This document shows, one piece after another, positions 1 to 64,000 of a stretch of 64,000 nt of DNA. Under the pieces are notes generated by a model. The model had not been told where the DNA came from, made no database searches, and saw only the letters and a program-made list of their open reading frames with translations. Source of the DNA: Flavobacterium anhuiense (GTDB lineage Bacteria > Bacteroidota > Bacteroidia > Flavobacteriales > Flavobacteriaceae); NCBI RefSeq assembly GCF_004151235.1, contig NZ_JUIV01000003.1:1-64000 (forward strand), in the 5' to 3' direction. How positions within the stretch are numbered: position 1 is the stretch's first letter; every line of letters starts with the position of its first letter. The translations under genes and the position numbers were made by a program.

Positions 1-48
1 GGCCCCAAAAGATTGAAGCGCATAGCGGGAAAAAGCTCCTAAAAAAAG
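1..48 (+). repeat. Right-hand fragment of a dispersed repeat (AGCGGGA...AGCTCC element)
   Basis: The first 48 bases match the 3' half of the complete element at about 15369-15457: both contain CAAAAGATTGAA, then ATAGCGGGA, then AGCTCCTAAAAAAA. The window edge cuts off the left half. It is one of two copies visible here, in non-coding DNA. Function unknown. Confidence 0.6.
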
Positions 49-151
49 CCTAATTTAAAAAACTAACCTTATATATGTCGAGCATAAGACGCACTGCAGT
101 GCATCTCTACGGAAAAACGGGAATTTGATTGCAAACATACCTATACAAATA

Positions 152-182
152 AACCCGACAGGTTTTCAAAACCTGTCGGGTT
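152..182. repeat. Perfect 15-bp palindrome of the AGGTTTT family
   Basis: Arms 152-166 and 168-182 are perfectly complementary around a single central C, with core AGGTTTT-C-AAAACCT. It lies downstream of the oxidoreductase gene on the minus strand and could end its transcript, but it has no long T run. The same core recurs at 9538-9564, 9607-9634 and 15146-15172. Confidence 0.75.
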
Positions 183-238
183 GTAACCGAGATTTACTAT
201 TATATATATAGTATAACTTATAAACTATATTATATGTA

Positions 239-1243
239 TTATTCATTCAAAGCGTCTATTACGTCTTTGGTGGTTTGAATGCTTTTTAGTTTTGCTTGGT
301 GATCGAAGATTGGACTTGTCACCATTAGCTCGTCGATTCGGGCATAGTCAACAAACTTTTTCAAATCGGTTACTAGCTGTTCTTTGTTTCCCGTGAAGGT
401 TCCTGCTGTCATTTGATTTACATGGAAACGTTCTGCTTCATTCATGATATCGTCTAGCGATAAAACTGGAGGTTGCAATCCTTTACGATCATTTCTAATT
501 AGATTTAGGAACATTTGATACAAACTTGTCGATAGCAATTCTGCTTCTTCATTTGTATCGGCGGCAATGATATTTACACATGCCATTGTTTTCGGCTTGT
601 CTAAATATTCTGATGGCTGGAAATTTTCTCTGTAAAATTCAAACGCTTGGATCATTAATTTTGGCGCAAAGTGTCCAGCAAAAGCATAAGGCAATCCGTA
701 GGCTGCTGCCAGAGCTGCGCTATCCATACTTGACCCTAAAATCCAGATTGGGACATTTAGCCCTTCGGCTGGAAATGCTCGAACTTTTCCTGTGGCATTT
801 TCAGAAGAAAAATATTCTTGAAGCTTGCTTACATTTTGCGGAAATCGCTGTGCTTGTTCGAAAAAGTCTTTACGAATCGCTTCGGCAGTTGGTTGATCTG
901 TTCCTGGCGCTCTACCTAAACCTAAATCAATTCGGTTTGGATAAAGAGTTTCTAAAGTTCCAAATTGTTCTGCCACTACTAAAGGAGAATGATTTGGAAG
1001 CATGATTCCGCCAGAGCCTACACGGATATTTTCGGTTTGACTTGCCACATAACCAATTAAAACCACAGTTGCAGTACTTGCAACGTGTGCCATATTATGA
1101 TGTTCTGCCAACCAGATTCTCTTGTATCCTAGCTTATCGGCTAATTGCGCTATGTCTTTTGTTTTTTGGAATGTTTCTGTTGCGTTACTATCTTGGGTGA
1201 TAATTGCAAGCTCTAATATTGAGACTGAAATTGGTTTTTTCAT
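239..1243 (-). CDS. Luciferase-like flavin-dependent monooxygenase (LLM class oxidoreductase)
   Basis: A 334-aa protein of the bacterial luciferase-like (TIM-barrel, FMN/F420) family, MsnO8-like subgroup. Visible family signatures are AEHHN at residues 46-50, the [14 protein letters not shown] segment from about residue 75, the stretch ending QFGTLE before residue 98, and GLGRAPGTD at 108-116. Length is normal for the family. The enzymes oxidise small organic substrates using reduced flavin, but the substrate cannot be read from sequence. It is a single gene, with a palindrome behind it and a TAATTTTG (TAnnTTTG-type) box at 1263-1270 on the minus strand about 20 bases before the ATG. Family is confident, reaction unknown. 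Confidence 0.88.
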
Positions 1244-1262
1244 ATAATTTAAGGCTAAAATG

Positions 1263-1270
1263 CAAAATTA
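1263..1270 (-). promoter_or_regulatory. Candidate -7 box for the oxidoreductase gene
   Basis: On the minus strand this reads TAATTTTG, matching the Bacteroidota -7 consensus TAnnTTTG, 20 bases upstream of the ATG at 1243. No clear -33 TTTG lies at the expected distance. Confidence 0.45.
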
Positions 1271-1353
1271 ACTCATTTATGCGAATGCCTTTTATTTTCT
1301 AATGTTAATAGAATTATAATATTCCAAATTCTTTCTAAATAACTAGTTTTTAA

Positions 1354-1392
1354 TAATTAATTATTGTTTTACAATAATTAATTATACATTTG
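1354..1392 (+). promoter_or_regulatory. Promoter with overlapping 14-bp palindromic operator
   Basis: Positions 1354-1367 and 1371-1384 form a perfect 14-bp inverted repeat around TTT. The -7 box TACATTTG follows immediately at 1385-1392, and a TTG at 1364-1366 lies 18 bases upstream of it as a -33 element. The palindrome therefore occupies the whole spacer. The first product of the operon is a DUF2975 protein and the second a small HTH protein, so autoregulation through this site is a reasonable inference. Confidence 0.55.
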
Positions 1393-1417
1393 CAATATCA
1401 ATTTAATTTTTCATTGT

Positions 1418-1933
1418 ATGAAGACTACTCATATTGTTTCTAGAATATTGTTTTATTTTACCCGATTCTTGGCTGTAGTTTATTTTTTCTTGGCCGCTTA
1501 CTCGGTTTTTACTTTAATGACAGGGTTATTTCTAACATTTAAAGATAACGGAAAGTATTTTCAGGTTTGTTATCCGTTTACTACGCATCCTGTAATGTTG
1601 GGCGATTACAATCTGCCGTATATTCTTTTTGATTTTTTGGCTCCGCTAAGTCTTTACGGACTTTTCTTTTTACTGAGTAGTAATGTCTTTAAGATTTTCT
1701 TTCAGCCAAAATTATTTACTCAAAATGGAGTTTTGCACTTAAAACGCTTTTATTTATCCAATTTATTCATTCCGAGTATTGTTATATTTTTTGCTTTCTT
1801 CTTTGTCCCTTTAGATAATGAAGTAGCACTTTTTATCATATTGCACGGAATGCTTGGCGCTTTTGCTTATTTTTTAGCTGCCATTTTTAAACAAGGTTTA
1901 AACCTTCAAAACGAACAAGACTTATTTATATAG
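1418..1933 (+). CDS. DUF2975 family membrane protein
   Basis: A 171-aa integral membrane protein with four predicted hydrophobic segments (about residues 10-35, 67-95, 110-135 and 138-160), matching the pattern of DUF2975 proteins. These are characteristically encoded directly upstream of a tiny YozG-like Cro/C1 regulator, exactly as seen here: the next gene starts two bases after this stop codon. No enzymatic motif is visible. The pairing suggests a membrane partner or sensor for the regulator, but no function is established. The promoter at 1354-1392 carries a long palindrome that may be the regulator's operator. Confidence 0.8.
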   Translation: MKTTHIVSRILFYFTRFLAVVYFFLAAYSVFTLMTGLFLTFKDNGKYFQVCYPFTTHPVMLGDYNLPYILFDFLAPLSLYGLFFLLSSNVFKIFFQPKLFTQNGVLHLKRFYLSNLFIPSIVIFFAFFFVPLDNEVALFIILHGMLGAFAYFLAAIFKQGLNLQNEQDLFI

Positions 1934-1935
1934 CT

Positions 1936-2142
1936 ATGCCAATAATTGTAAATGTTGATGTAATGCTTGCCAAACGCAAGATGCAGAGTAAAGAATTGGC
2001 AGAGAAATTAGATATAACACCTGCTAATTTATCTATTCTAAAAACTGGAAAAGCAAAAGGTATTCGATTTGATACTCTCGAAGCTATTTGCAAAATCCTA
2101 GACTGCCAGCCTGGTGATATTTTAGAATATGTAAGCGAGTAG
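1936..2142 (+). CDS. YozG-like small HTH (XRE/Cro) regulator
   Basis: A 68-aa protein consisting almost entirely of one helix-turn-helix domain. The segment SKELAEKLDITPANLSILK is a textbook Cro/C1 helix-turn-helix, followed by IRFDTLEAICKILDCQPGDIL, the usual third part of the fold. It is a stand-alone DNA-binding protein without effector domain. It is cotranscribed with the DUF2975 gene (2-base gap). In this gene-pair family the regulator is thought to act together with the membrane protein. The target site is unknown, but the palindrome at 1354-1384 is the obvious candidate. Confidence 0.85.
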   Translation: MPIIVNVDVMLAKRKMQSKELAEKLDITPANLSILKTGKAKGIRFDTLEAICKILDCQPGDILEYVSE

Positions 2143-2259
2143 TTTTCTTTTAAATCAAATTTTCTGAACCTAAAAATCGGCTTTTTGAGGCTGACAGGAC
2201 TCTTATTGTCTAAAAATTTCAAATCATCATTTATATCATCATCAAAAATCAATCAAAAA

Positions 2260-3144
2260 ATGAACAGTTTATCAATCAAAAATCTCAGCAAAACGTATGA
2301 GAACGGTACAAAAGCGATCGACCATTTATCGCTTGAAATTTCAAACGGAATGTTTGGCTTGCTTGGACCAAATGGCGCCGGAAAATCGACTTTAATGCGA
2401 ACCATTGCAGCTTTGCAGGAACCTACTTCTGGAATTATTGAATTTAACGGAATTAATATTCTGGAAAACCCAATGTTCATCAGACAAAATTTGGGCTATT
2501 TGCCACAGGAGTTTGGTGTTTACCCAAAAAATTCTGCTTATCGATTACTCGATCATTTGGCCATTTTGAAAGGAATTATTAATAAAAAGGAACGACACGA
2601 TCAGATTTTGTATTTGCTGCAGCAAACCAATTTATTACAGCATAAAGACAAAGCGGTTCATTCTTTCTCTGGTGGAATGCGTCAGCGTTTTGGAATTGCT
2701 CAGGCTTTACTGGGAAATCCGAAGATTATTATTGTGGATGAGCCAACAGCTGGATTGGATCCGGAAGAAAGAAACCGATTTAATAATCTGCTGAGCGAAA
2801 TTGGAGAAAGCATTATTGTGGTTTTATCTACTCATATTGTAGAAGACGTTCGTGACTTGTGTCCAAAAATGGCTATTATCTCTAACGGGAAATTGATTCT
2901 CGAAGGAAAACCTAATGAGACAATCGAAACTTTAAAAGGTAAAATCTGGACGAAGGCAATTCAGAAATCGGAATTAGAAGATCATAAATTGAACTTCAAT
3001 ATTATTTCTTCTCATTTAAATTCAGGAAAAATTAATATTCATGTTTTCTCAGAATATCAGCCAGATTCTGGTTTTGAATTGATTTCGCCAGATTTAAGTG
3101 ATGTTTATTTCAGTGTTTTAGGTCAAAATCAATTTAAAAATTAG
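2260..3144 (+). CDS. ABC transporter ATP-binding protein
   Basis: A 294-aa ABC ATPase. Visible motifs are Walker A GPNGAGKST (36-44), Q-loop Gln near 83, signature SFSGGM (135-140), Walker B IIIVDEP (156-162) and the H-loop His near 192. The best start is ATG 2260: the reading frame is open further upstream, but those codons do not resemble an ABC domain. The C-terminal 90 residues form a substrate- or partner-specific tail. The permease/peptidase fusion begins 4 bases downstream, so the two make one transporter. The closest recognisable architecture is the Bacteroidota ABC plus M1-peptidase exporter-like system; cargo unknown. Confidence 0.92.
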   Translation: MNSLSIKNLSKTYENGTKAIDHLSLEISNGMFGLLGPNGAGKSTLMRTIAALQEPTSGIIEFNGINILENPMFIRQNLGYLPQEFGVYPKNSAYRLLDHLAILKGIINKKERHDQILYLLQQTNLLQHKDKAVHSFSGGMRQRFGIAQALLGNPKIIIVDEPTAGLDPEERNRFNNLLSEIGESIIVVLSTHIVEDVRDLCPKMAIISNGKLILEGKPNETIETLKGKIWTKAIQKSELEDHKLNFNIISSHLNSGKINIHVFSEYQPDSGFELISPDLSDVYFSVLGQNQFKN

Positions 3145-3148
3145 AGTT

Positions 3149-6100
3149 ATGCTTTCTAAATTAATTCAATTTGAATGGCATAACAATACCAGAAGCTGGA
3201 CATTTTATGCCACATTTATCATTTATTTGGTTTTAGGATTTTTTGTGAGTGCTTTTGCAAACTTTTCGTTTTCGGGAGCTTACAAAAATAGTCCGTATAT
3301 GCTTACATATGCGATTGGTTTGATTTCGCTGATGACGATATTTTCGATTACGCTTCAGGCAGCGCAAAGTTTTTTAAGAGAATATGAAACCAAGTTCGAT
3401 TCAATTATCTTCTCTTCCCCTGTTTCAAAGTTTCATTATTTGGGAAGCAAATTTATTACGGCTTTTAGTATTGCTGTAGTTTCATTTGGAATGTTTATTC
3501 TAGGAATGATTATTGGGCATCAAATGTCTTGGCTTTCTGAAAGTGAAATTGGTCCTTTTAAAATTCTCAATTATCTCTGGCCTTATTTGGTAATTGTGAT
3601 TCCAAATATTTTCTTGTGCCTTTCTATATTGACGGCTTTGGCCTGGCTTACGCGACGCAAACTTTTTATTTATGTCGGCGGTTTATTAATCTACATATTA
3701 TATATAGCGGGATCAATTTTTTCGAATTCGCCGATATTTGCCAATGCTTCTCCTTCTTCGGCGAAAGCCATGTCTTTGGCGGCAAAAATAGATCCGTTTG
3801 GATTGGCAGCATTTTTAGAACAAACCAGATATTGGACTTCTATCGAAAAAAATACAGCGCTAGTTTCCCTTTCTGGCAATTTTTTATTCAACCGAATACT
3901 TTGGATTTGTATTTCATTGCTCTTGGTTTTTATTTCTTATCGAATGTTTTCTTTTCGAAAAACGAAAATTAAAAAGATAAAAACTTTAAAAGTCATTCAA
4001 AAAGAAACAAAAGTTCTTTCTTCCAAAATTCCACTGAACATTGAATTCAAAACTTCCAAACATAATTTAGCCGTTTTTATGAGTAATCTTAAAATGGATA
4101 TTTTTTTGGTTTTGAAAGGAATTCCGTTTTTACTAATTGTACTTTTATTTTCGGGTTTATTAATGATTGAGATTTCAGATGAAATTGACGGTGGAATCAG
4201 ATTGGCAGAAAAAATTACCGATACGGCTTTGATGATTTCTACCATAATGGATCGCCTTCCGTTTATCCTGACTTTAATTCTCTTATTTTACAGCAATGAA
4301 TTAGTAAATCGAAGTGAGAATTCGAGATTTGAAATGCTGGAAAATACTGCACCTTATTCTCAGTTTACCGTTTTAATGGCAAAATTAACGGCGCTTTTTA
4401 TTATTCCGTTACTCCTCATTAGTATCAGTATTTTGATTGGATGCGGATTTCAGATTATCAATTCAAATGCGCCAATCGAAATTGGTCTTTACCTTTCTTT
4501 GTTTTATTATCTCGGATTTCCGCTGTTGTTGATTTCGATTTTAATAATTGCGATTCAGACTTTCATCAAAAACAAATATTTAGGATTGGCCGTTTCTGCC
4601 TTTATCTGTATTTTATTTTGTACCGGAATTGGCGAACAGCTGGGAATTTCGCATCCATTATTCCGATTTGGAGATTCTTTCAAAAGAGAATATTTTGATT
4701 TGAATGGCTTTGGAGCCTATACTTTTCCGTTTCATATTAAAATGTTTTACAATCTTGGTTTGGCTTTAGTGCTTTTGACTTTGACTGGAATTTTATGGAA
4801 ACGAAATGCATCAATTGTGAAAACCTTTCGCAGAAATTCATTCAATAAAATTCAAAAGACAACTTTTGGCTTGGGAGTTTTTGTTTTTATTGGTTTTGGA
4901 AGTTATCTTTTTTATAAAACCAATATTGAATATCCGTATTTGACCGAAGAAGATCAGAATAATTGGAGCGAACAATACGAGCGCCAGTTTAAAAAATATA
5001 CTAATCTGGTACAGCCAACGATTATTGCTGTAAAAAGCAAAGTAGATTTATTTCCTGAGAAAAATCATTATGAAGTAAAAGGAACTTACGAATTAATCAA
5101 TAATACGAAAAAAACTATTGATAGTTTACTCCTATATATAGATCGAAATTCGAAACTAATTTCTGTTGAAATTCCGAATTCAAAAAATCTCGATGATGTT
5201 TCGGCATTTCGTCATTATTGGTATCAACTGGAGAAACCTTTAGAACCTCAACAAAAAATGAAAATGAGTTTTTCTTTTGAATCTTCGTGGTCGCCTTTTA
5301 AAGGGCATACTGCTTTTAATTCTATAATTGGAAATGGATCTTTTATGCGAATAAGCCGTTATTTTCCACTTTTCGGTTATCAGGATTCTAATGAAATCAG
5401 CAGTAAAAAAGAGCGTGCGAAAAGACATTTGAAACCTCAGACTCCGTTGAAAAAATTGGAAGAGAAATCAAATGCTGCAAATGATTTTATTGATTACGAT
5501 GCTGTGGTTTCGACTTCTAAAAATCAAAAGGCGATTGGCGTTGGAGATTTAGTTGGGAATTGGAAAAAAGACAATCGCAATTATTTTCATTATCAATCAA
5601 ACGGAAAAATTCCGTTCCGATTTGCTTTTTCATCAGCCGAATATCAAATTCAAAAAACGAATTATAAAGGCATTTCAATTGAAGTTTATTATGATAAAAG
5701 GCATTCTAGAAATGTCTCAAAATTAATTCAAGATGTAAAAAACACTTTAGATTATTGCCAAAACAATTTTGGAAAATATCCTTACAAAACTATTCGTTAT
5801 GCGGAAGTTTCTGCTTTCGCGGATGGATTTGCGGCGACTTCATATCCCTCAACGGTTTTCATGAAAGAGAATTTTGGGTTTTACAGCAACCTCAACAACA
5901 AGGATAAAGAAGATGTTATCAATCAATTGACGGCTCATGAATTGTCGCATGAATGGTGGGGAAATTCGCAAATCAGTCCTGAACAGAAAGAAGGAAGCTG
6001 GATTTTGACTGAATCTCTCGCCCAATACACCGAATTGATGTTATATGAAAAAGAACATGGTTTGGAAAAAGCGCTCGAAACTTTAAAAATTCATCTCGAT

Positions 6101-6688
6101 TTGTATTTGAGCAGCCGCAGTTACGAACCTGAAACACCTTTATATAAAACCAATTACGAAACGCCGCATTTGCCTTATGATAAAGGAATGCTGGTTATGC
6201 ATCAGCTAAGAGTTTTAATTGGGGAAGAAAAAGTGAATCTGGCTTTGCGAAATTTTCTAAATCATTCGAAATACCCAAATCCGATTCCTGATGCTGAAAG
6301 TTTATTAAAGGAAATTTATGCTGTCGCTGATTCTAAACTGCATCCTAAATTGAATGAAATGTTTAAGCAGATTATTACGTATTCTTCTAAAATAAATTCT
6401 GTTGAAAGTCATAAAAAAAATAGCTTTTACGAAGTTTCTTTTAAAGCGGTTTCTGAGAAATTCAGAGAAAATGCAACTGGAAAACGAACTCTAATACCGA
6501 ATGATTCTACAATAGATATTGGAATTTATGATGAAAACGGTAAACTGTTCCGTTATTCTTTCGCTTTAAAAAACAATAAACTTGAAGGTAAAATCAAACT
6601 GAAAGCAAAACCTCAGCGAATTGTAATTGATCCGTATTTAATGAATATCGATACTTTTATAAAGGACAACGAAAAAGAGATCGATTAA
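3149..6688 (+). CDS. ABC permease fused to an M1-family metallopeptidase
   Basis: An 1179-aa fusion. Roughly residues 1-590 are an ABC-2-type permease with about a dozen hydrophobic segments; from about 620 a gluzincin (M1 aminopeptidase-like) domain follows. The zinc site is HELSH (His930, Glu931, His934), followed by EWWGN. The third ligand is most likely Glu955 in TESLAQYTE, which leaves 20 residues between HExxH and Glu instead of the usual 18. A YDKG motif resembling the M1 tyrosine region follows. The canonical GAMEN substrate motif is replaced by a SAFADGFAATSYP-like segment. Encoded 4 bases behind the ABC ATPase. The peptidase probably faces the periplasm and may process exported or imported peptides; that is inference. 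Confidence 0.88.
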   Translation: MLSKLIQFEWHNNTRSWTFYATFIIYLVLGFFVSAFANFSFSGAYKNSPYMLTYAIGLISLMTIFSITLQAAQSFLREYETKFDSIIFSSPVSKFHYLGSKFITAFSIAVVSFGMFILGMIIGHQMSWLSESEIGPFKILNYLWPYLVIVIPNIFLCLSILTALAWLTRRKLFIYVGGLLIYILYIAGSIFSNSPIFANASPSSAKAMSLAAKIDPFGLAAFLEQTRYWTSIEKNTALVSLSGNFLFNRILWICISLLLVFISYRMFSFRKTKIKKIKTLKVIQKETKVLSSKIPLNIEFKTSKHNLAVFMSNLKMDIFLVLKGIPFLLIVLLFSGLLMIEISDEIDGGIRLAEKITDTALMISTIMDRLPFILTLILLFYSNELVNRSENSRFEMLENTAPYSQFTVLMAKLTALFIIPLLLISISILIGCGFQIINSNAPIEIGLYLSLFYYLGFPLLLISILIIAIQTFIKNKYLGLAVSAFICILFCTGIGEQLGISHPLFRFGDSFKREYFDLNGFGAYTFPFHIKMFYNLGLALVLLTLTGILWKRNASIVKTFRRNSFNKIQKTTFGLGVFVFIGFGSYLFYKTNIEYPYLTEEDQNNWSEQYERQFKKYTNLVQPTIIAVKSKVDLFPEKNHYEVKGTYELINNTKKTIDSLLLYIDRNSKLISVEIPNSKNLDDVSAFRHYWYQLEKPLEPQQKMKMSFSFESSWSPFKGHTAFNSIIGNGSFMRISRYFPLFGYQDSNEISSKKERAKRHLKPQTPLKKLEEKSNAANDFIDYDAVVSTSKNQKAIGVGDLVGNWKKDNRNYFHYQSNGKIPFRFAFSSAEYQIQKTNYKGISIEVYYDKRHSRNVSKLIQDVKNTLDYCQNNFGKYPYKTIRYAEVSAFADGFAATSYPSTVFMKENFGFYSNLNNKDKEDVINQLTAHELSHEWWGNSQISPEQKEGSWILTESLAQYTELMLYEKEHGLEKALETLKIHLDLYLSSRSYEPETPLYKTNYETPHLPYDKGMLVMHQLRVLIGEEKVNLALRNFLNHSKYPNPIPDAESLLKEIYAVADSKLHPKLNEMFKQIITYSSKINSVESHKKNSFYEVSFKAVSEKFRENATGKRTLIPNDSTIDIGIYDENGKLFRYSFALKNNKLEGKIKLKAKPQRIVIDPYLMNIDTFIKDNEKEID

Positions 6689-6697
6689 GTTTTTTTT

Positions 6698-6803
6698 GCC
6701 ACAGATTAAAAGGATTAGAAGGATTATTTATTTTGAGAGATAAATCTTTGCGATAATTTTTAGCGCAAACAAAAAAATCATTTTAATCCTTTAAATCTGT
6801 GGC
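6698..6803. repeat. Inverted repeat of the CACAGATTA family between convergent genes
   Basis: Arms 6698-6725 and 6776-6803 match at 25 of 28 positions. The left arm after GC is a run of 9-base units (CACAGATTA, AAAGGATTA, GAAGGATT). The 50-base loop contains a second small hairpin. It fills most of the gap between two convergent genes and could serve as a bidirectional terminator. Confidence 0.8.
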
Positions 6804-6810
6804 TAAACTT

Positions 6811-8022
6811 TTATTTCAATTGAATCAAAATCTGTTTATGCGTTGTTTTTCCATCATCTTTTATGTTCAAATCTTTTGGCGATTCGATTTCAAATTTGGA
6901 TGGAGTTTCTATGTTTAATGAAATGTCTTTGTGGCGAAACGTTTCCGGAATTTCTGGAAGTATAATTGCTACTTCTACTTCTTTTTTGTTTTGTTTGTAT
7001 TCAATTTTAATTCTGTCTCTTAACCAAATATATTCGTAAACTTCCTGCCACGGCGCCATCCAGATAGAATCATTTCCATTTGTACCATATTTGTTGGCAA
7101 GCGTTGTCATATAATATTTGAAATCAGGAAAACGTAAACTTAAATTCCAAAGATTTGAATTTCCTGTTCCGTGGGTAAATTCGTTAAACCAAACAGGTTC
7201 TGGCTGTTTTACAATCGAATCTATCGTTTTTAAATAACGATCCATTGTTTTAAAACTGGTAGTATCTTTTGAACTCAATACAAAAGTTCTGGCCGAAATC
7301 ATTTTATCCAAATTTAATTTCGAATTCACTTTATAAACCGGACCAGTACCATAATAAGACGCTACAGAAAAATATCCATTATTAAGAGCTTCTTTTTCAT
7401 ATTCCAAATAATACTTCTCATCTCCTTCTCCACCCGGAACTACAAAATGAGACATTGCAAAATCTAAATTTTGTTTAATTGAAGTTGTATTTTCTGTTAC
7501 TTCTGTTTTATAATTCGTTCCGTGTTTAGTAGCATGATGAAAACTATGATTCAAAATATCCCAACCTGCATTGTACATTTCTTTGATTTCAGACCATGAA
7601 AGATGTCCACGGTTTTGAGGTAAATCACGAATAGATCCGCCATTGATTGCTAAAGCAAGTTTAAACGGAATTTTATTCCCGAATCCGTCTGAATAAAAAA
7701 GTCCTTTTGAAGTGGTTCCGTCCCCGCCCTGATCAATTTTCCATTCGTTTTTATCAGGATTACTGATTTTTCCTCCATTTAATAATGGAAAAGCAGTTAA
7801 ATGTGCCGAACGATATCCATCATCAAGTGTAAAACTATAAGCAAAATGTTTGTTGAATTTTAATGGCGACGTTTTTATTTCGACTTTGTTTTCTGATTTC
7901 AGTTTAATTTTAAAGGAAATAGTTTTCGTTTTTGAAGAATCTTTTTGAATAATTCCATTTGAAAAACTATTAAAACTTCCAAAGATTATAAAAGCTATTA
8001 TAAAATGAATTTGTTTTGACAT
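6811..8022 (-). CDS. Secreted NodB-type polysaccharide deacetylase-like protein
   Basis: A 403-aa protein starting with a hydrophobic signal segment (residues 5-22). The first NodB motif is FTLDDG with Asp67 and Asp68, and the second is NHSFHH with His159 and His163, together the expected metal triad of carbohydrate esterase family 4. Around this core are an N-terminal extension of about 55 residues and a C-terminal region from about 330 that looks beta-rich. Family enzymes remove N- or O-acetyl groups from glycans such as peptidoglycan or exopolysaccharide; the substrate is not evident. It is monocistronic and convergent with the ABC/peptidase operon, with the inverted repeat at 6698-6803 in between. 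Confidence 0.78.
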   Translation of the reverse strand: MSKQIHFIIAFIIFGSFNSFSNGIIQKDSSKTKTISFKIKLKSENKVEIKTSPLKFNKHFAYSFTLDDGYRSAHLTAFPLLNGGKISNPDKNEWKIDQGGDGTTSKGLFYSDGFGNKIPFKLALAINGGSIRDLPQNRGHLSWSEIKEMYNAGWDILNHSFHHATKHGTNYKTEVTENTTSIKQNLDFAMSHFVVPGGEGDEKYYLEYEKEALNNGYFSVASYYGTGPVYKVNSKLNLDKMISARTFVLSSKDTTSFKTMDRYLKTIDSIVKQPEPVWFNEFTHGTGNSNLWNLSLRFPDFKYYMTTLANKYGTNGNDSIWMAPWQEVYEYIWLRDRIKIEYKQNKKEVEVAIILPEIPETFRHKDISLNIETPSKFEIESPKDLNIKDDGKTTHKQILIQLK

Positions 8023-8141
8023 AAATTTTAGTGGTTCTTTTTCGATCTAAAAGTACATTTCTTTTTGAAAAATATTTTAAATCTGATTATGTCTTAAAAA
8101 ATATTTTGTTCCGAATAAAAAAAGAGAACTAATTTTAAAGC

Positions 8142-8149
8142 TAAATTTG
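8142..8149 (+). promoter_or_regulatory. Candidate -7 box for the sigma-54 activator gene
   Basis: TAAATTTG matches TAnnTTTG, 38 bases before the ATG at 8188. It overlaps an inverted repeat: GCTAAAT at 8140-8146 pairs with ATTTAGC at 8171-8177, and CAAAT at 8155-8159 pairs with ATTTG at 8166-8170. This could be an operator or a 5' hairpin. Confidence 0.4.
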
Positions 8150-8187
8150 TACATCAAATACCAAAATTTGATTTAGCATCTCTGCAA

Positions 8188-9534
8188 ATGACACACAAAA
8201 TTTTAATTATAGACGACGAAGAAAAACTGAGAAGTCTTCTGGCAAGAATTATAAAATCGGAAGGATTTGAAGTTTTTGAAGCCAAAGATCTAAAATCGGG
8301 TTTAAAAAAACTGGAACAAACCGAAATTGATGTTGTTTTGTGTGATGTCAAACTTCCTGACGGAAACGGGGTCGATTTTCTTCAAAGCATAAAAAACCGT
8401 TTTCCCATAACAGAAGTGATTCTGCTGACTGCTTTTGGAAATATTCCTGATGGTGTTCAGGCGATGAAAAACGGCGCTTTTGATTATATTGTAAAAGGTG
8501 ACGATAACGATAAAATTATTCCTCTTCTTTATAAAGCGGTAGAAAAAGTACAATTGCAGAAAAAAGTACAACAGTTAGAAAAACGAATTAACGATAAATA
8601 TTCTTTTTCGACTATCATTGGAAAGTCAAAAGGAATCGAACAGGTTATTGATCTTGCCCAAAAAGTAGCCAAAACCGATTCGACTGTTTTACTTATGGGT
8701 GAAACTGGAACGGGAAAAGAAGTTTTTGCGCAAGCGATTCATGAAAACAGCAATCGTGCAGGAAAATCTTTTGTGGCGCTGAACTGTAGCACTTTCACAA
8801 AAGAAATTTTAGAAAGCGAGCTTTTCGGTCATAAACAAGGTGCTTTTACTGGAGCTGTAAAAGATAAAAAAGGTTTTATTGAAGAAGCAAACGGTGGAAC
8901 TTTATTCTTAGATGAAATTGGTGAAATGCCAATTGATCTTCAAGCAAAATTATTGCGTGTTTTAGAAACTTCTGAATATATTCCCGTTGGAGACACGACT
9001 CCAAAAAAATCAAATTTTAGGTTAATTGCCGCTACAAACCGTGATTTAAAGATAGAAAGCGACGAACATCGTTTTCGCTCTGATTTGTATTTCCGTTTGA
9101 ATATCTTCGAAATCAAATTGCCTTCGTTACGAGAAAGAATTAAAGATATTCCGTTATTAGCCAATTATTACGTGAAGCAATTTTCAGAAAAAACGAATAA
9201 AAAAGCGCTACAAATTGCGGATGACTTTTTACAGAAATTAGAGAATTATTCCTGGCCAGGAAATATCCGTGAACTGAAAAACGTCATCGAAAGATCGGTT
9301 ATTTTGAGCAATGGAGATATTTTAACTTCAGATGTTCTTCCTTACGAAATGCAACATCAAGCCGAAAATAATTCGAAACCAATGTCGGCTTTCTCGATGC
9401 AGAGTGTTGAAAAATTGCATATTCAAAAGGTTTTAAATTATACGAAAGGAAATAAAGCGGAAACGGCAAGATTACTAGAAATTGGAATTGCCACTTTGTA
9501 TAGAAAATTGGAAGAGTACAATATACAGTCGTAG
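8188..9534 (+). CDS. Sigma-54-dependent NtrC-family response regulator of the Kdp locus
   Basis: A 448-aa regulator. The receiver domain (1-125) has acidic pocket Asp9/Asp10, phospho-acceptor Asp53, Thr81 and Lys103. The AAA+ domain (about 140-370) has Walker A GETGTGKE (171-178), the sigma-54 contact motif GAFTGA (218-223) and Walker B LFLDEIGE (239-246). The C-terminal Fis-type HTH ends NKAETARLLEIGIATLYRKL. It sits ahead of kdpFABC, where proteobacterial loci carry the OmpR-type KdpE, so it probably takes KdpE's role; the likely partner kinase is the protein at 18157-19884. Sigma-54 control of Kdp is an inference: no convincing GG/GC promoter was found nearby. Confidence 0.85.
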   Translation: MTHKILIIDDEEKLRSLLARIIKSEGFEVFEAKDLKSGLKKLEQTEIDVVLCDVKLPDGNGVDFLQSIKNRFPITEVILLTAFGNIPDGVQAMKNGAFDYIVKGDDNDKIIPLLYKAVEKVQLQKKVQQLEKRINDKYSFSTIIGKSKGIEQVIDLAQKVAKTDSTVLLMGETGTGKEVFAQAIHENSNRAGKSFVALNCSTFTKEILESELFGHKQGAFTGAVKDKKGFIEEANGGTLFLDEIGEMPIDLQAKLLRVLETSEYIPVGDTTPKKSNFRLIAATNRDLKIESDEHRFRSDLYFRLNIFEIKLPSLRERIKDIPLLANYYVKQFSEKTNKKALQIADDFLQKLENYSWPGNIRELKNVIERSVILSNGDILTSDVLPYEMQHQAENNSKPMSAFSMQSVEKLHIQKVLNYTKGNKAETARLLEIGIATLYRKLEEYNIQS

Positions 9535-9537
9535 TCC

Positions 9538-9634
9538 GGCAAGGTTTTCAAAAACCTTGTAGGTTTAGATTTTTAAAAATTTACATATTTAACGTTTTAA
9601 TAGAATACCTACAAGGTTTTTGAAAACCTTGCAG
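9538..9634. repeat. Paired AGGTTTT palindromes directly behind the regulator stop codon
   Basis: The copies at 9538-9564 and 9607-9634 are near-perfect reverse complements of each other, and each is itself a palindrome (AAGGTTTT/AAAACCTT). They are separated by 42 AT-rich bases. The first begins 4 bases after the TAG stop. The pair can fold as two small hairpins or one long one. Confidence 0.8.
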
Positions 9635-9672
9635 AAAATATCGATTGTCAAGATATACCTTATCATTTCAAT

Positions 9673-9702
9673 AAAAGCTTATCAAAATGATAGGCTTTTT
9701 TT
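9673..9702 (+). terminator. Rho-independent terminator
   Basis: An 11-bp stem, AAAAGCTTATC / GATAGGCTTTT, with loop AAAAT and one T-G pair, followed by a run of T. It lies downstream of the response regulator and would separate it from the Kdp structural genes. Confidence 0.75.
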
Positions 9703-9819
9703 ATGCCTAATTTTTGGCACAAAACTACATTTCTTTTGTTTACAACACTTTAGACATCATTTGACTTTTTCGGAACATCTTTTGGCATAAAGAGGAAGAA
9801 CATTAAAAATTCATTCCAA

Positions 9820-10101
9820 ATGAAAAATCAAGTTACCTCAATCTACAAACAAGCAGAACGCTTTGCTGAGATTACTAAAAAAAATATTATCTGCGGTAAT
9901 ATCGTTCGTGCTAAAAAATGTTTAGCCCTTGCCGAACGGTTATTTATAAACGGAAGCATCGAAACTAAAAATGCCATTTCTAACGTGTATGTTTTTTCTG
10001 TTTCGTCTTTTATGGAAATGCGCCACTGCAATATCTCACACCTTTTCCCTCAAACGCTTAAAGCAGAATATATCAAACAAGTTAATGCTTCGGGAGTCTA
10101 A
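9820..10101 (+). CDS. Small protein of unknown function upstream of kdpF (possibly DUF7674-like)
   Basis: A 93-aa soluble, helix-rich protein without signal peptide or membrane segment. The middle resembles a helical repeat: IICGNIVRAKKCLALAERLF and following residues could form a TPR-like hairpin. I recall similar small proteins next to kdp genes in other flavobacteria under a DUF label, but this cannot be verified here. It is the first gene after the terminator at 9673-9702 and precedes the three micro-genes and kdpA, so it probably belongs to the Kdp transcript. A role in controlling or assembling the pump is a guess from position only. Confidence 0.6.
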   Translation: MKNQVTSIYKQAERFAEITKKNIICGNIVRAKKCLALAERLFINGSIETKNAISNVYVFSVSSFMEMRHCNISHLFPQTLKAEYIKQVNASGV

Positions 10102-10105
10102 AAAA

Positions 10106-10172
10106 TTTAATCGGTTAACTGTTTAATTGTTTAATCGAAAAATCTAAAGTCTACAATCTTAAATCTAAAAAA
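10106..10172. repeat. Low-complexity TTTAATNG/AATCTAAA tract
   Basis: The tract contains repeated words (GTTTAATTGTTTAATCG, then AATCTAAAGTCTACAATCTTAAATCTAAAA) between the 93-aa gene and the first micro-gene. Similar TTTAGATTT words occur at 63438-63480. No hairpin is clear. Confidence 0.4.
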
Positions 10173-10175
10173 ATC

Positions 10176-10259
10176 ATGGTCACAATCCTCCTTCTCGCTT
10201 TGGCAGTTTTACTGTTTGCGATTTGTTTTCTGTCAGTTGAATTCTTTGAAAAAATCTAA
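10176..10259 (+). CDS. 27-aa single-span membrane micro-protein upstream of kdpF
   Basis: ATG to TAA encodes 27 residues: a continuous hydrophobic stretch (VTILLLALAVLLFAICFL) followed by a short acidic and basic tail (SVEFFEKI). It has the size and shape of KdpF-type peptides but is a separate reading frame ending 3 bases before the kdpF ATG. It may be a second KdpF-like subunit or a small regulator of the pump. Support comes from its position in a run of tightly packed micro-ORFs and its transmembrane character; conservation could not be checked. Confidence 0.5.
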   Translation: MVTILLLALAVLLFAICFLSVEFFEKI

Positions 10260-10262
10260 ATC

Positions 10263-10340
10263 ATGACTGCACTATTTATTGTTTCAATCGCCGTTTTCGT
10301 GTATTTGATTTATGTATTAATCAAACCCGAAAAATTTTAA
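10263..10340 (+). CDS. kdpF: KdpF, small subunit of the K+-transporting ATPase
   Basis: A 25-aa peptide, MTALFIVSIAVFVYLIYVLI followed by KPEKF. The single transmembrane helix ending in Y-x-L-x-(K/R)-P-E-(K/R)-F is the hallmark of KdpF, which in other bacteria stabilises the KdpABC complex by lying against KdpA in the membrane. It lies between two other micro-genes and about 130 bases ahead of kdpA. Assignment rests on the end motif and context and is confident despite its short length. Confidence 0.85.
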   Translation: MTALFIVSIAVFVYLIYVLIKPEKF

Positions 10341-10342
10341 AA

Positions 10343-10438
10343 ATGAAAAAGTCGAATTATAAAAATAAAAAGACATCTCTACTGTATGCATGTGCTGTCT
10401 GGACATTAGCCTTTATCGTACTTATCCTGTTTTTATAA
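10343..10438 (+). CDS. 31-aa single-span membrane micro-protein between kdpF and kdpA
   Basis: It starts 2 bases after the kdpF stop codon and encodes 31 residues: a strongly basic head (MKKSNYKNKK) and one hydrophobic span (LLYACAVWTLAFIVLILFL). The positive-inside rule predicts a cytoplasmic N terminus. It ends 36 bases before kdpA. Tight spacing argues for co-translation with kdpF and kdpA. I do not recognise the family; it could be an extra pump subunit. Whether it is conserved is the key test. Confidence 0.5.
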   Translation: MKKSNYKNKKTSLLYACAVWTLAFIVLILFL

Positions 10439-10474
10439 AAATCTAAAAATTAAATAATTTCTAACAAATAAAAT

Positions 10475-12196
10475 ATGAACACAGAATTAATAGGTGTCAT
10501 AGGTATTTTTATCCTTACCATAATTTTAGCTATTCCGGTAGGGAAATATATTGCTAAAGTCTTCTTGGGAAACAAAACACTTCTTGACCCAATTTTCAAT
10601 CCAATTGAAAAACTTATTTTTAAAATCAGCGGTATCAATCCAGCTGAAGAAATGAACTGGAAGCAACATTTGAAAGCACTTTTAAGTATCAATATGCTTT
10701 GGTTTTTTCTCTGCTTCTTTGTTTTGCTTTTTCAGGGCTCTTTGCCTTTAAATCCAGATAATAATCCGTCAATGGCTTCCGATTTGGCTTTTAATACTGC
10801 CATTTCGTTTTTAGTGAATTGCGATTTGCAGCATTATTCAGGCGAAAGCGGCGTTTCTTACTTGTCGCAAATGGTCTTAATGTTTCTGCAATTCGTTTCG
10901 GCTGGTGTCGGAATCGCTGCTGCGGTAATGGTTTTTACCGCTATGCGCGAAAGAACCACAGATAAACTAGGGAATTTTTACAATAATTTAATTAAAAGCT
11001 GTACTCGTATTTTACTTCCGCTTTCTGTCATTGTAGCGGTTATTTTAACATTCAATGGAACTCCAATGACATTTGAAGGAAAAGATACTATTACCACATT
11101 ACAAGGTGATCAAGTTGAAGTTTCTCGTGGACCAGCTGCAGCATTCGTGGCGATCAAACATATCGGTACAAATGGAGGCGGATTTTTTGGAGCTAACTCA
11201 GCTCATCCGTTAGAAAACCCTAGTTATTTTACAAATGCTGTTGAGCTTTGGGCACAAATGATTGTTCCGTTTGCAATGATTTTTGCACTTGGTTTTTTCC
11301 TTAACAAAAGGAAATTCTCTTTCATCATTTTTGGTGTCATGACCGTTGGATTTTTGCTTCTGGTAATTCCAACAATCTCTAGTGAACTCAACGGAAATCC
11401 TGCTATTGCAAAAATGGGAATTGCACAGACAACTGGAGCAATGGAAGGAAAAGAAGTACGTTTTGGCCCTGCTATTTCAGGATTTTGGAGCATTGCTACA
11501 ACAGTGATTTCTACGGGTTCTGTAAATAGTATGCACGATAGCGCAATGCCAGTCTCTGGAGCTATGCAGTTATTGGCGATGATGGTCAATGCCTTTTACG
11601 GCGGATGTGGTGTAGGTTACCTCAACTTTTACATCTTCATTATTCTGGCGGTATTTATTTCTGGTTTAATGGTTGGCCGAACTCCTGAATTTTTAGGAAA
11701 GAAAATCGAAGCTCGAGAAGTAAAAATCGCTGCTTTTATTGCAATTCTTCATCCGTTATTGATTTTAGCTGGAACTGCTCTAGCTTCTTATTTTGCTGCG
11801 AACGATACTGCAATGGGATATTGGTTCAGCGGAAATGCCACAGGATGGTTAAACAATCCTGGAAATCATGGATTCTCTGAAATGTTATATGAATATACTT
11901 CGAGCGCTGCCAACAACGGTTCTGGTTTTGAAGGTTTGGGAGATAATAATCCGTTTTGGAATATCACAACTGGAATTGTTTTATTGTTAAGCCGTTTCAT
12001 TCCAATTATTGGGCCTCTTGCAATTGCAGGTTTATTAGCCAATAAAAAATATATTCCTGAAAGTGCGGGAACTTTAAAAACCGATACTTCAATTTTTGGA
12101 ATAATGATTTTTGCCGTAATCGCCATTATTGCTGCCTTGTCTTTCTTTCCAGCATTAGCTCTAGGTCCATTGGCGGAATTCTTTACTTTAAAATAA
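10475..12196 (+). CDS. kdpA: KdpA, potassium-binding channel subunit of the Kdp ATPase
   Basis: A 573-aa protein with about ten membrane spans, close to the normal 557-570 aa. The four selectivity-filter loops of this channel family are recognisable: QHYSGESGVSYLSQM, the GTNGGGFFGANSAHPLENP loop, FYGGCGVGYLNFY and SAANNGSGFEGL. The protein binds K+ from the periplasm and passes it to KdpB. The start ATG 10475 gives an N terminus that enters the first membrane helix directly. The 195-base gap to kdpB is unusually long for this operon and holds an inverted repeat (12226-12362). Confidence 0.97.
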   Translation: MNTELIGVIGIFILTIILAIPVGKYIAKVFLGNKTLLDPIFNPIEKLIFKISGINPAEEMNWKQHLKALLSINMLWFFLCFFVLLFQGSLPLNPDNNPSMASDLAFNTAISFLVNCDLQHYSGESGVSYLSQMVLMFLQFVSAGVGIAAAVMVFTAMRERTTDKLGNFYNNLIKSCTRILLPLSVIVAVILTFNGTPMTFEGKDTITTLQGDQVEVSRGPAAAFVAIKHIGTNGGGFFGANSAHPLENPSYFTNAVELWAQMIVPFAMIFALGFFLNKRKFSFIIFGVMTVGFLLLVIPTISSELNGNPAIAKMGIAQTTGAMEGKEVRFGPAISGFWSIATTVISTGSVNSMHDSAMPVSGAMQLLAMMVNAFYGGCGVGYLNFYIFIILAVFISGLMVGRTPEFLGKKIEAREVKIAAFIAILHPLLILAGTALASYFAANDTAMGYWFSGNATGWLNNPGNHGFSEMLYEYTSSAANNGSGFEGLGDNNPFWNITTGIVLLLSRFIPIIGPLAIAGLLANKKYIPESAGTLKTDTSIFGIMIFAVIAIIAALSFFPALALGPLAEFFTLK

Positions 12197-12225
12197 TAAC
12201 TCATTTTTCAATGCTGAAAATATTT

Positions 12226-12362
12226 TAAACACATAGAGACATAGTTTTTTCTTTACTAAAAAAAGAAAACCAAAAGAAACTAGTTTCTAACACATAGCTA
12301 TGTGTATTAATGCAAGTGAAACGTCTTTATCTCGAAGTAAAATCTATGTTTCTATGTGTTTA
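12226..12362. repeat. Inverted repeat with CACATAG arms and an inner perfect palindrome (kdpA-kdpB gap)
   Basis: Outer arms 12226-12244 and 12344-12362 match at 18 of 19 positions. Their core, ACATAGAGACATAG, is made of 8-base units. Inside, 12289-12304 contains the perfect 16-base palindrome ACACATAGCTATGTGT, carrying the same CACATAG word. The element fills most of the gap between two genes that must be expressed together. Confidence 0.75.
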
Positions 12363-12391
12363 GAAAAAAGTCAACCAAATAATATAAAAAA

Positions 12392-14449
12392 ATGACAACT
12401 AATAAATCCACATCATTATTTGAAAGCAAACAGGTAAAAGAAGCCTTATTGCAGTCTTTTGTGAAGCTGAATCCAAAAATGATGGTAAAAAATCCGGTAA
12501 TGTTTACCGTAGAAATCGGAACTGCGATTATGTTTGCCGTTTGCGTTTCGATCTTAATGGGCGCTAACGATCAGGGCAGTTTTGTTTACAATTTCATTGT
12601 TTTTTTAATTTTACTTGCAACGCTTTTGTTTGCCAATTTCGCCGAAGCGATTGCCGAAGCTCGAGGAAAAGCACAAGCTGACAGTTTAAGAAAAACCCGT
12701 GAAGAAACTCCGGCAAGACAAATTCTGCCTAACGGCGAAATTAAAAACGTGAGCTCTTCGGCATTAAAAAAAGACGATATTTTCATTTGCGAAGCGGGGG
12801 ATTTAATTGCCGCTGACGGAGAAATTATCGAAGGTTTGGCAACAATAGACGAAAGTGCCATCACGGGAGAAAGTGCTCCAGTAATTCGTGAAGCTGGCGG
12901 AGATAAATCTTCGGTAACTGGAGGGACAAAAGTATTATCTGATAAAATCAAAGTAAAAGTAACTTCTGAACCTGGCGAAAGCTTTTTAGATAAAATGATT
13001 GCTTTGGTTGAAGGTGCAAGCCGTCAGAAAACGCCAAACGAAATTGCTTTGACGATTTTACTAGCGGCTTTTACCTTAATCTTCGTGATTGTTTGTGTTA
13101 CGCTAAAACCGTTTGCCGATTATGCCAACGCTCCTATTACAATCGCTGCTTTTATTGCTTTGTTTGTGTGTTTAATTCCAACAACAATTGGAGGTTTACT
13201 TTCTGCGATTGGTATTGCCGGAATGGACAGAGCTTTACGTGCCAACGTAATTACAAAATCTGGTAAAGCTGTTGAAACTGCTGGCGATATTGATGTTTTG
13301 CTTTTGGATAAAACCGGAACAATCACAATTGGAAACAGAAAAGCAACCAATTTTTACCCAACAAAAGGAATTTCTTTTGATGATTTCGTTAAATCAGCAG
13401 TTTTGAGTTCGCTTGCCGATGATACACCTGAAGGAAAAAGTATTCTCGAGTTAAGTGAAATGATTGATGTGAAAAGTGAAACGAAAGCCTCGTTTTTACA
13501 AACTACTTCTGACATCGCGCACACTATCAAGTTTACTGCCGAAACCAGAACTTCTGGAGTAGTATTAAAAGACGGAACTAATATTAGAAAAGGTGCACAA
13601 GATGCTGCAAGGAATATTGCTCAACAAGCTGGAAATTCTTTTCCAGAAGATACAGCACAACAAGTAATTTCAATTTCGTCTAATGGAGGAACGCCTTTAG
13701 TAGTAATCAAAAACAACGAAATTCAAGGTGTAATCGAATTACAGGATATTATCAAAACCGGAATGAAAGAACGTTTTGAACGCTTACGCCGAATGGGAAT
13801 CAAAACGGTTATGGTTACGGGTGATAATCCGCTTACAGCTAAGTTTATTGCTGAAAAGGCTGGTGTTGATGATTTTATCGCTGAAGCAAAACCTGAGGAT
13901 AAAATGAACTATATCCGAAAAGAACAAGCTGAAGGAAGATTGGTTGCGATGATGGGAGACGGAACAAACGACGCTCCTGCCCTTGCGCAAGCAAATGTTG
14001 GAGTTGCCATGAACAGCGGAACTCAAGCTGCAAAAGAAGCTGGAAATATGGTCGATCTTGACAATGACCCAACCAAGTTAATTGAGATTGTTGAAATTGG
14101 AAAACAGCTTTTAATGACTAGAGGAACTTTGACTACTTTCTCAATAGCCAATGACGTTGCAAAATATTTTGCCATTGTTCCTGCGCTGTTTATTACTGCG
14201 ATTCCTGCGCTTCAAGGTTTAAATATTATGCATCTCCACAGTCCAGAAAGTGCTATTTTATCGGCTGTGATTTTCAATGCGATTATCATTCCGATTTTGA
14301 TTCCGCTTGCATTGAAAGGTGTTGAATACCGTCCGATTGGGGCAAGTGCCATTTTAAAACGCAATCTTTTGATTTATGGTTTAGGCGGATTGATTGTTCC
14401 GTTTATCGGTATAAAAATAATTGATTTAGTTGTTGCGCTATTTATGTAA
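12392..14449 (+). CDS. kdpB: KdpB, P-type ATPase subunit of the Kdp pump
   Basis: A 685-aa P-type ATPase of the Kdp class. The phosphorylated Asp is Asp306 in DKTGT (306-310). The actuator motif TGES is at 158-161; its Ser161 corresponds to the regulatory serine phosphorylated in the E. coli pump. Later signatures are [10 protein letters not shown] and [13 protein letters not shown]. The protein hydrolyses ATP and drives K+ import through KdpA. Length is normal and no motif is damaged. A 95-base gap with an octamer-repeat hairpin separates it from kdpC. Confidence 0.97.
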
Positions 14450-14455
14450 ATAGAA

Positions 14456-14532
14456 GTTACTAAGACACTAAGCTACTAAGATTCTAAGTTTTTTTTCTTA
14501 GCAGCTTAGAAACTTAGCAACTCAGAATCTTA
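14456..14532. repeat. Octamer-repeat hairpin, CTAAGNNN / CTTAGNNN (kdpB-kdpC gap)
   Basis: The left arm is an exact 8-base register: CTAAGACA, CTAAGCTA, CTAAGATT, CTAAG (14460-14488). After a T run, the right arm repeats in the same register: CTTAGCAG, CTTAGAAA, CTTAGCAA, CTCAGAAT, CTTA (14497-14532). The arms pair through the CTAAG/CTTAG words only; the NNN positions are not complementary. A T8 run follows the left arm. Confidence 0.8.
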
Positions 14533-14544
14533 AAAATAAAAAAA

Positions 14545-15096
14545 ATGAAAACTATATTTTCACTCATAAAACTTACTGCCGTTACTTTAATCTTATTTGC
14601 AGTTATTTATCCTCTTGCGATTTACGGAATCGCACAAATTGCTCCAAACCAAGGAAAAGGAGAAACTATTTCGGTTAACGGAAAAGTTGTTGGCTATCAA
14701 AAAATTGGACAAAAGTTCGATAAATCTAATTATTTCTGGGGAAGACCTTCGGCTGTAGATTACAACGCTGCAGGAAGTGCTGGAAGCAACAAAGGGCCAA
14801 GCAATGCTGAATATTTGGCTTTGGTTCAAAAAAGAATTGATACGCTTTTATTGGTTCATCCTTATTTGAAAAAATCTGATATTCCAGCTGATATGGTTAC
14901 GGCCTCAGGAAGTGGTTTAGATCCGAATGTTTCTCCGCAAGGCGCTTTGATTCAGGTGAAACGTATTGCTAAAGAAAGAAATTTGGCTGAAGCAAAAGTA
15001 AAAGCTTTGGTAGAATCTAAAATTAACTCGGCTGTTGTTGGTCCTGAAACTGTGAATGTTTTGGAATTGAATGTGGCGCTGGATCAGCTTCGCTAA
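14545..15096 (+). CDS. kdpC: KdpC, accessory subunit of the Kdp pump
   Basis: A 183-aa protein with an N-terminal membrane anchor (about residues 8-32) and an external domain. Family-typical segments are YFWGRPSAVDYNAAGSAGSN and SGSGLDPNVSP, the second near residue 120. KdpC is required for assembly and potassium affinity of KdpFABC. Length is close to the usual 190 aa. Its TAA stop codon lies inside the first CTAAAGCT unit of the following octamer repeat, so repeat and coding end are fused. Confidence 0.96.
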   Translation: MKTIFSLIKLTAVTLILFAVIYPLAIYGIAQIAPNQGKGETISVNGKVVGYQKIGQKFDKSNYFWGRPSAVDYNAAGSAGSNKGPSNAEYLALVQKRIDTLLLVHPYLKKSDIPADMVTASGSGLDPNVSPQGALIQVKRIAKERNLAEAKVKALVESKINSAVVGPETVNVLELNVALDQLR

Positions 15097-15137
15097 AGCT
15101 CTAAGTTGCTAAGGTTCTAAGATACTGAGATTCTAAG
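15092..15137 (+). repeat. CTAAG octamer run starting in the kdpC stop codon
   Basis: Six units in an 8-base register begin near 15093: CTAAAGCT, CTAAGTTG, CTAAGGTT, CTAAGATA, CTGAGATT, CTAAG, then T8. The first unit contains the kdpC stop TAA. It is the same type as the left arm at 14460-14488 but lacks a CTTAG right arm. Confidence 0.75.
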
Positions 15138-15145
15138 TTTTTTTT

Positions 15146-15172
15146 CCTAACAGGTTTCCGAAACCTGTTAGG
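15146..15172. repeat. AGGTTT palindrome
   Basis: Perfect 12-bp arms, CCTAACAGGTTT and AAACCTGTTAGG, around CCG. It directly follows the T8 run of the octamer repeat, and together these could terminate transcription behind kdpC. Confidence 0.75.
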
Positions 15173-15211
15173 TATGAATCGGCATCAACTATTATCGTAA
15201 AGTAATCGTGT

Positions 15212-15321
15212 AGTTTGTCATCCCGAGGAACGAGGGATCTCTGCAAGTAGCTCAACAAAGATTGGCGAATTTCTATACGGAGTTTCTTGTGGAGATTTCT
15301 CCTCCGTCGAAATGACAAACT
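15212..15321. repeat. Long inverted repeat with AGTTTGTCAT ends
   Basis: Arms 15212-15241 and 15292-15321 match at 23 of 30 positions; the outer ten bases AGTTTGTCAT/ATGACAAACT are perfect, and several mismatches would be G-U pairs in RNA. The loop is 50 bases. I remember similar GTCATCCCGAGG...GATCTC words as widespread repeats in Bacteroidota, which cannot be checked here. Confidence 0.75.
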
Positions 15322-15368
15322 AGATGGAAAAAAACGAAAACGAAAACGCCTTTTTACCCCAAATGTCC

Positions 15369-15457
15369 TAGCCCCGATAGTAGTGGAAATCCTTTTGCTT
15401 TTTTCTTTAAAAAGCAAAAGATTGAAACGGATAGCGGGATTAGCTCCTAAAAAAATC
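15369..15457 (+). repeat. Complete TAGCCCCGAT...AGCGGGATTAGCTCC element
   Basis: It begins with TAGCCCCGATAGTAGTGGAAAT, has a central perfect 12-bp hairpin (15392-15403 with 15409-15420) and ends with GATTGAAACGGATAGCGGGATTAGCTCC plus an A run. The 3' part is shared with 1-48. Conserved flanks around a hairpin of simple sequence suggest a structured RNA or mobile miniature element. It fills the last part of the 390-base gap ahead of the porin gene. Confidence 0.7.
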
Positions 15458-15486
15458 TACTAAATAAATAATTGAATACCCAAAAA

Positions 15487-16563
15487 ATGAAAAAAATAAT
15501 ACTTACTGCTTTAATCGCTTTTGGTTTTAGCAATTTACATGCACAAGAAGAATCTAAAAGTCCGTTTACGTTTTCTGGATATGTAGACGTTTATTATAGT
15601 TATGATTTCGGGAAACCGGAAAATCATACAAAACCGGGCTTTTTTTATAATTATAACCGAAGCAATGAAGTGAACCTGAATTTAGGTTTGGCAAAAGTGA
15701 ATTATTCGAAGGGAAATGTCCGAGCAAATTTGGCGCTGATGGCGGGAACTTATGCACAATATAATATGTCGGCTGAACAGGATTTACTGCAGAATGTTTA
15801 TGAAGCGAATGTTGGCGTGAAGATTTCGCAAAAACATGATTTATGGATTGATGCCGGAATAATGCCTTCGCATATTGGTTTTGAAAGCGCGATTGGAAAA
15901 GATTGCGCCAATTTAACCCGAAGCATTCTGGCAGAGAATTCTCCTTATTATGAAACTGGAGTAAAAATTGGTTATACTTCTGATTCTGGAAAATGGTATT
16001 TGGCAGCCATGTATTTGAACGGCTGGCAGCGAATTCAGAAAATTGAAGGAAACCAAACGCCTGCTTTTGGAACGCAGGTTACATACAAACCTTCGGACAG
16101 AGTGATTTTGAATTGGAGTACGTATATTGGAAATGAACAGCCCGATATTGATAAAAAGTGGCGTTACTTCAATAATTTTTATGGACAATTTAAAGTAGCA
16201 GAAAAAGTGAATTTGACAACTGGTTTTGATATTGGTTCTCAGCAATCGGCTAAAGGAAGCGAAAAATATGATGTTTGGTTCTCTCCTGTTTTGATTCTGC
16301 AATACAAACCGACTGATAAAATTCAGCTTGCAGCACGTGGAGAATATTACAGTGATGAAAAAGGTGTAATTATCGCAACTGAAACTCCAAACGGATTTAA
16401 AACTTACGGATTTTCAGCTAACTTTGATTACTTAGTTACTGATAATGTTATGTTTAGAATTGAAGCCAGAAATCTATCTAGCAAAGATGAAATTTTTACC
16501 AAAAATAATCAGCCAACAGATACAAATACCTTTGTGACAACTTCTTTGGCAATCAGTTTCTAG
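15487..16563 (+). CDS. Outer-membrane porin of the Kdp locus
   Basis: A 358-aa protein from ATG 15487; a TTG codon 15 bases earlier is in frame but would spoil the signal peptide, so the ATG is preferred. Residues 1-20 (MKKIILTALIAFGFSNLHAQ) form a Sec signal peptide. The rest is a series of alternating beta strands rich in Tyr, Trp and Gly (for example YVDVYYSYDFG) ending in a strand with a terminal Phe (TTSLAISF), as expected for a beta-barrel. It matches the putative beta-barrel porin type often found next to kdp in Bacteroidota. The likely role is passage of K+ or another small solute across the outer membrane. Confidence 0.85.
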   Translation: MKKIILTALIAFGFSNLHAQEESKSPFTFSGYVDVYYSYDFGKPENHTKPGFFYNYNRSNEVNLNLGLAKVNYSKGNVRANLALMAGTYAQYNMSAEQDLLQNVYEANVGVKISQKHDLWIDAGIMPSHIGFESAIGKDCANLTRSILAENSPYYETGVKIGYTSDSGKWYLAAMYLNGWQRIQKIEGNQTPAFGTQVTYKPSDRVILNWSTYIGNEQPDIDKKWRYFNNFYGQFKVAEKVNLTTGFDIGSQQSAKGSEKYDVWFSPVLILQYKPTDKIQLAARGEYYSDEKGVIIATETPNGFKTYGFSANFDYLVTDNVMFRIEARNLSSKDEIFTKNNQPTDTNTFVTTSLAISF

Positions 16564-16575
16564 GAAAATTTTCTT

Positions 16576-16748
16576 GCCACAGATTACACAGATTAAAAGG
16601 ATTCTTTGTGTTGAGTCATTTGCCACGAATTGCACAAATTTTCACGAATTAATTACTTTAACGTTTATGCCATTTTTAAAATAAAAATTTGTGCAATTCG
16701 TGTAATTCGTGGCTGAAAAAAATCACTTTAATCTGTGAAATCTGTGGC
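16576..16748. repeat. Nested inverted repeat: CACGAATT element inside a CACAGATT element
   Basis: Outer arms 16576-16603 and 16721-16748 match at about 25 of 28 positions and are built of 9-base units (CACAGATTA, CACAGATTA, AAAGGATT). The inner pair 16622-16650 and 16683-16713 consists of CACGAATT and GCACAAATT units, but in permuted order in the two arms (outer unit GCCACGAATT shared, the next two swapped). This suggests insertion of one element into the loop of another. Confidence 0.75.
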
Positions 16749-16763
16749 TAAAAAAAATAAAAA

Positions 16764-16788
16764 CTTTGTGACTTAGCGCCTTCGTGGC
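16764..16788. repeat. Orphan right arm of a CACTAAGA-type element
   Basis: CTTTGTGACTTAGCGCCTTC followed by GTGGC closely matches the right arm of the element at 21361-21441, but no left arm is present. It ends 9 bases before the kdpD start codon. Confidence 0.65.
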
Positions 16789-16797
16789 AAAAAAAAC

Positions 16798-17925
16798 ATG
16801 AAAGAAGAAAACGAAAACAACGCACAGCATTTTCTGGATTTGATTCAAAAATCCCGAAAGGGAAAGTTTAAAATCTACATTGGAATGAGTGCTGGTGTGG
16901 GCAAAACTTTTCGTATGCTTCAGGAAGCGCATTCGTTATTGAAAAACGGAATCGATGTCAAAATCGGCTACATCGAAACGCATATGCGGAAGGAAACACA
17001 TGAATTATTAGCTGGCCTTCCTATTATTCCAAGGCGAACAATTTTTTATAAAGGAAAACAGCTTGAAGAACTTGATGTACAAGCCATTATTAATCTTCGT
17101 CCGGAAGTTGTTATTGTTGATGAATTGGCGCATACCAATGTTGAAGGAAGCAAAAATGAAAAACGCTGGCAGGATGTTCTAGAGATTTTAGACGCTGGAA
17201 TTAATGTAATTTCAGCTGTGAATATTCAGCATATTGAAAGTTTAAACGAAGATGTAAAACGAATCACAAATATTGATGTTCAGGAGCGAATTCCTGATAA
17301 TGTTCTGCGTCTGGCAGATGAAGTCGTAAATATCGATTTGACTTCAGAGGATTTAATTGCGCGTTTAAAAGAAGGAAAAATTTATACGTCAGATAAAATT
17401 CCAACAGCTTTGGCTAATTTTTTTAAATCGGAACAGATTCTGCAATTGCGTGAATTGGCTTTGAAAGAAGTCGCAAGTCAGGTTGTGCGAAAAGTAGAAA
17501 GCGAAGTTCCGAATCTGCATGCTTTACGGCATGAAAAATTGTTGGCTTGCATTAGCAGTAATGAAAAAACTGCTAAAATCATTATTAGAAAAGCCGCTCG
17601 ATTGGCAAGTTATTACAACGGCTCTTGGTATGTTTTGTATGTAGAAACTCCTAAAGAAAGTAGTACAAGAATTGCACTTGATAAACAAAGACATTTAATT
17701 AATAACTTTAAACTCGCTGTACAATTGGGCGCAGAGGTTATTAAATTGGAAAATTCAAATATTACAAATGCTATTTTGACAACGGTAGAAGAAAAACAAA
17801 TTACAACTGTGTGCATCGGAAAACCGCATTTTAATTTGTTTAAAGTAATTTTGTCTACAACAATTTTCAGACGTTTGCTAAACAAATTGTCTTTATCAAA
17901 TGTAGATCTTGTTATTCTGTCGTGA
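16798..17925 (+). CDS. kdpD: Truncated KdpD: sensor (ATP-binding) plus universal-stress domain, no kinase
   Basis: A 375-aa protein matching only the N-terminal cytoplasmic part of KdpD. The KdpD signature domain (about 22-230) has Walker A GMSAGVGKT (29-37) and Walker B VVIVDELAHTN (104-114). From about 245 a UspA-like domain runs to the end. The four membrane spans, GAF and histidine-kinase domains of full KdpD (about 890 aa) are absent. It is not simply broken: it ends cleanly, and a membrane histidine kinase follows. Inference: the K+/ATP-sensing half acts in trans on that kinase. Confidence 0.9.
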   Translation: MKEENENNAQHFLDLIQKSRKGKFKIYIGMSAGVGKTFRMLQEAHSLLKNGIDVKIGYIETHMRKETHELLAGLPIIPRRTIFYKGKQLEELDVQAIINLRPEVVIVDELAHTNVEGSKNEKRWQDVLEILDAGINVISAVNIQHIESLNEDVKRITNIDVQERIPDNVLRLADEVVNIDLTSEDLIARLKEGKIYTSDKIPTALANFFKSEQILQLRELALKEVASQVVRKVESEVPNLHALRHEKLLACISSNEKTAKIIIRKAARLASYYNGSWYVLYVETPKESSTRIALDKQRHLINNFKLAVQLGAEVIKLENSNITNAILTTVEEKQITTVCIGKPHFNLFKVILSTTIFRRLLNKLSLSNVDLVILS

Positions 17926-17935
17926 AAAATTTTTA

Positions 17936-18143
17936 AACCATATAAGTTATATCAGTTCATTTAAACGAGGCTGCTTAATTTAACCGCAAAGGGCGCAAAG
18001 TTTTGCGCAAAGCACACAAAGATTAAATTAAAAAACTTTGCGTCCTTGCGACTTTGCGAGCAAAAAATCTAGCGAACTTTGCGAAACCTTTGCGCCCTTT
18101 GCGGTTCAAAAAACTAACATTTTCTTATATAACTTATATGGTT
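17936..18143. repeat. Nested inverted repeat with perfect 17- and 19-bp arms (kdpD-kinase gap)
   Basis: The outer arms are perfect: 17936-17952 (AACCATATAAGTTATAT) with 18127-18143. The inner arms are also perfect: 17982-18000 (AACCGCAAAGGGCGCAAAG) with 18088-18106, in 9-base units (CGCAAAGGG, CGCAAAG). Between the inner arms are more CTTTGCG words. The right end lies 13 bases before the kinase ATG, so folding of this RNA could limit access to the start. Confidence 0.85.
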
Positions 18144-18156
18144 CAAAAAAAACTAA

Positions 18157-19884
18157 ATGTTTTATAAAATGAGAATTAAAACCAAATTGAATCTGGGTGT
18201 TGGATTGTTATTTTTAATGATCATCATTCTCTCGTTAGTGAGTGCTTATTCTGTTTTTTTGATTAAGCAGGACACTGAAAATATTTTGAAATCCAATTAC
18301 AATACGCTGGAATATTCCAGAAATATGATTTTGGCTTTGGACGAAATGAAATCCGGTTCAAAAGAAACGATTCAGAGTTTTGAGGAGAATCTCGAAAAGC
18401 AGACTCAAAATATTACGGAACCAGGCGAAAAACAAGCTACCGAAAAGCTTAAAGCCAGTTTTGCTCTTTTGGACAAAAACAACTCCAACGAAACTGTAAA
18501 AACACAGATTCGTCAGGATATTTTTGCAATTATGAAGCTAAATCTGGATGCCATAAAACAGAAAAGCGACATTGCTAAACAATCGGCTGAAACGGCTAAT
18601 CTTTCAATTGCCATTGTGGGAAGTTTATGCTTTCTGATTGCTTTTAATTTATTGATTAATCTTCCGAATAATATTGCCAATCCAATTAAAGAATTAACAC
18701 TGAGCATTAAGGAAATTGCCAATAAAAATTATTCCGAACGCGTTCATTTTACAAGTCATAGCGAATTTGGAGATCTTGCAAAATCTTTCAATACAATGGC
18801 GCAAAAGCTTGAAGAATATCATGACAGCAATGTTTATAAACTTCTATTTGAAAAAAAGCGACTGGAAACCTTGATTAATAATATGAACGATCCTATTATT
18901 GGTTTGGATAATGAAGGAATTGTTTTGTTTGTGAATGATGAAGCACTGAAAATTATTGGTCTAAAATCGGAAGATATTATTGGAAAACCAGCATCTGAAT
19001 TGGCAATTTCTAATGATTTGATTCGTTCTTTGATTCTGAAAGAAAGTGAAACTCCGAAAAAACAACCTCTCAAAATTTTTGCTCACGGAAAAGAAAGTTA
19101 TTTCGAAAAAGAAATTCATAATATCACGATAACGCCAACGGGCGAAGAAAAAGAAATTAATATTGGCGATGTCATTATTCTTCGAAATATTACGCTTTTT
19201 AAAGAACTGGATTTTGCTAAAACCAATTTCATTGCCACCGTTTCTCACGAATTAAAAACGCCGATTGCTTCTATAAAACTAAGTTTACAATTGCTTGAAA
19301 ATGGAAAAACAGGAGATATGAACGATGATCAGAAACAATTGGTTGAAAGCATTAAAGACGACAGTCAGCGATTGTTGAAAATTACAGGCGAATTGCTGAA
19401 TTTATCGCAATTGGAAACGGGAAATATTCAGTTGAATATTGGAAAAAGCAATCCGCACGAAATTGTAAGATATGCTGTAGAAGCTGTAAAAGTTCAGGCA
19501 GATCAAAAACAGATCCAATTAGTTGTTGATGCTGATGAGAACCTCAAAAGCGTAAAAGCTGATGCCGAAAAAACAGGCTGGGTTTTAATTAATTATTTAT
19601 CAAATGCCATTAGATATTCATCTGAAAAAAGTACGATTCTCATCAAATTAAAAGAAGAAAATAATCAAATGGTTTTTCAGGTAATTGATACTGGAAAAGG
19701 AATTGATACAAGATACAAAGACAAGGTTTTTGACAAATATTTTCAAGTTCCAGGCAGTCAGAAATCGGGAACGGGATTGGGATTAGCGATTAGTAAAGAA
19801 TTTATTGAAGCTCAAAATGGAAGCGTTGGCGTAGAGAGTAATTTAGGTTTGGGAAGTACATTTTGGTTTTCGTTGAAAGTATAA
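18157..19884 (+). CDS. Membrane histidine kinase of the Kdp locus (HAMP-PAS-HisKA-HATPase)
   Basis: A 575-aa sensor kinase. A first membrane span (about 12-35), an external helical segment, a second span (about 148-172), a HAMP domain and a PAS domain (about 235-330) precede the kinase core. The phospho-accepting His is His364 in VSHELKTP, and the ATP-binding domain ends with GTGLGLAISKEF. It has no KdpD domain, which is encoded separately just upstream. The start may also be ATG 18169 (MRIKTK). Most likely it phosphorylates the sigma-54 activator at 8188-9534; that pairing is inferred from the locus. Confidence 0.88.
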   Translation: MFYKMRIKTKLNLGVGLLFLMIIILSLVSAYSVFLIKQDTENILKSNYNTLEYSRNMILALDEMKSGSKETIQSFEENLEKQTQNITEPGEKQATEKLKASFALLDKNNSNETVKTQIRQDIFAIMKLNLDAIKQKSDIAKQSAETANLSIAIVGSLCFLIAFNLLINLPNNIANPIKELTLSIKEIANKNYSERVHFTSHSEFGDLAKSFNTMAQKLEEYHDSNVYKLLFEKKRLETLINNMNDPIIGLDNEGIVLFVNDEALKIIGLKSEDIIGKPASELAISNDLIRSLILKESETPKKQPLKIFAHGKESYFEKEIHNITITPTGEEKEINIGDVIILRNITLFKELDFAKTNFIATVSHELKTPIASIKLSLQLLENGKTGDMNDDQKQLVESIKDDSQRLLKITGELLNLSQLETGNIQLNIGKSNPHEIVRYAVEAVKVQADQKQIQLVVDADENLKSVKADAEKTGWVLINYLSNAIRYSSEKSTILIKLKEENNQMVFQVIDTGKGIDTRYKDKVFDKYFQVPGSQKSGTGLGLAISKEFIEAQNGSVGVESNLGLGSTFWFSLKV

Positions 19885-19915
19885 ATTATTTAACAGTATT
19901 TTGAAAATAAATCTT

Positions 19916-19923
19916 TAATTTTG
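19916..19923 (+). promoter_or_regulatory. Candidate -7 box for the toxin-antitoxin pair
   Basis: TAATTTTG fits TAnnTTTG and lies 20 bases before the antitoxin ATG at 19943. No -33 TTTG at the usual distance. Confidence 0.4.
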
Positions 19924-19942
19924 AGTATTAAAAGAATTTGAT

Positions 19943-20179
19943 ATGGACATGACAGCGCAAATAAAAGAAAATTTGATTTCTAGAATTAGAGATTCTAAAG
20001 ACATGAATTTTTTAAAAGCACTTCAAACTATTTTTGATTCTTCAGAACAGTCATTGTACGAATTAAATGCTGAGCAACAATCTTCTATCGAAACAAGCCG
20101 AAATCAGATACAAAAAGGAGAGTTTCATAAAAATGAAGATGTAATTTCAGAGATGAGAGAATGGCTAAAAAAGAAATAA
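19943..20179 (+). CDS. Putative antitoxin of a ParE/RelE-type module
   Basis: A 78-aa, charged, all-helical protein ending in SEMREWLKKK, a C-terminal shape common to addiction-module antitoxins of the putative addiction-module component type. Its last 19 bases overlap the toxin gene, the usual arrangement for translational coupling. No clear DNA-binding domain is visible at the N terminus. It should bind and neutralise the downstream toxin; identification rests mainly on gene order and size. Confidence 0.7.
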   Translation: MDMTAQIKENLISRIRDSKDMNFLKALQTIFDSSEQSLYELNAEQQSSIETSRNQIQKGEFHKNEDVISEMREWLKKK

Positions 20180-20460
20180 TCTGGTCTGATCTTGCTAAAC
20201 TTGAATTTTCTAATGTTCTTGAGTTTTATGTTTTCAAGAATGGAAATTCTGCTTACAGCCTAAAAATTCTTGAAGAGGTTGAAGATTTATTAGAAACTCT
20301 TTCTAATAATGAGTTTATAGGAAGACTTACTTCTAATAAAATCACTCGTGTTATTCCAATGAAAATCTACTTAATTTTTTATGAGATTAAGAACAATCAA
20401 ATAGAAATATTATCTTTTTGGGACAATCATCAAAATCCTGAAAAAAGGAAAATAAAATAA
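20161..20460 (+). CDS. RelE/ParE superfamily toxin
   Basis: A 99-aa protein with the ParE/RelE fold pattern: IIWSDLAKLEFSNVLEFY at the start, a helix with LEEVEDLLETL, then strand-rich segments TRVIPMKIYLIFYEI and IEILSFWDNHQNPEK. The last phrase is typical for ParE-like members of Bacteroidota. Such toxins either cut mRNA at the ribosome or poison gyrase; the sequence does not decide which. It overlaps the antitoxin gene by 19 bases and forms a two-gene unit between the Kdp kinase and a phosphatase gene. Confidence 0.82.
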   Translation: MAKKEIIWSDLAKLEFSNVLEFYVFKNGNSAYSLKILEEVEDLLETLSNNEFIGRLTSNKITRVIPMKIYLIFYEIKNNQIEILSFWDNHQNPEKRKIK

Positions 20461-20565
20461 GACTCTTATTTAGTCAATCTTAATACAATTACGCAATTTA
20501 AAACCAACAAATTAAAGTTCACTTAAGGTTCAATTAAGTTCAAAATACCAGACTTAAACATTCGT

Positions 20566-20573
20566 TACTATTG
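20566..20573 (+). promoter_or_regulatory. Candidate -7 box for the PAP2 phosphatase gene
   Basis: TACTATTG differs from TAnnTTTG at one position and lies 21 bases before ATG 20595. It overlaps an in-frame TTG (20571), which supports the ATG as the real start. Confidence 0.35.
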
Positions 20574-20594
20574 CAAAACATAACACCAAAAACA

Positions 20595-21356
20595 ATGTTC
20601 CGCAAAACGATTTCCCTCGTATTCCTGTTCGTATTATTTTCTGCTAATGCGCAGCAAAATGATTCCATTGCAAAAATTGACAGCACGTCAAATAATTTGA
20701 AATTCAATTACAAACAGCTAATTATTCCATCAGTTTTGATTGGGTACGGCGTAATTGGAATTGGAAATGATCAACTTTTAAGCTTCAATCGCCAGATAAG
20801 AGCAGAAGTTAAAGAAGACATTGACGAAAAAATTACAATTGATGACTTCTCTCAATACGCACCTGCAGCATCTGTTTATGCTTTGAATGCTTTTGGCGTA
20901 GAAGGGAAAAATAATATGCGTGATCGTTCGGTCATATTTGCAACTTCGTATATTATTATGGCAACGACTGTTTTGAGCTTAAAATCTATTGTACATGAAG
21001 AAAGGCCTGATGGAAGTTCAAACAACTCCTTCCCTTCTGGACATACTGCAACTGCTTTTGCTGGAGCCGAATTTTTATATCAAGAATATAAAGACAAATC
21101 GATTTGGTACGGAATTGCAGGTTATGCCGTTGCAACAGGAACCGGACTTTTTAGAATTTACAACAATCGCCATTGGTTGACTGATGTTGCGGCTGGAGCG
21201 GGAATTGGAATTTTGAGTACCAAAATCGCTTATTGGATCAATCCTTATATCACTAAAAAATTATTCAAGTCAGATTCTGAAAACAAATCAACCTCTATGA
21301 TTATGCCTTTTTATAATGGACAGCAATATGGATTGGGTTTTGCGAAAGTTTTTTAG
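20595..21356 (+). CDS. PAP2-family membrane phosphatase
   Basis: A 253-aa protein from ATG 20595, chosen over an upstream TTG because it gives a clean Sec signal (FRKTISLVFLFVLFSANAQ). The three PAP2 motifs are visible: K(x6)RP in KSIVHEERP, PSGH in NSFPSGHTAT, and the R(x5)H(x3)D motif in RIYNNRHWLTDV. Members dephosphorylate lipids such as undecaprenyl pyrophosphate or lipid A at the periplasmic face. Specific substrate unknown. It is monocistronic and convergent with the S24 repressor gene. Confidence 0.88.
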   Translation: MFRKTISLVFLFVLFSANAQQNDSIAKIDSTSNNLKFNYKQLIIPSVLIGYGVIGIGNDQLLSFNRQIRAEVKEDIDEKITIDDFSQYAPAASVYALNAFGVEGKNNMRDRSVIFATSYIIMATTVLSLKSIVHEERPDGSSNNSFPSGHTATAFAGAEFLYQEYKDKSIWYGIAGYAVATGTGLFRIYNNRHWLTDVAAGAGIGILSTKIAYWINPYITKKLFKSDSENKSTSMIMPFYNGQQYGLGFAKVF

Positions 21357-21360
21357 TTTT

Positions 21361-21441
21361 TTTTGCCACAAAGGCACTAAGACACAAAGTTTATTTATCT
21401 TTTTTTGAATAGCTTTGTGTCTTAGTGCCTTCGTGGCAAAA
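21361..21441. repeat. Inverted repeat of the CACTAAGA octamer family between convergent genes
   Basis: Arms 21361-21389 and 21413-21441 match at 28 of 29 positions. The left arm after GC is in 8-base register: CACAAAGG, CACTAAGA, CACAAAG. The 23-base loop is AT-rich. Its position between the PAP2 stop and the repressor stop suits a two-way terminator. The right arm recurs alone at 16764-16788. Confidence 0.85.
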
Positions 21442-21449
21442 ACTCTTTT

Positions 21450-22223
21450 TTATGTATTCGAAGTATTATTTTTAATCTCTCGAACTTCTCTTTTCAATTC
21501 TAAAAGCAAATCTTTCATTGCACCCGTTTCTGTCGTTTCTTGTTTTTTATCCGAACGGCCAATGTTACATTCGTATTCCCAAATCTCCAAAATTTCAGAA
21601 GCTTTCACTTCATAATTTGGATAAAAACTGTTATCAGATTCTAAAACCAAACTATTCTTTTTGTTTTTATTGAGACGTTTATATACTATTCCTTCATTCT
21701 TAGTAATCAAAATATAGGTTTTGCCATCCATAACCTCTCCCAGCTTTTCTACGTAACGGCCAATAATAATGGAACCATCTTCGTGTGGAGGCATTGAATC
21801 GCCTTCAACTGGAAATCCGCGGTGTTTTCCAGGGCCTAAAAACGGAAGTGTAATCTGCTGTAAACTTTCGATATATTCTGGATCAGCATATCCGTTGAGG
21901 TAACCGGCTTTTGCTTTTTGAGATACAATTTCGATATAATTTTCTCCAAAACTATCCACTTGAATTGGCAAAATAAGTCGATTGCCTTCTAGTTTTATCA
22001 AATTTTGCACATCAATTTTACGTATATCGACAGATAATATCAAGTCAATACTCATATGAAAATATAATGCAATTTTCTTTAAAATGTCATACGGCGCTTC
22101 CGAAGTTCCATCTTCGTATTTCACGTATCTTCCTCTTGTAATGCTAAGGTTTTCAGCTAATTTTTCTTGTGATATTTTATGCTTAACCCTTAATGCTCTG
22201 ATGTTGTCTGAAAATAAGGACAT
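21450..22223 (-). CDS. S24-type self-cleaving repressor (XRE HTH plus LexA-like peptidase)
   Basis: A 257-aa regulator. Residues 8-62 form an XRE helix-turn-helix (ISQEKLAENLSITRGRYVKY). Residues about 95-235 form a LexA/UmuD-type S24 domain with a candidate cleavage bond Ala106-Gly107, catalytic Ser143 in EGDSMPP and Lys182 in VYKRL, spaced as in LexA (37 and 39 residues). All parts needed for RecA-stimulated self-cleavage are therefore present. It is divergent from dinB-dnaE with an 89-base shared regulatory region, so it most likely represses that mutagenic cassette and itself. Confidence 0.88.
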   Translation of the reverse strand: MSLFSDNIRALRVKHKISQEKLAENLSITRGRYVKYEDGTSEAPYDILKKIALYFHMSIDLILSVDIRKIDVQNLIKLEGNRLILPIQVDSFGENYIEIVSQKAKAGYLNGYADPEYIESLQQITLPFLGPGKHRGFPVEGDSMPPHEDGSIIIGRYVEKLGEVMDGKTYILITKNEGIVYKRLNKNKKNSLVLESDNSFYPNYEVKASEILEIWEYECNIGRSDKKQETTETGAMKDLLLELKREVREIKNNTSNT

Positions 22224-22240
22224 AATTAATTTGTTATAAT

Positions 22241-22272
22241 TTGGAACAGCAAATATACTAAAAATGTTCTAA
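22241..22272. promoter_or_regulatory. Putative operator of the S24 repressor
   Basis: TTGGAACA (22241-22248) and TGTTCTAA (22265-22272) form an inverted repeat with 7 of 8 matching positions, separated by 16 bases. Between them lies the repressor gene's own -7 box, and 8 bases to the right is the -7 box for dinB. One bound dimer or tetramer could therefore block both promoters. Confidence 0.6.
22250..22257 (-). promoter_or_regulatory. Candidate -7 box of the repressor gene
   Basis: On the minus strand this reads TATATTTG, a full match to TAnnTTTG, 27 bases before the repressor ATG and inside the operator inverted repeat. Confidence 0.55.
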
Positions 22273-22279
22273 TCTGTGC

Positions 22280-22287
22280 TAATTTTG
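22280..22287 (+). promoter_or_regulatory. Candidate -7 box of the dinB-dnaE operon
   Basis: TAATTTTG matches TAnnTTTG, 26 bases before the dinB ATG. The right operator half-site lies just upstream, in the -33 to -7 spacer region. Confidence 0.55.
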
Positions 22288-22312
22288 TTTCATACAAAAA
22301 CAAAAGGAAAAA

Positions 22313-23494
22313 ATGGCACGGGCAATTGTACATATGGATTTGGATACCTTTTTTGTATCCTGTGAAAGACGCACCAACTCAGAACTCAACGGAATTCCGC
22401 TTATTATTGGCGGAGGCGACCGAGGCGTTGTGGCATCTTGTTCGTATGAAGCTCGCAAATTTGGAGTCCGTTCTGCCATGCCGATTCGTATGGCATTAAA
22501 ACTTTGTCCAGACGCAAAAGTGATGAAAGGCGACATGGAATTATATTCGCAATTGTCTCATGATGTTACCGAAATTCTTCAGGAAAAAGCGCCTGTTTTA
22601 GAAAAAGCCAGTGTCGACGAATTTTATTTGGATATTACTGGAATGGATCGCTTTCACGGAAGTTATAAATGGACAAACGAACTGGCACAAAAAGTAATTA
22701 AAGAAACTGGACTTCCTATTAGCTTTTCATTGTCTATTAATAAAACAGTTTCTAAAATTGCTACTGGGGAAGGCAAACCAAAAGGAAATCTTGAAATTCC
22801 GGAACATAAAGTGCAAACATTTTTAAATCCGCTTTCAATTCAAAAAATACCAATGGTGGGAGCTGTGACTTTTCAGCTTTTATCTCGAATTGGTGTGCGT
22901 AAAATTCAGACTTTAGCCGAAATGCCTGTTGAGGTTTTACAGCAAATGATAGGTAAAAATGGTATAGAACTCTGGAAAAAAGCTAACGGAATTGATCATA
23001 CGCCTGTAGAGTCTTACAGCGAAAGAAAATCCATTTCGACAGAACATACTTTCTCTCAAGACACAATTGATCTTACAAAACTCAGAAGAATATTATTAGG
23101 AATGGTCGAAAAACTGGCTTTTCAGCTTCGTGCAGAACAATGGCTGACTTCAACTGTTACGGTTAAAATTCGTTATGCCAATTTTGATACCGAAACTAAA
23201 CAATGTAGAGTGGCTTATACCTCTGCCGATCATGTTCTGACTAAAAATGTAATAGAACTTTTTGAGAAAGTTTACCAGCGCCGCATGCGTCTTCGTTTGA
23301 TTGGCGTTCGCTTTAGCGGATTGGTTCGCGGAACGTATCAAATTGATCTTTTTGAAGATACTCAAGAAATGCTTGCGCTTTATGCCGCTATGGATAAAAT
23401 GAAAAACCGTTACGGTTTTGATGCCGTAATGCGCTGTGCTGGAGCCCATTTCAAACCGAATACTAAAGACGAAATCTTAAAACGTATCAAATAA
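22313..23494 (+). CDS. dinB: Y-family translesion DNA polymerase (DinB/Pol IV type)
   Basis: A 393-aa Y-family polymerase. Catalytic acids are Asp9 in HMDLD and Asp102-Glu103 in SVDEFYLD; Phe14 in DTFF is the expected steric gate. The palm and fingers (1-230) and little finger (about 240-350) are both present. Its intact active site makes it a DinB-type enzyme rather than the catalytically dead ImuB type. It copies past DNA lesions with low fidelity. Its stop codon shares one base with the start of the dnaE-like gene (TAATG), so the two are translationally coupled, probably under control of the divergent S24 repressor. Confidence 0.92.
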   Translation: MARAIVHMDLDTFFVSCERRTNSELNGIPLIIGGGDRGVVASCSYEARKFGVRSAMPIRMALKLCPDAKVMKGDMELYSQLSHDVTEILQEKAPVLEKASVDEFYLDITGMDRFHGSYKWTNELAQKVIKETGLPISFSLSINKTVSKIATGEGKPKGNLEIPEHKVQTFLNPLSIQKIPMVGAVTFQLLSRIGVRKIQTLAEMPVEVLQQMIGKNGIELWKKANGIDHTPVESYSERKSISTEHTFSQDTIDLTKLRRILLGMVEKLAFQLRAEQWLTSTVTVKIRYANFDTETKQCRVAYTSADHVLTKNVIELFEKVYQRRMRLRLIGVRFSGLVRGTYQIDLFEDTQEMLALYAAMDKMKNRYGFDAVMRCAGAHFKPNTKDEILKRIK

Positions 23495-26400
23495 TGTATC
23501 TTAATTGCCATTCATATCATTCATTGCGCTACGGCACGATTCCGCTTAAGGAATTGATTGACGAAGCTGTTTCGTGCGGTATAAAAGCAATGGCATTAAC
23601 AGATATTAACACTGTTACCGGAATTTACGATTTTATAAAAGCTTGTCAGGAAAAAGAAATTAAACCTTTGGTGGGAATGGAATTTCGATGTAATCACGAA
23701 TTCCTATATATTGGTTTAGCGCAAAATGCAGAAGGTTTGGCCGAAATGAATCGATTCTTAACGGAACATAATTTCAGCGGAGAAACTCTGCCTTTGCGTG
23801 CTCCAAAATTCGAATCAGCATTTGTGATTTATACTTTAGAAAATGCTCCTGAAAAGCTTTTTGAAAATGAATTTATCGGAGTTCGTCCTGAAGAAATTTC
23901 GGGTCTTCTGACTTCAAAACATAAAAATAAAATCTCCAAAATGGTGATTTTGCAGCCTGTAACTTTTAGAACTAAAAAAGAATACAATCTGCATAAAGTT
24001 CTTCGTGCTATTGATACGAATATTATTTTATCAAAACTTACAGAAGCTGATTATTGTAAAGTTTCTGATGTGATGAAACCTGTAGAATCTATTCTGCCAT
24101 TCTATGAAAAATATCCTGAAATCATTTTGAATACACAGCGTATCATTGACGATTGTAATTTTCAATATGACTTTTCGGCTAAAAGAAATAAAAAGTTCTA
24201 TACTCAAAACCGTCAGCAAGATTTAGAAAAATTGACCGAATTGGCTTGGGAAGGATTTGAAAAACGGTACGGAAACGAAAATATTGAAGCAAAAGCTCGT
24301 GTGGAAAAAGAATTGAAAGTAATTGACGAATTAGAATTCAGCGGTTATTTTTTAATTACTTGGGATATTATTCAATATAGCAATAGCCAAGGTTTTATGC
24401 ACATTGGTCGCGGAAGTGGTGCCAACAGTATTATTGCTTATTGTTTGGGAATTACAGATATCTGCCCTATCGAATTAGATTTATATTTTGAACGTTTTCT
24501 AAACTTAAACAGAAAAACGCCACCGGATTTTGATATCGACTGGAGCTGGCAGGAACGCAATGTAATTTTAGAATACATCTTCGAGAAATACGGTAAAGAT
24601 CATGTTGCTTTCTGCGGTACGAATGTCGAATTCAAATACCGTTCTATTTTTAGAGAAGTCGGAAAAGTTTTTGGCCTTCCGAAAGAAGAATTAGATCTTC
24701 TGGCAAAAAATCCAGAAGAACTTCATCCAACCAATAAAATAGTAAGACTGGTTCAGGAATACGGACAAATGATGGGTAAATATCCTAATCAGCGAAGCAT
24801 GCATGCGTGTGGAATTCTAATTTCTGAAGAACCGATTACAAATTATACTCCTCTCGAAATGCCTCCAAAAGGTTTTCCAATTGTACTTTTTGATATGCAT
24901 ATTGCCGAAGAAATCGGTTTTGATAAATTCGATATTCTAAGTCAACGTGGTATCGGACATATTGATGACAGTGTAAAACTGATTGAAAAAAATCGGGGTA
25001 TAAAAGTTAACATTCGTGACACTTCGATTTCTAAAGACGAAGCTGTTTGCAATTCATATTTAGCAAAAGGAGATACAATTGGCTGTTTTTATATTGAAAG
25101 TCCCGCTATGCGCGGTTTACTGCGTCGTTTAAATTGTGACAATTATAAAATTCTCGTCGCAGCATCGTCCATCATTCGTCCGGGCGTTGCACAATCGGGA
25201 ATGATGAAAGAATATATTTTTCGTCATAATAACCCAACGCAGTTTGAGTATTTCCATGAAGTTTTCAGGGAACATCTTGGTGAAACGTACGGCATTATGG
25301 TGTATCAGGAAGATGTAATTAAAATCGCCCAGCATTATGGCGGACTTCCCGCTCCTGACGGTGATATTTTGCGACGTGCCATGTCTGGAAAAGGAAGATC
25401 TTTGGAAGCCTTACAGAAAGTAAAAGATAATTTCTTTGCCAGTTGTGCTCAAAAAGGTCATCCATTAGCATTAAGTCAGGAAATTTATCGTCAGATTGAA
25501 TCTTTTGCGGGTTATTCTTTCTGTAAAGCACACTCGGCTTCTTATGCTGTTGAAAGTTATCAAAGTTTGTATTTGAAAGTTAATTATCCTGTTGAATTTA
25601 TGACAGCCGTAATCAACAATCAAGGCGGATTTTATAGAACCGAAGTTTATGTGCACGAAGCGAGAATGTCTGGCGGAACAATTCATAATCCGTGTGTTAA
25701 TAAAAGCGAATATCAGACTACTTTGTACGGCACTGATATTTACCTTGGTTTTATGCACATTCAAAGTCTGGAATCCAAAATTGCACATTTAATCGAATCG
25801 GAAAGAGGAAAAAATGGCGAATATCTTTCTTTGGAAGATTTCATAAATCGGATTCCAATAGGAATTGAAGGCGTTAAAGTTCTGATTTTCATTGGTGCAT
25901 TTCGTTTTACAGGAAAAACAAAAAATCAGCTTTTGATAAGCGCCAGTTTGCTTTTAAACAATTTTAAACCCGAAAATAGAAATCTAAAACTTTTACAAGA
26001 GCCTGTCAAAGAATACAAACTTCCAACATTGGAACGCTCTGTTTTTGAAGATGCTTTTGACGAAATCGAATTGTTGAGTTTTCCTGTTTCCTGTACCGTT
26101 TTTGATCTTTTACAGACCAAATATCGTGGCAATATCATGGCTAAAGATTTAGTGAAATACCATAAAAGACAAGTAAAAATGCTAGCTTATTTAATTTCTA
26201 GAAAACATGTGCCAACAAAAAAGGGATCTATGTATTTTGGAACTTGGATCGATTATGAAGGAACTTATTTTGATACAGCACATTTTCCTGATAGTCTGGC
26301 AGAATACCCTTTTCAGGGCGGCGGCTGTTATCTATTATTAGGAAATGTTGAAGTCGATTATCATTTTCCAACTATTACAATAACCAAAATGGCCAAAATG

Positions 26401-26547
26401 CCTTTTATTCCAGATCCCCGTTATATGGATTCGAAAGACCAATATAAAACACAGAATCAAATTAAAGAAGATATAAGCCTTACGCACAGAAAGCCTTATC
26501 CGCAAGGACATGAAATTAATCTGCCAAGGCATCGAATGAAATTTTAA
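23494..26547 (+). CDS. Second DNA polymerase III alpha subunit (DnaE2-like, SOS mutasome)
   Basis: A 1017-aa C-family polymerase, shorter than replicative DnaE (about 1160-1500) and close to error-prone DnaE2 proteins. The N-terminal PHP domain begins CHSYHSLRYGT. The polymerase acids are Asp347 and Asp349 in PDFDID, with Asp480 in KFDILSQ as the likely third. The finger region contains RRAMSGKGRS and GYSFCKAHSASYA. It starts inside the dinB stop codon. Together with dinB and the S24 repressor it matches inducible mutagenesis cassettes; no imuA or recA-like gene is present here. DnaE2-like by size and context, not by phylogeny. Confidence 0.88.
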   Translation: MYLNCHSYHSLRYGTIPLKELIDEAVSCGIKAMALTDINTVTGIYDFIKACQEKEIKPLVGMEFRCNHEFLYIGLAQNAEGLAEMNRFLTEHNFSGETLPLRAPKFESAFVIYTLENAPEKLFENEFIGVRPEEISGLLTSKHKNKISKMVILQPVTFRTKKEYNLHKVLRAIDTNIILSKLTEADYCKVSDVMKPVESILPFYEKYPEIILNTQRIIDDCNFQYDFSAKRNKKFYTQNRQQDLEKLTELAWEGFEKRYGNENIEAKARVEKELKVIDELEFSGYFLITWDIIQYSNSQGFMHIGRGSGANSIIAYCLGITDICPIELDLYFERFLNLNRKTPPDFDIDWSWQERNVILEYIFEKYGKDHVAFCGTNVEFKYRSIFREVGKVFGLPKEELDLLAKNPEELHPTNKIVRLVQEYGQMMGKYPNQRSMHACGILISEEPITNYTPLEMPPKGFPIVLFDMHIAEEIGFDKFDILSQRGIGHIDDSVKLIEKNRGIKVNIRDTSISKDEAVCNSYLAKGDTIGCFYIESPAMRGLLRRLNCDNYKILVAASSIIRPGVAQSGMMKEYIFRHNNPTQFEYFHEVFREHLGETYGIMVYQEDVIKIAQHYGGLPAPDGDILRRAMSGKGRSLEALQKVKDNFFASCAQKGHPLALSQEIYRQIESFAGYSFCKAHSASYAVESYQSLYLKVNYPVEFMTAVINNQGGFYRTEVYVHEARMSGGTIHNPCVNKSEYQTTLYGTDIYLGFMHIQSLESKIAHLIESERGKNGEYLSLEDFINRIPIGIEGVKVLIFIGAFRFTGKTKNQLLISASLLLNNFKPENRNLKLLQEPVKEYKLPTLERSVFEDAFDEIELLSFPVSCTVFDLLQTKYRGNIMAKDLVKYHKRQVKMLAYLISRKHVPTKKGSMYFGTWIDYEGTYFDTAHFPDSLAEYPFQGGGCYLLLGNVEVDYHFPTITITKMAKMPFIPDPRYMDSKDQYKTQNQIKEDISLTHRKPYPQGHEINLPRHRMKF

Positions 26548-26558
26548 ATGAGTATCCC

Positions 26559-26629
26559 AATTTAACACATAGAGAGATAATTTTTAGCTTGTAGAGACGC
26601 CATTTTAACTTTAACCTATGTGTTAAATT
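26559..26629. repeat. Inverted repeat with CACATAG arms
   Basis: Perfect 14-bp arms: 26559-26572 (AATTTAACACATAG) with 26616-26629. The CACATAG word is shared with the kdpA-kdpB element at 12226-12362. It lies between the DnaE2-like gene and the exonuclease gene and could separate the two transcripts. Confidence 0.7.
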
Positions 26630-26664
26630 TTAAATAACTAAAGAACAACTTACGTTATATAAAG

Positions 26665-28044
26665 ATGAAAAATACGGAATATGCTATAGTCGATATTGAA
26701 ACCACAGGCGGAAATGCCAGTGGCAGCCGCATTACAGAAATTGCGATCATTATTCATGATGGCAAAAATGTGCTGGATCGTTACGAAACACTTGTAAATC
26801 CTCAACAGGACATTCCTCCTTCTATTTTTGGATTGACAGGTATTAATAACGAAATGGTTGCCAATGCACCAATCTTTGATGATATTTCAGAAAAAGTATT
26901 AGAAATGCTTACTGACCGTATTTTCGTTGCTCACAATGTTAACTTCGATTACTCATTCGTTCATCATCAGCTGGAACAGGCAGGTTTTAAATGGTCTGCC
27001 AAAAAACTTTGTACCGTTCGTGCAGCCAGAAAAATCAAACCAGGATTGGGTTCTTACAGTTTAGGAAATCTTTGCAATTCTTTAAATATCAATTTAGAAA
27101 ACCGACACCGCGCGGGCGGAGATGCAGATGCTACTGCCTTATTGTTTTCTCTTTTATTAGAATGGGATGATGCTGGAGAAATAGAAAAAATGATCAAGAA
27201 AACAGCACAAGATCAGCGCTTGCCTCCTAACCTTCCGCCAGATGATTTTAATAATCTGCCAGATAAACCAGGCGTGTATTATTTTTATAATCAGGCAAAA
27301 AAAGTGATTTATGTTGGAAAGGCAATTAATTTAAAAAAACGAGTAACATCACATTTTACAGGAAACAACATCAATCCGCAAAGACAGCATTTTTTAAGGG
27401 ATATTCACGGAATCTCTTTTGAAGTCTGCGCTACCGAATTAATGGCACTTCTTTTAGAATGTACCGAAATCAAAAAACTCTGGCCAACTTATAATAGAGC
27501 TTTAAAGCGTTTTGAAGCTAAATTTGGCATTTATCAATACGAAGCGCGAAATGGCTATAAATATCTTGCCATTGGAAAAGTGAGTAAATTTCAGGTTTGC
27601 ATTCATGAATTTAGCAGTTTGCATGAAGGCATTAATTTGCTTCGAAGTCTAGCTGAACGTTTTGGAATTGATCATCGCTTCTGTAAATATTCAAGATCTG
27701 AAGAAGGAGAATTTTTCTACAATAATAATGTGCAAAGTCTGCCTGATGTCATAATGCATAATGCACAAGTCGATAACGCCATTGATTATCTGTTAAACAA
27801 CAGGCCTACTTTTGCCATTATTGACAAAGGAAAATCAAAAGAAGAACGCAGCTGCATTTGGATTGAAAATGGGCATTTTTATGGTATGGGATATCTTCCT
27901 TCAGATGTTTCGATTCACGAGCCTTTGGATGTAAAAAACTATGTTACACCTTACAAAAGCAACCAATATATAGAGCAATTGATTTTTTCTTATGCAGAAA
28001 AGCATCCTAGAAAAGTATTCTTTAAAAAACATTTCTTGGTCTAA
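26665..28044 (+). CDS. DnaQ-type exonuclease fused to a GIY-YIG (UvrC/Cho-like) nuclease domain
   Basis: A 459-aa two-nuclease protein. The N-terminal DEDDh exonuclease domain has Asp10 and Glu12 (VDIETTG), Asp95 in HNVNFD, and His148/Asp153 in HRAGGDAD. From about 200 a GIY-YIG domain follows with GVYYF (203-207), VIYVGKA (214-220) and Arg226, plus a glutamate in LLECTEIKKLWPTYN as the usual metal ligand. The C-terminal 150 residues are not recognised. It lacks the UvrC RNase H-like and HhH domains, so it resembles Cho joined to an epsilon-type exonuclease. A role in excision repair or proofreading next to the mutasome is inferred from location. Confidence 0.88.
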   Translation: MKNTEYAIVDIETTGGNASGSRITEIAIIIHDGKNVLDRYETLVNPQQDIPPSIFGLTGINNEMVANAPIFDDISEKVLEMLTDRIFVAHNVNFDYSFVHHQLEQAGFKWSAKKLCTVRAARKIKPGLGSYSLGNLCNSLNINLENRHRAGGDADATALLFSLLLEWDDAGEIEKMIKKTAQDQRLPPNLPPDDFNNLPDKPGVYYFYNQAKKVIYVGKAINLKKRVTSHFTGNNINPQRQHFLRDIHGISFEVCATELMALLLECTEIKKLWPTYNRALKRFEAKFGIYQYEARNGYKYLAIGKVSKFQVCIHEFSSLHEGINLLRSLAERFGIDHRFCKYSRSEEGEFFYNNNVQSLPDVIMHNAQVDNAIDYLLNNRPTFAIIDKGKSKEERSCIWIENGHFYGMGYLPSDVSIHEPLDVKNYVTPYKSNQYIEQLIFSYAEKHPRKVFFKKHFLV

Positions 28045-28084
28045 AATCAAATTAGAGAAAAATAGAGCTGTAAAAATCAAAATT

Positions 28085-28711
28085 ATGACACTATTTAGCG
28101 ACACCGAATTATTTACCACTGGACACGGAGGTAAAAAAATATTTGATCTTCCAGATTGCGAATTAATTCTGATTGAAAATTTCTTCAGCAAAGAAGAATC
28201 AGATTCTTTTTATGAAAGGATACTTCGCAAGACCAAATGGAGAGAATATGAAATGGAAATTTATGATAAAACCTATACTGTTCCTAGAATGATTGCCTGG
28301 TATGAAGATAAAGATAATGCAGGAGCTGATCCAAACGGACCAGATTGGACGTATGAATTGTTAAAGATAAGAAGTCGTGTAGAGAAAGAAACACAGCTTG
28401 ATTTTAACAGTCTTCTGTTAAATTTATACCGAAACGGAAAAGATGGCGTTGGCTGGCACAGCGACCGAGAAGACAAGTGCGGTAAAGATCCAGTTATAGC
28501 ATCTGTCACTTTTGGAGAAACCCGAATGTTCAAACTTCGCCACAAATTCAGAAAGGATATTCCGCTAGTAGAAATTCCGCTTCATCATGGTTCTTTCTTA
28601 TTAATGGCAGGAACTACGAATAGCTTTTGGCAGCATCATGTACCCAAAACAGCACGCAAAGTTTTGCCCAGAATAAATTTAACATTTAGGCAAACGCAAC
28701 GTAATACGTAA
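28085..28711 (+). CDS. alkB: AlkB-family 2-oxoglutarate-dependent DNA demethylase
   Basis: A 208-aa protein from ATG 28085; the frame is open further back into the end of the preceding gene, but homology-like sequence begins at MTLFSDTE. Iron ligands are His125 and Asp127 in GWHSDRED and His184 in FWQHHVP; Arg195 and Arg202 in PRINLTFR bind 2-oxoglutarate. The protein removes methyl lesions from DNA or RNA bases by oxidation. The size fits the compact ABH2-like bacterial type. It starts 41 bases behind the exonuclease/GIY-YIG gene and likely shares its transcript, continuing the DNA-repair theme. Confidence 0.9.
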   Translation: MTLFSDTELFTTGHGGKKIFDLPDCELILIENFFSKEESDSFYERILRKTKWREYEMEIYDKTYTVPRMIAWYEDKDNAGADPNGPDWTYELLKIRSRVEKETQLDFNSLLLNLYRNGKDGVGWHSDREDKCGKDPVIASVTFGETRMFKLRHKFRKDIPLVEIPLHHGSFLLMAGTTNSFWQHHVPKTARKVLPRINLTFRQTQRNT

Positions 28712-28832
28712 TGCATTCAGAACTAAAAACTAGCTGATTTATTAGCTCAATCTCTACGAGGAAAATTCTGTCGAAAAAAGTTAAAATACTGATTGTATGA
28801 ATGTTTTATTAGGCTGAACCTTCCTTTTTTAC

Positions 28833-28840
28833 TATTTTTG
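28833..28840 (+). promoter_or_regulatory. Candidate -7 box for the DUF1810 gene
   Basis: TATTTTTG fits TAnnTTTG, 29 bases before the ATG at 28869. Confidence 0.45.
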
Positions 28841-28868
28841 CAACCTTTTAAAAAAATATAATACCGTA

Positions 28869-29330
28869 ATGGCTTATTCAAACAACGATTTAGCGCGCTT
28901 CTTAGATGCGCAGAACAAACTCTATCTTACTGCTCTTTCTGAAATCGGAAAAGGGAAAAAAGAGACGCATTGGATGTGGTTTATTTTTCCTCAAATTAAA
29001 GGATTGGGTAAAAGTGATACTGCAAATCTTTATGCCATTAACGATTTAAAAGAAGCTACACATTATTTGGAACATCCTATTTTAGGAAAACATTTAATTG
29101 AAATTTCAGAATTGCTATTAACCTTTAAAATGAAATCTGCTGATGGGATTTTTGGCGATTTAGATGCCCGAAAATTGCGTTCTTGCATGACTTTATTCTC
29201 TTTGGTAGAAAATGCAAATCCGATATTTCAAGAAATTCTGGATGCTTTCTTTTCTGGAGAAACCGATCCGCTTACTTTGTCTATTATTAATTCAACTATA
29301 AAATCTGTTGATGAACCGGTAGAAATATAA
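28869..29330 (+). CDS. DUF1810 family protein
   Basis: A 153-aa protein matching DUF1810: it begins with NDLARFLDAQ, then KKETHWMWFIFPQIKGLGKS, the family's most characteristic stretch, and later LRSCMTLFSLVENANPIFQE. The family is widely distributed, soluble and of unknown biochemical function. No signal peptide or catalytic motif can be named. It has its own -7 box and a strong terminator behind it, so it is a single-gene unit. Confidence 0.9.
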   Translation: MAYSNNDLARFLDAQNKLYLTALSEIGKGKKETHWMWFIFPQIKGLGKSDTANLYAINDLKEATHYLEHPILGKHLIEISELLLTFKMKSADGIFGDLDARKLRSCMTLFSLVENANPIFQEILDAFFSGETDPLTLSIINSTIKSVDEPVEI

Positions 29331-29358
29331 CCCGAGTTTACAGCGATTATTTACATTT

Positions 29359-29388
29359 AAAAGACACTAATTATAGTGTCTTTTTTTT
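29359..29388 (+). terminator. Rho-independent terminator behind the DUF1810 gene
   Basis: Stem AAAAGACACTA / TAGTGTCTTTT with a 4-base loop and a T8 run, starting 28 bases after the stop codon. Confidence 0.85.
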
Positions 29389-29486
29389 GTTTGCATCCAT
29401 ACCTTAATGAAAATCAAGCACCTAAATTATTTATTTGAAAATAATAGCGTTAACTTGCATAATCAACCTCAAATCTAAACCAAATT

Positions 29487-29891
29487 ATGACAGAAAAAAT
29501 CAAAACTTTACAAATCATCCATCTTGGCATTTGCGCTGGAACAATTATCGCATATTTCATTATAGGAAATATTTCTTTAGAAACACTAAATATTCCTGCT
29601 ATTGATTCAAATTCAATACTATATCTTATTATTCCTGTTCTTGCCTTTGTTTTGAGCAGCATCTTATTCAAAGCACAATTAAAACAGATTGATCCGAAAT
29701 TAAAACTTGAAGACAAACTGCCAATTTATCAAACTGCTTCCATTATGCGATGGGCAGTTCTTGAAGGCGCCGCTTTCTTGATATTATTCATTAAACCCGA
29801 ATTTATTATATTCGGAATCCTTCTCATTGTTTATCTTCTTTTTCTAAGACCTACCGAAGAAAGAATTACTAATGATTTATCTAATTCTTAA
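29487..29891 (+). CDS. Four-span membrane protein of unknown function
   Basis: A 134-aa integral membrane protein with four hydrophobic segments (about residues 8-27, 43-61, 85-101 and 105-121) and a short charged tail. The second loop is polar (KAQLKQIDPKLKLEDKLPIY) and is followed by an RWAVLEGAAF motif at the start of the third span, a phrase I recall from small uncharacterised Bacteroidota membrane proteins. No enzyme or transporter motif can be named. It is monocistronic and ends in a long symmetrical terminator shared with the convergent permease gene. Confidence 0.7.
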   Translation: MTEKIKTLQIIHLGICAGTIIAYFIIGNISLETLNIPAIDSNSILYLIIPVLAFVLSSILFKAQLKQIDPKLKLEDKLPIYQTASIMRWAVLEGAAFLILFIKPEFIIFGILLIVYLLFLRPTEERITNDLSNS

Positions 29892-29903
29892 AACCTATAA
29901 AGC

Positions 29904-29939
29904 AAAAAAAGCATCTTGAAAAATCAAGATGCTTTTTTT
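29904..29939. terminator. Bidirectional terminator
   Basis: A perfect 16-bp stem (29904-29919 with 29924-29939), AAAAAAAGCATCTTGA / TCAAGATGCTTTTTTT, with A and T runs on both sides, between two convergent genes. Confidence 0.9.
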
Positions 29940-29961
29940 ATTTCAATTAAAACTAAAAATA

Positions 29962-31371
29962 TTATTCGCTTGGTTTTGTTAAATAGTAAACTGGGATTCC
30001 AGTTAACATAATTAATACTCCCCAGCCGCAGGTAGAAAATTTTGTAATTAATAGCGAAATACAAATCGCCGAGGCTACAACAATATATAGCATTGGTAAA
30101 AATGGGTATCCGAATGCTTTATACGGTCTTTCTGCATCTGGCATTTTTTTTCTAAGAATAAAAATTCCGTAGATTGTCAGAATGTAAAAAATCAATACGA
30201 TAATAATTACAAAATCCAGCAAATCACCATATTTTCCTGTCAAGCACAAAGCCGAAGCCCAAATACATTGCGCCCAAAGTGCCCAAGCTGGAACGCTCGA
30301 ACTATTTAAAACAGCTGCTTTTTTGAAAAACAAACCGTCTTTTGCCATTGTATAATATACTCTTGCTCCCGCCATAATTAATCCGTTGTTACACGCAAAT
30401 GTCGAAATCATAATCATAATCGCGATAATCAACGCTCCGATATTTCCAAAAATATAATCTGAGGCCACAACTGCAACACGGTCAAATTTTGCTGTTGCAA
30501 TTTCATCAAACGGAACTACAGCCAAATACATAAGATTTGTCACTACATAAAGAGAAGTTACTATGAAAGTTCCTAGAAACAAACTAAGACCAACATTTCG
30601 TTTCGGATTTTTAATTTCTCCTGCAATAAAAGTCACACCATTCCAAGCATCACTAGAAAATAATGATCCAACCATTGCTGCTGAAATTCCAGAAATCAAA
30701 GCAGTTCCGCTAATTGGCAACCATGATCCGCTTTCTTTATCAAATGTTTTTGTACTCCATCCGTCTACCCAGTTTGCATCCCAAATTGAAGCTTTCGCGG
30801 CAAGCGTTAGTCCAAAAACAACTAATCCTAGCAGCGATAAAATTTTAATTATTGTTAAAACGGTTTGCAGAATTTTTCCGTTTTTCACTCCACGGCTATT
30901 AATGAAAGTCAGAATGATGATGGTTAAAATTGAAACTAGCTGAGCTGCATTCAGTTTAAAAGCACCCAGTTCGTAAAGAATATTTTCATCGCTTAAAGGC
31001 TCATACAAATAAGCTGCAAATTTTGAGAAAGCCACTCCTACTGCTGCAATGGTTCCGGTTTGAATAACTGCAAAAAAGCTCCATCCGTATAGAAAAGCAA
31101 TCAGTTTATTATAAGCTTCTTTTAGGTAAACATATTGTCCTCCTGCTTTCGGAAACATCGCGCTCAATTCGCCATAGCTAACCGCAGCGACAACGGTAAT
31201 AAATCCAGACAAAAGCCAGATTAAGGTAAGCCATCCTGCCGAGCCTACTTGTCTGGCGATATCGGCGCTTACGATAAATATCCCGGATCCGATCATAGAG
31301 CCAACCACAAGCATGGTTCCGTCTAAGAGTCCGAGTTCTCTTTTAAAATGTTCTTGGTCGTTTTCTTGCAT
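29962..31371 (-). CDS. APC-superfamily amino-acid permease
   Basis: A 469-aa transporter with about twelve predicted membrane spans. The first span carries the APC substrate motif GSMIGSGIFIVSADIARQVG, and other family phrases include AAVSYGELSAMFPKAGGQYVY and the unwound sixth span region near SSDAWNGVTFIAGEIKNP. It resembles the bacterial LAT/amino-acid-polyamine-organocation branch (basic amino-acid/polyamine antiporter annotation is common for such proteins). Whether it imports or exchanges amino acids cannot be read from sequence. It stands alone on the minus strand. Confidence 0.9.
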   Translation of the reverse strand: MQENDQEHFKRELGLLDGTMLVVGSMIGSGIFIVSADIARQVGSAGWLTLIWLLSGFITVVAAVSYGELSAMFPKAGGQYVYLKEAYNKLIAFLYGWSFFAVIQTGTIAAVGVAFSKFAAYLYEPLSDENILYELGAFKLNAAQLVSILTIIILTFINSRGVKNGKILQTVLTIIKILSLLGLVVFGLTLAAKASIWDANWVDGWSTKTFDKESGSWLPISGTALISGISAAMVGSLFSSDAWNGVTFIAGEIKNPKRNVGLSLFLGTFIVTSLYVVTNLMYLAVVPFDEIATAKFDRVAVVASDYIFGNIGALIIAIMIMISTFACNNGLIMAGARVYYTMAKDGLFFKKAAVLNSSSVPAWALWAQCIWASALCLTGKYGDLLDFVIIIVLIFYILTIYGIFILRKKMPDAERPYKAFGYPFLPMLYIVVASAICISLLITKFSTCGWGVLIMLTGIPVYYLTKPSE

Positions 31372-31764
31372 TTTTATTGGTTTAGGTTGGCTAAAGATAT
31401 ACTTTTTTCTGAAATCTTAATATTAACTGATTAATTTAAAAGAAAAGAAAAAAAACATACCACTTACGGTTTTACGTAATGTTGTAATATTTAATTTACA
31501 TATTTTTGAGTAAAACAGAAAAATGCATTAATAAAATATTCAGCAATCATAATATAGAATATTTTGTCAATATTAAATATCAGAAATTTAACCTAACGTT
31601 TCAATAGTAATTTCAGGTACTTCGATATAACTGTAAATAAATTTATTGAGCGGATTGCAAAATCTGAAGTTAAAATCTGAAAGGCGGAACAAATTAACCC
31701 AAATCTAGTACCTAAAGTTTTCGTCTTTAAAGGCAATTATTTTGCAAACGGGAAATAAAAAATC
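31372..31764. other. Intergenic region between divergent permease and lipoprotein genes
   Basis: 393 AT-rich bases with no convincing gene. It holds a TAnnTTTG-type box on the plus strand at 31501-31508 (TATTTTTG), far from the lipoprotein gene, and a small palindrome TTACGGTTTTACGTAA at 31464-31479. On the minus side TATCTTTA near the permease start is a one-mismatch -7 candidate. None is strong. Confidence 0.5.
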
Positions 31765-32571
31765 ATGAAAAATTTAAAAATTTATCTAAGCATTACTTTC
31801 ATTTTACTGATAACAAGTGCAACTTTTCTTGCCTGCACAAGTGATGAAAGCGACAAACAAACAGCAAAAACTTCTATAGAAGAATCCAAAACTAATTCCC
31901 CAACAAGCAAAGCAATACAAACTACTTGTGGTATTGTAAGTCCAACAATATCAATCCCTGAAACTTCTGAAGTTTTTCCAGGCTCACAGGTAACATATAC
32001 TTATACTAATACTACTGGAACACCAAGTAATATTCAATGGAGTACAAACGATCCAGTAAACATTCAATTACTTTCAAATACCGGATCAACAATAACAGTT
32101 AAATATTCAAATAGTTTTACAGGAGGTCAAATTACCGCTGGAGGAACTGGGGACGGGGCATTATTTTGTCAATCAATCGTAAATGTTGTAAAACTTGATT
32201 GTTGCACACCAGTTCTTTCTGCATCGTATATTTGTAGAGGAAGCGGCACAGGAAGTGCAGGGGGAAGTCTAGAAATATCAATTCCTACTAGTAATAATTG
32301 TAAAATTACTTGGGAACATATTACTAAAATAGATTTAAGCTTGTCAGATGGAACTAAATTTACAGTTACCAATCCAAGCAGTTTATACAACCAAAGTCAA
32401 GGCACATTAACATATCCATACATTCTAACCAATAACAAAATAAATTTACCATTTAGAAATCAAGAATGTTCGCCGGACATCGCATGCACTGCTACATTTT
32501 ACTTTAATAACGGCTGTCCTCCAGCAACTGCAACCGTCGTAACCTTGGGACCACTTGAGACATCTAATTAA
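31765..32571 (+). CDS. Cysteine-rich surface lipoprotein of unknown function
   Basis: A 268-aa protein with a lipoprotein signal peptide (hydrophobic residues 7-22, lipobox FLAC, lipidated Cys24). After a Ser/Thr/Lys-rich linker, residues about 60-140 look like an Ig/PKD-type beta domain (TYTYTNTTG, IQWSTNDP, TVKYSNSFTGG). The C-terminal half contains several Cys pairs (LDCC, NNC, ECSPDIAC, NGCPP), suggesting disulfide cross-linking outside the cytoplasm. Function unknown. It has a strong terminator and no partner gene. Confidence 0.75.
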   Translation: MKNLKIYLSITFILLITSATFLACTSDESDKQTAKTSIEESKTNSPTSKAIQTTCGIVSPTISIPETSEVFPGSQVTYTYTNTTGTPSNIQWSTNDPVNIQLLSNTGSTITVKYSNSFTGGQITAGGTGDGALFCQSIVNVVKLDCCTPVLSASYICRGSGTGSAGGSLEISIPTSNNCKITWEHITKIDLSLSDGTKFTVTNPSSLYNQSQGTLTYPYILTNNKINLPFRNQECSPDIACTATFYFNNGCPPATATVVTLGPLETSN

Positions 32572-32589
32572 ATTTAATTATTAAAACTT

Positions 32590-32622
32590 AAAAACTGCAA
32601 AAAATATTTTGCAGTTTTTTTT
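32590..32622 (+). terminator. Rho-independent terminator behind the lipoprotein gene
   Basis: 13-bp stem AAAAACTGCAAAA / TTTTGCAGTTTTT with a 4-base loop and trailing T run. Confidence 0.9.
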
Positions 32623-32694
32623 ATGCTCTTATCCAACATATAACTTAAAGAAACCCTATCATTACGGGAACATTTAAGCAAATGCAACAATCTC

Positions 32695-32702
32695 TACCTT
32701 TG
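32695..32702 (+). promoter_or_regulatory. Candidate -7 box for the methyltransferase gene
   Basis: TACCTTTG matches TAnnTTTG, 50 bases before the ATG at 32752. Confidence 0.45.
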
Positions 32703-32751
32703 GTTTTGAAGCATTAGAAATTTTCCCTAACTTTAAATAAAAACATATATC

Positions 32752-33510
32752 ATGACTTGGGATCCGAAAAAATACAACGAATTTAAAGCAGAACGTTCTA
32801 AACCTTTTGATGATCTTACAAGTCATATTATTGACAAGCCCAATCTAAAAGTTATAGATCTTGGATGCGGAACGGGTGAATTGACCCAAAAATTGCATCA
32901 AATGCTTACCAATCCGTTTGTTCTTGGTATTGACAATTCTGCTGAAATGCTGGCAAAAGCTCCAGTACAAGAAAATCTTGAATTTAAAGAAAAAACAGTT
33001 TTAGAACAAATTGAAGATGAAACCAAATTTGATTTAATTTTTTCGAACGCAGCATTGCAATGGATTGATAATCATACCGAACTTTTTCCGAAAATTATTT
33101 CTCGCATAAATCCAGGCGGACAGCTCGCAGTTCAGATGCCACAGCAAAATGAGAACATTCTAAACAAAATACTTTTACAATTGGTGCAAGAAGAACCTTT
33201 TGCTTCATATCTCAAAAACTGGACGCGTCCTTCTCCAGTATTAACTTTAGATGAATATGCTAAAATCTTATTCGAAAATGGCGGCAAGGATTTAGTTCTT
33301 TATGAAAAAGTTTATCCTATAATTTCTAATAAAAAAGATGATTTTTTTGATTTCATTTCAGGTTCTGCGTTGACGGTTTATCAAGAAAGATTAGGAGAAG
33401 AAGCATTTACAGCATTAACAACCGAATTCAAAAAAAGAATAGATGCGTATTTTCCTGTTGTGCCATCTATTTACGCCTTTCGAAGATTGATAATTTATGC
33501 TACATTTTAA
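32752..33510 (+). CDS. SAM-dependent methyltransferase (trans-aconitate methyltransferase-like)
   Basis: A 252-aa class I methyltransferase. Motif I is VIDLGCGTGELT (about 35-46), followed by the acidic end of strand 2 in GIDNSAEML and by the LIFSNAALQWI segment that trans-aconitate 2-methyltransferases share. The N terminus TWDPKKYNEFKAERSKPFDDL is also typical of that group. The E. coli counterpart methylates trans-aconitate, an inhibitor of aconitase; both aconitase genes lie about 4-9 kb away but are not in the same operon. Substrate remains an inference from resemblance. Confidence 0.8.
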   Translation: MTWDPKKYNEFKAERSKPFDDLTSHIIDKPNLKVIDLGCGTGELTQKLHQMLTNPFVLGIDNSAEMLAKAPVQENLEFKEKTVLEQIEDETKFDLIFSNAALQWIDNHTELFPKIISRINPGGQLAVQMPQQNENILNKILLQLVQEEPFASYLKNWTRPSPVLTLDEYAKILFENGGKDLVLYEKVYPIISNKKDDFFDFISGSALTVYQERLGEEAFTALTTEFKKRIDAYFPVVPSIYAFRRLIIYATF

Positions 33511-33921
33511 TTAAAAAACTAAAAAGCCAGTTTCAATTTTTAAACAAAATAAGGCCTAATTATTTATTTTTAATCTTATTTTTATATCCCATTTTCTTTT
33601 AAAAATCGAATTACAAAGTCAGTCCTTTTGACTTAAAAATTAAAAAAATGGATTTTCAAAACCACAATTAACTAAATCACAAACAATTAAACAAAAACAC
33701 CTGAAATAAAAATATTTTTGTTTCCGCCTAAATTTTTTTGCGAAAATCATAAGATAAATTTTATTATATTTGAGAGAATGATTTTATAAGCCTATATACA
33801 GAGCAAAATATCTTAACAAGTGTTTAACGATAACATGAATTGATTTTCCCCCATAATCATCTATTCATACTTGCAAAACACGCAAAAAGACACATTTTAT
33901 TAACCTACTAATTTTAAGATT
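33511..33921. other. Intergenic region with a distant -7 box
   Basis: 411 AT-rich bases. A perfect TATATTTG lies at 33765-33772, which would give a leader of about 140 bases for the kinase gene. A small hairpin AAGTCA/TGACTT occurs near 33615-33633. No gene is supported. Confidence 0.45.
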
Positions 33922-35346
33922 ATGTCTAAATTGCAAGCTTTAAAAAATTTTCGTTTCCCAAATGTTTTCATTCTTATTTTAATAGTATTCATTTCTTGCG
34001 CATTATTAATCTGCATTAATTTTTTTACTATTAAAATCTTATCCGCCAATAGAGCTTATGTAAATGGAGAATCACATTATTCGAAAGGACAAAAAGACGC
34101 ATCTAGACATTTAATCACCTATTTATTTACAAAGAATCCTGCACAATGGAAATTGTATCTGGAAGAATTAAAAGTACCGCAGGGAGATGGCATTGCAAGA
34201 ATTACACTCTTGAAAGCTGGCGATAACGAAGTGGCGAGAAAAGGTTTTTTAACAGGCAGAAACAATGAGGATGATTTAGACGATATTATCTGGCTGTTTG
34301 AGAATTTTAAAAATGTTAGCTTTTTATCTAAAGCCATAAATGAATGGGGACAAGGAGACAAATTAATTTTTGATCTGTTTGTTATTGGCCAGCAGATTAA
34401 TGCCAAAATTGAGCATAATATATTAACCGCTGAGGATCAGAAGAAATACTTGAAGCAAATAAGTTCAATAAGCGACCGATTAACAGTTAACGAACGTAAT
34501 TTTTCAAACACATTAGGAGAAGGAACTCGAAAAATAAAGGATCTGTTGATTATTGCTAACATATTTTTTATACTGGTTATAGTTTGCAGTGTTTGCCTTT
34601 ATTATTCGATAATGGTCAAAAGGCTCTTAATTTCAAAAAAAGAGACAGAAGTAAAAAATGAAAATCTTGTTATCGTAAATCGCGAATTGGATCGATTTGT
34701 TTACAGCGCATCGCATGATTTAAGATCACCCATTACTTCATTAAAAGGCCTTATCGAAATAACAGCATTAGAGGACGATGTACAGCAGGTTCGGAATTAT
34801 CTGCAAATGATGCATCAAAGTCTTGCCAGACAAGATCAGTTCATTAGCGACATCATTGATTATTCTAAAAACAAAAGAAAAGAGATAATTATGGAGCCTG
34901 TAAGCCTGAAAGAACTTTGTAATGAAGCTATTCTGCAATTAATGCACATTGAAAATGCAAACAGAATTAAATTCACTCAGGAACTTTTGGTAGATCAGAT
35001 TAAAAGTGATGGTCTTCGTTTAAAAATTATTATTAACAATCTCCTTTCTAATGCTATAAAATATGCAGATTGCAGTAAGCCTGAAATGTTCATTACAATA
35101 AAAACTTATTTTAGTGAAGGCCAAAATAAGATCGAAGTAACAGATAACGGAATCGGAATTCATGACGATAACAAAGCGAAAATTTTTGACATGTATTTTG
35201 GAACAAACAAAAACAAAGGTTCTGGCTTGGGTTTATACATTGTAAAAGAAGCTGTTGAAAATATTAGAGGAGATATTTCAGTTTTTTCAGAAAGCAGTGT
35301 TGGAAGTAAATTTATAGTAACAATACCAGACTCATATGCCGTATAA
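33922..35346 (+). CDS. Membrane sensor histidine kinase
   Basis: A 474-aa kinase with two membrane spans (about 12-40 and 208-235) enclosing a helical external region of about 165 residues. A coiled segment leads to the HisKA domain with His265 in SASHDLRSP, then an ATP-binding domain with NNLLSNAIKYA, VTDNGIGI and GSGLGLYIVKEA. No PAS or HAMP domain is evident. Its end overlaps the next gene, a single-domain response regulator, by 11 bases, so the two are a cognate pair or phosphorelay. Signal unknown. Confidence 0.9.
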   Translation: MSKLQALKNFRFPNVFILILIVFISCALLICINFFTIKILSANRAYVNGESHYSKGQKDASRHLITYLFTKNPAQWKLYLEELKVPQGDGIARITLLKAGDNEVARKGFLTGRNNEDDLDDIIWLFENFKNVSFLSKAINEWGQGDKLIFDLFVIGQQINAKIEHNILTAEDQKKYLKQISSISDRLTVNERNFSNTLGEGTRKIKDLLIIANIFFILVIVCSVCLYYSIMVKRLLISKKETEVKNENLVIVNRELDRFVYSASHDLRSPITSLKGLIEITALEDDVQQVRNYLQMMHQSLARQDQFISDIIDYSKNKRKEIIMEPVSLKELCNEAILQLMHIENANRIKFTQELLVDQIKSDGLRLKIIINNLLSNAIKYADCSKPEMFITIKTYFSEGQNKIEVTDNGIGIHDDNKAKIFDMYFGTNKNKGSGLGLYIVKEAVENIRGDISVFSESSVGSKFIVTIPDSYAV

Positions 35347-35725
35347 ATCTCAATTTATAATTATAGAAGACAATCTGATAGATCAATTTGTCACTAAAAA
35401 GCTGTTGAAAAAAGGGCTTGATATTAATCCTGCTTATATAGCTAATAATGGAAAAGAAGGAATGAACTGGATTCTAAAAAATCAGAATCTAAATCCATTG
35501 ATTATTCTTTTAGATATTCAAATGCCTGTCATGAATGGTTTTGAATTTTTGGAAGAGTTTGATAGACTTCCTGAGGATGTAAAAGAGAAAATTGAAATTT
35601 TTGTCCTTTCTTCGACTTTAGATAGTGACGAAATCAAAAAGGTCAAAGAAAACAAATACGTGACTGATTTCTGGAATAAACCTTTTAGATTAGAAATATT
35701 GAAAAATGCTTTTCTTTCAGCTTAA
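35336..35725 (+). CDS. Single-domain (CheY-like) response regulator
   Basis: A 129-aa receiver domain without output domain. Acidic pocket Glu11/Asp12 (IIIEDN), phospho-acceptor Asp60 in LLDIQMP and conserved Lys115 in NKPF are present. It overlaps the kinase gene by 11 bases, so it is the direct partner. Lacking a DNA-binding domain, it must act by protein contact or pass phosphate onward. Its stop codon overlaps the stop of the convergent hydrolase gene by 4 bases (TTAA). Confidence 0.9.
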   Translation: MPYKSQFIIIEDNLIDQFVTKKLLKKGLDINPAYIANNGKEGMNWILKNQNLNPLIILLDIQMPVMNGFEFLEEFDRLPEDVKEKIEIFVLSSTLDSDEIKKVKENKYVTDFWNKPFRLEILKNAFLSA

Positions 35726-36888
35726 TTTAAAACACGATTTACTTGAGAGAAAGCCCTTGTGTAATATGGTTCTTTTGTTGAAGAAATCATTACACCGCCA
35801 TGAGTAGATGAGTGCACAAATTTAATCTCACCATCAACATTTTCAACAACCATACCTACATGATTTATATGTCGTCTGCCGTTGGTTCTAAAGAAAATCA
35901 GATCACCTTTTTGAGCCTCCTCTGAAGCTATTTTTGTTCCTATTCGAGATTGTTCTATTGAACTTCTTGGCAGTTTAATATCAAAATTGCCAAAAGTACA
36001 AAACATTAATCCTGAACAATCAAACCCTGCTTTTGTTGTTCCGCCAGATCTATATCTTATACCTATATTTTCGGTTGCGCTTGCTATAAGCTGATCTATT
36101 AATTCAGAATTATTTCCGGTTCTCACAAATGTCGAATCTCTCTTTATTTCTGGAGCCGTTACAGCTATTTGATTAGAAGAAGAAGCATCTTCTTGGACAT
36201 TAGTTTCTTGCAAACCCTTCGCCGCTTGAATAGCATCTGCTTTTTCTTTTGGAACACGAATTTTCAATAAATATCCCGCAGGCACTTTTCCTTTAATTGA
36301 TGGATTTTGACGTTCTAATTCCGCAACTGTAATCCCGTATTCTTTAGAAATCCCGTATTTTGTTTCTTTTGCTTTAACTTCTCTTATAAGTTCTACATCT
36401 GTTGAAACTACTTCTGAATTAACTGGAGTTTCGTTTTGAGAAGTACTATTTGACGCAACATTATTTGAAGGAATGTTTATCTGCTGTCCGATTTTTAAAC
36501 CTTCGCTTTCTAGAGATGGATTTGCTTTCTTTAAATCACCAACAGAAACATTGTATTTTTTAGAAATTCCCCAAAGCGTTTCTTTGGAGGCTACTTCGTG
36601 AGTACCAGAAGCAGTTATTGTAGAGACATTAGCATCTGCAACTTCAACATTTTTAGATTTTGCCTTTGCAGTAGTTTTATTTTTATTCGGAATTAAAAGG
36701 ATTGAGTTTAGTTTTAATATTTTAGGAGCATTTGGGTTTGCATTTGCTATGTCTTTTACTTTTACTCCATATTTTTTAGCAATAACAGAAAGGTTATCTC
36801 CTTGTGAAATTTTGTGCTTAATAAAATTATCCTGCGCAAAGGCTCCGACACTGAAAAAAAACAATACTATTATTAACCGATAAACCAT
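35722..36888 (-). CDS. Secreted LysM-NlpC/P60 peptidoglycan hydrolase
   Basis: A 388-aa exported protein. A signal peptide (about 1-19, ending GAFAQ) is followed by three LysM domains (about 24-67, 95-140 and 165-210), each containing phrases like ISQGDNLSVIAKKYGV. The NlpC/P60 domain (about 260-388) has Cys291 in FDCSGLM, His343 in INHVGM and His359 as third residue, the usual catalytic set. It should bind peptidoglycan by LysM and cut peptide cross-links. The three-LysM plus NlpC layout is common in Bacteroidota cell-division or remodelling hydrolases. It is monocistronic. Confidence 0.92.
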   Translation of the reverse strand: MVYRLIIVLFFFSVGAFAQDNFIKHKISQGDNLSVIAKKYGVKVKDIANANPNAPKILKLNSILLIPNKNKTTAKAKSKNVEVADANVSTITASGTHEVASKETLWGISKKYNVSVGDLKKANPSLESEGLKIGQQINIPSNNVASNSTSQNETPVNSEVVSTDVELIREVKAKETKYGISKEYGITVAELERQNPSIKGKVPAGYLLKIRVPKEKADAIQAAKGLQETNVQEDASSSNQIAVTAPEIKRDSTFVRTGNNSELIDQLIASATENIGIRYRSGGTTKAGFDCSGLMFCTFGNFDIKLPRSSIEQSRIGTKIASEEAQKGDLIFFRTNGRRHINHVGMVVENVDGEIKFVHSSTHGGVMISSTKEPYYTRAFSQVNRVLN

Positions 36889-37196
36889 ATTTCTTGAATT
36901 ACATTTTTATTATTATTTCAAGAGCTTAAAACACTAATTTTTAAACTCAAAAAAATCATTTTTATTACGTGCATCGGCGAATTTAACTTTTTAAAGTAAA
37001 AAAAACACGATTTTTAACAACAAATTTTAGTTAAAACCTAAAATTTAAAAGTTGGTTAATCCCCGAAAAATCTTTTAGACTGAATTTCAAAACGTTACGA
37101 ATTTACAATACTTTTCCTACAATTAAAAACAATAACAGATAAAAAACGCCCTGTTTTTTTCAGAGCGTTTAATTTATAAGTGAAACTTAAAAAAAT
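36889..37196. other. Intergenic region ahead of the hydrolase gene
   Basis: 308 AT-rich bases. The only clear structure is the terminator of acnA at its right end (37142-37171). A weak inverted repeat TCTTGAA...TTTCAAGA lies directly upstream of the hydrolase start at about 36892-36922. No gene seen. Confidence 0.5.
37142..37171 (-). terminator. Terminator of acnA
   Basis: On the minus strand the hairpin AAACGCTCTG / CAGGGCGTTT (one G-U pair) is followed by a T run, starting 26 bases after the acnA stop. Confidence 0.8.
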
Positions 37197-39461
37197 TTAA
37201 GCTTTTCCGGCAGCAATCAAATTCAATGCAGAGCCAGCTACAAACCAGCCAATCTGTCCTTCATTGTAAGTATGGTTTGCTAAGATAATATCTTTTGTAC
37301 CGTCTGCATGAACAAATTCTAATGTCAATGGTTTGCCTGGAGCAAATTCTGTTAAATCTAAGAAGTTAATAGTATCATCTTCTTGGATTTTGTCATAGTC
37401 TGCTTCATTTGCGAACGTTAATCCCAAGAGACCTTGTTTTTTAAGGTTTGTTTCGTGGATACGAGCAAAAGATTTTACTAATACCGCTTTAACACCTAAG
37501 AAACGAGGCTCCATAGCTGCATGCTCACGAGAAGAACCTTCTCCGTAGTTATGATCTCCAACTACGATTGACGGAACTCCAGCTGCTTTGTACGCACGAG
37601 CAACCGCAGGAACAGCGTCATATTGACCAGTCAATTGGTTTTTAACGGAGTTTGTTTTTTGGTTATATGCATTGACAGCCCCAATCAGCATATTGTTTGA
37701 AATGTTATCTAAGTGCCCACGGAAACGCAACCATGGTCCAGCCATAGAAATATGATCCGTTGTACATTTTCCAAAAGCTTTGATTAGCAATTTAGCACCT
37801 GTGATATTTTTTCCATCCCAAGGCTCAAAAGGAGCCAATAACTGCAAACGCTCAGAAGTTGGATTAACCACTACTTGAACATTTGATCCGTCTTCAGCTG
37901 GAGCTTGAAATCCTGGATCTTCAGCAAAGAACCCTTTAGCAGGAAGTTCATCTCCTGTTGGCTCTTCAAGCATTACCTCTTCACCGTCTTCGTTGATTAG
38001 CTTATCAGTTAGCGGATTAAAACCTAAATCACCTGCAATAGCCAAAGCAGTCACCAATTCCGGAGAACCTACAAAAGCTAAAGTATTCGGGTTACCATCG
38101 GCACGTTTTGAGAAGTTACGGTTGAAAGAGTGCACAATGGTATTTCTTTCTTCTTTCTCTGCCCCTTCTCTATCCCACATACCAATACATGGCCCGCAAG
38201 CATTTGCAAATACTGTAGCATTGATTTTATTAAAAGTATCAATAAATCCGTCTCTTTCTATTGTAGAACGCACTACCTCAGAACCTGGCGTAATAGTAAA
38301 TTTCGCTTTCGTCTTTAAGTTTTTAGCAGCAACTTGTTTTGCTAAAGAAGCAGCACGAGAAATATCTTCGTAAGATGAGTTTGTACAAGAACCGATCAAA
38401 CCATACTGAACCTGTAACGGCCAGTTATTTTTGATTGCTTCTTCTTTCATTTTAGAAATCGGAGTAGCTAAATCTGGTGTAAAAGGACCATTTAAGTGTG
38501 GCTCCAATGTAGATAAGTTGATTTCAATCACTTGATCAAAATATTGCTCTGGATTAGCATATACTTCTGGATCTCCTGTTAAATAAGGAGCAATCTTGTC
38601 TGCAGCATCTGCAACATCTGCTCTATTTGTAGAACGAAGATAGCGCCCCATTGAATCATCATAACCAAAAGTAGAAGTTGTAGCTCCAATTTCTGCCCCC
38701 ATGTTACAAATAGTTCCTTTACCCGTGCAAGACATTGCTTTCGCTCCTTCTCCAAAATATTCTACAATTGCTCCGGTACCTCCTTTTACAGTAAGAATGC
38801 CCGCAACTTTAAGAATAACATCTTTTGGAGCTGTCCAGCCTGATAATTTCCCAGTCAATTTAACTCCAATTAATTTAGGGAATTTAAGTTCCCAAGCCAT
38901 TCCAGACATAACATCTACAGCATCTGCTCCACCAACACCAATCGCTACCATTCCTAAACCTCCTGCATTTACAGTGTGAGAATCGGTACCAATCATCATT
39001 CCGCCTGGAAAAGCATAATTTTCAAGTACTACTTGGTGGATAATTCCAGCGCCTGGTTTCCAGAAACCGATTCCGTATTTATTCGAAACAGAAGACAAGA
39101 AATCAAAAACCTCATTACTTTGAGTTTTTGCTCTAGCCAAATCGGTTGCCGCATCTACTTTTGCCTGAATCAAGTGATCACAGTGAACTGTTGTAGGCAC
39201 CGCCACTTTAGATTTTCCGGCATGCATAAACTGCAATAAAGCCATTTGCGCTGTTGCATCCTGACACGCTACTCGGTCTGGTGCAAAATCAACATAATCA
39301 ACTCCTCTCTTAAACACCTTAGATGGCGCTCCATCCCAAAGGTGATTATATAAAATTTTCTCCGTTAAAGTAAGGGGACGACCAACAAGCTCACGCGCTT
39401 TATCAACACGCGCAGGCATATTTTCGTATACCTTTTTAATCATTTCAATATCAAAAGCCAT
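37197..39461 (-). CDS. acnA: Aconitate hydratase A
   Basis: A 754-aa aconitase from ATG 39461 ([10 protein letters not shown]). An in-frame TTG 13 codons upstream is less likely because it falls in A/T-rich non-homologous sequence. Iron-sulfur cluster cysteines are in [10 protein letters not shown] and [10 protein letters not shown]; the swivel domain near the C terminus has [15 protein letters not shown]. It converts citrate to isocitrate in the TCA cycle. The size is of the mitochondrial-like type (about 750 aa) rather than the 890-aa AcnA/IRP type. The acnB gene is directly upstream on the same strand, separated by a strong terminator, so the two have separate transcripts. Confidence 0.92.
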
Positions 39462-39526
39462 AGATTTTTTGTTTTTATTATTCTTTTTTGAACATGACAA
39501 GTTACAAAAAATAGAACAATTATTAC

Positions 39527-39560
39527 TAAAAAAGCCCGAGTTTTACGACTCGGGCTTTTA
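39527..39560 (-). terminator. Terminator of acnB
   Basis: A GC-rich hairpin (GCCCGAG / CTCGGGC, 8-base loop) flanked by A and T runs in the gap between acnB and acnA. It should isolate the two aconitase genes from each other. Confidence 0.88.
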
Positions 39561-39584
39561 AAATATTATTAAATAATCTTTTGA

Positions 39585-42356
39585 TTACATAACTAATTGT
39601 TTATTAGAAGGAGCAAACTTCGTTAAGTTGATTCCGTCTACTGCTGCAGTGTATTCTTCCATTGTTGGAGTTCTACCTAAAATTGTAGAAAGAACAACAA
39701 CTGGAGTAGAAGAAAGCAATGATTCTCCTTTTTTTCCTTCTTTATCTTCTACAACTCTTCCTTGGAATAAACGAGTAGATGTTGCCATAACCGTATCTCC
39801 TTTAGCTGCTTTTTCTTGATTACCCATACAAAGGTTACATCCTGGACGCTCTAAGTACAACATGTTTTCGTATTCTGTACGAGCTGCCGATTTTGGAGCA
39901 TTATCGTCAAATTCGAAACCTGAATATCTTTGTAAAACTTCCCAGTCACCTTCAGCTTTCAATTCATCAACGATGTTGTAAGTTGGAGGAGCAACTACAA
40001 GAGGAGCGTTGAATTCAACTTTTCCATTTTGCGCCTCAACGTTTTTCAACATTTGAGCCAATATTTTCATATCTCCTTTGTGAACCATACAAGAACCAAT
40101 AAATCCAAGATCTACTTTTTTCTCTCCACCATAGAAAGATAATGGTCTAATAGTATCGTGAGTATAACGTTTAGAAACGTCTTTATTATTAACGTCTGGG
40201 TCAGCGATCATTGGCTCAGCAATTTGATCCAAATCAACTACAACTTCAGCATAATATTTAGCATTTGCATCTGGAGTTAAGGCTGGTTTTTCACCAGATT
40301 TAATTTCTGCAATTCTCTTATCAGCTTTGTTGATTAAACCTTGAAGAACTTGTCTATCGTTGTCCATTCCTTTATCGATCATGATTTGGATTCTGCCTTT
40401 AGCAATTTCCAATGATTCGATCAAAGTATCATCTTCTGAAATACAGATAGAAGCTTTAGCTTTCATCTCCGCAGTCCAGTCTGTAAATGTAAACGCTTGG
40501 TCAGCAGTAAGAGTTCCGATGTGAACCTCAATAATTCTACCTTGGAATACATTCTCACCGTTGAATTTCTTAAGCATTTGAGCTTGTGTAGCATGAACCA
40601 CATCACGGAAATCCATGTATTCTTTCATATCTCCTACGAAAGTCACTTTTACAGATTCTGGAATTGGCATAGAAGCTTCTCCAGTTGCTAATGCAAGAGC
40701 AACAGTTCCTGAATCAGCACCAAAAGCAACACCTTTAGACATTCTTGTATGAGAGTCACCACCAATAATGATTGCCCATTCGTCAATCGTAATATCGTTA
40801 AGTACTTTGTGGATTACGTCAGTCATTGAGTGGTAAACACCTTTAGGATCACGAGCAGTGATTAAACCAAAGTTGTTCATGAACTTCATTAATTTAGGAA
40901 TATTTGCCTGAGCTTTTTTATCCCATACAGAAGCAGTATGACAACCAGATTGGTAAGCACCATCAACAATTGGAGAAATAACTGTAGCAGCCATAGACTC
41001 TAGCTCTTGAGCAGTCATAAGACCTGTAGTATCTTGAGAACCTACAATGTTTACTTCTACACGAACATCAGATCCAGCGTGCAATACTTTTCCTGGAGCA
41101 ATACCAACAGCATTTTTGTTGAAGATTTTTTCAACTGCTGTTAAACCTTGTCCTTCATTAGAAATTTCTTTAGATGGAGCAAATACAGCAGGAGCTTCGA
41201 TATCTAAAACTTTAGCCGCAAAAGTTTGTAATTTTTTACCAAATACAATTGCATATGATCCTCCAGCTCTAATGAACTCTTTTTTCTGAGGAGTAAATGA
41301 TCTTGAAATATCAATTAATTCCTGATCACCATTGTACAGCTTTTTTGTTTTTGTATTAATAGTAAGAACAGTTCCTGTAGCAACAGAATATGCTTGCTCA
41401 AGAATTGGCTCATTATTTTCGTTTAATACAGGTTTTCCGTCTGAGTCAAGCTTTTTAACCCAGTTTTTAAGATCAATTCCGATTCCTCCAGTTACATCTA
41501 CTGTAGTAAGGAAAATTGGAGAAATACCGTTTGTTCCTCCAACAATTGGAGCGATGTTTACGAATGGAACATATGGACTAGCTTGTTTTCCTGTCCAAAG
41601 CGCTACATTGTTTACACCTGACATACGTGAAGAACCAACTCCCATTGTTCCTTTTTCAGCAATTAACATCACGCTTGCATCTGGATGCTTAGCCTGTAAA
41701 GCTTGAATTTCTTCTTGCGCTTGAGGCGTAATCATACATTTTCCGTGAAGTTCACGGTCTGAACGTGAGTGAGCTTGGTTTCCTGGAGATAATAAATCTG
41801 TTGAAATATCACCTTCTCCAGCGATATAAGTAACAACCTTAATTTCTTCATCAACTTCAGGAAGTTTAGTGAAGAATTCAGCTTGCGCATAACTTTCAAT
41901 AATTTCTTTAGCAAACGCATTACCAGCTTTGAAAGCTTCTTTCAAACGATCTGTGTCGGCATCGTAAAGGAAAACTTGAGTTTTAAGAACATCTGAAGCC
42001 TGTTTAGCAATTGCAGCATCGTTTCCTAAAGCCAAATCTAATAACACTTCAATTGAAGGCCCACCCTTCATGTGTGATAATAATTCAAAAGCAAAAGCAG
42101 GTGTGATCTCTTTAACTACAGATTGACCTAAAATAATTTCTTTTAAAAACTTTGCTTTTTCACCTGCAGCACTTGTAGTACCTGGTAAAGTATTGTAAAT
42201 AAAAAACTTAAGAGAATCTTCGCGGTATGCGTTATCAACATCTTTAATTTGGGCAATGATTTCGCTTAATAATTCAGCTCCATCGATTGGTTTAGGGTGT
42301 AACCCTTGATTTTTTCTTTCTTCAATTTCTTGAAGGTAATCCTGATAAATACTCAT
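39585..42356 (-). CDS. acnB: Aconitate hydratase B / 2-methylisocitrate dehydratase
   Basis: A 923-aa protein from ATG 42356 (MSIYQDYLQE). Features of AcnB are the N-terminal HEAT-like domain, the swivel domain ahead of the catalytic core, and cluster ligands in GSCMVHKGD and CNLCMGNQEKA near the C terminus. It carries out citrate-isocitrate isomerisation and, in many bacteria, a step of the methylcitrate cycle. A TAAATTTG box (minus strand, 42384-42391) lies 28 bases upstream. The presence of both AcnA-type and AcnB enzymes next to each other suggests division by growth phase or redox stress. Confidence 0.93.
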   Translation of the reverse strand: MSIYQDYLQEIEERKNQGLHPKPIDGAELLSEIIAQIKDVDNAYREDSLKFFIYNTLPGTTSAAGEKAKFLKEIILGQSVVKEITPAFAFELLSHMKGGPSIEVLLDLALGNDAAIAKQASDVLKTQVFLYDADTDRLKEAFKAGNAFAKEIIESYAQAEFFTKLPEVDEEIKVVTYIAGEGDISTDLLSPGNQAHSRSDRELHGKCMITPQAQEEIQALQAKHPDASVMLIAEKGTMGVGSSRMSGVNNVALWTGKQASPYVPFVNIAPIVGGTNGISPIFLTTVDVTGGIGIDLKNWVKKLDSDGKPVLNENNEPILEQAYSVATGTVLTINTKTKKLYNGDQELIDISRSFTPQKKEFIRAGGSYAIVFGKKLQTFAAKVLDIEAPAVFAPSKEISNEGQGLTAVEKIFNKNAVGIAPGKVLHAGSDVRVEVNIVGSQDTTGLMTAQELESMAATVISPIVDGAYQSGCHTASVWDKKAQANIPKLMKFMNNFGLITARDPKGVYHSMTDVIHKVLNDITIDEWAIIIGGDSHTRMSKGVAFGADSGTVALALATGEASMPIPESVKVTFVGDMKEYMDFRDVVHATQAQMLKKFNGENVFQGRIIEVHIGTLTADQAFTFTDWTAEMKAKASICISEDDTLIESLEIAKGRIQIMIDKGMDNDRQVLQGLINKADKRIAEIKSGEKPALTPDANAKYYAEVVVDLDQIAEPMIADPDVNNKDVSKRYTHDTIRPLSFYGGEKKVDLGFIGSCMVHKGDMKILAQMLKNVEAQNGKVEFNAPLVVAPPTYNIVDELKAEGDWEVLQRYSGFEFDDNAPKSAARTEYENMLYLERPGCNLCMGNQEKAAKGDTVMATSTRLFQGRVVEDKEGKKGESLLSSTPVVVLSTILGRTPTMEEYTAAVDGINLTKFAPSNKQLVM

Positions 42357-42383
42357 AATAAAAGCGGATTTATTTTTTTGAGG

Positions 42384-42391
42384 CAAATTTA
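42384..42391 (-). promoter_or_regulatory. Candidate -7 box of acnB
   Basis: Minus strand reads TAAATTTG, fitting TAnnTTTG, 28 bases before the acnB ATG. No -33 TTTG at the standard spacing. Confidence 0.5.
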
Positions 42392-42694
42392 AGCATTAAA
42401 CCCGATAATTAAAAAAAATATAATAGAACAAGCCTTTTCAAAAATTATTATTGCTAAAAAACGATTTTCACTGCTTGTTTTTACCAAAAAATCAATTTTA
42501 AATTAAAATAATGAATTATTAATATTTAAAGATCTTTTCTTTAACAAAGTCGAAATTCGATGTTATAAAGTAAGTAAGTTTTTACCTCTGTTTTCACTAA
42601 GAATCTTTCTAAATAAACAATTATAACGTTATAGTTGATCTTTTTGACGTCGTTTGAACGTCATCGATCGATTTTAAATTCTAGACAAAAACAA

Positions 42695-42723
42695 AAAATC
42701 CCGACAATAACTTATCGGGATTT
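42695..42723 (-). terminator. Terminator behind the MoxR gene
   Basis: Hairpin AAATCCCGA / TCGGGATTT with a 10-base loop, flanked by A and T runs. Confidence 0.85.
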
Positions 42724-42744
42724 AGTAAATATATTTTACAGAAA

Positions 42745-43698
42745 TTACATTAGTTTTTTAATGATTGCTTCTTCTGTAATTCCTTCTGCATCGGCCTTGT
42801 AATTTTTGATAATTCTATGACGAAGAATTCCTGTTGCCACTGCTTGAACATCTTCAATATCTGGTGAAAATTTTCCATTGAAAGCAGCGTGTGCTTTTGC
42901 TGCTAGAATCAAATTCTGCGAAGCTCTTGGTCCTGCTCCCCAGTCCAAATAATTCTTTACAAAATCATTGGTCAAAGAATTGTCTGGACGAGTTTTGCTT
43001 ACCAGAGTTACTGCATATTCTATAACGTTGTCTGCGACTGGAATTCTGCGTATTAAATGCTGAAAATCGATGATTTCCTGCGCATTAAACAACGGATTAA
43101 TTTCTGTTTTGACATCAGAAGTTGTTCGCTTTACTACTTGAACTTCTTCTTCAAAAGTTGGGTATTCTAATTTAATAGCAAACATAAAACGGTCTAACTG
43201 AGCTTCTGGCAAAGGATAAGTTCCTTCTTGCTCAATTGGGTTTTGCGTTGCCAAAACAAAATAAGGCAAATCTAACTTGTGATGCTGACCAGCAATAGTT
43301 ACTGATCTCTCTTGCATTGCTTCTAATAATGCTGCTTGAGTTTTTGGCGGTGTTCTATTGATCTCATCAGCCAAAATAATATTAGAAAAAATTGGGCCTT
43401 TAATGAATTTGAAGTTTCTATTTTCATCCAAAATCTCACTTCCTAAAATATCAGAAGGCATCAAATCTGGCGTAAACTGAATTCTTTTAAAATCTAGCCC
43501 TAAAGCCTGAGACAAAGTATTTATCATTAAAGTTTTTGCTAAACCAGGAACTCCAATTAAAAGCGCGTGCCCTCCAGAAAATATACAAAGTAAAATTTGA
43601 TCTACAACGGCGTCCTGCCCTACAATGATTTTCGCTATTTCTTTTTTTAATTCATTTCTTTTTTGAACTAAATTGTGAATTGCTGTTACGTCAGACAT
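42745..43698 (-). CDS. MoxR-family AAA+ ATPase
   Basis: A 317-aa AAA+ protein with Walker A GVPGLAKT, Walker B IILADEINRTPPKTQAALLE and the MoxR phrase LATQNPIEQEGTYPLPEAQLD. MoxR proteins act as chaperone-like ATPases that mature or activate partner complexes, usually with a von Willebrand factor A protein. No such partner is in the window; the neighbouring gene is a SurA-like isomerase, from which it is separated by a hairpin. Family assignment is firm, client unknown. Confidence 0.92.
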   Translation of the reverse strand: MSDVTAIHNLVQKRNELKKEIAKIIVGQDAVVDQILLCIFSGGHALLIGVPGLAKTLMINTLSQALGLDFKRIQFTPDLMPSDILGSEILDENRNFKFIKGPIFSNIILADEINRTPPKTQAALLEAMQERSVTIAGQHHKLDLPYFVLATQNPIEQEGTYPLPEAQLDRFMFAIKLEYPTFEEEVQVVKRTTSDVKTEINPLFNAQEIIDFQHLIRRIPVADNVIEYAVTLVSKTRPDNSLTNDFVKNYLDWGAGPRASQNLILAAKAHAAFNGKFSPDIEDVQAVATGILRHRIIKNYKADAEGITEEAIIKKLM

Positions 43699-43718
43699 TT
43701 ATGAATGTATTTAAAATT

Positions 43719-43760
43719 AAAAAGAGTTAATTCTATGAAATCATAAAACTAACTCTTTTT
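43719..43760. terminator. Hairpin terminator between the isomerase and MoxR genes
   Basis: 11-bp stem AAAAAGAGTTA / TAACTCTTTTT around a 20-base loop. On the minus strand it follows the isomerase stop codon by 17 bases. Confidence 0.7.
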
Positions 43761-43776
43761 ATTTATTTATTAAAAC

Positions 43777-45207
43777 TTATTTTTTTAACCAGTTATTCGC
43801 AAAAGTACAGTCTTTATACTCTCCAATAATTTTGATGTAAGTATCTTTAATTTTAGTATCAAACCATTTTGCAATTGCATTGATCTGCTTTTCTTTAAGT
43901 GCTAATTCTTTAATTTTAGTATAATCTTTAGCGTAATCAGCAGTGTGCTCATCAATTCTATTTGTAACGGTAATTAACTTATATGTTTTTTTACCTTTAT
44001 CATCTGTGTTTAAAAGTGGCTGAGAAACTTCATCTCCTTTTAAATTTGAAACTTGGCTATATAATTGCGGATCCATTTTTGTCAACTCAAATCTAGTGTC
44101 TTGAGTTGTTGGGTTTACTAATGTTCCTCCGTTTGCTCTAGTTTCTTTTTCATCCGATTCGGTTCTTGCCGCTTCGGCGAAAGTTATCTCTTTATTGATA
44201 ATTTTATTTCTAATATTGGTAATTCTTTCTTTCGCTTCTTTTAAGGCAGCTTCTGAAACTGTTGGAGCAATCAAAATATGACGAAGTTCAACTTCTTGTC
44301 CTTTAATTTTTTCTACCATTATAATATGAAAACCAAAAGTTGTCTCAAATGGCTGTGAAATTTCTCCTGCCTGAAGACTAAAAGCTACATCTTTAAACTC
44401 TTTCACAAATGGAGTTTTTCTTGTCATTTTGTAATACCCTCCATTTGGCGAAGATCCAGGGTCTTGAGAGTATAAAACGGCTTTTGTAGCAAAACTAGAA
44501 CCTTCAAGAACATCTTGTCTAATAGAATTTAACCTATCGATTACTTTTTGTTTGTCTTCTTTAGAAATTTTAGGCTCCACAACAATTTGTGCTACTTCCA
44601 TTTCAGCCCCAAAAGTTGGCAATTCATCTTTTGGAATTTTCTTAAAGAAATTACGAACTTCCTCTGGAGTAATCTCAACATCTTTAATGATTTTATCTCT
44701 CATTTCAGAAGCCAATTTCTGCTCCTTTAAGATATCAGCAAAATAGGTTTTAAATTCTTCTACAGAGCTTTTCTTATAGTATTCAACTACTTTATTAATG
44801 TCACCTACTTGCTGTGTCATATAATTAAGACGCTCTTCCATCATGCTTCTAACTTCGGCATCACTCACAATAATACTATCCTGAATGGCTTGGTGAGCAT
44901 ATAATTTGTCTTCTAAAAGTTTACCAAGCATTTGGCATCTTGTAATATCTTTTATAGATCCGCCTTGAGCAGTAATTTCTAAAAATCCTTTATCAATATC
45001 AGAATCTAAAACAATATAATCTCCTACCGTCGCAATAATTCCATCGATTTTCAATTTTCCACCAGAAGGAGTTTCGACTGGTTTCTGAGCAACAACATCA
45101 GGAATAACTTCTTGCGCCTTGATAATTGGAGTTAAAAAAAGAAAAAAACAAATTGTTAGTGCAAACTTGAAATCAATTGTTTTTAGCTGTAATTTTTTTA
45201 ATAACAT
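43777..45207 (-). CDS. SurA-like periplasmic peptidyl-prolyl isomerase
   Basis: A 476-aa exported protein: signal peptide (about residues 13-31, ending IIKAQ), an N-terminal SurA-type helical domain (about 50-190) with the GIIATVGDYIVLDSDID start typical of SurA, and two parvulin (PpiC) domains (about 195-300 and 300-410; the second begins VELRHILIAP). It should fold or deliver outer-membrane proteins in the periplasm. I would call it SurA-like rather than surA because Bacteroidota carry several paralogues. Confidence 0.88.
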   Translation of the reverse strand: MLLKKLQLKTIDFKFALTICFFLFLTPIIKAQEVIPDVVAQKPVETPSGGKLKIDGIIATVGDYIVLDSDIDKGFLEITAQGGSIKDITRCQMLGKLLEDKLYAHQAIQDSIIVSDAEVRSMMEERLNYMTQQVGDINKVVEYYKKSSVEEFKTYFADILKEQKLASEMRDKIIKDVEITPEEVRNFFKKIPKDELPTFGAEMEVAQIVVEPKISKEDKQKVIDRLNSIRQDVLEGSSFATKAVLYSQDPGSSPNGGYYKMTRKTPFVKEFKDVAFSLQAGEISQPFETTFGFHIIMVEKIKGQEVELRHILIAPTVSEAALKEAKERITNIRNKIINKEITFAEAARTESDEKETRANGGTLVNPTTQDTRFELTKMDPQLYSQVSNLKGDEVSQPLLNTDDKGKKTYKLITVTNRIDEHTADYAKDYTKIKELALKEKQINAIAKWFDTKIKDTYIKIIGEYKDCTFANNWLKK

Positions 45208-45698
45208 TATTTTAATTTTTATTTGAATGTAAAGCCTGTTTTAGATAATCCTTCTAAAATTACATATGTTCAACTTAAACATAAATAATTAAAGTATAGT
45301 TCTTTCGTAACTTATAACGAACAAAAATAACAATTCAATTACATAATCCAACTATCCGATATACTATTAACAAAAAATTATAGGATAGTTCTATAACAGT
45401 ATTCCAAATTGGTTATTTCAATTTTCTTAATGCAACAAAAGGCGCCATTATAAATCGTTCCATAATTTGAATTTTAAGAGCAAATAAATGCTTAATTATA
45501 AAGGCTCTAAAAAAAAGTTCTCAACACTACAACGTTTTCGTAAAGAGCTATTTTCTTATAAATTAAAATTAAATCAAAAAAAAATTACTTTAGATGCGTA
45601 TTTATCATTTTAAAGTATTAAAAAATGAAAATATCTGCTTTTTTAAAGCTTGATTTTGACAATTACAAAACTCACTATTTAACTTAACCACATCTATT
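45208..45698. other. 491-base intergenic region, one hairpin
   Basis: This is the longest gap in the window. It contains an inverted repeat AACTATCC...GGATAGTT (45351-45391, with TATA extending the match) and otherwise AT-rich sequence. A 20-codon reading frame (45625-45687) just before the amylase gene is too short to support. No TAnnTTTG box was found for the amylase, so its promoter may be regulated differently. Confidence 0.45.
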
Positions 45699-47141
45699 AT
45701 GAAAAAACCTATTTTAAAATTATGCGTTATTACGGCATTTACTGGACTGCTATTTTCGTGTTCGCAGAACGAAATGAGTGAAACTGATTCAAAAGCTGAA
45801 AGCCAAAATTTCAAAATTATTGATGTTACGCATCATGACGGAAAACCTTTTAGCACAGGAATTTCCAGTTCTTCTTCAACAGGAAAATATGTTGACAATC
45901 CAGGTGGAGGTGTTATGATGCAAGCTTTCTACTGGGACGTTCCTTCTGGGGGAACTTGGTGGAATACCGTAAGCAGCAAAGTAACCGCATGGGGTAACGC
46001 TGGAATTGGCTCTATTTGGCTTCCGCCTGCTTCAAAAGCACAAAACGGAGCTTTTTCTATGGGATATGATCCAACAGATTACTTTGATTTTGGAGATTAC
46101 AATCAGAACGGAAGCATTGAAACCAGATTTGGATCAAAAACTGAATTAGTAAATTTAATTACGGCTGCTCACAACGAAAATATCAAAGTTTACGCAGATA
46201 TCGTAATCAACCATAACAGTGGCGGACAATCTGAGGCAAATCCTTTTACAGGAACAAATACGTGGACTAATTTTACAGGTGTTGCTTCGGGCAAATTTCC
46301 TCGTAACTATAATGATTTTTATAAAAACAGCTACGGAAATAATGACGAAGGATCTTTTGGAGGATTTCCAGATTTATGCCATGCTGCGCCAAATGTGCAA
46401 AACTGGCTGTGGCTGCGAACTGACGGAGTTGGTAAATATTATAAAAACACTATGAAATTTGATGGTTGGAGATTTGACTATGTAAAAGGTTTTGGTGCTT
46501 GGGTTGTTAATTCATGGAATGCCAATATTGGTGGATTTTCTGTTGGAGAATTATGGGATTCGAATGTAAATGTATTAAACGATTGGGCAAATGCTGCCAA
46601 TAGTTCTGTATTTGACTTTGCTTGTTACTACAAAATGAATGATGCTTTTGATGGAAACAATCTTGCTCTTTTGAATGATGATATGATGTGGAAACGTAAT
46701 CCGTACAAAGCGGTAACTTTTGTAACCAATCATGATACTGATGAAATTTGGAGCAAAATGTTAGCTTACTCATATATATTAACTCATGAAGGTTATCCAA
46801 CAATTTTCTATAGAGATTATGAAGAATGGCTGGACAAAAACAAACTGAATAACCTGATTTGGATTCACAATAATAAAGCAACGGGAACAACTTCTATCTT
46901 ATATTCTGACAATGACGAATATGTGGCAAGAAGAAATGGTTACAACGGAAATCCTGGATTGGTAGTTTACATTAACAACTCAGACGTTTGGCAAGAAAGA
47001 TGGATTCAAACGAATTGGGCGAATACTCAAATTAAAGATTTTACAGGTAACTCAACTTGGTATCCAACAACTCAAGCAGACAAATGGGTAAAAATACAAT
47101 GTCCTCCAAAAGGATATTCAATTTGGTCAATTAATCAGTAA
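45699..47141 (+). CDS. Surface alpha-amylase lipoprotein (GH13)
   Basis: A 480-aa glycoside hydrolase with a lipoprotein signal (lipobox LLFSC, Cys21). The GH13 catalytic residues are Asp260 (nucleophile, GWRFDYVKG), Glu284 (acid/base, VGELWD) and Asp346 (NHDTDE); the earlier region I motif is DIVINHN. It should cut alpha-1,4 linkages in starch or glycogen at the cell surface. It is not in a SusCD cluster here: neighbours are a SurA-like gene and prfC. A terminator follows directly. Confidence 0.93.
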   Translation: MKKPILKLCVITAFTGLLFSCSQNEMSETDSKAESQNFKIIDVTHHDGKPFSTGISSSSSTGKYVDNPGGGVMMQAFYWDVPSGGTWWNTVSSKVTAWGNAGIGSIWLPPASKAQNGAFSMGYDPTDYFDFGDYNQNGSIETRFGSKTELVNLITAAHNENIKVYADIVINHNSGGQSEANPFTGTNTWTNFTGVASGKFPRNYNDFYKNSYGNNDEGSFGGFPDLCHAAPNVQNWLWLRTDGVGKYYKNTMKFDGWRFDYVKGFGAWVVNSWNANIGGFSVGELWDSNVNVLNDWANAANSSVFDFACYYKMNDAFDGNNLALLNDDMMWKRNPYKAVTFVTNHDTDEIWSKMLAYSYILTHEGYPTIFYRDYEEWLDKNKLNNLIWIHNNKATGTTSILYSDNDEYVARRNGYNGNPGLVVYINNSDVWQERWIQTNWANTQIKDFTGNSTWYPTTQADKWVKIQCPPKGYSIWSINQ

Positions 47142-47158
47142 TTTTAAAAATGACTATT

Positions 47159-47189
47159 TAAGGCTGTTGCAAAACAGCCTTATTTTTTT
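47159..47189 (+). terminator. Terminator behind the amylase gene
   Basis: Stem TAAGGCTGTT / AACAGCCTTA with a 4-base loop and T7 run, 17 bases after the stop codon. Confidence 0.88.
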
Positions 47190-47262
47190 CTTCAAAATCC
47201 ATTTAGGAATAAAGACTTCCAAATTTACGAACTGAATATTTTTATAAAGCCGTATTTAATAG

Positions 47263-47270
47263 TACTTTTG
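47263..47270 (+). promoter_or_regulatory. Candidate -7 box of prfC
   Basis: TACTTTTG fits TAnnTTTG, 19 bases before the ATG, giving a very short leader. Confidence 0.5.
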
Positions 47271-47289
47271 CAACCTATTTATACGAAAT

Positions 47290-48882
47290 ATGAGCTTTTT
47301 AAAAGAAATACAACGCAGAAGAACATTTGGAATTATCTCGCACCCTGATGCCGGTAAAACAACTTTAACTGAAAAATTACTGTTGTTTGGAGGTGCTATT
47401 CAGGAAGCTGGAGCGGTAAAAAATAACAAAATTAAAAAAGGAGCAACGAGTGACTTTATGGAAATCGAGCGTCAGAGAGGTATCTCGGTTTCGACTTCTG
47501 TGCTTGCTTTTAATTATAAAGATAAAAAAATCAATATCCTTGATACTCCCGGACACAAGGATTTTGCAGAAGACACCTTTAGAACTTTAACCGCTGTTGA
47601 TAGTGTAATTGTTGTAATTGACGTTGCAAAAGGGGTTGAGGAGCAAACAGAAAAACTGGTTGCTGTTTGTAGAATGCGTAACATTCCAATGATTGTTTTC
47701 ATCAATAAATTAGACCGTGAAGGTAAAGATGCTTTCGATCTAATGGATGAGGTTGAACAAAAATTAGGATTAAAAGTCACACCGTTAAGTTTCCCTATCG
47801 GAATGGGTTATGATTTCCAGGGAATCTACAACTTATGGGAAGAAAACATTAACCTTTTCAGTGGAGACAGCCGTAAAAACATTGAAGAAACCATTGCTTT
47901 TTCTGATGTTCAAAACAATCCAGAACTAGATAAAATTATAGGAGAAAAAGCGGCTAATAAACTTCGTGAAGAATTAGAACTGATTGATGAAGTTTATCCA
48001 AAATTTGAGCGCCAAGATTATTTAGATGGAAAAATTCAACCAGTATTCTTTGGTTCTGCTTTGAATAACTTCGGAGTTCGTGAACTATTAGACTGTTTCA
48101 TTACAATCGCTCCTTCTCCAAGAGCAAAAGATTCTGAAACTCGTACAGTTGAACCTACAGAAGAGAAGATGACTGGATTTGTTTTCAAAATCCACGCTAA
48201 CATGGATCCAAAACACCGTGACCGTTTAGCGTTCATCAAAATCGTTTCTGGAACTTTCGAAAGAAATAAACCTTACTACCACGTTCGCCAAAAGAAAAAT
48301 CTAAAATTCTCTAGTCCAAATGCATTTTTTGCTGAGAAAAAAGAAATTGTAGACATTTCGTATCCTGGTGATATTGTGGGCTTACACGATACTGGAAACT
48401 TTAAAATTGGAGACACTTTAACAGAAGGAGAAATCATGAGTTTTAAAGGAATTCCGAGTTTCTCTCCAGAGCATTTTAGGTACATCAATAATGCTGATCC
48501 AATGAAAGCGAAGCAATTGGAAAAAGGAGTTGATCAGCTAATGGATGAAGGAGTTGCTCAGTTGTTTACTTTAGAAATGAACAATCGTAAAGTTATCGGA
48601 ACAGTTGGAGCACTTCAGTACGAGGTAATCCAATATCGTTTAGAGCATGAATATGGAGCTAAATGTACTTACGAAAATTTCCCAGTGCATAAAGCTTGCT
48701 GGGTAAAACCTGATGATGCTAAAAATGAGGAATTCAAAGAATTTAAGCGTATCAAACAAAAATTCTTGGCTCATGATAAATACGGACAATTAGTATTCTT
48801 AGCCGATTCAGATTTCACTATTCAAATGACGCAAAGTAAATATCCAACTGTTAAATTGTACTTTACATCTGAGTTTGATTAA
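47290..48882 (+). CDS. prfC: Peptide chain release factor 3
   Basis: A 530-aa translational GTPase. GTPase motifs are G1 SHPDAGKTTL, the switch region ERQRGISVSTSV, G3 DTPGHKDFAED and G4 NKLDREG. RF3 releases RF1/RF2 from the ribosome after termination and contributes to translational quality control. Length equals the E. coli protein (529 aa). Single gene with its own -7 box and terminator. Confidence 0.96.
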   Translation: MSFLKEIQRRRTFGIISHPDAGKTTLTEKLLLFGGAIQEAGAVKNNKIKKGATSDFMEIERQRGISVSTSVLAFNYKDKKINILDTPGHKDFAEDTFRTLTAVDSVIVVIDVAKGVEEQTEKLVAVCRMRNIPMIVFINKLDREGKDAFDLMDEVEQKLGLKVTPLSFPIGMGYDFQGIYNLWEENINLFSGDSRKNIEETIAFSDVQNNPELDKIIGEKAANKLREELELIDEVYPKFERQDYLDGKIQPVFFGSALNNFGVRELLDCFITIAPSPRAKDSETRTVEPTEEKMTGFVFKIHANMDPKHRDRLAFIKIVSGTFERNKPYYHVRQKKNLKFSSPNAFFAEKKEIVDISYPGDIVGLHDTGNFKIGDTLTEGEIMSFKGIPSFSPEHFRYINNADPMKAKQLEKGVDQLMDEGVAQLFTLEMNNRKVIGTVGALQYEVIQYRLEHEYGAKCTYENFPVHKACWVKPDDAKNEEFKEFKRIKQKFLAHDKYGQLVFLADSDFTIQMTQSKYPTVKLYFTSEFD

Positions 48883-48905
48883 TAATTCACTTTAGATTAA
48901 AACAT

Positions 48906-48938
48906 AAAAGGCTGTCAATTTATTTAGACAGCCTTTTT
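48906..48938 (+). terminator. Terminator of prfC
   Basis: 11-bp stem AAAAGGCTGTC / GACAGCCTTTT with a 10-base loop and T run. Confidence 0.88.
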
Positions 48939-48970
48939 CATTTACATTCCCCAATATGTAAATTTGATGA

Positions 48971-49732
48971 TTATCGTGTATAATTAATTCCTAATCCGCC
49001 CGCAATATAGATTTTAGTAAGTTCATCAGCTGAAATAATTATATTTTGCTGTAATACATTATCTTTCACTAAACTCATATTAAAAGGAATTGTTTTCGAA
49101 AGATAATAATCATTGGCCGTGATTGTGACTTCAAATGCTTTAGAATCCTTCGCAATTAATATCGGAATTAAAAACTCACCTGTTTTTGAACTCATTTTTA
49201 TATTACTCTTTGAACCATTAATAGAAATAGCTAGATTTTGATATATTTTTTTATCGAAAGGTTTATTTGTTTTGGCATCAAGTAATTTTCCTTTTATAAA
49301 AATTGATTGTTCTTCTGTGTTTTGAACATAAGCAACTTTTCCAACTGTATAACCTACTCGCTCTGGAACCCTAATCTCAGTTTCTGCTGTATTTTTTTCT
49401 TGTGCGGTTACATTTGATGCTAACAAAATTGACGCCGCCACAGCTGAATATTTTAAGTTATTGATTTTTGATGTTTCATTAAAGCGAAATTCTTCTCCCA
49501 ACTGAGTTGTTTTTAATCTGGCACAAATCGATTGATCTTTATTTTCAGCAATGAATTTAGCAACTTCAGAATTCGTTTTCTTACTTAAATCGATTACATT
49601 TTTCATGCAGGAATTACAAAATGAACCATTTTCATTTGGAATCATTTTATCAAAATTTTCAGAACAAGGACTAGCTATTTCTAAGGTGAATTTCTTTTTC
49701 ATCATGTATCTTTTTAAGTTAAAGTCTTTCAT
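48971..49732 (-). CDS. Bacteroidota protein with N-terminal CxxN(W/F)xxM...FCxxC domain and a beta domain
   Basis: A 253-aa protein. Residues about 12-75 carry a pattern frequent in Bacteroidota proteins of unknown function: PCSENFDKM, then GSFCNSCMKNVIDL, then a final Cys in SICARL. The four cysteines could bind a metal. A hydrophobic stretch (about 97-110, YSAVAASILLASNVTAQ) looks like an internal signal or membrane segment, followed by a carboxypeptidase-regulatory-like beta domain (IFIKGKLLDAKTNKP onward). The start may instead be ATG 49702. Function unknown; the cysteine part would stay in the cytoplasm and the beta part outside. Confidence 0.7.
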   Translation of the reverse strand: MKDFNLKRYMMKKKFTLEIASPCSENFDKMIPNENGSFCNSCMKNVIDLSKKTNSEVAKFIAENKDQSICARLKTTQLGEEFRFNETSKINNLKYSAVAASILLASNVTAQEKNTAETEIRVPERVGYTVGKVAYVQNTEEQSIFIKGKLLDAKTNKPFDKKIYQNLAISINGSKSNIKMSSKTGEFLIPILIAKDSKAFEVTITANDYYLSKTIPFNMSLVKDNVLQQNIIISADELTKIYIAGGLGINYTR

Positions 49733-49802
49733 AGACTATTTACTTATATAGAGTACATTTTGCATCGAAAGGTTGGGAAGAATGGAAAAAAAATTCAGAA
49801 TA

Positions 49803-49836
49803 AAAAAAGCGCTAATATTAAATTAGCGCTTTTTTA
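49803..49836. terminator. Symmetrical hairpin terminator
   Basis: Stem AAAAAAGCGCTAAT / ATTAGCGCTTTTTT upstream of the Cys-motif gene. It probably acts as a second stop for the long ribosomal/RNA polymerase transcript arriving on the minus strand. Confidence 0.75.
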
Positions 49837-49991
49837 TAATTTGAATTAAATTAACCTTTACTAAGTCATTATATTTCAAAATTCAATCTTTTTTAGGCAA
49901 CACCAAGTTAATGAAATACTTAGCTAAAGAGAAACTTTGTCGACTAAAGTAAATTAAATCCGATAAAATACATTTTTTATTCATTAGCCAT

Positions 49992-50022
49992 AAAAAAAGC
50001 CCCTTTATGCAAGGGGCTTTAA
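49992..50022 (-). terminator. Terminator of the rpoBC-DUF3467 operon
   Basis: GC-rich hairpin AAAGCCCCTT / AAGGGGCTTT with a 5-base loop and T run on the minus strand, right behind the DUF3467 stop. Confidence 0.9.
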
Positions 50023-50025
50023 AAT

Positions 50026-50337
50026 TTATGCCTGTCCCGCAGGACCAAAATTAAGCGGAATTGGTGCTTGTTCCGTTTCTTTGATTTCGCCATGAGCGGC
50101 CTCAAATCTATGGATGTTTTCACCTATTGCTCTCAATAATCTTTTAGCATGTTGTGGTGTCAAGACAATTCTTGACTTTACCTTGGCTTTAGGAATACCT
50201 GGCATAATACTCACAAAATCTAAAACAAACTCAGATGATGAGTGATTAATAATTGCTAGATTAGAATAAATTCCTTCTGCAATAGTTTCGTCTAACTCAA
50301 TGTTAATTTGCTCTTGTTGTTGTTTCGGATTACTCAT
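50026..50337 (-). CDS. DUF3467 family protein at the end of the rpoBC operon
   Basis: A 103-aa soluble protein matching DUF3467. Key stretch is ASEGIYSNLAIINHSS-like (here IAEGIYSNLAIINHSSSEFV) followed by RIVLTPQHAKRLLRAIGENI. The family is widespread and its biochemical role is unknown. In Bacteroidota it commonly follows rpoC, as here with a gap of only 10 bases, which suggests cotranscription with RNA polymerase and possibly a role in transcription. The operon terminator comes directly after it. Confidence 0.88.
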   Translation of the reverse strand: MSNPKQQQEQINIELDETIAEGIYSNLAIINHSSSEFVLDFVSIMPGIPKAKVKSRIVLTPQHAKRLLRAIGENIHRFEAAHGEIKETEQAPIPLNFGPAGQA

Positions 50338-50347
50338 AGTTTCCTAA

Positions 50348-53300
50348 TTAATAAATGTATTCTTCTTTATTAGCCATCATTTCGTTGTAATCGTCTTTAG
50401 ATCCTACGATAGTGTTATCGTATTCTCTCATACCAGTTCCCGCAGGAATTCTGTGTCCAACAATTACATTTTCTTTTAATCCTTCTAGATCATCTACTTT
50501 ACCAGCTACTGCAGCTTCGTTAAGTACTTTCGTTGTCTCCTGGAATGAAGCCGCAGAAATGAATGATTTAGTTTGTAACGAAGCTCTTGTAATACCTTGA
50601 AGAACTGGCGTTGCAGTCGCAGTAATTACATCTCTTGCTACAACAAGATTTTTATCTGTACGTTTCAATAATGAATTTTCATCACGTAATTCACGAGGCG
50701 TAATAATCTGACCTGGTTTCAATACTGAAGAATCCCCAGCATCTTCAACCACTTTCATTCCGTATAATTTATCATTTTGAAGGATAAAGTCTTTAGTATG
50801 GATCAATTGATCTTCTAAGAATAGAGTATCTCCTGGATCTTCAACTTTAACTTTACGCATCATTTGACGAATTACAACCTCAAAGTGTTTGTCATTGATT
50901 TTTACCCCTTGTAGACGGTAAACCTCTTGAATTTCATTGACCAAGTACTGTTGAACAGCCGCTGGCCCTTGAATTCTTAAGATATCATCTGGTGTAATTG
51001 CACCATCAGACAATGGAACTCCCGCTCTTACGAAGTCATTTTCTTGTACTAAGATTTGGCTTGAAAGTTTCACTAGATACTTTTTAATCTCACCAAATTT
51101 AGATTCGATAACGATCTCACGGTTACCTCTTTTGATTTTACCGAAAGATACAACTCCATCAATTTCAGATACAACTGCTGGGTTTGAAGGGTTACGAGCC
51201 TCAAGAAGCTCAGTAATTCTTGGTAAACCTCCCGTGATATCGCCCGCTTTAGAAGAACGACGTGGAATTTTTACTAATACTTTACCTGCTTTAATTTTCT
51301 CACCATTCTCAACCATTAAGTGTGCACCTACTGGTAAGTTGTATGAACGAATTAATTCACCTTCTTTACCATAAACTAATAAAGTTGGAATTAATTTTTT
51401 GTTTCTAGCCTCAGAAATTACTTTTTCTTGGAAACCAGTCTGCTCATCGATCTCAACCATGTATGATTGTCCTTGTTCTAAATCTTCATAAGCAATCTTA
51501 CCAGTAAATTCAGAAACAATTACACCATTATATGGATCCCATTTACAGATTACAGTTCCTTTAGTAACAACGTCACCGTCATTTACAAAAATACTAGATC
51601 CATAAGGGATGTTATGCGTATTTAAAACAATTCCAGTTCCCTCGTCAATTAATTTCAACTCAGTAGAACGTGATACAACGATATCAACTTCGTTACCTTC
51701 ACTATCCTCACCTTTAACTGTTTTTAAATCTTCGATTTCAAGTCTACCATTGAATCTTGTAACAATACTAGACTCTTCAGAGATACCTCCAGCAACCCCT
51801 CCAACGTGGAACGTACGAAGTGTCAACTGTGTACCTGGCTCTCCAATAGACTGAGCTGCAATAACTCCGACAGCTTCACCTCTTTGTGTCATCTTACCAG
51901 TAGCTAAGTTTCTACCGTAACATTTCGCACAAATACCTTTTAAAGCTTCACAAGTTAATGGAGATCTAACTTCAACTTTCTCAATTGGAGACGCTTCGAT
52001 AGTCTTAACAATTGATTCTGTAATTTGTTCTCCAGATCTAACCATGATCTCATTAGTAAGAGGGTTGATAACGTCTTGTAATGCAACACGTCCTAAAATT
52101 CTCTCACCTAAAGATTCAACGATTTCCTCATTTTTCTTCAAGGCAGCAACTTCAACACCTCTTAAAGTTCCACAATCCTCGATGTTAACAATAACATCTT
52201 GAGAAACGTCATGAAGCCTTCTTGTTAAGTAACCAGCATCGGCCGTTTTAAGAGCCGTATCCGCAAGACCTTTACGAGCACCGTGAGTAGAAATGAAGTA
52301 CTCAAGGATCGAAAGACCTTCCTTAAAGTTAGAAAGAATCGGGTTTTCAATAATCTCACCACCACCGGCAGTAGATTTTTTAGGCTTAGCCATCAAACCA
52401 CGCATACCAGTTAACTGACGAATCTGCTCCTTAGAACCCCTCGCCCCAGAGTCAAGCATCATATATACAGAGTTGAAACCTTGCTGGTCTTCTCTAATAT
52501 TTTTCATTGCTAATTCTGTCAACTGCGCATTTGCTGAAGTCCATACGTCAATAACTTGGTTGTAACGCTCGTTATTTGTGATAAGACCCATGTTATAGTT
52601 AGTTGAGATACCTTCAACTTGCTCTCTGGCATCTGCAATTAACTTCGTTTTTTGTTCTGGGATTCTAATATCACCTAAAGAGAATGATAAACCTCCTCTA
52701 AATGCGAATTTATACCCCATATCTTTCATATTATCCAAGAAAGCTGCCGTTGTAGGTACATCAGTCACACTTAAAATGTGTCCGATAATATCTCTAAGGT
52801 TTTTCTTAGTCAATACGTCGTTGATATATCCAGCTGCTTCCGGTACTACTTCGTTAAATAATACACGTCCTGCAGTTGTCTGGATGATTTTGTACACTAA
52901 TTCTCCAGCGTCATTAAAATCTTTTGCTCTAATTTTCACACGAGCATTCAATTCTAATCTTCCTTCGTTTAATGCAATGTTTACTTCTTCTGCAGAATAG
53001 AAAGTCAAATCCTGACCGATAATTTTGTGATCTTCTGTTGAGATACGCTCTTTGGTCATATAATATAGACCCAAGACCATGTCCTGAGAAGGTACAGTAA
53101 TTGGAGCACCATTTGCAGGGTTCAAGATATTGTGAGAAGCCAACATTAATAATTGTGCCTCTAAAATAGCCTCTGGTCCTAATGGTAAGTGAACCGCCAT
53201 CTGGTCACCATCGAAATCGGCGTTGAATGCCGTACATACTAATGGGTGTAACTGGATTGCTTTTCCTTCAATTAATTTTGGTTGGAATGCTTGAATACCA

Positions 53301-54655
53301 AGTCTGTGCAAAGTAGGAGCACGGTTCAGTAATACTGGGTGTCCTTTAATTACGTTTTCAAGGATATCCCAAACTACAGGCTCTTTTTTGTCAATGATTT
53401 TCTTAGCAGATTTTACTGTTTTTACAATACCTCTTTCAATCAACTTACGGATAACGAAAGGTTTGTATAACTCAGAAGCCATATCTTTTGGCAATCCGCA
53501 CTCATATAATTTCAACTCTGGACCAACGACAATTACCGAACGAGCAGAATAATCCACACGTTTTCCTAAAAGGTTTTGACGGAAACGTCCTTGTTTACCT
53601 TTTAATGAGTCAGATAATGATTTTAATGGTCTGTTTGATTCTGTTTTAACAGCAGAAGCTTTACGAGTGTTATCGAACAATGAATCTACAGATTCTTGCA
53701 ACATACGTTTTTCGTTTCTTAAGATAACTTCTGGAGCTTTAATCTCCATTAATCTTTTTAAACGGTTGTTACGGATGATTACACGACGGTATAAGTCGTT
53801 CAAATCTGAAGTTGCAAAACGACCTCCATCAAGTGGCACAAGCGGACGTAATTCTGGTGGGATAACCGGAACCACTTTCATAATCATCCATTCTGGACGG
53901 TTTTCGCGGTTTTCGTTAGACTCACGGAAAGATTCAACAACTTGTAATCTTTTTAAAGCCTCAGTTTTTCTTTGTTTAGATGTCTCGTTGTTAGCGCTAT
54001 GTCTTAATTCATAAGATAAAGCATCTAGGTCAATACGAGCCAATAAATCCATAATACACTCTGCTCCCATTTTGGCAACAAATTTATTTGGATCTAAATC
54101 GTCTAAATATTGGTTTTCTTGCGGAAGAGTATCTAAAATGTTTAAGTATTCTTCTTCAGTTAAGAAATCTAATCTTTGTAATGATTCTCCATCTGCATTT
54201 TTAGCAATACCTGGCTGGATTACTACGTATCTTTCGTAGTAAATAATCATATCTAATTTCTTAGATGGAAGACCAAGGATATAACCAATTTTGTTTGGAA
54301 GAGAACGGAAGTACCAGATGTGAGCAATTGGTACAACAAGGTTGATGTGTCCTACTCTATCACGACGTACTTTTTTCTCAGTAACTTCAACACCACAACG
54401 GTCACAGATGATACCTTTGTAACGAATTCTTTTATACTTACCACAAGCACACTCGAAATCTTTTACTGGTCCAAAGATTCTTTCGCAGAAAAGTCCGTCA
54501 CGCTCTGGTTTGTGAGTTCTATAGTTGATTGTTTCTGGCTTTAAAACCTCTCCTCTTGATTCTTTCAAGATAGATTCTGGTGAAGCCAATCCAATAGAGA
54601 TTTTGTTAAATCTTTTTACTGGATTCTTATCTTTATTGTTTCTATTATTCATCAT
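50348..54655 (-). CDS. rpoC: RNA polymerase beta' subunit
   Basis: A 1435-aa protein from tandem ATGs at 54655/54652 ([10 protein letters not shown]); the frame is open 22 codons further, but only to a TTG and without homologous sequence. The N-terminal zinc ribbon is [20 protein letters not shown], the magnesium-binding catalytic loop is NADFDGDQM, and the second zinc site is near [13 protein letters not shown]. The gap to rpoB is 287 bases, much longer than usual, and contains a hairpin (54888-54931). Confidence 0.97.
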
Positions 54656-54887
54656 AGTTTTTACTATTGATTTACTGCTGTTAAAAATTGATTTTAGATT
54701 TTCATAATCTCCATCTTTCAAAAATTGCTTTCAAAAGAGTTAAATCATCGCGCTTACCTCGGTTTACTTCTCTAAACCTCAAACTCTTATTTGAGGTGCT
54801 AGTTATAAAATGCCCTGCATTATTATAAAAAATCGGAACGGGTTACGGGTATAAATCTTAAAAACTTTAATATTTAGTAATAGTCAG

Positions 54888-54931
54888 CAGTCTCAGTTTT
54901 CAGCGTTAACTGAATACTGAAACTGCGACTG
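54888..54931. repeat. CAGTNNCAGTTTTCAG inverted repeat in the rpoB-rpoC gap
   Basis: Arm 54888-54903 (CAGTCTCAGTTTTCAG) pairs with 54917-54931 with one mismatch and one bulge. It starts 12 bases downstream of the rpoB stop in reading direction. Its words (CAGTT, CTGAAAACTG) are repetitive in style like the other dispersed elements. Confidence 0.65.
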
Positions 54932-54942
54932 AAAACTTTTAT

Positions 54943-57900
54943 TTATTCTTCCAAACGAAGATCTAATCCTAGACCTTTCAATTCGTGCATTAATACATTG
55001 AATGATTCTGGTAAACCTGGTTCTGGCATAGTTTCACCCTTAACGATAGCCTCGTAAGTTTTAGCTCTACCAATAACGTCATCAGACTTAACAGTTAAGA
55101 TCTCACGTAGAGTACTAGAAGCTCCATAAGCCTCAAGTGCCCAAACCTCCATCTCTCCGAAACGCTGACCTCCAAATTGAGCTTTACCTCCAAGTGGCTG
55201 TTGCGTAATCAATGAGTATGGTCCAATAGAACGTGCGTGCATCTTATCGTCAACCATGTGTCCTAATTTAAGCATGTAAATTACACCCACAGTTGCTTTT
55301 TGTGCGAAACGCTCTCCAGTACCACCATCATATAGGTAAGTATGTCCGAAACGTGGTACTCCAGCTTCATCAGTCAAAGCATTGATTTCGTCTAGAGAAG
55401 CACCGTCGAAGATTGGAGTAGCAAATTTTCTACCCAAGTTCATACCAGCCCATCCTAATACTGTTTCATAAATCTGACCAATATTCATACGTGAAGGTAC
55501 CCCAAGTGGATTCAATACGATATCTACTGGTGTTCCATCTTCTAAGAAAGGCATATCTTCGTGACGAACTATTCTAGCAACAATACCTTTGTTACCGTGA
55601 CGACCCGCCATTTTATCACCCACTTTTAACTTACGTTTTTTAGCGATATAGATTTTAGCCAATTTCAAGATTCCAGATGGTAATTCATCTCCAACTGTAA
55701 TAGTAAATTTCTCTCTTCTTAAAGCTCCTTGTAAGTCGTTCAGCTTAATTTTATAGTTATGAATCAAATCATTAACCATTTTATTTGTAGCGTCATCAGC
55801 AACCCACTGACCTTTGCTTAAGTGAGCAAAATCTTCTACTGCATAAAGCATTTTTTGAGTATATTTTTTACCTTTTGGTAAAACTTCTTCACCCAAATCG
55901 TTCATTACACCTTGAGATGTTTTTCCGTTAACGATCAAGAATAATTTCTCTACTAATCTGTCTTTTAATTCAACAAATTTAGTTTCGAATTCCATTTCTA
56001 AAGCGCCTAAAGCATCTTTATCTTGAGTACGTTTACGTTTATCTTTTACGGCTCTTGCAAATAATTTTTTGTCAAGAACTACACCATGTAAAGATGGAGA
56101 AGCTTTTAATGAAGCATCTTTCACATCACCAGCTTTATCTCCGAAGATTGCACGAAGCAATTTCTCCTCTGGAGTTGGATCTGATTCTCCTTTTGGTGTA
56201 ATTTTTCCGATCAAAATGTCGCCAGGTTTAACCTCTGCTCCAATTCTAATCATACCGTTTTCATCTAAATCTTTAGTAGCTTCTTCAGAAACGTTAGGAA
56301 TATCGTTTGTTAACTCTTCGTTTCCTAATTTAGTATCTCTAACCTCTAGTGAATAATCATCAACGTGGATAGAAGTAAAAATATCATCACGAACTACTTT
56401 CTCAGAAATTACAATGGCATCCTCGAAGTTGTACCCTTTCCATGGCATGAACGCTACTTTTAAGTTTCTACCTAAAGCTAATTCTCCATTTTGAGTAGCA
56501 TATCCTTCAGATAATACTTGCCCAGGAACAACTCTATCACCTTTTCTTACGATAGGCTTCAAGTTAATACTTGTTCCCTGGTTAGTTTTTCTAAATTTAA
56601 TTAAGTTGTACGTTTTCTCATCGGCATCAAAACTAACCATTCTCTCGTCTTCTGTACGATCGTATTTAATAGTAATAATGTTAGCATCTACATATTCAAC
56701 AGTACCATGCCCTTCAGCATTAATCAATACTCTTGAGTCAGAAGCTACCTGACGCTCTAAACCTGTACCAACAATCGGTGCTTCAGGACGGATCAAAGGA
56801 ACTGCCTGACGCATCATGTTTGATCCCATCAACGCACGGTTCGCATCATCATGCTCCAAGAAAGGAATCAAAGATGCAGAAATCGAAGCGATCTGGTTAG
56901 GAGCAACGTCTGTATAATGTACTGAACTTGGTTCAACAACCGGGAAGTCACCCTCTTCACGAGCAATAACGTTACTAGCTGTAATTTTACCTGAAGCATC
57001 CATATCAATGTTTGCCTGAGCAATCATTTTACCTTCTTCTTCTTCAGCACTTAAATAGATTGGTGCACTTTCTAAATCAACTACACCATCTGTTACTTTA
57101 CGGTATGGAGTTTCAATGAATCCCATTCCGTTTACTTTTGCATAAACACCAAGAGATGAAATCAAACCAATGTTTGGTCCCTCAGGAGTTTCAATCGGAC
57201 ATAAACGACCATAGTGAGTATAGTGAACGTCACGAACCTCGAAACCAGCTCTCTCTCTCGAAAGTCCACCTGGTCCAAGTGCAGAAAGTCTTCTTTTGTG
57301 TGTAATCTCAGCTAATGGATTCGTTTGATCCATAAATTGAGATAACTGGTTAGTACCAAAGAAAGAGTTGATAACTGATGATAATGTTTTAGCATTAATC
57401 AAATCAATTGGTGTAAACACCTCGTTATCTCTAACGTTCATTCTCTCACGAATAGTTCTAGCCATACGTGCTAAACCAACACCGAATTGTTGAGACAATT
57501 GTTCACCAACTGTTCTAACACGACGGTTTGATAAGTGGTCGATATCATCAATCTCTGCTTTAGAGTTGATCAATTCGATCAAATATTTAACGATTGTAAT
57601 GATATCCTCTTTAGTAAGCACTTGCTTATCCATAGGGATATCTAAATCTAATTTTTTATTCATTCTGTAACGACCAACTTCACCTAAGTTATAACGTTGA
57701 TCAGAGAAGAACAATTTATCTATAATACCACGAGCAGTTTCTTCATCAGGCGGTTCAGCGTTACGCAACTGACGGTAGATGTGCTCTACAGCTTCTTTTT
57801 CAGAGTTAGTTGGATCTTTTTGTAACGTGTTGTGGATAATAGCATAATCTGCTTGATTGTTATCCTCTTTGTGTAACAAAATAGATTTTACGTTAGAATC

Positions 57901-58755
57901 AATGATCTCTTCAACATTATCTTTGTCGATAATAGTATCACGATCAAGGATGATTTCGTTACGCTCGATAGAAACTACCTCTCCAGTATCCTCATCTACG
58001 AAATCCTCGTGCCATGTATTCAAAACACGTGCAGCAAGTCTTCTTCCAATATATTTCTTAATTCCTGTTTTAGATACTTTAATTTCTTCAGCTAAGTCGA
58101 AAATTTCAAGGATATCCTTATCTCTTTCGAAACCGATAGCACGGAATAAAGTTGTTACAGGTAATTTTTTCTTTCTATCGATATACGCGTACATTACGCT
58201 GTTGATATCAGTAGAGAATTCTATCCAAGATCCTTTAAAAGGAATTACTCTCGCAGAATAAAGTTTAGTTCCATTTGCGTGGAATGACTGTCCAAAGAAA
58301 ACCCCTGGAGAACGGTGTAATTGAGATACTACAACACGCTCGGCACCATTAATAACAAAAGTACCACTAGGAGTCATGTAAGGAATTGTTCCAAGATAAA
58401 CATCTTGTACAATAGTTTCAAAATCTTCGTGTTCTGGATCTGTACAGTATAGTTTTAACCTAGCTTTTAAAGGCACACTATAAGTAAGACCTCTCTCTAT
58501 ACATTCTTGAATTGTATAACGTGGCGGATCAACAAAATAATCTAGGAATTCCAATACAAAGTTATTTCTTGTATCTGTAATTGGGAAGTTTTCCATGAAG
58601 GTATTGTATAACCCTTCGTTGCCTCTTTCGTCAGATTTCGTTTCTAATTGAAAGAAATCTTTAAAAGATTTAACCTGAACATCCAAGAAGTCCGGATAGT
58701 CAGGGATATTTTTTGTAGAGGCAAAATTCAATCTTTCAGTCTGATTTGTTATCAT
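54943..58755 (-). CDS. rpoB: RNA polymerase beta subunit
   Basis: A 1270-aa protein from ATG 58755 ([11 protein letters not shown]). The rifampicin-binding region is complete with [17 protein letters not shown] and [20 protein letters not shown], reading as a wild-type, drug-sensitive pattern in the classic cluster. C-terminal motifs include [14 protein letters not shown] and [19 protein letters not shown]. It is transcribed with rplL upstream, with a hairpin in the gap that may attenuate transcription as in other bacteria. Confidence 0.97.
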
Positions 58756-58965
58756 CAATGGACAAAATTTTGATTAAAAAAAAGTAATTTATTTTTGTGT
58801 AAATACACACTGTTTAATCTATACTTTCTTAATTATAATCAATACATCTTTAAAAATAGAACTGTAAAAGTGAGCCCAATTTTCTTTCTTCGTATTGATC
58901 AAAAACTTTTTCGTATTTTAAACTATGGGATAATAAAATTGATATATTTTATTATACGAAAAATG

Positions 58966-58999
58966 GTTTAGGCCTTTGAGTGTTAACTCAAGACCTAAA
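58966..58999 (-). promoter_or_regulatory. Candidate attenuator hairpin between rplL and rpoB
   Basis: On the minus strand GTTTAGGTCTTGAGT pairs with ACTCAAAGGCCTAAAC with one bulge around TAAC. It starts 24 bases downstream of the rplL stop and has only a weak T tract (ATTTTT), suiting partial rather than full termination. A second hairpin AATAAAAT/ATTTTATT follows in the same 267-base gap. Confidence 0.55.
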
Positions 59000-59022
59000 C
59001 CTAGTTCTTAAACTGAGTTTAA

Positions 59023-59394
59023 TTATTTAAGCTCAACAGTAGCTCCAGCCTCTTCTAAAGATTTTTTAAGACCTTCAGCCTCTTCTTTAGAAACACCTTC
59101 TTTAACGTTGCTTGGTGCACCGTCAACTACGTCTTTAGCTTCTTTAAGACCTAAACCAGTTAATTCTTTAACTAATTTTACAACAGCTAATTTAGAAGCT
59201 CCTGCATCTTTCAATACAACTGTAAATTCAGTTTGTGCTTCTTCAGCAGCACCGTCTCCTCCACCAGCAGCAACTACTACAGCAGCAGCAGCAGGCTCGA
59301 TTCCGTACTCATCTTTTAATATTGTTGCTAATTCGTTAACTTCTTTAACTGTTAAGTTAACTAATTGTTCTGCGAATTGTTTCAAATCTGCCAT
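59023..59394 (-). CDS. rplL: Ribosomal protein L7/L12
   Basis: A 123-aa acidic stalk protein. The N-terminal dimerisation domain (1-32) is followed by an Ala/Gly-rich hinge ([13 protein letters not shown], about 36-48) and the C-terminal factor-binding domain with [20 protein letters not shown]. Together with L10 it forms the ribosomal stalk that recruits translational GTPases. It is 89 bases behind rplJ. Confidence 0.97.
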
Positions 59395-59483
59395 TTTTTC
59401 TATCGTTTAAAATGATTTGTAAAAATATAATTTAATTATTGTGCGCTAATTAAGCAGCAAGGAAGTAAACTTCCCTACATTTA

Positions 59484-59984
59484 TTACTCTGCTCCTTCTT
59501 CGCTTCCAGCGAATTTGTTTTGTAAAGCAGAAATAATTCTTTGAGCAGGAGATTGTAATAATCCAATGATTTCTCCGATAAGCTCTTCTTTAGATTTAAT
59601 TGTAGCTAATGTATCTAATTGGTTATCTCCAATATATACTTCAGAATTGATGTAAGCTCCTTTTAAAACTGGTTTATCAGATTTCTTACGGAAATCTTTG
59701 ATAATTTTTCCAGGTGCGTTAGCAACATCAGAAATGAAGATAGCACTGTTACCTGATAAAACTGTAGGTAAATCACCATAATCATTAGAAGAAGCTTCCA
59801 TTGCTTTTGCAAGCAAAGTGTTTTTTACAACCTCTAATTTGATACCTGCTTTGAAACAAGCTCTACGTAAGCTTGAAGTTGTCTCTGCGTTTAAACCAGA
59901 AATATCAGAAATGTAAATGATATTTGTACCAGCTAACTGCGCAGTTAAATTTTCAATCGCGATTGATTTTTCTTCTCTAGTCAT
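59484..59984 (-). CDS. rplJ: Ribosomal protein L10
   Basis: A 166-aa stalk base protein. Recognisable segments are REEKSIAIENLTAQL, INIIYISDISGLNAETTSSLR-type N-terminal sequence, and KLEVVKNTLLAKAM, the rRNA-binding area. It anchors L7/L12 dimers to 23S rRNA and in other bacteria represses its own operon at the mRNA leader. Only 22 bases separate it from rplA, so no long L10-binding leader exists immediately upstream. Confidence 0.96.
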   Translation of the reverse strand: MTREEKSIAIENLTAQLAGTNIIYISDISGLNAETTSSLRRACFKAGIKLEVVKNTLLAKAMEASSNDYGDLPTVLSGNSAIFISDVANAPGKIIKDFRKKSDKPVLKGAYINSEVYIGDNQLDTLATIKSKEELIGEIIGLLQSPAQRIISALQNKFAGSEEGAE

Positions 59985-60006
59985 ACTAAAAATTTTTAAC
60001 TACCAA

Positions 60007-60696
60007 TTATACTGCTTTTGGGTCTAATGCGATAGCAGGACTCATTGTGCTTGTAAGGTGGATACCTTTAATGTATGTACCTTTAGCAGCAGTTGGTTTA
60101 AGTTTTATTAATGTTTGAATAATTTCGTGTGCGTTCTCAACGATTTGCTCAGCTCCGAAAGAAACTTTACCAATACCAGCGTGAACGATACCAGTTTTAT
60201 CAACTTTAAAGTCAATTTTACCAGCTTTAACTTCTTGAACAGCTTTAGCAACATCCATAGTTACTGTACCTGTTTTAGGGTTTGGCATTAAACCTCTAGG
60301 TCCTAAAATACGACCTAATGGACCTAATTTACCCATAACAGCAGGCATAGTAATGATCACATCAACATCTGTCCAACCGTCTTTAATTTTTTGTAAGTAA
60401 TCGTCAAGACCAACATGATCTGCTCCAGCTTCTCTTGCTTCAGCTTCTTTATCTGGAGTAACCAATGCTAATACTTTAACGTCTTTTCCTGTTCCGTGAG
60501 GTAAAGTAACTACACCTCTAACCATTTGATTCGCTTTTCTTGGATCAACACCCAAACGAACTGCGATATCAACAGACTCATCAAATTTTGCAGAAGCAAC
60601 AACTTTAATTAATGCAGCAGCATCTTTTAAAGAGTATAATTTGTTCTTTTCAATTTTTGAAGCAGCCTCTTTTTGCTTTTTTGTTAATTTTGCCAT
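60007..60696 (-). CDS. rplA: Ribosomal protein L1
   Basis: A 229-aa protein of normal length. Signatures are [29 protein letters not shown], and [19 protein letters not shown]. It binds the 23S rRNA L1 stalk and helps tRNA leave the ribosome; it often represses the rplKA transcript. It starts 13 bases behind rplK. Confidence 0.97.
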
Positions 60697-60709
60697 TTCT
60701 TTTTCTTAA

Positions 60710-61147
60710 TTAAAAAGGAGCATCTCCTGATACAGTTATACCCATAGATCTAGCTGTTCCAGCAACCATACTCATAGCTTTCTCAATTGTGAAAGCATTT
60801 AAGTCAGGCATTTTGTCTTCAGCAATAGTTCTAATTTGTTCCCAAGTAACGCTAGCTACTTTTTTACGATTAGGCTCACCAGAACCAGATTTTAGCTTTG
60901 CAGCTTCCATTAACTGAACTGCTGCTGGAGGAGTCTTAACAACAAAATCAAATGATTTGTCTTTGTACACAGTGATTTGCACTGGACAAATTTTGCCAGG
61001 TTTATCTTGAGTTCTAGCATTAAATTGCTTACAAAACTCCATGATGTTAACCCCAGCAGCTCCTAAAGCAGGTCCAACCGGTGGCGACGGGTTCGCAGCA
61101 CCTCCCTTAACTTGTAGTTTAACTACCTTACTAATTTCTTTAGCCAT
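60710..61147 (-). CDS. rplK: Ribosomal protein L11
   Basis: A 145-aa protein from ATG 61147 ([10 protein letters not shown]); a GTG six codons upstream is in frame but less likely. The N-terminal domain has [19 protein letters not shown], the usual thiostrepton-region proline cluster, followed by [10 protein letters not shown]. It binds the GTPase-associated centre of 23S rRNA. Located 67 bases behind nusG. Confidence 0.97.
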
Positions 61148-61214
61148 TTTTAAAAAATTTAACACTGTAATCTATGGAAGCGATTACAATGGTTTATTAT
61201 AGTGTAACAAAAAA

Positions 61215-61766
61215 TTATACTTTTTCTACTTGCATAAAGCTTAATTCTAATGGAGTTTTTCTTCCGAAAATCTTAACCATTACCTCAAGCTTACGCTTCT
61301 CTTCATTGATTTTCTCAACAGATCCATTAAATCCATTGAAAGGACCATCAATAACCTTAACCGTTTCACCAACACTAAATGGAATAGAACGAGTGTCTGT
61401 ATTAACAGCCAATTCATCCACTTTTCCTAACATACGGTTTACTTCAGAAAGTCTCAAAGGAACAGGTTCTCCGCCCTTAGTTTCTCCTAAAAATCCAATA
61501 ACACTAGTAATTGACTTAATAATATGAGGAATCTCACCAACTAAGTTAGCTTCGATCATAACATATCCAGGAAAATACACTTTATCCTTAGATGATTTTT
61601 TCCCATCTTTTACAGTAACCACTTTTTCAGTAGGAACTAAAACCTGAGAAACATAATCCTCCATACCTAATCTCGCGATCTCAGTCTCGATATAAGCTTT
61701 CACTTTATTCTCTTGACCACTAACCGCTCTAACTACGTACCATTTTTTCACATTATTATCTGCCAT
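61215..61766 (-). CDS. nusG: Transcription elongation/antitermination factor NusG
   Basis: A 183-aa protein; ATG 61766 is preferred over an adjacent GTG. The NGN domain contains WYVVRAVSGQENKVKAYIE and PGYVMIEANL; the KOW domain contains VGETVKVIDGPFNGFNGSVE. It binds RNA polymerase and couples it to the ribosome or Rho. It follows secE with an 10-base gap, the classic order. Confidence 0.96.
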   Translation of the reverse strand: MADNNVKKWYVVRAVSGQENKVKAYIETEIARLGMEDYVSQVLVPTEKVVTVKDGKKSSKDKVYFPGYVMIEANLVGEIPHIIKSITSVIGFLGETKGGEPVPLRLSEVNRMLGKVDELAVNTDTRSIPFSVGETVKVIDGPFNGFNGSVEKINEEKRKLEVMVKIFGRKTPLELSFMQVEKV

Positions 61767-61776
61767 CACAAAAAAA

Positions 61777-61974
61777 TTATCCTTTTAACCAGTTAAAAAA
61801 TCCAGCCAAAGCTTTTGCAAAAAATTCGTCTACTCCCCAAGTTGCCAAAGCGAATAAAATCGAAAATACAGCCACAACAATTGTCAATTTTTGCACTTCA
61901 GCCCAAGCTGGCCAAGTAACATTTGACTTTAACTCTTCGAAAGCCTCTGATAAATAATTAGTAACTTTTGTCAT
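61777..61974 (-). CDS. secE: Preprotein translocase subunit SecE
   Basis: A 65-aa protein with one membrane span (about 31-50). The amphipathic helix before it reads LSEAFEELKSNVTWPAWAEV, containing the conserved TWP phrase of short SecE proteins. It clamps SecY in the membrane. Directly upstream of nusG, as is standard. Confidence 0.93.
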   Translation of the reverse strand: MTKVTNYLSEAFEELKSNVTWPAWAEVQKLTIVVAVFSILFALATWGVDEFFAKALAGFFNWLKG

Positions 61975-61992
61975 TTGATATATTTTTTATTG

Positions 61993-62063
61993 CACGGGCG
62001 GAGGGATTCGAACCCCCATCAACGGTTTTGGAGACCGCTATTCTACCCTTGAACTACGCCCGT
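61993..62063 (-). tRNA. tRNA-Trp (anticodon CCA)
   Basis: Seven-base acceptor stem ACGGGCG/CGCCCGT, T-loop GGTTCGAATCC and anticodon stem around CTCCAAA on the minus strand. CCA end not encoded in full. Sits between tuf and secE. Confidence 0.95.
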
Positions 62064-62067
62064 AATT

Positions 62068-62100
62068 AAAGCCAGTGATTAAAAAATAATCACTGGCTTC
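62068..62100 (-). terminator. Hairpin terminator or processing site behind tuf
   Basis: 13-bp stem GCCAGTGATT / AATCACTGGC extended by A/T, directly between tuf and tRNA-Trp. If fully active it would cut off secE-nusG, so it may be leaky or serve in RNA processing. Confidence 0.75.
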
Positions 62101-62118
62101 TTATTTATTTTAATAGAA

Positions 62119-63306
62119 TTACTCTACGATTTCAGTAACCTGACCAGCACCAACTGTTCTACCACCTTCACGGATAGCGAAACGTAAACCTACGTTCATA
62201 GCGATTGGGCTTAATAAAGCAACCTCAATAGTCAAGTTATCACCTGGCATTACCATCTCTACACCTGCTGGTAAAGAAATAACTCCTGTTACGTCAGTTG
62301 TACGTACGTAGAACTGTGGACGGTAGTTATTGTGGAATGGAGTGTGACGTCCACCTTCTTCTTTTTTCAAGATATAAACCTCAGCTTTGAATTTAGAGTG
62401 CGGTTTTACTGAACCTGGCTTAATGATAACCATACCTCTTTTGATGTCTGATTTATCAATACCTCTTAACAATAAACCTACGTTATCTCCAGCTTCACCT
62501 CTATCAAGGATTTTACGAAACATCTCAACTCCTGTAATAGTAGAAGTTAATTTTTCAGCTCCCATACCAATGATTTCAACAGGATCTCCAGTGTTAGCAA
62601 CTCCAGTTTCGATACGACCTGTAGCAACAGTTCCACGACCTGTAATTGTAAATACGTCCTCAACTGGCATCAAGAATGGTTTAGCAACGTCACGTACTGG
62701 CTCTTCGATCCAGTTGTCAACAGCTTCCATTAATTCGATAATTTTAGGTACCCAGTTTGGATCATTGTTTAATCCTCCTAAAGCAGAACCTTGAACTACA
62801 GGACCATTATCTCCATCATATTCGTAGAAAGATAATAAATCTCTAATTTCCATTTCAACAAGCTCTAATAACTCAGCATCATCAACCATATCCACTTTGT
62901 TCATGAAAACAACGATTCTTGGAATACCAACCTGACGTCCTAAAAGGATGTGCTCACGAGTTTGTGGCATTGGACCATCTGTAGCAGCAACTACTAAGAT
63001 AGCTCCGTCCATTTGAGCAGCTCCAGTAACCATGTTCTTTACGTAATCCGCGTGACCTGGACAGTCAACGTGAGCGTAGTGACGGTTAGCTGTTTCGTAC
63101 TCTACGTGAGATGTATTGATAGTAATACCTCTTTCTTTCTCCTCTGGAGCGTTATCGATTTGATCAAACGATTTTGCTTGACAGTAACCAGCATCTGACA
63201 ATACTTTTGTAATTGCAGCAGTTAATGTAGTTTTTCCGTGATCTACGTGTCCAATTGTACCTATGTTTAAGTGCGGTTTGGAACGATTAAAATTCTCCTT
63301 TGCCAT
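62119..63306 (-). CDS. tuf: Elongation factor Tu
   Basis: A 395-aa GTPase with G1 [10 protein letters not shown], switch region [14 protein letters not shown]3 [12 protein letters not shown] and G4 NKVDMVDD. It brings aminoacyl-tRNA to the ribosome. It lies inside a tRNA cluster, as in the E. coli tufB operon. Only this copy is seen in the window. Confidence 0.98.
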
Positions 63307-63361
63307 TTTACTTAATTTTTAATCTTAGTTATATATTAATTTTCAATTTCCTACTTACTTG

Positions 63362-63433
63362 AGCCAATGTCGGGATTTGAACCCGAGACCTCTTCCTTAC
63401 CAAGGAAGCACTCTACCCCTGAGCTACACCGGC
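63362..63433 (-). tRNA. tRNA-Thr (anticodon GGT)
   Basis: Minus strand GCCGGTGTAGCTCAGGGGTA start, anticodon stem CTTCC/GGAAG around loop TTGGTAA, T-loop GGTTCAAATCC. 72 bases including discriminator. Confidence 0.95.
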
Positions 63434-63437
63434 AGAG

Positions 63438-63510
63438 AGTTCTGATTTTAGATTTCTGAATTTAGATTTTAGATTTTTAAAAACCTAAAACCCAAAACCT
63501 TAACCTCTTT
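63438..63510. repeat. Low-complexity TTTAGATTT tract between tRNA-Thr and tRNA-Tyr
   Basis: Repeated words TTTAGATTTCTGAATTTAGA and TTTTAGATTT then CCTAAAACCCAAAACC. It occupies the position where E. coli carries tRNA-Gly in the same cluster. No tRNA can be folded here. Confidence 0.5.
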
Positions 63511-63516
63511 TTTTTG

Positions 63517-63597
63517 TGGGGAGAGCAGGATTCGAACCTGCGAAGTTTTCACAGCAGATTTACAGTCTGCCCTCGTTGGCCGCTTGAGTATCTCCCC
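63517..63597 (-). tRNA. tRNA-Tyr (anticodon GTA)
   Basis: Minus strand GGGGAGATACTCAAGCGGCC start with a long variable arm, anticodon stem GCAGA/TCTGC around loop CTGTAAA, T-loop GGTTCGAATCC. Class II structure, 81 bases. Confidence 0.95.
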
Positions 63598-63656
63598 TAA
63601 TTTTAAAATTCCATTATTTTAAAGAACCAATTTCAAATCGCATTTGAAATTTATTG

Positions 63657-63730
63657 AGCCGATAGAGGGACTCGAACCCACGACCTGCTGATTACAAATC
63701 AGCTGCTCTAGCCAGCTGAGCTACATCGGC
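63657..63730 (-). tRNA. tRNA-Thr (anticodon TGT)
   Basis: Minus strand GCCGATGTAGCTCAGCTGGC start, anticodon stem GCTGA/TCAGC around loop TTTGTAA, T-loop GGTTCGAGTCC. First tRNA of the cluster. Confidence 0.95.
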
Positions 63731-63743
63731 GAATACATTAAAA

Positions 63744-63767
63744 AAGTCCGCTATTTCTAACGGACTG
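63744..63767. other. Small hairpin between the HPF gene and the tRNA cluster
   Basis: AGTCCG (10-base loop) CGGACT in the short gap, just downstream of the promoter at 63768-63797. It may be the end of the HPF transcript or sit at the very 5' end of the tRNA-tuf transcript. Confidence 0.5.
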
Positions 63768-63797
63768 CAAATGTAGCTATTTTATCTTTTAATCAAA
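63768..63797 (-). promoter_or_regulatory. Promoter of the tRNA-tuf-secE cluster
   Basis: On the minus strand TTTG (63794-63797) is followed after 18 bases by TACATTTG (63768-63775), a full match to the Bacteroidota -33/-7 consensus. The transcript would start a few bases before the first tRNA-Thr. It is the clearest promoter in the window. Confidence 0.75.
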
Positions 63798-63820
63798 ACA
63801 TTTTTTGAAAAAAATTTCAA

Positions 63821-64000
63821 TTAAATATGCGCTCTTATTTTTTCCTTCCTTTTTACAAGCAAACGTTCTAACGACTCTGCAGAAAGCTCAACCGCTTCTT
63901 CAAATGTTTTACACTGTTTTTTTACCAAAAAATCATCACCAGGAACATTAATCTTTATCTCCACCACCTTATTCTCTTTATCACTTGTTCTTTCTACTTT
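63821..64000 (-). CDS. hpf: Ribosome hibernation promoting factor, C-terminal part (cut by window edge)
   Basis: The last 59 codons of an HPF/RaiA-family protein, running off the right edge. The visible phrase VEIKINVPGDDFLVKKQC, then KTFEEAVELSAESLERLL, is typical of the end of short HPF proteins, which bind the 30S subunit and cause 70S/100S storage particles in stationary phase. The stop TAA is at 63821-63823. The N-terminal part is outside the window, so length and intactness cannot be judged. It is placed ahead of the tRNA-tuf cluster on the same strand. Confidence 0.82.
   Translation of the reverse strand, partial: KVERTSDKENKVVEIKINVPGDDFLVKKQCKTFEEAVELSAESLERLLVKRKEKIRAHI

Follow-up and report, generated by a model that had tools for sequence, protein, structure and literature searches.

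Small dispersed palindromic elements in the gaps of a Flavobacterium Kdp locus and their likeness to repeats enclosing IVP and GxxExxY genes

The Kdp locus analysed here lies in the first 64,000 nucleotides of a Flavobacterium anhuiense contig (NZ_JUIV01000003.1; hereafter the window), where genes for a regulator, a small protein, KdpA, KdpB, KdpC, a porin, KdpD and a kinase follow one another. An earlier note claimed that every large gap of this series carries a palindromic element, each of them different. Inverted repeats were found in all six gaps that it named, but the 373-bp gap at 10102–10474 is without a palindrome (z 0.6); what it contains is word arrays standing alone and three very small ORFs. 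Compared with 40 dinucleotide shuffles, the best inverted repeat has a z of 9.2 in the regulator–small gene gap, 2.8 in kdpA–kdpB, 2.3 in kdpB–kdpC, 5.7 in kdpC–porin, 15.1 in porin–kdpD and 10.6 in kdpD–kinase, and RNA folding gives, in the same order, −10.8, −5.4, −3.2, −6.9 (for 15211–15322 alone), −9.9 and −7.8. Shuffled sequences folded equally well in 2/200 cases for the kdpB–kdpC stretch and in 0/200 for each of the other five. On these values, which are calculated from sequence alone, four elements are strong and two moderate. The inverted-repeat test overlooks degenerate word elements such as that of kdpB–kdpC (z 2.3), so that genome-wide counts made with it are lower bounds. As to difference, a CTAAG word is common to kdpB–kdpC and the start of kdpC–porin; otherwise several kinds occur. 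Judged from their sequences, the elements of the Kdp gaps are of four kinds: REP-like palindromes, a repeat linked to GIY-YIG genes, and two kinds with degenerate tandem-word arms. A single element family for all gaps was thus ruled out, at least four kinds being present.

The regulator–small gene gap holds a REP-like palindrome, CAAGGTTTTCAAAAACCTTG, as two copies in opposite orientation (9539–9632; arms 9539–9564 and 9607–9632, 100% complementary). It has 19 matches in the same genome, itself and both strands counted, and a similar inverted pair occurs in the genome sample at L128:14824–14929. In a relative (L008), the pair is swapped for other sequence and the stretch after it is nearly identical; this gap is repeat only in part, sequence from about 9670 onward being nearly identical in relatives. 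In the small gene–kdpA gap, word arrays without a partner arm (GTTTAATTGTTTAATCG; AATCTAAAGTCTACAATCTTAAATCTAAA) can be read at 10107–10172, and by eye these resemble the arms of two genes of the 23S_rRNA_IVP family (IVP; PF05635) in the same genome (L096, L099). The kdpA–kdpB gap carries an element with arms AAACACATAGAGACATAG and CTATGTTTCTATGTGTTT (12223–12365; inverted repeat and RNA fold), for which, as the ACATAG family, no gene partner was found; it was recognized by pattern in 46/81 loci, 18 of which also have a REP-like palindrome. A MITE of a DDE transposon would have terminal inverted repeats and a target-site duplication. Inverted repeats are present, and the AT-rich AAATAATA stands at both sides of this insert, but it may have arisen by chance in a stretch so rich in A and T or be left over from a deletion, and a clean target duplication was established at none of the elements studied.

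The kdpB–kdpC gap contains a CTAAG-word element of the IVP type, built of inverted CTAAGNNN repeats (14460–14532; inverted repeat and RNA fold). The same word flanks an IVP gene elsewhere in the genome (L093), and in some relatives this gap has an AATGTGA word or an additional REP. A CTAAG half-array, also present in L008, begins 4 nt past the kdpC stop codon (15100–15138) and is followed in the kdpC–porin gap by a small REP-like palindrome, CCTAACAGGTTTC/GAAACCTGTTAGG, revealed by the inverted-repeat search (15146–15172), and by a GTCATCCCGAGGAACGAGGGATC...TCGAAATGAC hairpin of the GIY-YIG-linked type (15211–15322), whose motif recurs beside small GIY-YIG genes. The last hairpin of this gap, at 15366–15445 on the plus strand, is a member of the known Flavo-1 RNA family (RF01705; 81.6 bits, gathering score 42); it is not counted among the mobile elements, and nothing ties it to those around it.

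Composite elements occupy the last two gaps. In porin–kdpD, an outer palindrome of CACAGATT words (16569–16755; arms 16569–16607 and 16717–16755) surrounds an inner palindrome of CACGAATT words (16622–16642 and 16684–16713); the words are of the GxxExxY type. The inner word is that of the arms of a GxxExxY gene (PF13366, PDDEXK_3) in the same genome (L103), and the outer word is close to that of L101. A solo arm, CTTTGTGACTTAGCGCCTTCGTGGC, ends 9 nt upstream of the kdpD start (16764–16788), and a complete palindrome of its kind lies at 21360–21442. In kdpD–kinase, an outer AACCATATAAG palindrome is nested around a palindrome of CGCAAAG words, again of the GxxExxY type (17930–18149); CGCAAAG stands in both flanks of the GxxExxY genes L203, L208, L220 and L224, whereas the outer word could be matched to no gene. 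Outer and inner parts match separate places in the genome, and relatives have either the outer part alone or both.

Elements of this sort are found genome-wide. In a 400-kb sample of the same genome, 34/180 gaps of at least 90 bp passed the inverted-repeat test, as did 4/8 gaps of the Kdp locus and 3/20 gaps elsewhere in the window. Because the locus was chosen after the fact, it is at most a dense patch, and a firm Kdp hot spot was dropped. The idea of a hot spot for insertion thus holds in that the gaps are repeated insertion sites, as described below, but as a special place Kdp is weakly supported; repeats being equally frequent in all gaps, the finding that was to speak against any peculiarity of this locus, was in part what the sample gave. 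Strong inverted repeats occurred in 1/44 divergent gaps and in 33/136 other gaps of the sample, a scarcity to be expected if the elements sit behind genes.

Comparison of the locus across relatives, in line with the check that had been proposed, bears out presence and absence: the same gaps in 80 relatives hold different elements. The kdpA–kdpB gap ranges from 8 to 563 bp over 81 loci and is empty in 11 of them (8–18 bp), and kdpB–kdpC is only 13–19 bp in 3/14 genomes, the present one included in the set (L293, L300, L301); in L302, L294, L295 and L298 it has, by eye, other 7-nt-word repeats. Empty sites at kdpA–kdpB and differing elements across the relatives indicate that elements land in these gaps and are rapidly exchanged there. 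At kdpA–kdpB, forms with and without a gene share one site: 11/81 loci have a reverse-strand ORF between AATGTGA-word arrays, full length in 10 and with an early stop in L059, and L076 has the word without the ORF. All three of these ORFs that were run against Pfam are PF05635 (121–129 bits).

The hairpins might instead be functional parts of the Kdp operon, which set the processing or stability of segments and hence the subunit ratio, the sequence being free and only a hairpin being required. Consistent with this, all six elements fold better than shuffles, hairpins of unlike sequence substitute for one another in one gap, and three gaps are always at least 39 bp in 79–81 loci (minimum 83 bp for kdpB–kdpC, 70 bp for porin–kdpD and 39 bp for kdpD–kinase), a lower limit that could be a constraint. 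However, kdpA–kdpB is empty in 11/81 loci, kdpB–kdpC nearly so in 3/14 genomes, family and length vary widely between loci, and the elements occur genome-wide, which makes this explanation very improbable. A tuning of subunit ratios, as the earlier note had suggested, is not supported: loci differ in which element a gap holds, in how long it is and, for two of the gaps, in whether there is one at all. A Kdp-specific regulatory series was ruled out by the empty and swapped gaps and the copies elsewhere in the genome.

Swapping is also seen between near relatives. The closest locus pairs, between which a shallow FastTree tree still has 0.06 substitutions per site, have different families in 31/40 cases at kdpA–kdpB, 27/40 at porin–kdpD and 29/40 at kdpD–kinase, not much less often than locus pairs in general (79, 83, and 81%); families were assigned by hand-made patterns that left 1/81 kdpB–kdpC, 1/79 porin–kdpD and 13/79 kdpD–kinase gaps without a fit. 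This would also be seen if homologous recombination between species reshuffled the contents of gaps whose elements are old and static. State changes on the kdp tree number 41, 13, 46 and 44, compared with 46.4, 13.7, 49.3 and 48.5 for shuffled labels, in unordered Fitch counts that treat insertion and deletion at kdpA–kdpB alike. In addition, differing pairs are less alike where the flanking genes border the gap: over the final 60 nt of the upstream gene, identity is 85, 87, and 88% versus 95, 91, and 92% in the other pairs, and over the initial 60 nt of the downstream gene it is 95, 92, and 89% versus 97, 96, and 95%. The effect is local, however: at a distance of 300–600 nt, upstream identity is equal in both classes, and in the closest pairs it is 92–93% despite differing gap content. 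Moreover, nested elements and many unlinked copies require spread within the genome. Some of the swapping could come from interspecies recombination, but with old and static elements it is distinctly unlikely as the explanation.

The words point to small genes elsewhere. By eye, 8/8 PF05635 genes and 3/3 PF13366 genes of the F. anhuiense genome stand between word arrays, and 7/8 and 2/3, respectively, passed a flank-pairing test; one of the IVP genes (L095) matches structure 2gsc. The window's own gap elements have no IVP gene inside. In 130 nt on each side of IVP genes from Bacteroidota and cyanobacterial plasmids, tandem words were significant (p ≤ 0.02) at 65/76 loci, compared with 14/75 control genes, all of the latter from the F. 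anhuiense genome; the best lag was 7, 8 or 14 nt at 68/76 versus 32/75, and the arms were complementary across the gene at 49/76 versus 8/75, significant flank–flank pairing being absent in the other 27/76. These loci are partly non-independent, nine of them being one orthologous site. Loci shorter than 3100 bases were dropped (2/37 for IVP, 1/32 for GxxExxY, 2/29 in each of the genus sets and 3/31 for GIY-YIG). Significant 7-nt arrays surround 11/14 cyanobacterial plasmid IVP genes, a set taken from the 26 plasmid records that matched IVP and including one orthologous site twice (L190, L191).

Word and protein vary together. In the 62 IVP loci whose tandem words reached significance at lag 7, 8 or 14, IVP identity and word similarity at non-orthologous sites were correlated (Spearman 0.20, reached in 0/300 permutations), mean word similarity rising from 0.48 below 45% IVP identity to 0.73 above 65% (11 pairs). 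At the top of the sorted list, the pairs include some between Bacteroidota and cyanobacteria. Left and right words were more alike than 95% of other elements' words in only 32/62 elements. At one orthologous site, both arms have CTAAG in six genomes and CAAAG/CAGAG in three.

IVP and GxxExxY genes could still be passengers or targets, with repeats made by slippage or by another enzyme and genes present by chance or inserted into repeats. IVP is not known to have a catalytic site or an enzymatic activity, and the 7-nt period is the commonest in control flanks too (16/75). This explanation is unlikely because the association recurs with two gene families, two different periods and three locus sets, and because IVPs co-vary with their words at unrelated sites, even between phyla among the pairs at the top of the list.

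For GxxExxY genes, the best lag was 8–10 nt at 39/58 loci versus 21/75 controls, and the arms were complementary across the gene at 35/58 versus 8/75, significant pairing being absent in 23/58. Their arms are rarely significant as tandem arrays (10/58 versus 14/75 for controls), so that the period is there only a tendency. GxxExxY matches were found on plasmids in 8 records, and L103 gave two weak matches to solved structures with unrelated names. In 61 Bacteroidota genomes searched, IVP was present in 45 and GxxExxY in 29. The link of the GIY-YIG genes to their hairpin kind is weaker than the other gene–repeat links: the motif was in either flank of 13/28 genes versus 28/294 controls and in both flanks of 6/28 versus 1/294.

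Among the nearest known counterparts is the REP/REPIN–RAYT (TnpA_REP) system, in which a small gene lies between inverted repeat copies and further copies of the repeat stand by themselves in many gaps between genes (PMC2817692). The word elements likewise comprise a small gene with inverted repeats plus gene-less intergenic copies, and the palindromes of the regulator–small gene gap, which are short, paired in opposite orientation and multicopy, resemble REP pairs, as do the small palindromes. The word elements differ in that their gene is IVP or GxxExxY (PF05635/PF13366) rather than a Y1 transposase, and that they are 7–10-nt tandem arrays in inverted halves rather than one palindrome headed by GT(A/G)G. 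Six Y1_Tnp matches were found in the F. anhuiense genome; by eye, one (L003) is flanked by a related GGTTTCAACC-type pair, also seen in kdpA–kdpB gaps of relatives, and none by exact CAAGGTTTTCAAAAACCTTG.

Cyanobacterial STRR are intergenic tandem heptamer repeats, and the word elements likewise include tandem heptamers between genes; in part, the bacterial groups that have them are the same. TAACTGA of Beggiatoaceae and GGGAATC and GGGGAYT of Xanthomonas and Nostoc are such repeats, for which the portions available of the two reports name no mobile gene (PMC4679880, PMC4692102). The terms "23S" and "four helix" are absent from both texts, and "S23" from the former. In the open literature, passages from papers on GxxExxY genes and on four-helix-bundle or IVP genes make no mention of flanking repeats. 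In the 23S rRNA intervening sequence (IVS) of Coxiella, tandem heptamers (GACAGAT) precede an S23p gene (PMC4990558); such IVSs share the PF05635 family, complementary ends and tandem heptamers with the word elements, but the latter lie between protein genes rather than in a 23S rRNA helix, use several different words within one genome and often occur without the gene.

Overall, these results probably reflect gaps filled by small dispersed palindromic elements acting as non-autonomous mobile repeats, with the protein of each word kind proposed to recognize its own word and act on its carriers. The elements would land at gene ends inside operons, at times within one another, and be quickly replaced or lost, the Kdp genes being bystanders. 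Besides REP-like palindromes and a GTCATTTCGA-type hairpin apparently tied to small GIY-YIG genes, the two word kinds resemble, with the gene missing, repeats that surround a small gene at other places: hairpins of 7–8-nt words would correspond to repeats around genes of IVP, the four-helix-bundle or S23p protein, and hairpins of about 8–10-nt words to those around GxxExxY genes. The small protein would bind its own word and move, directly or via host enzymes, any element bearing it, in analogy to what RAYT is thought to do for REPs. Two Kdp families, ACATAG and the outer AACCATATAAG, are without a gene-bearing partner. There is an even chance that, more specifically, IVP reads tandem 7–8-nt words and GxxExxY those of about 9 nt, both mobilizing or maintaining the hairpins of their own word as word and protein co-evolve. 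This would constitute a REP-like system that does without RAYT and that is common in Bacteroidota and extends to cyanobacteria.

Spacing and hairpins in an operon need not mean regulation; in this locus their turnover outpaces that of the genes. Two widespread families of unknown role, IVP and GxxExxY, gain a testable one, the reading of a short DNA word that recurs in arrays. Likewise, the heptamer repeats between genes that were left without a carrier in published work gain a candidate partner gene, in that an IVP system may explain them. If these proteins do read their words, the origin of heptamer intergenic repeats would be explained and the 23S rRNA IVSs would be tied to the same mobile family.

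Inverted repeats are present in all six named gaps of the Kdp locus in the window (regulator–small gene, or gap 1; kdpA–kdpB; kdpB–kdpC; kdpC–porin; porin–kdpD; kdpD–kinase); relative to shuffled sequences, four are strong and two moderate, and all six gaps fold better than shuffled RNA, kdpB–kdpC being the least clear. The earlier note had claimed that every large gap of the locus carries a palindromic element, which holds for these six gaps, but not for the large gap at 10102–10474, which is without a palindrome and owes its size partly to three tiny hydrophobic ORFs upstream of kdpA (10176–10439). One of these presumably resembles KdpF. Also upstream of kdpA, a conserved 93-aa gene (9820–10101; DUF7674, PF24722) is found in 80 of 80 relatives. 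Two separate ORFs of 375 and 575 aa at 16798–19884, which we take to be the KdpD-like and kinase-like parts of a seemingly split sensor, and the upstream regulator ORF (8188–9534), presumably a sigma-54-type response regulator, have homologues in kept order in 78 of 80 relatives. The kdpC–porin gap contains a Flavo-1 RNA (RF01705; 15366–15445), the tip hairpin of which varies in sequence with complementarity kept in loci L008–L010. Gap 1 is nearly unchanged from about 9670 onward in the F. anhuiense locus L008, with its palindromic part swapped for other sequence.

Specificity of the repeats for Kdp did not stand: repeats of equal strength occur in 34 of 180 gaps of at least 90 bp, taken from 20 stretches of 20 kb set at even intervals along contigs C1 and C2 of this genome (5.3 Mb, 43 contigs), and in 3 of 20 gaps elsewhere in the window, versus 4 of 8 around Kdp. 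The observation is correct for the most part, but was overstated as complete and Kdp-special, and a regulatory reading of the repeats is unsupported. In the genome sample, strong inverted repeats avoid divergent gaps (1/44, versus 10/25 convergent and 23/111 co-directional), and among the elements listed the same families of words, the short units of degenerate tandem arrays forming the inverted arms, recur. Gap 1 has 19 matches in the genome and the kdpD–kinase element 87, the query itself and overlapping both-strand matches being counted; outer and inner segments of the latter have their matches in separate places, so that one element sits within another. Word palindromes of the CCACAGATT type (6694–6807) and the CCACAAAGGCACTAAG type (21360–21442) lie between convergent genes of the window.

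Gap content was compared among relatives, the best 80 of 187 loci from one scan, nearly all titled Flavobacterium, whose KdpC proteins are 86–97% identical to that of the window. Regulator, small gene, kdpA, kdpB and kdpC are present in all 80, and porin, kdpD and kinase in 78. Over 79–81 loci, window included, lengths range from 8 to 563 bp for kdpA–kdpB (8–18 bp in 11 loci), 83 to 266 for kdpB–kdpC, 222 to 524 for kdpC–porin, 70 to 275 for porin–kdpD and 39 to 336 for kdpD–kinase. By hand-made word patterns, porin–kdpD holds CAGATT, CGAATT, AAGGC, CATTAAG or AATGTGA elements, and kdpD–kinase carries AACCATATAAG, alone or enclosing CGCAAAG, or else AATGTGA or CATTAAG. A REP-like palindrome and an ACATAG element occur together in 18 of 81 kdpA–kdpB gaps, nested in those inspected by eye. 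Outside these species, kdpB–kdpC is short in 3 of 14 genomes, this one counted among the 14 (13 bp in both L300 and L301, 19 bp in L293); by eye, it contains other arrays of 7-nt words in L302, L294, L295 and L298 and no obvious repeat in L296 and L297.

These data are probably best explained by dispersed palindromic elements behaving as non-autonomous mobile repeats, with the Kdp genes as bystanders. Recombination between species, reshuffling gap content while the elements themselves are old and static, is an unlikely alternative to which the comparison of pairs nevertheless lends a little credit at the expense of mobile elements, because differences are about as frequent in close pairs as overall. 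In the 40 most closely related pairs (from 0.06 substitutions per site up), content differs in 31 for kdpA–kdpB, 13 for kdpB–kdpC, 27 for porin–kdpD and 29 for kdpD–kinase; among all pairs, in 79, 31, 83 and 81%, respectively, so that relatedness of the loci hardly matters. Gap identity is 36–50% in differing pairs, and the upstream gene, 300–600 nt away, is 92–93% identical in both differing and agreeing pairs. Flanking genes show slightly greater divergence at their ends in differing pairs, so that either insertion reaches into these ends or short recombination tracts play a part.

Mobile-type repeats fill the Kdp gaps, and several are gene-less relatives of repeats enclosing a small gene. 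In 11 of 81 kdpA–kdpB gaps, a reverse-strand ORF (ten intact, that of L059 with an early stop) lies between AATGTGA-word arrays, and all three searched encode a 23S_rRNA_IVP protein (IVP; PF05635); the L076 gap has AATGTGA words within 106 bp without an ORF. This genome has 8 PF05635 and 3 PF13366 (GxxExxY) matches, and all 11 genes lie by eye between word arrays, most with their own distinct word; in a flank-pairing test, 7 of 8 IVP and 2 of 3 GxxExxY genes are positive, L098 and L102 failing. CTAAG is common to a flank of the IVP gene L093 and kdpB–kdpC, CACGAATT is common to a flank of the GxxExxY gene L103 and porin–kdpD, and CGCAGATT, adjoining the GxxExxY gene L101, is close to the outer porin–kdpD word. 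Elsewhere in Flavobacterium genomes, CGCAAAG stands on both sides of GxxExxY genes (L203, L208, L220 and L224) or CATTAAG does so (L222 and L227, inverted at least in L227). In two Flavobacterium genomes (L094 and L250), an IVP element lies immediately upstream of a gene starting MAKDIKFD, which we take to be GroEL-like.

A reading of this genome suggested word periods of 7–8 for IVP arms and 9–10 for GxxExxY arms, a rule that was then tested on loci from 60 additional Bacteroidota genomes (for the most part a single locus each, with the 8 IVP and 3 GxxExxY genes of this genome included), from 40 Flavobacterium genomes and, for IVP, from cyanobacterial plasmids, over 130-nt flanks and with 75 genes of this genome as controls; the IVP sets partly overlap, nine loci being one orthologous site. 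The best lag is 7 or 14 in 53 and 8 in 15 of 76 IVP loci; for 58 GxxExxY loci, it is 9 in 20, 8 in 10, 10 in 9 and 7 or 14 in 3; for controls, it is 7, 8 or 14 in 32 and 8–10 in 21. Tandem significance (p ≤ 0.02) is reached in 65/76 IVP, 10/58 GxxExxY and 14/75 control loci, and flank-to-flank complementarity in 49/76, 35/58 and 8/75. Both properties therefore hold for IVP; GxxExxY loci show the inverted repeat, and their period amounts to a tendency. On three cyanobacterial plasmids (L192, L194 and L196), the IVP gene is inserted between CRISPR-associated genes, its neighbours being cas10 and a cmr3-type gene in one case and cas6 and cas4 in two; plasmid IVP genes lie in other places as well.

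Protein and word also co-vary. The nine IVPs at the orthologous Flavobacterium site share a mean identity of 69% (43% to other IVPs), with CTAAG words in six and CAAAG/CAGAG in three, in both arms; identity is 67–99% and 69–76% within word groups and 58–67% between them, so that word and protein groups largely match. Across 1173 pairs from non-orthologous sites, IVP identity correlates modestly with word similarity (Spearman 0.20, reached in 0 of 300 permutations), driven by 36 pairs with at least 55% identity. Bacteroidota–cyanobacteria pairs stand near the top of the list (L094–L192; L152 with L190, L197 and L199; L156–L199). In 32 of 62 elements, the left and right words resemble each other more closely than do 95% of words from other elements.

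Two further kinds of element involve other genes: GTCATTTCGA-type motifs stand in a flank of 13 of 28 small GIY-YIG genes versus 28 of 294 control genes, two such arms enclosing the GIY-YIG gene L106, and Y1_Tnp genes have REP-like palindromes nearby. By analogy with REP–RAYT (PMC2817692) and with IVSs, which authors have already described as selfish (PMC4990558), IVP or GxxExxY would move the elements. No carrier is given for published heptamer repeats, for which 'no mechanism is evident' (PMC4679880) and which are generally not found alongside mobile elements (PMC4692102), and no paper tying IVP or GxxExxY to word repeats was found in the open-access literature searched. The repeats of the Kdp gaps probably point to a new variant of REP-like systems.
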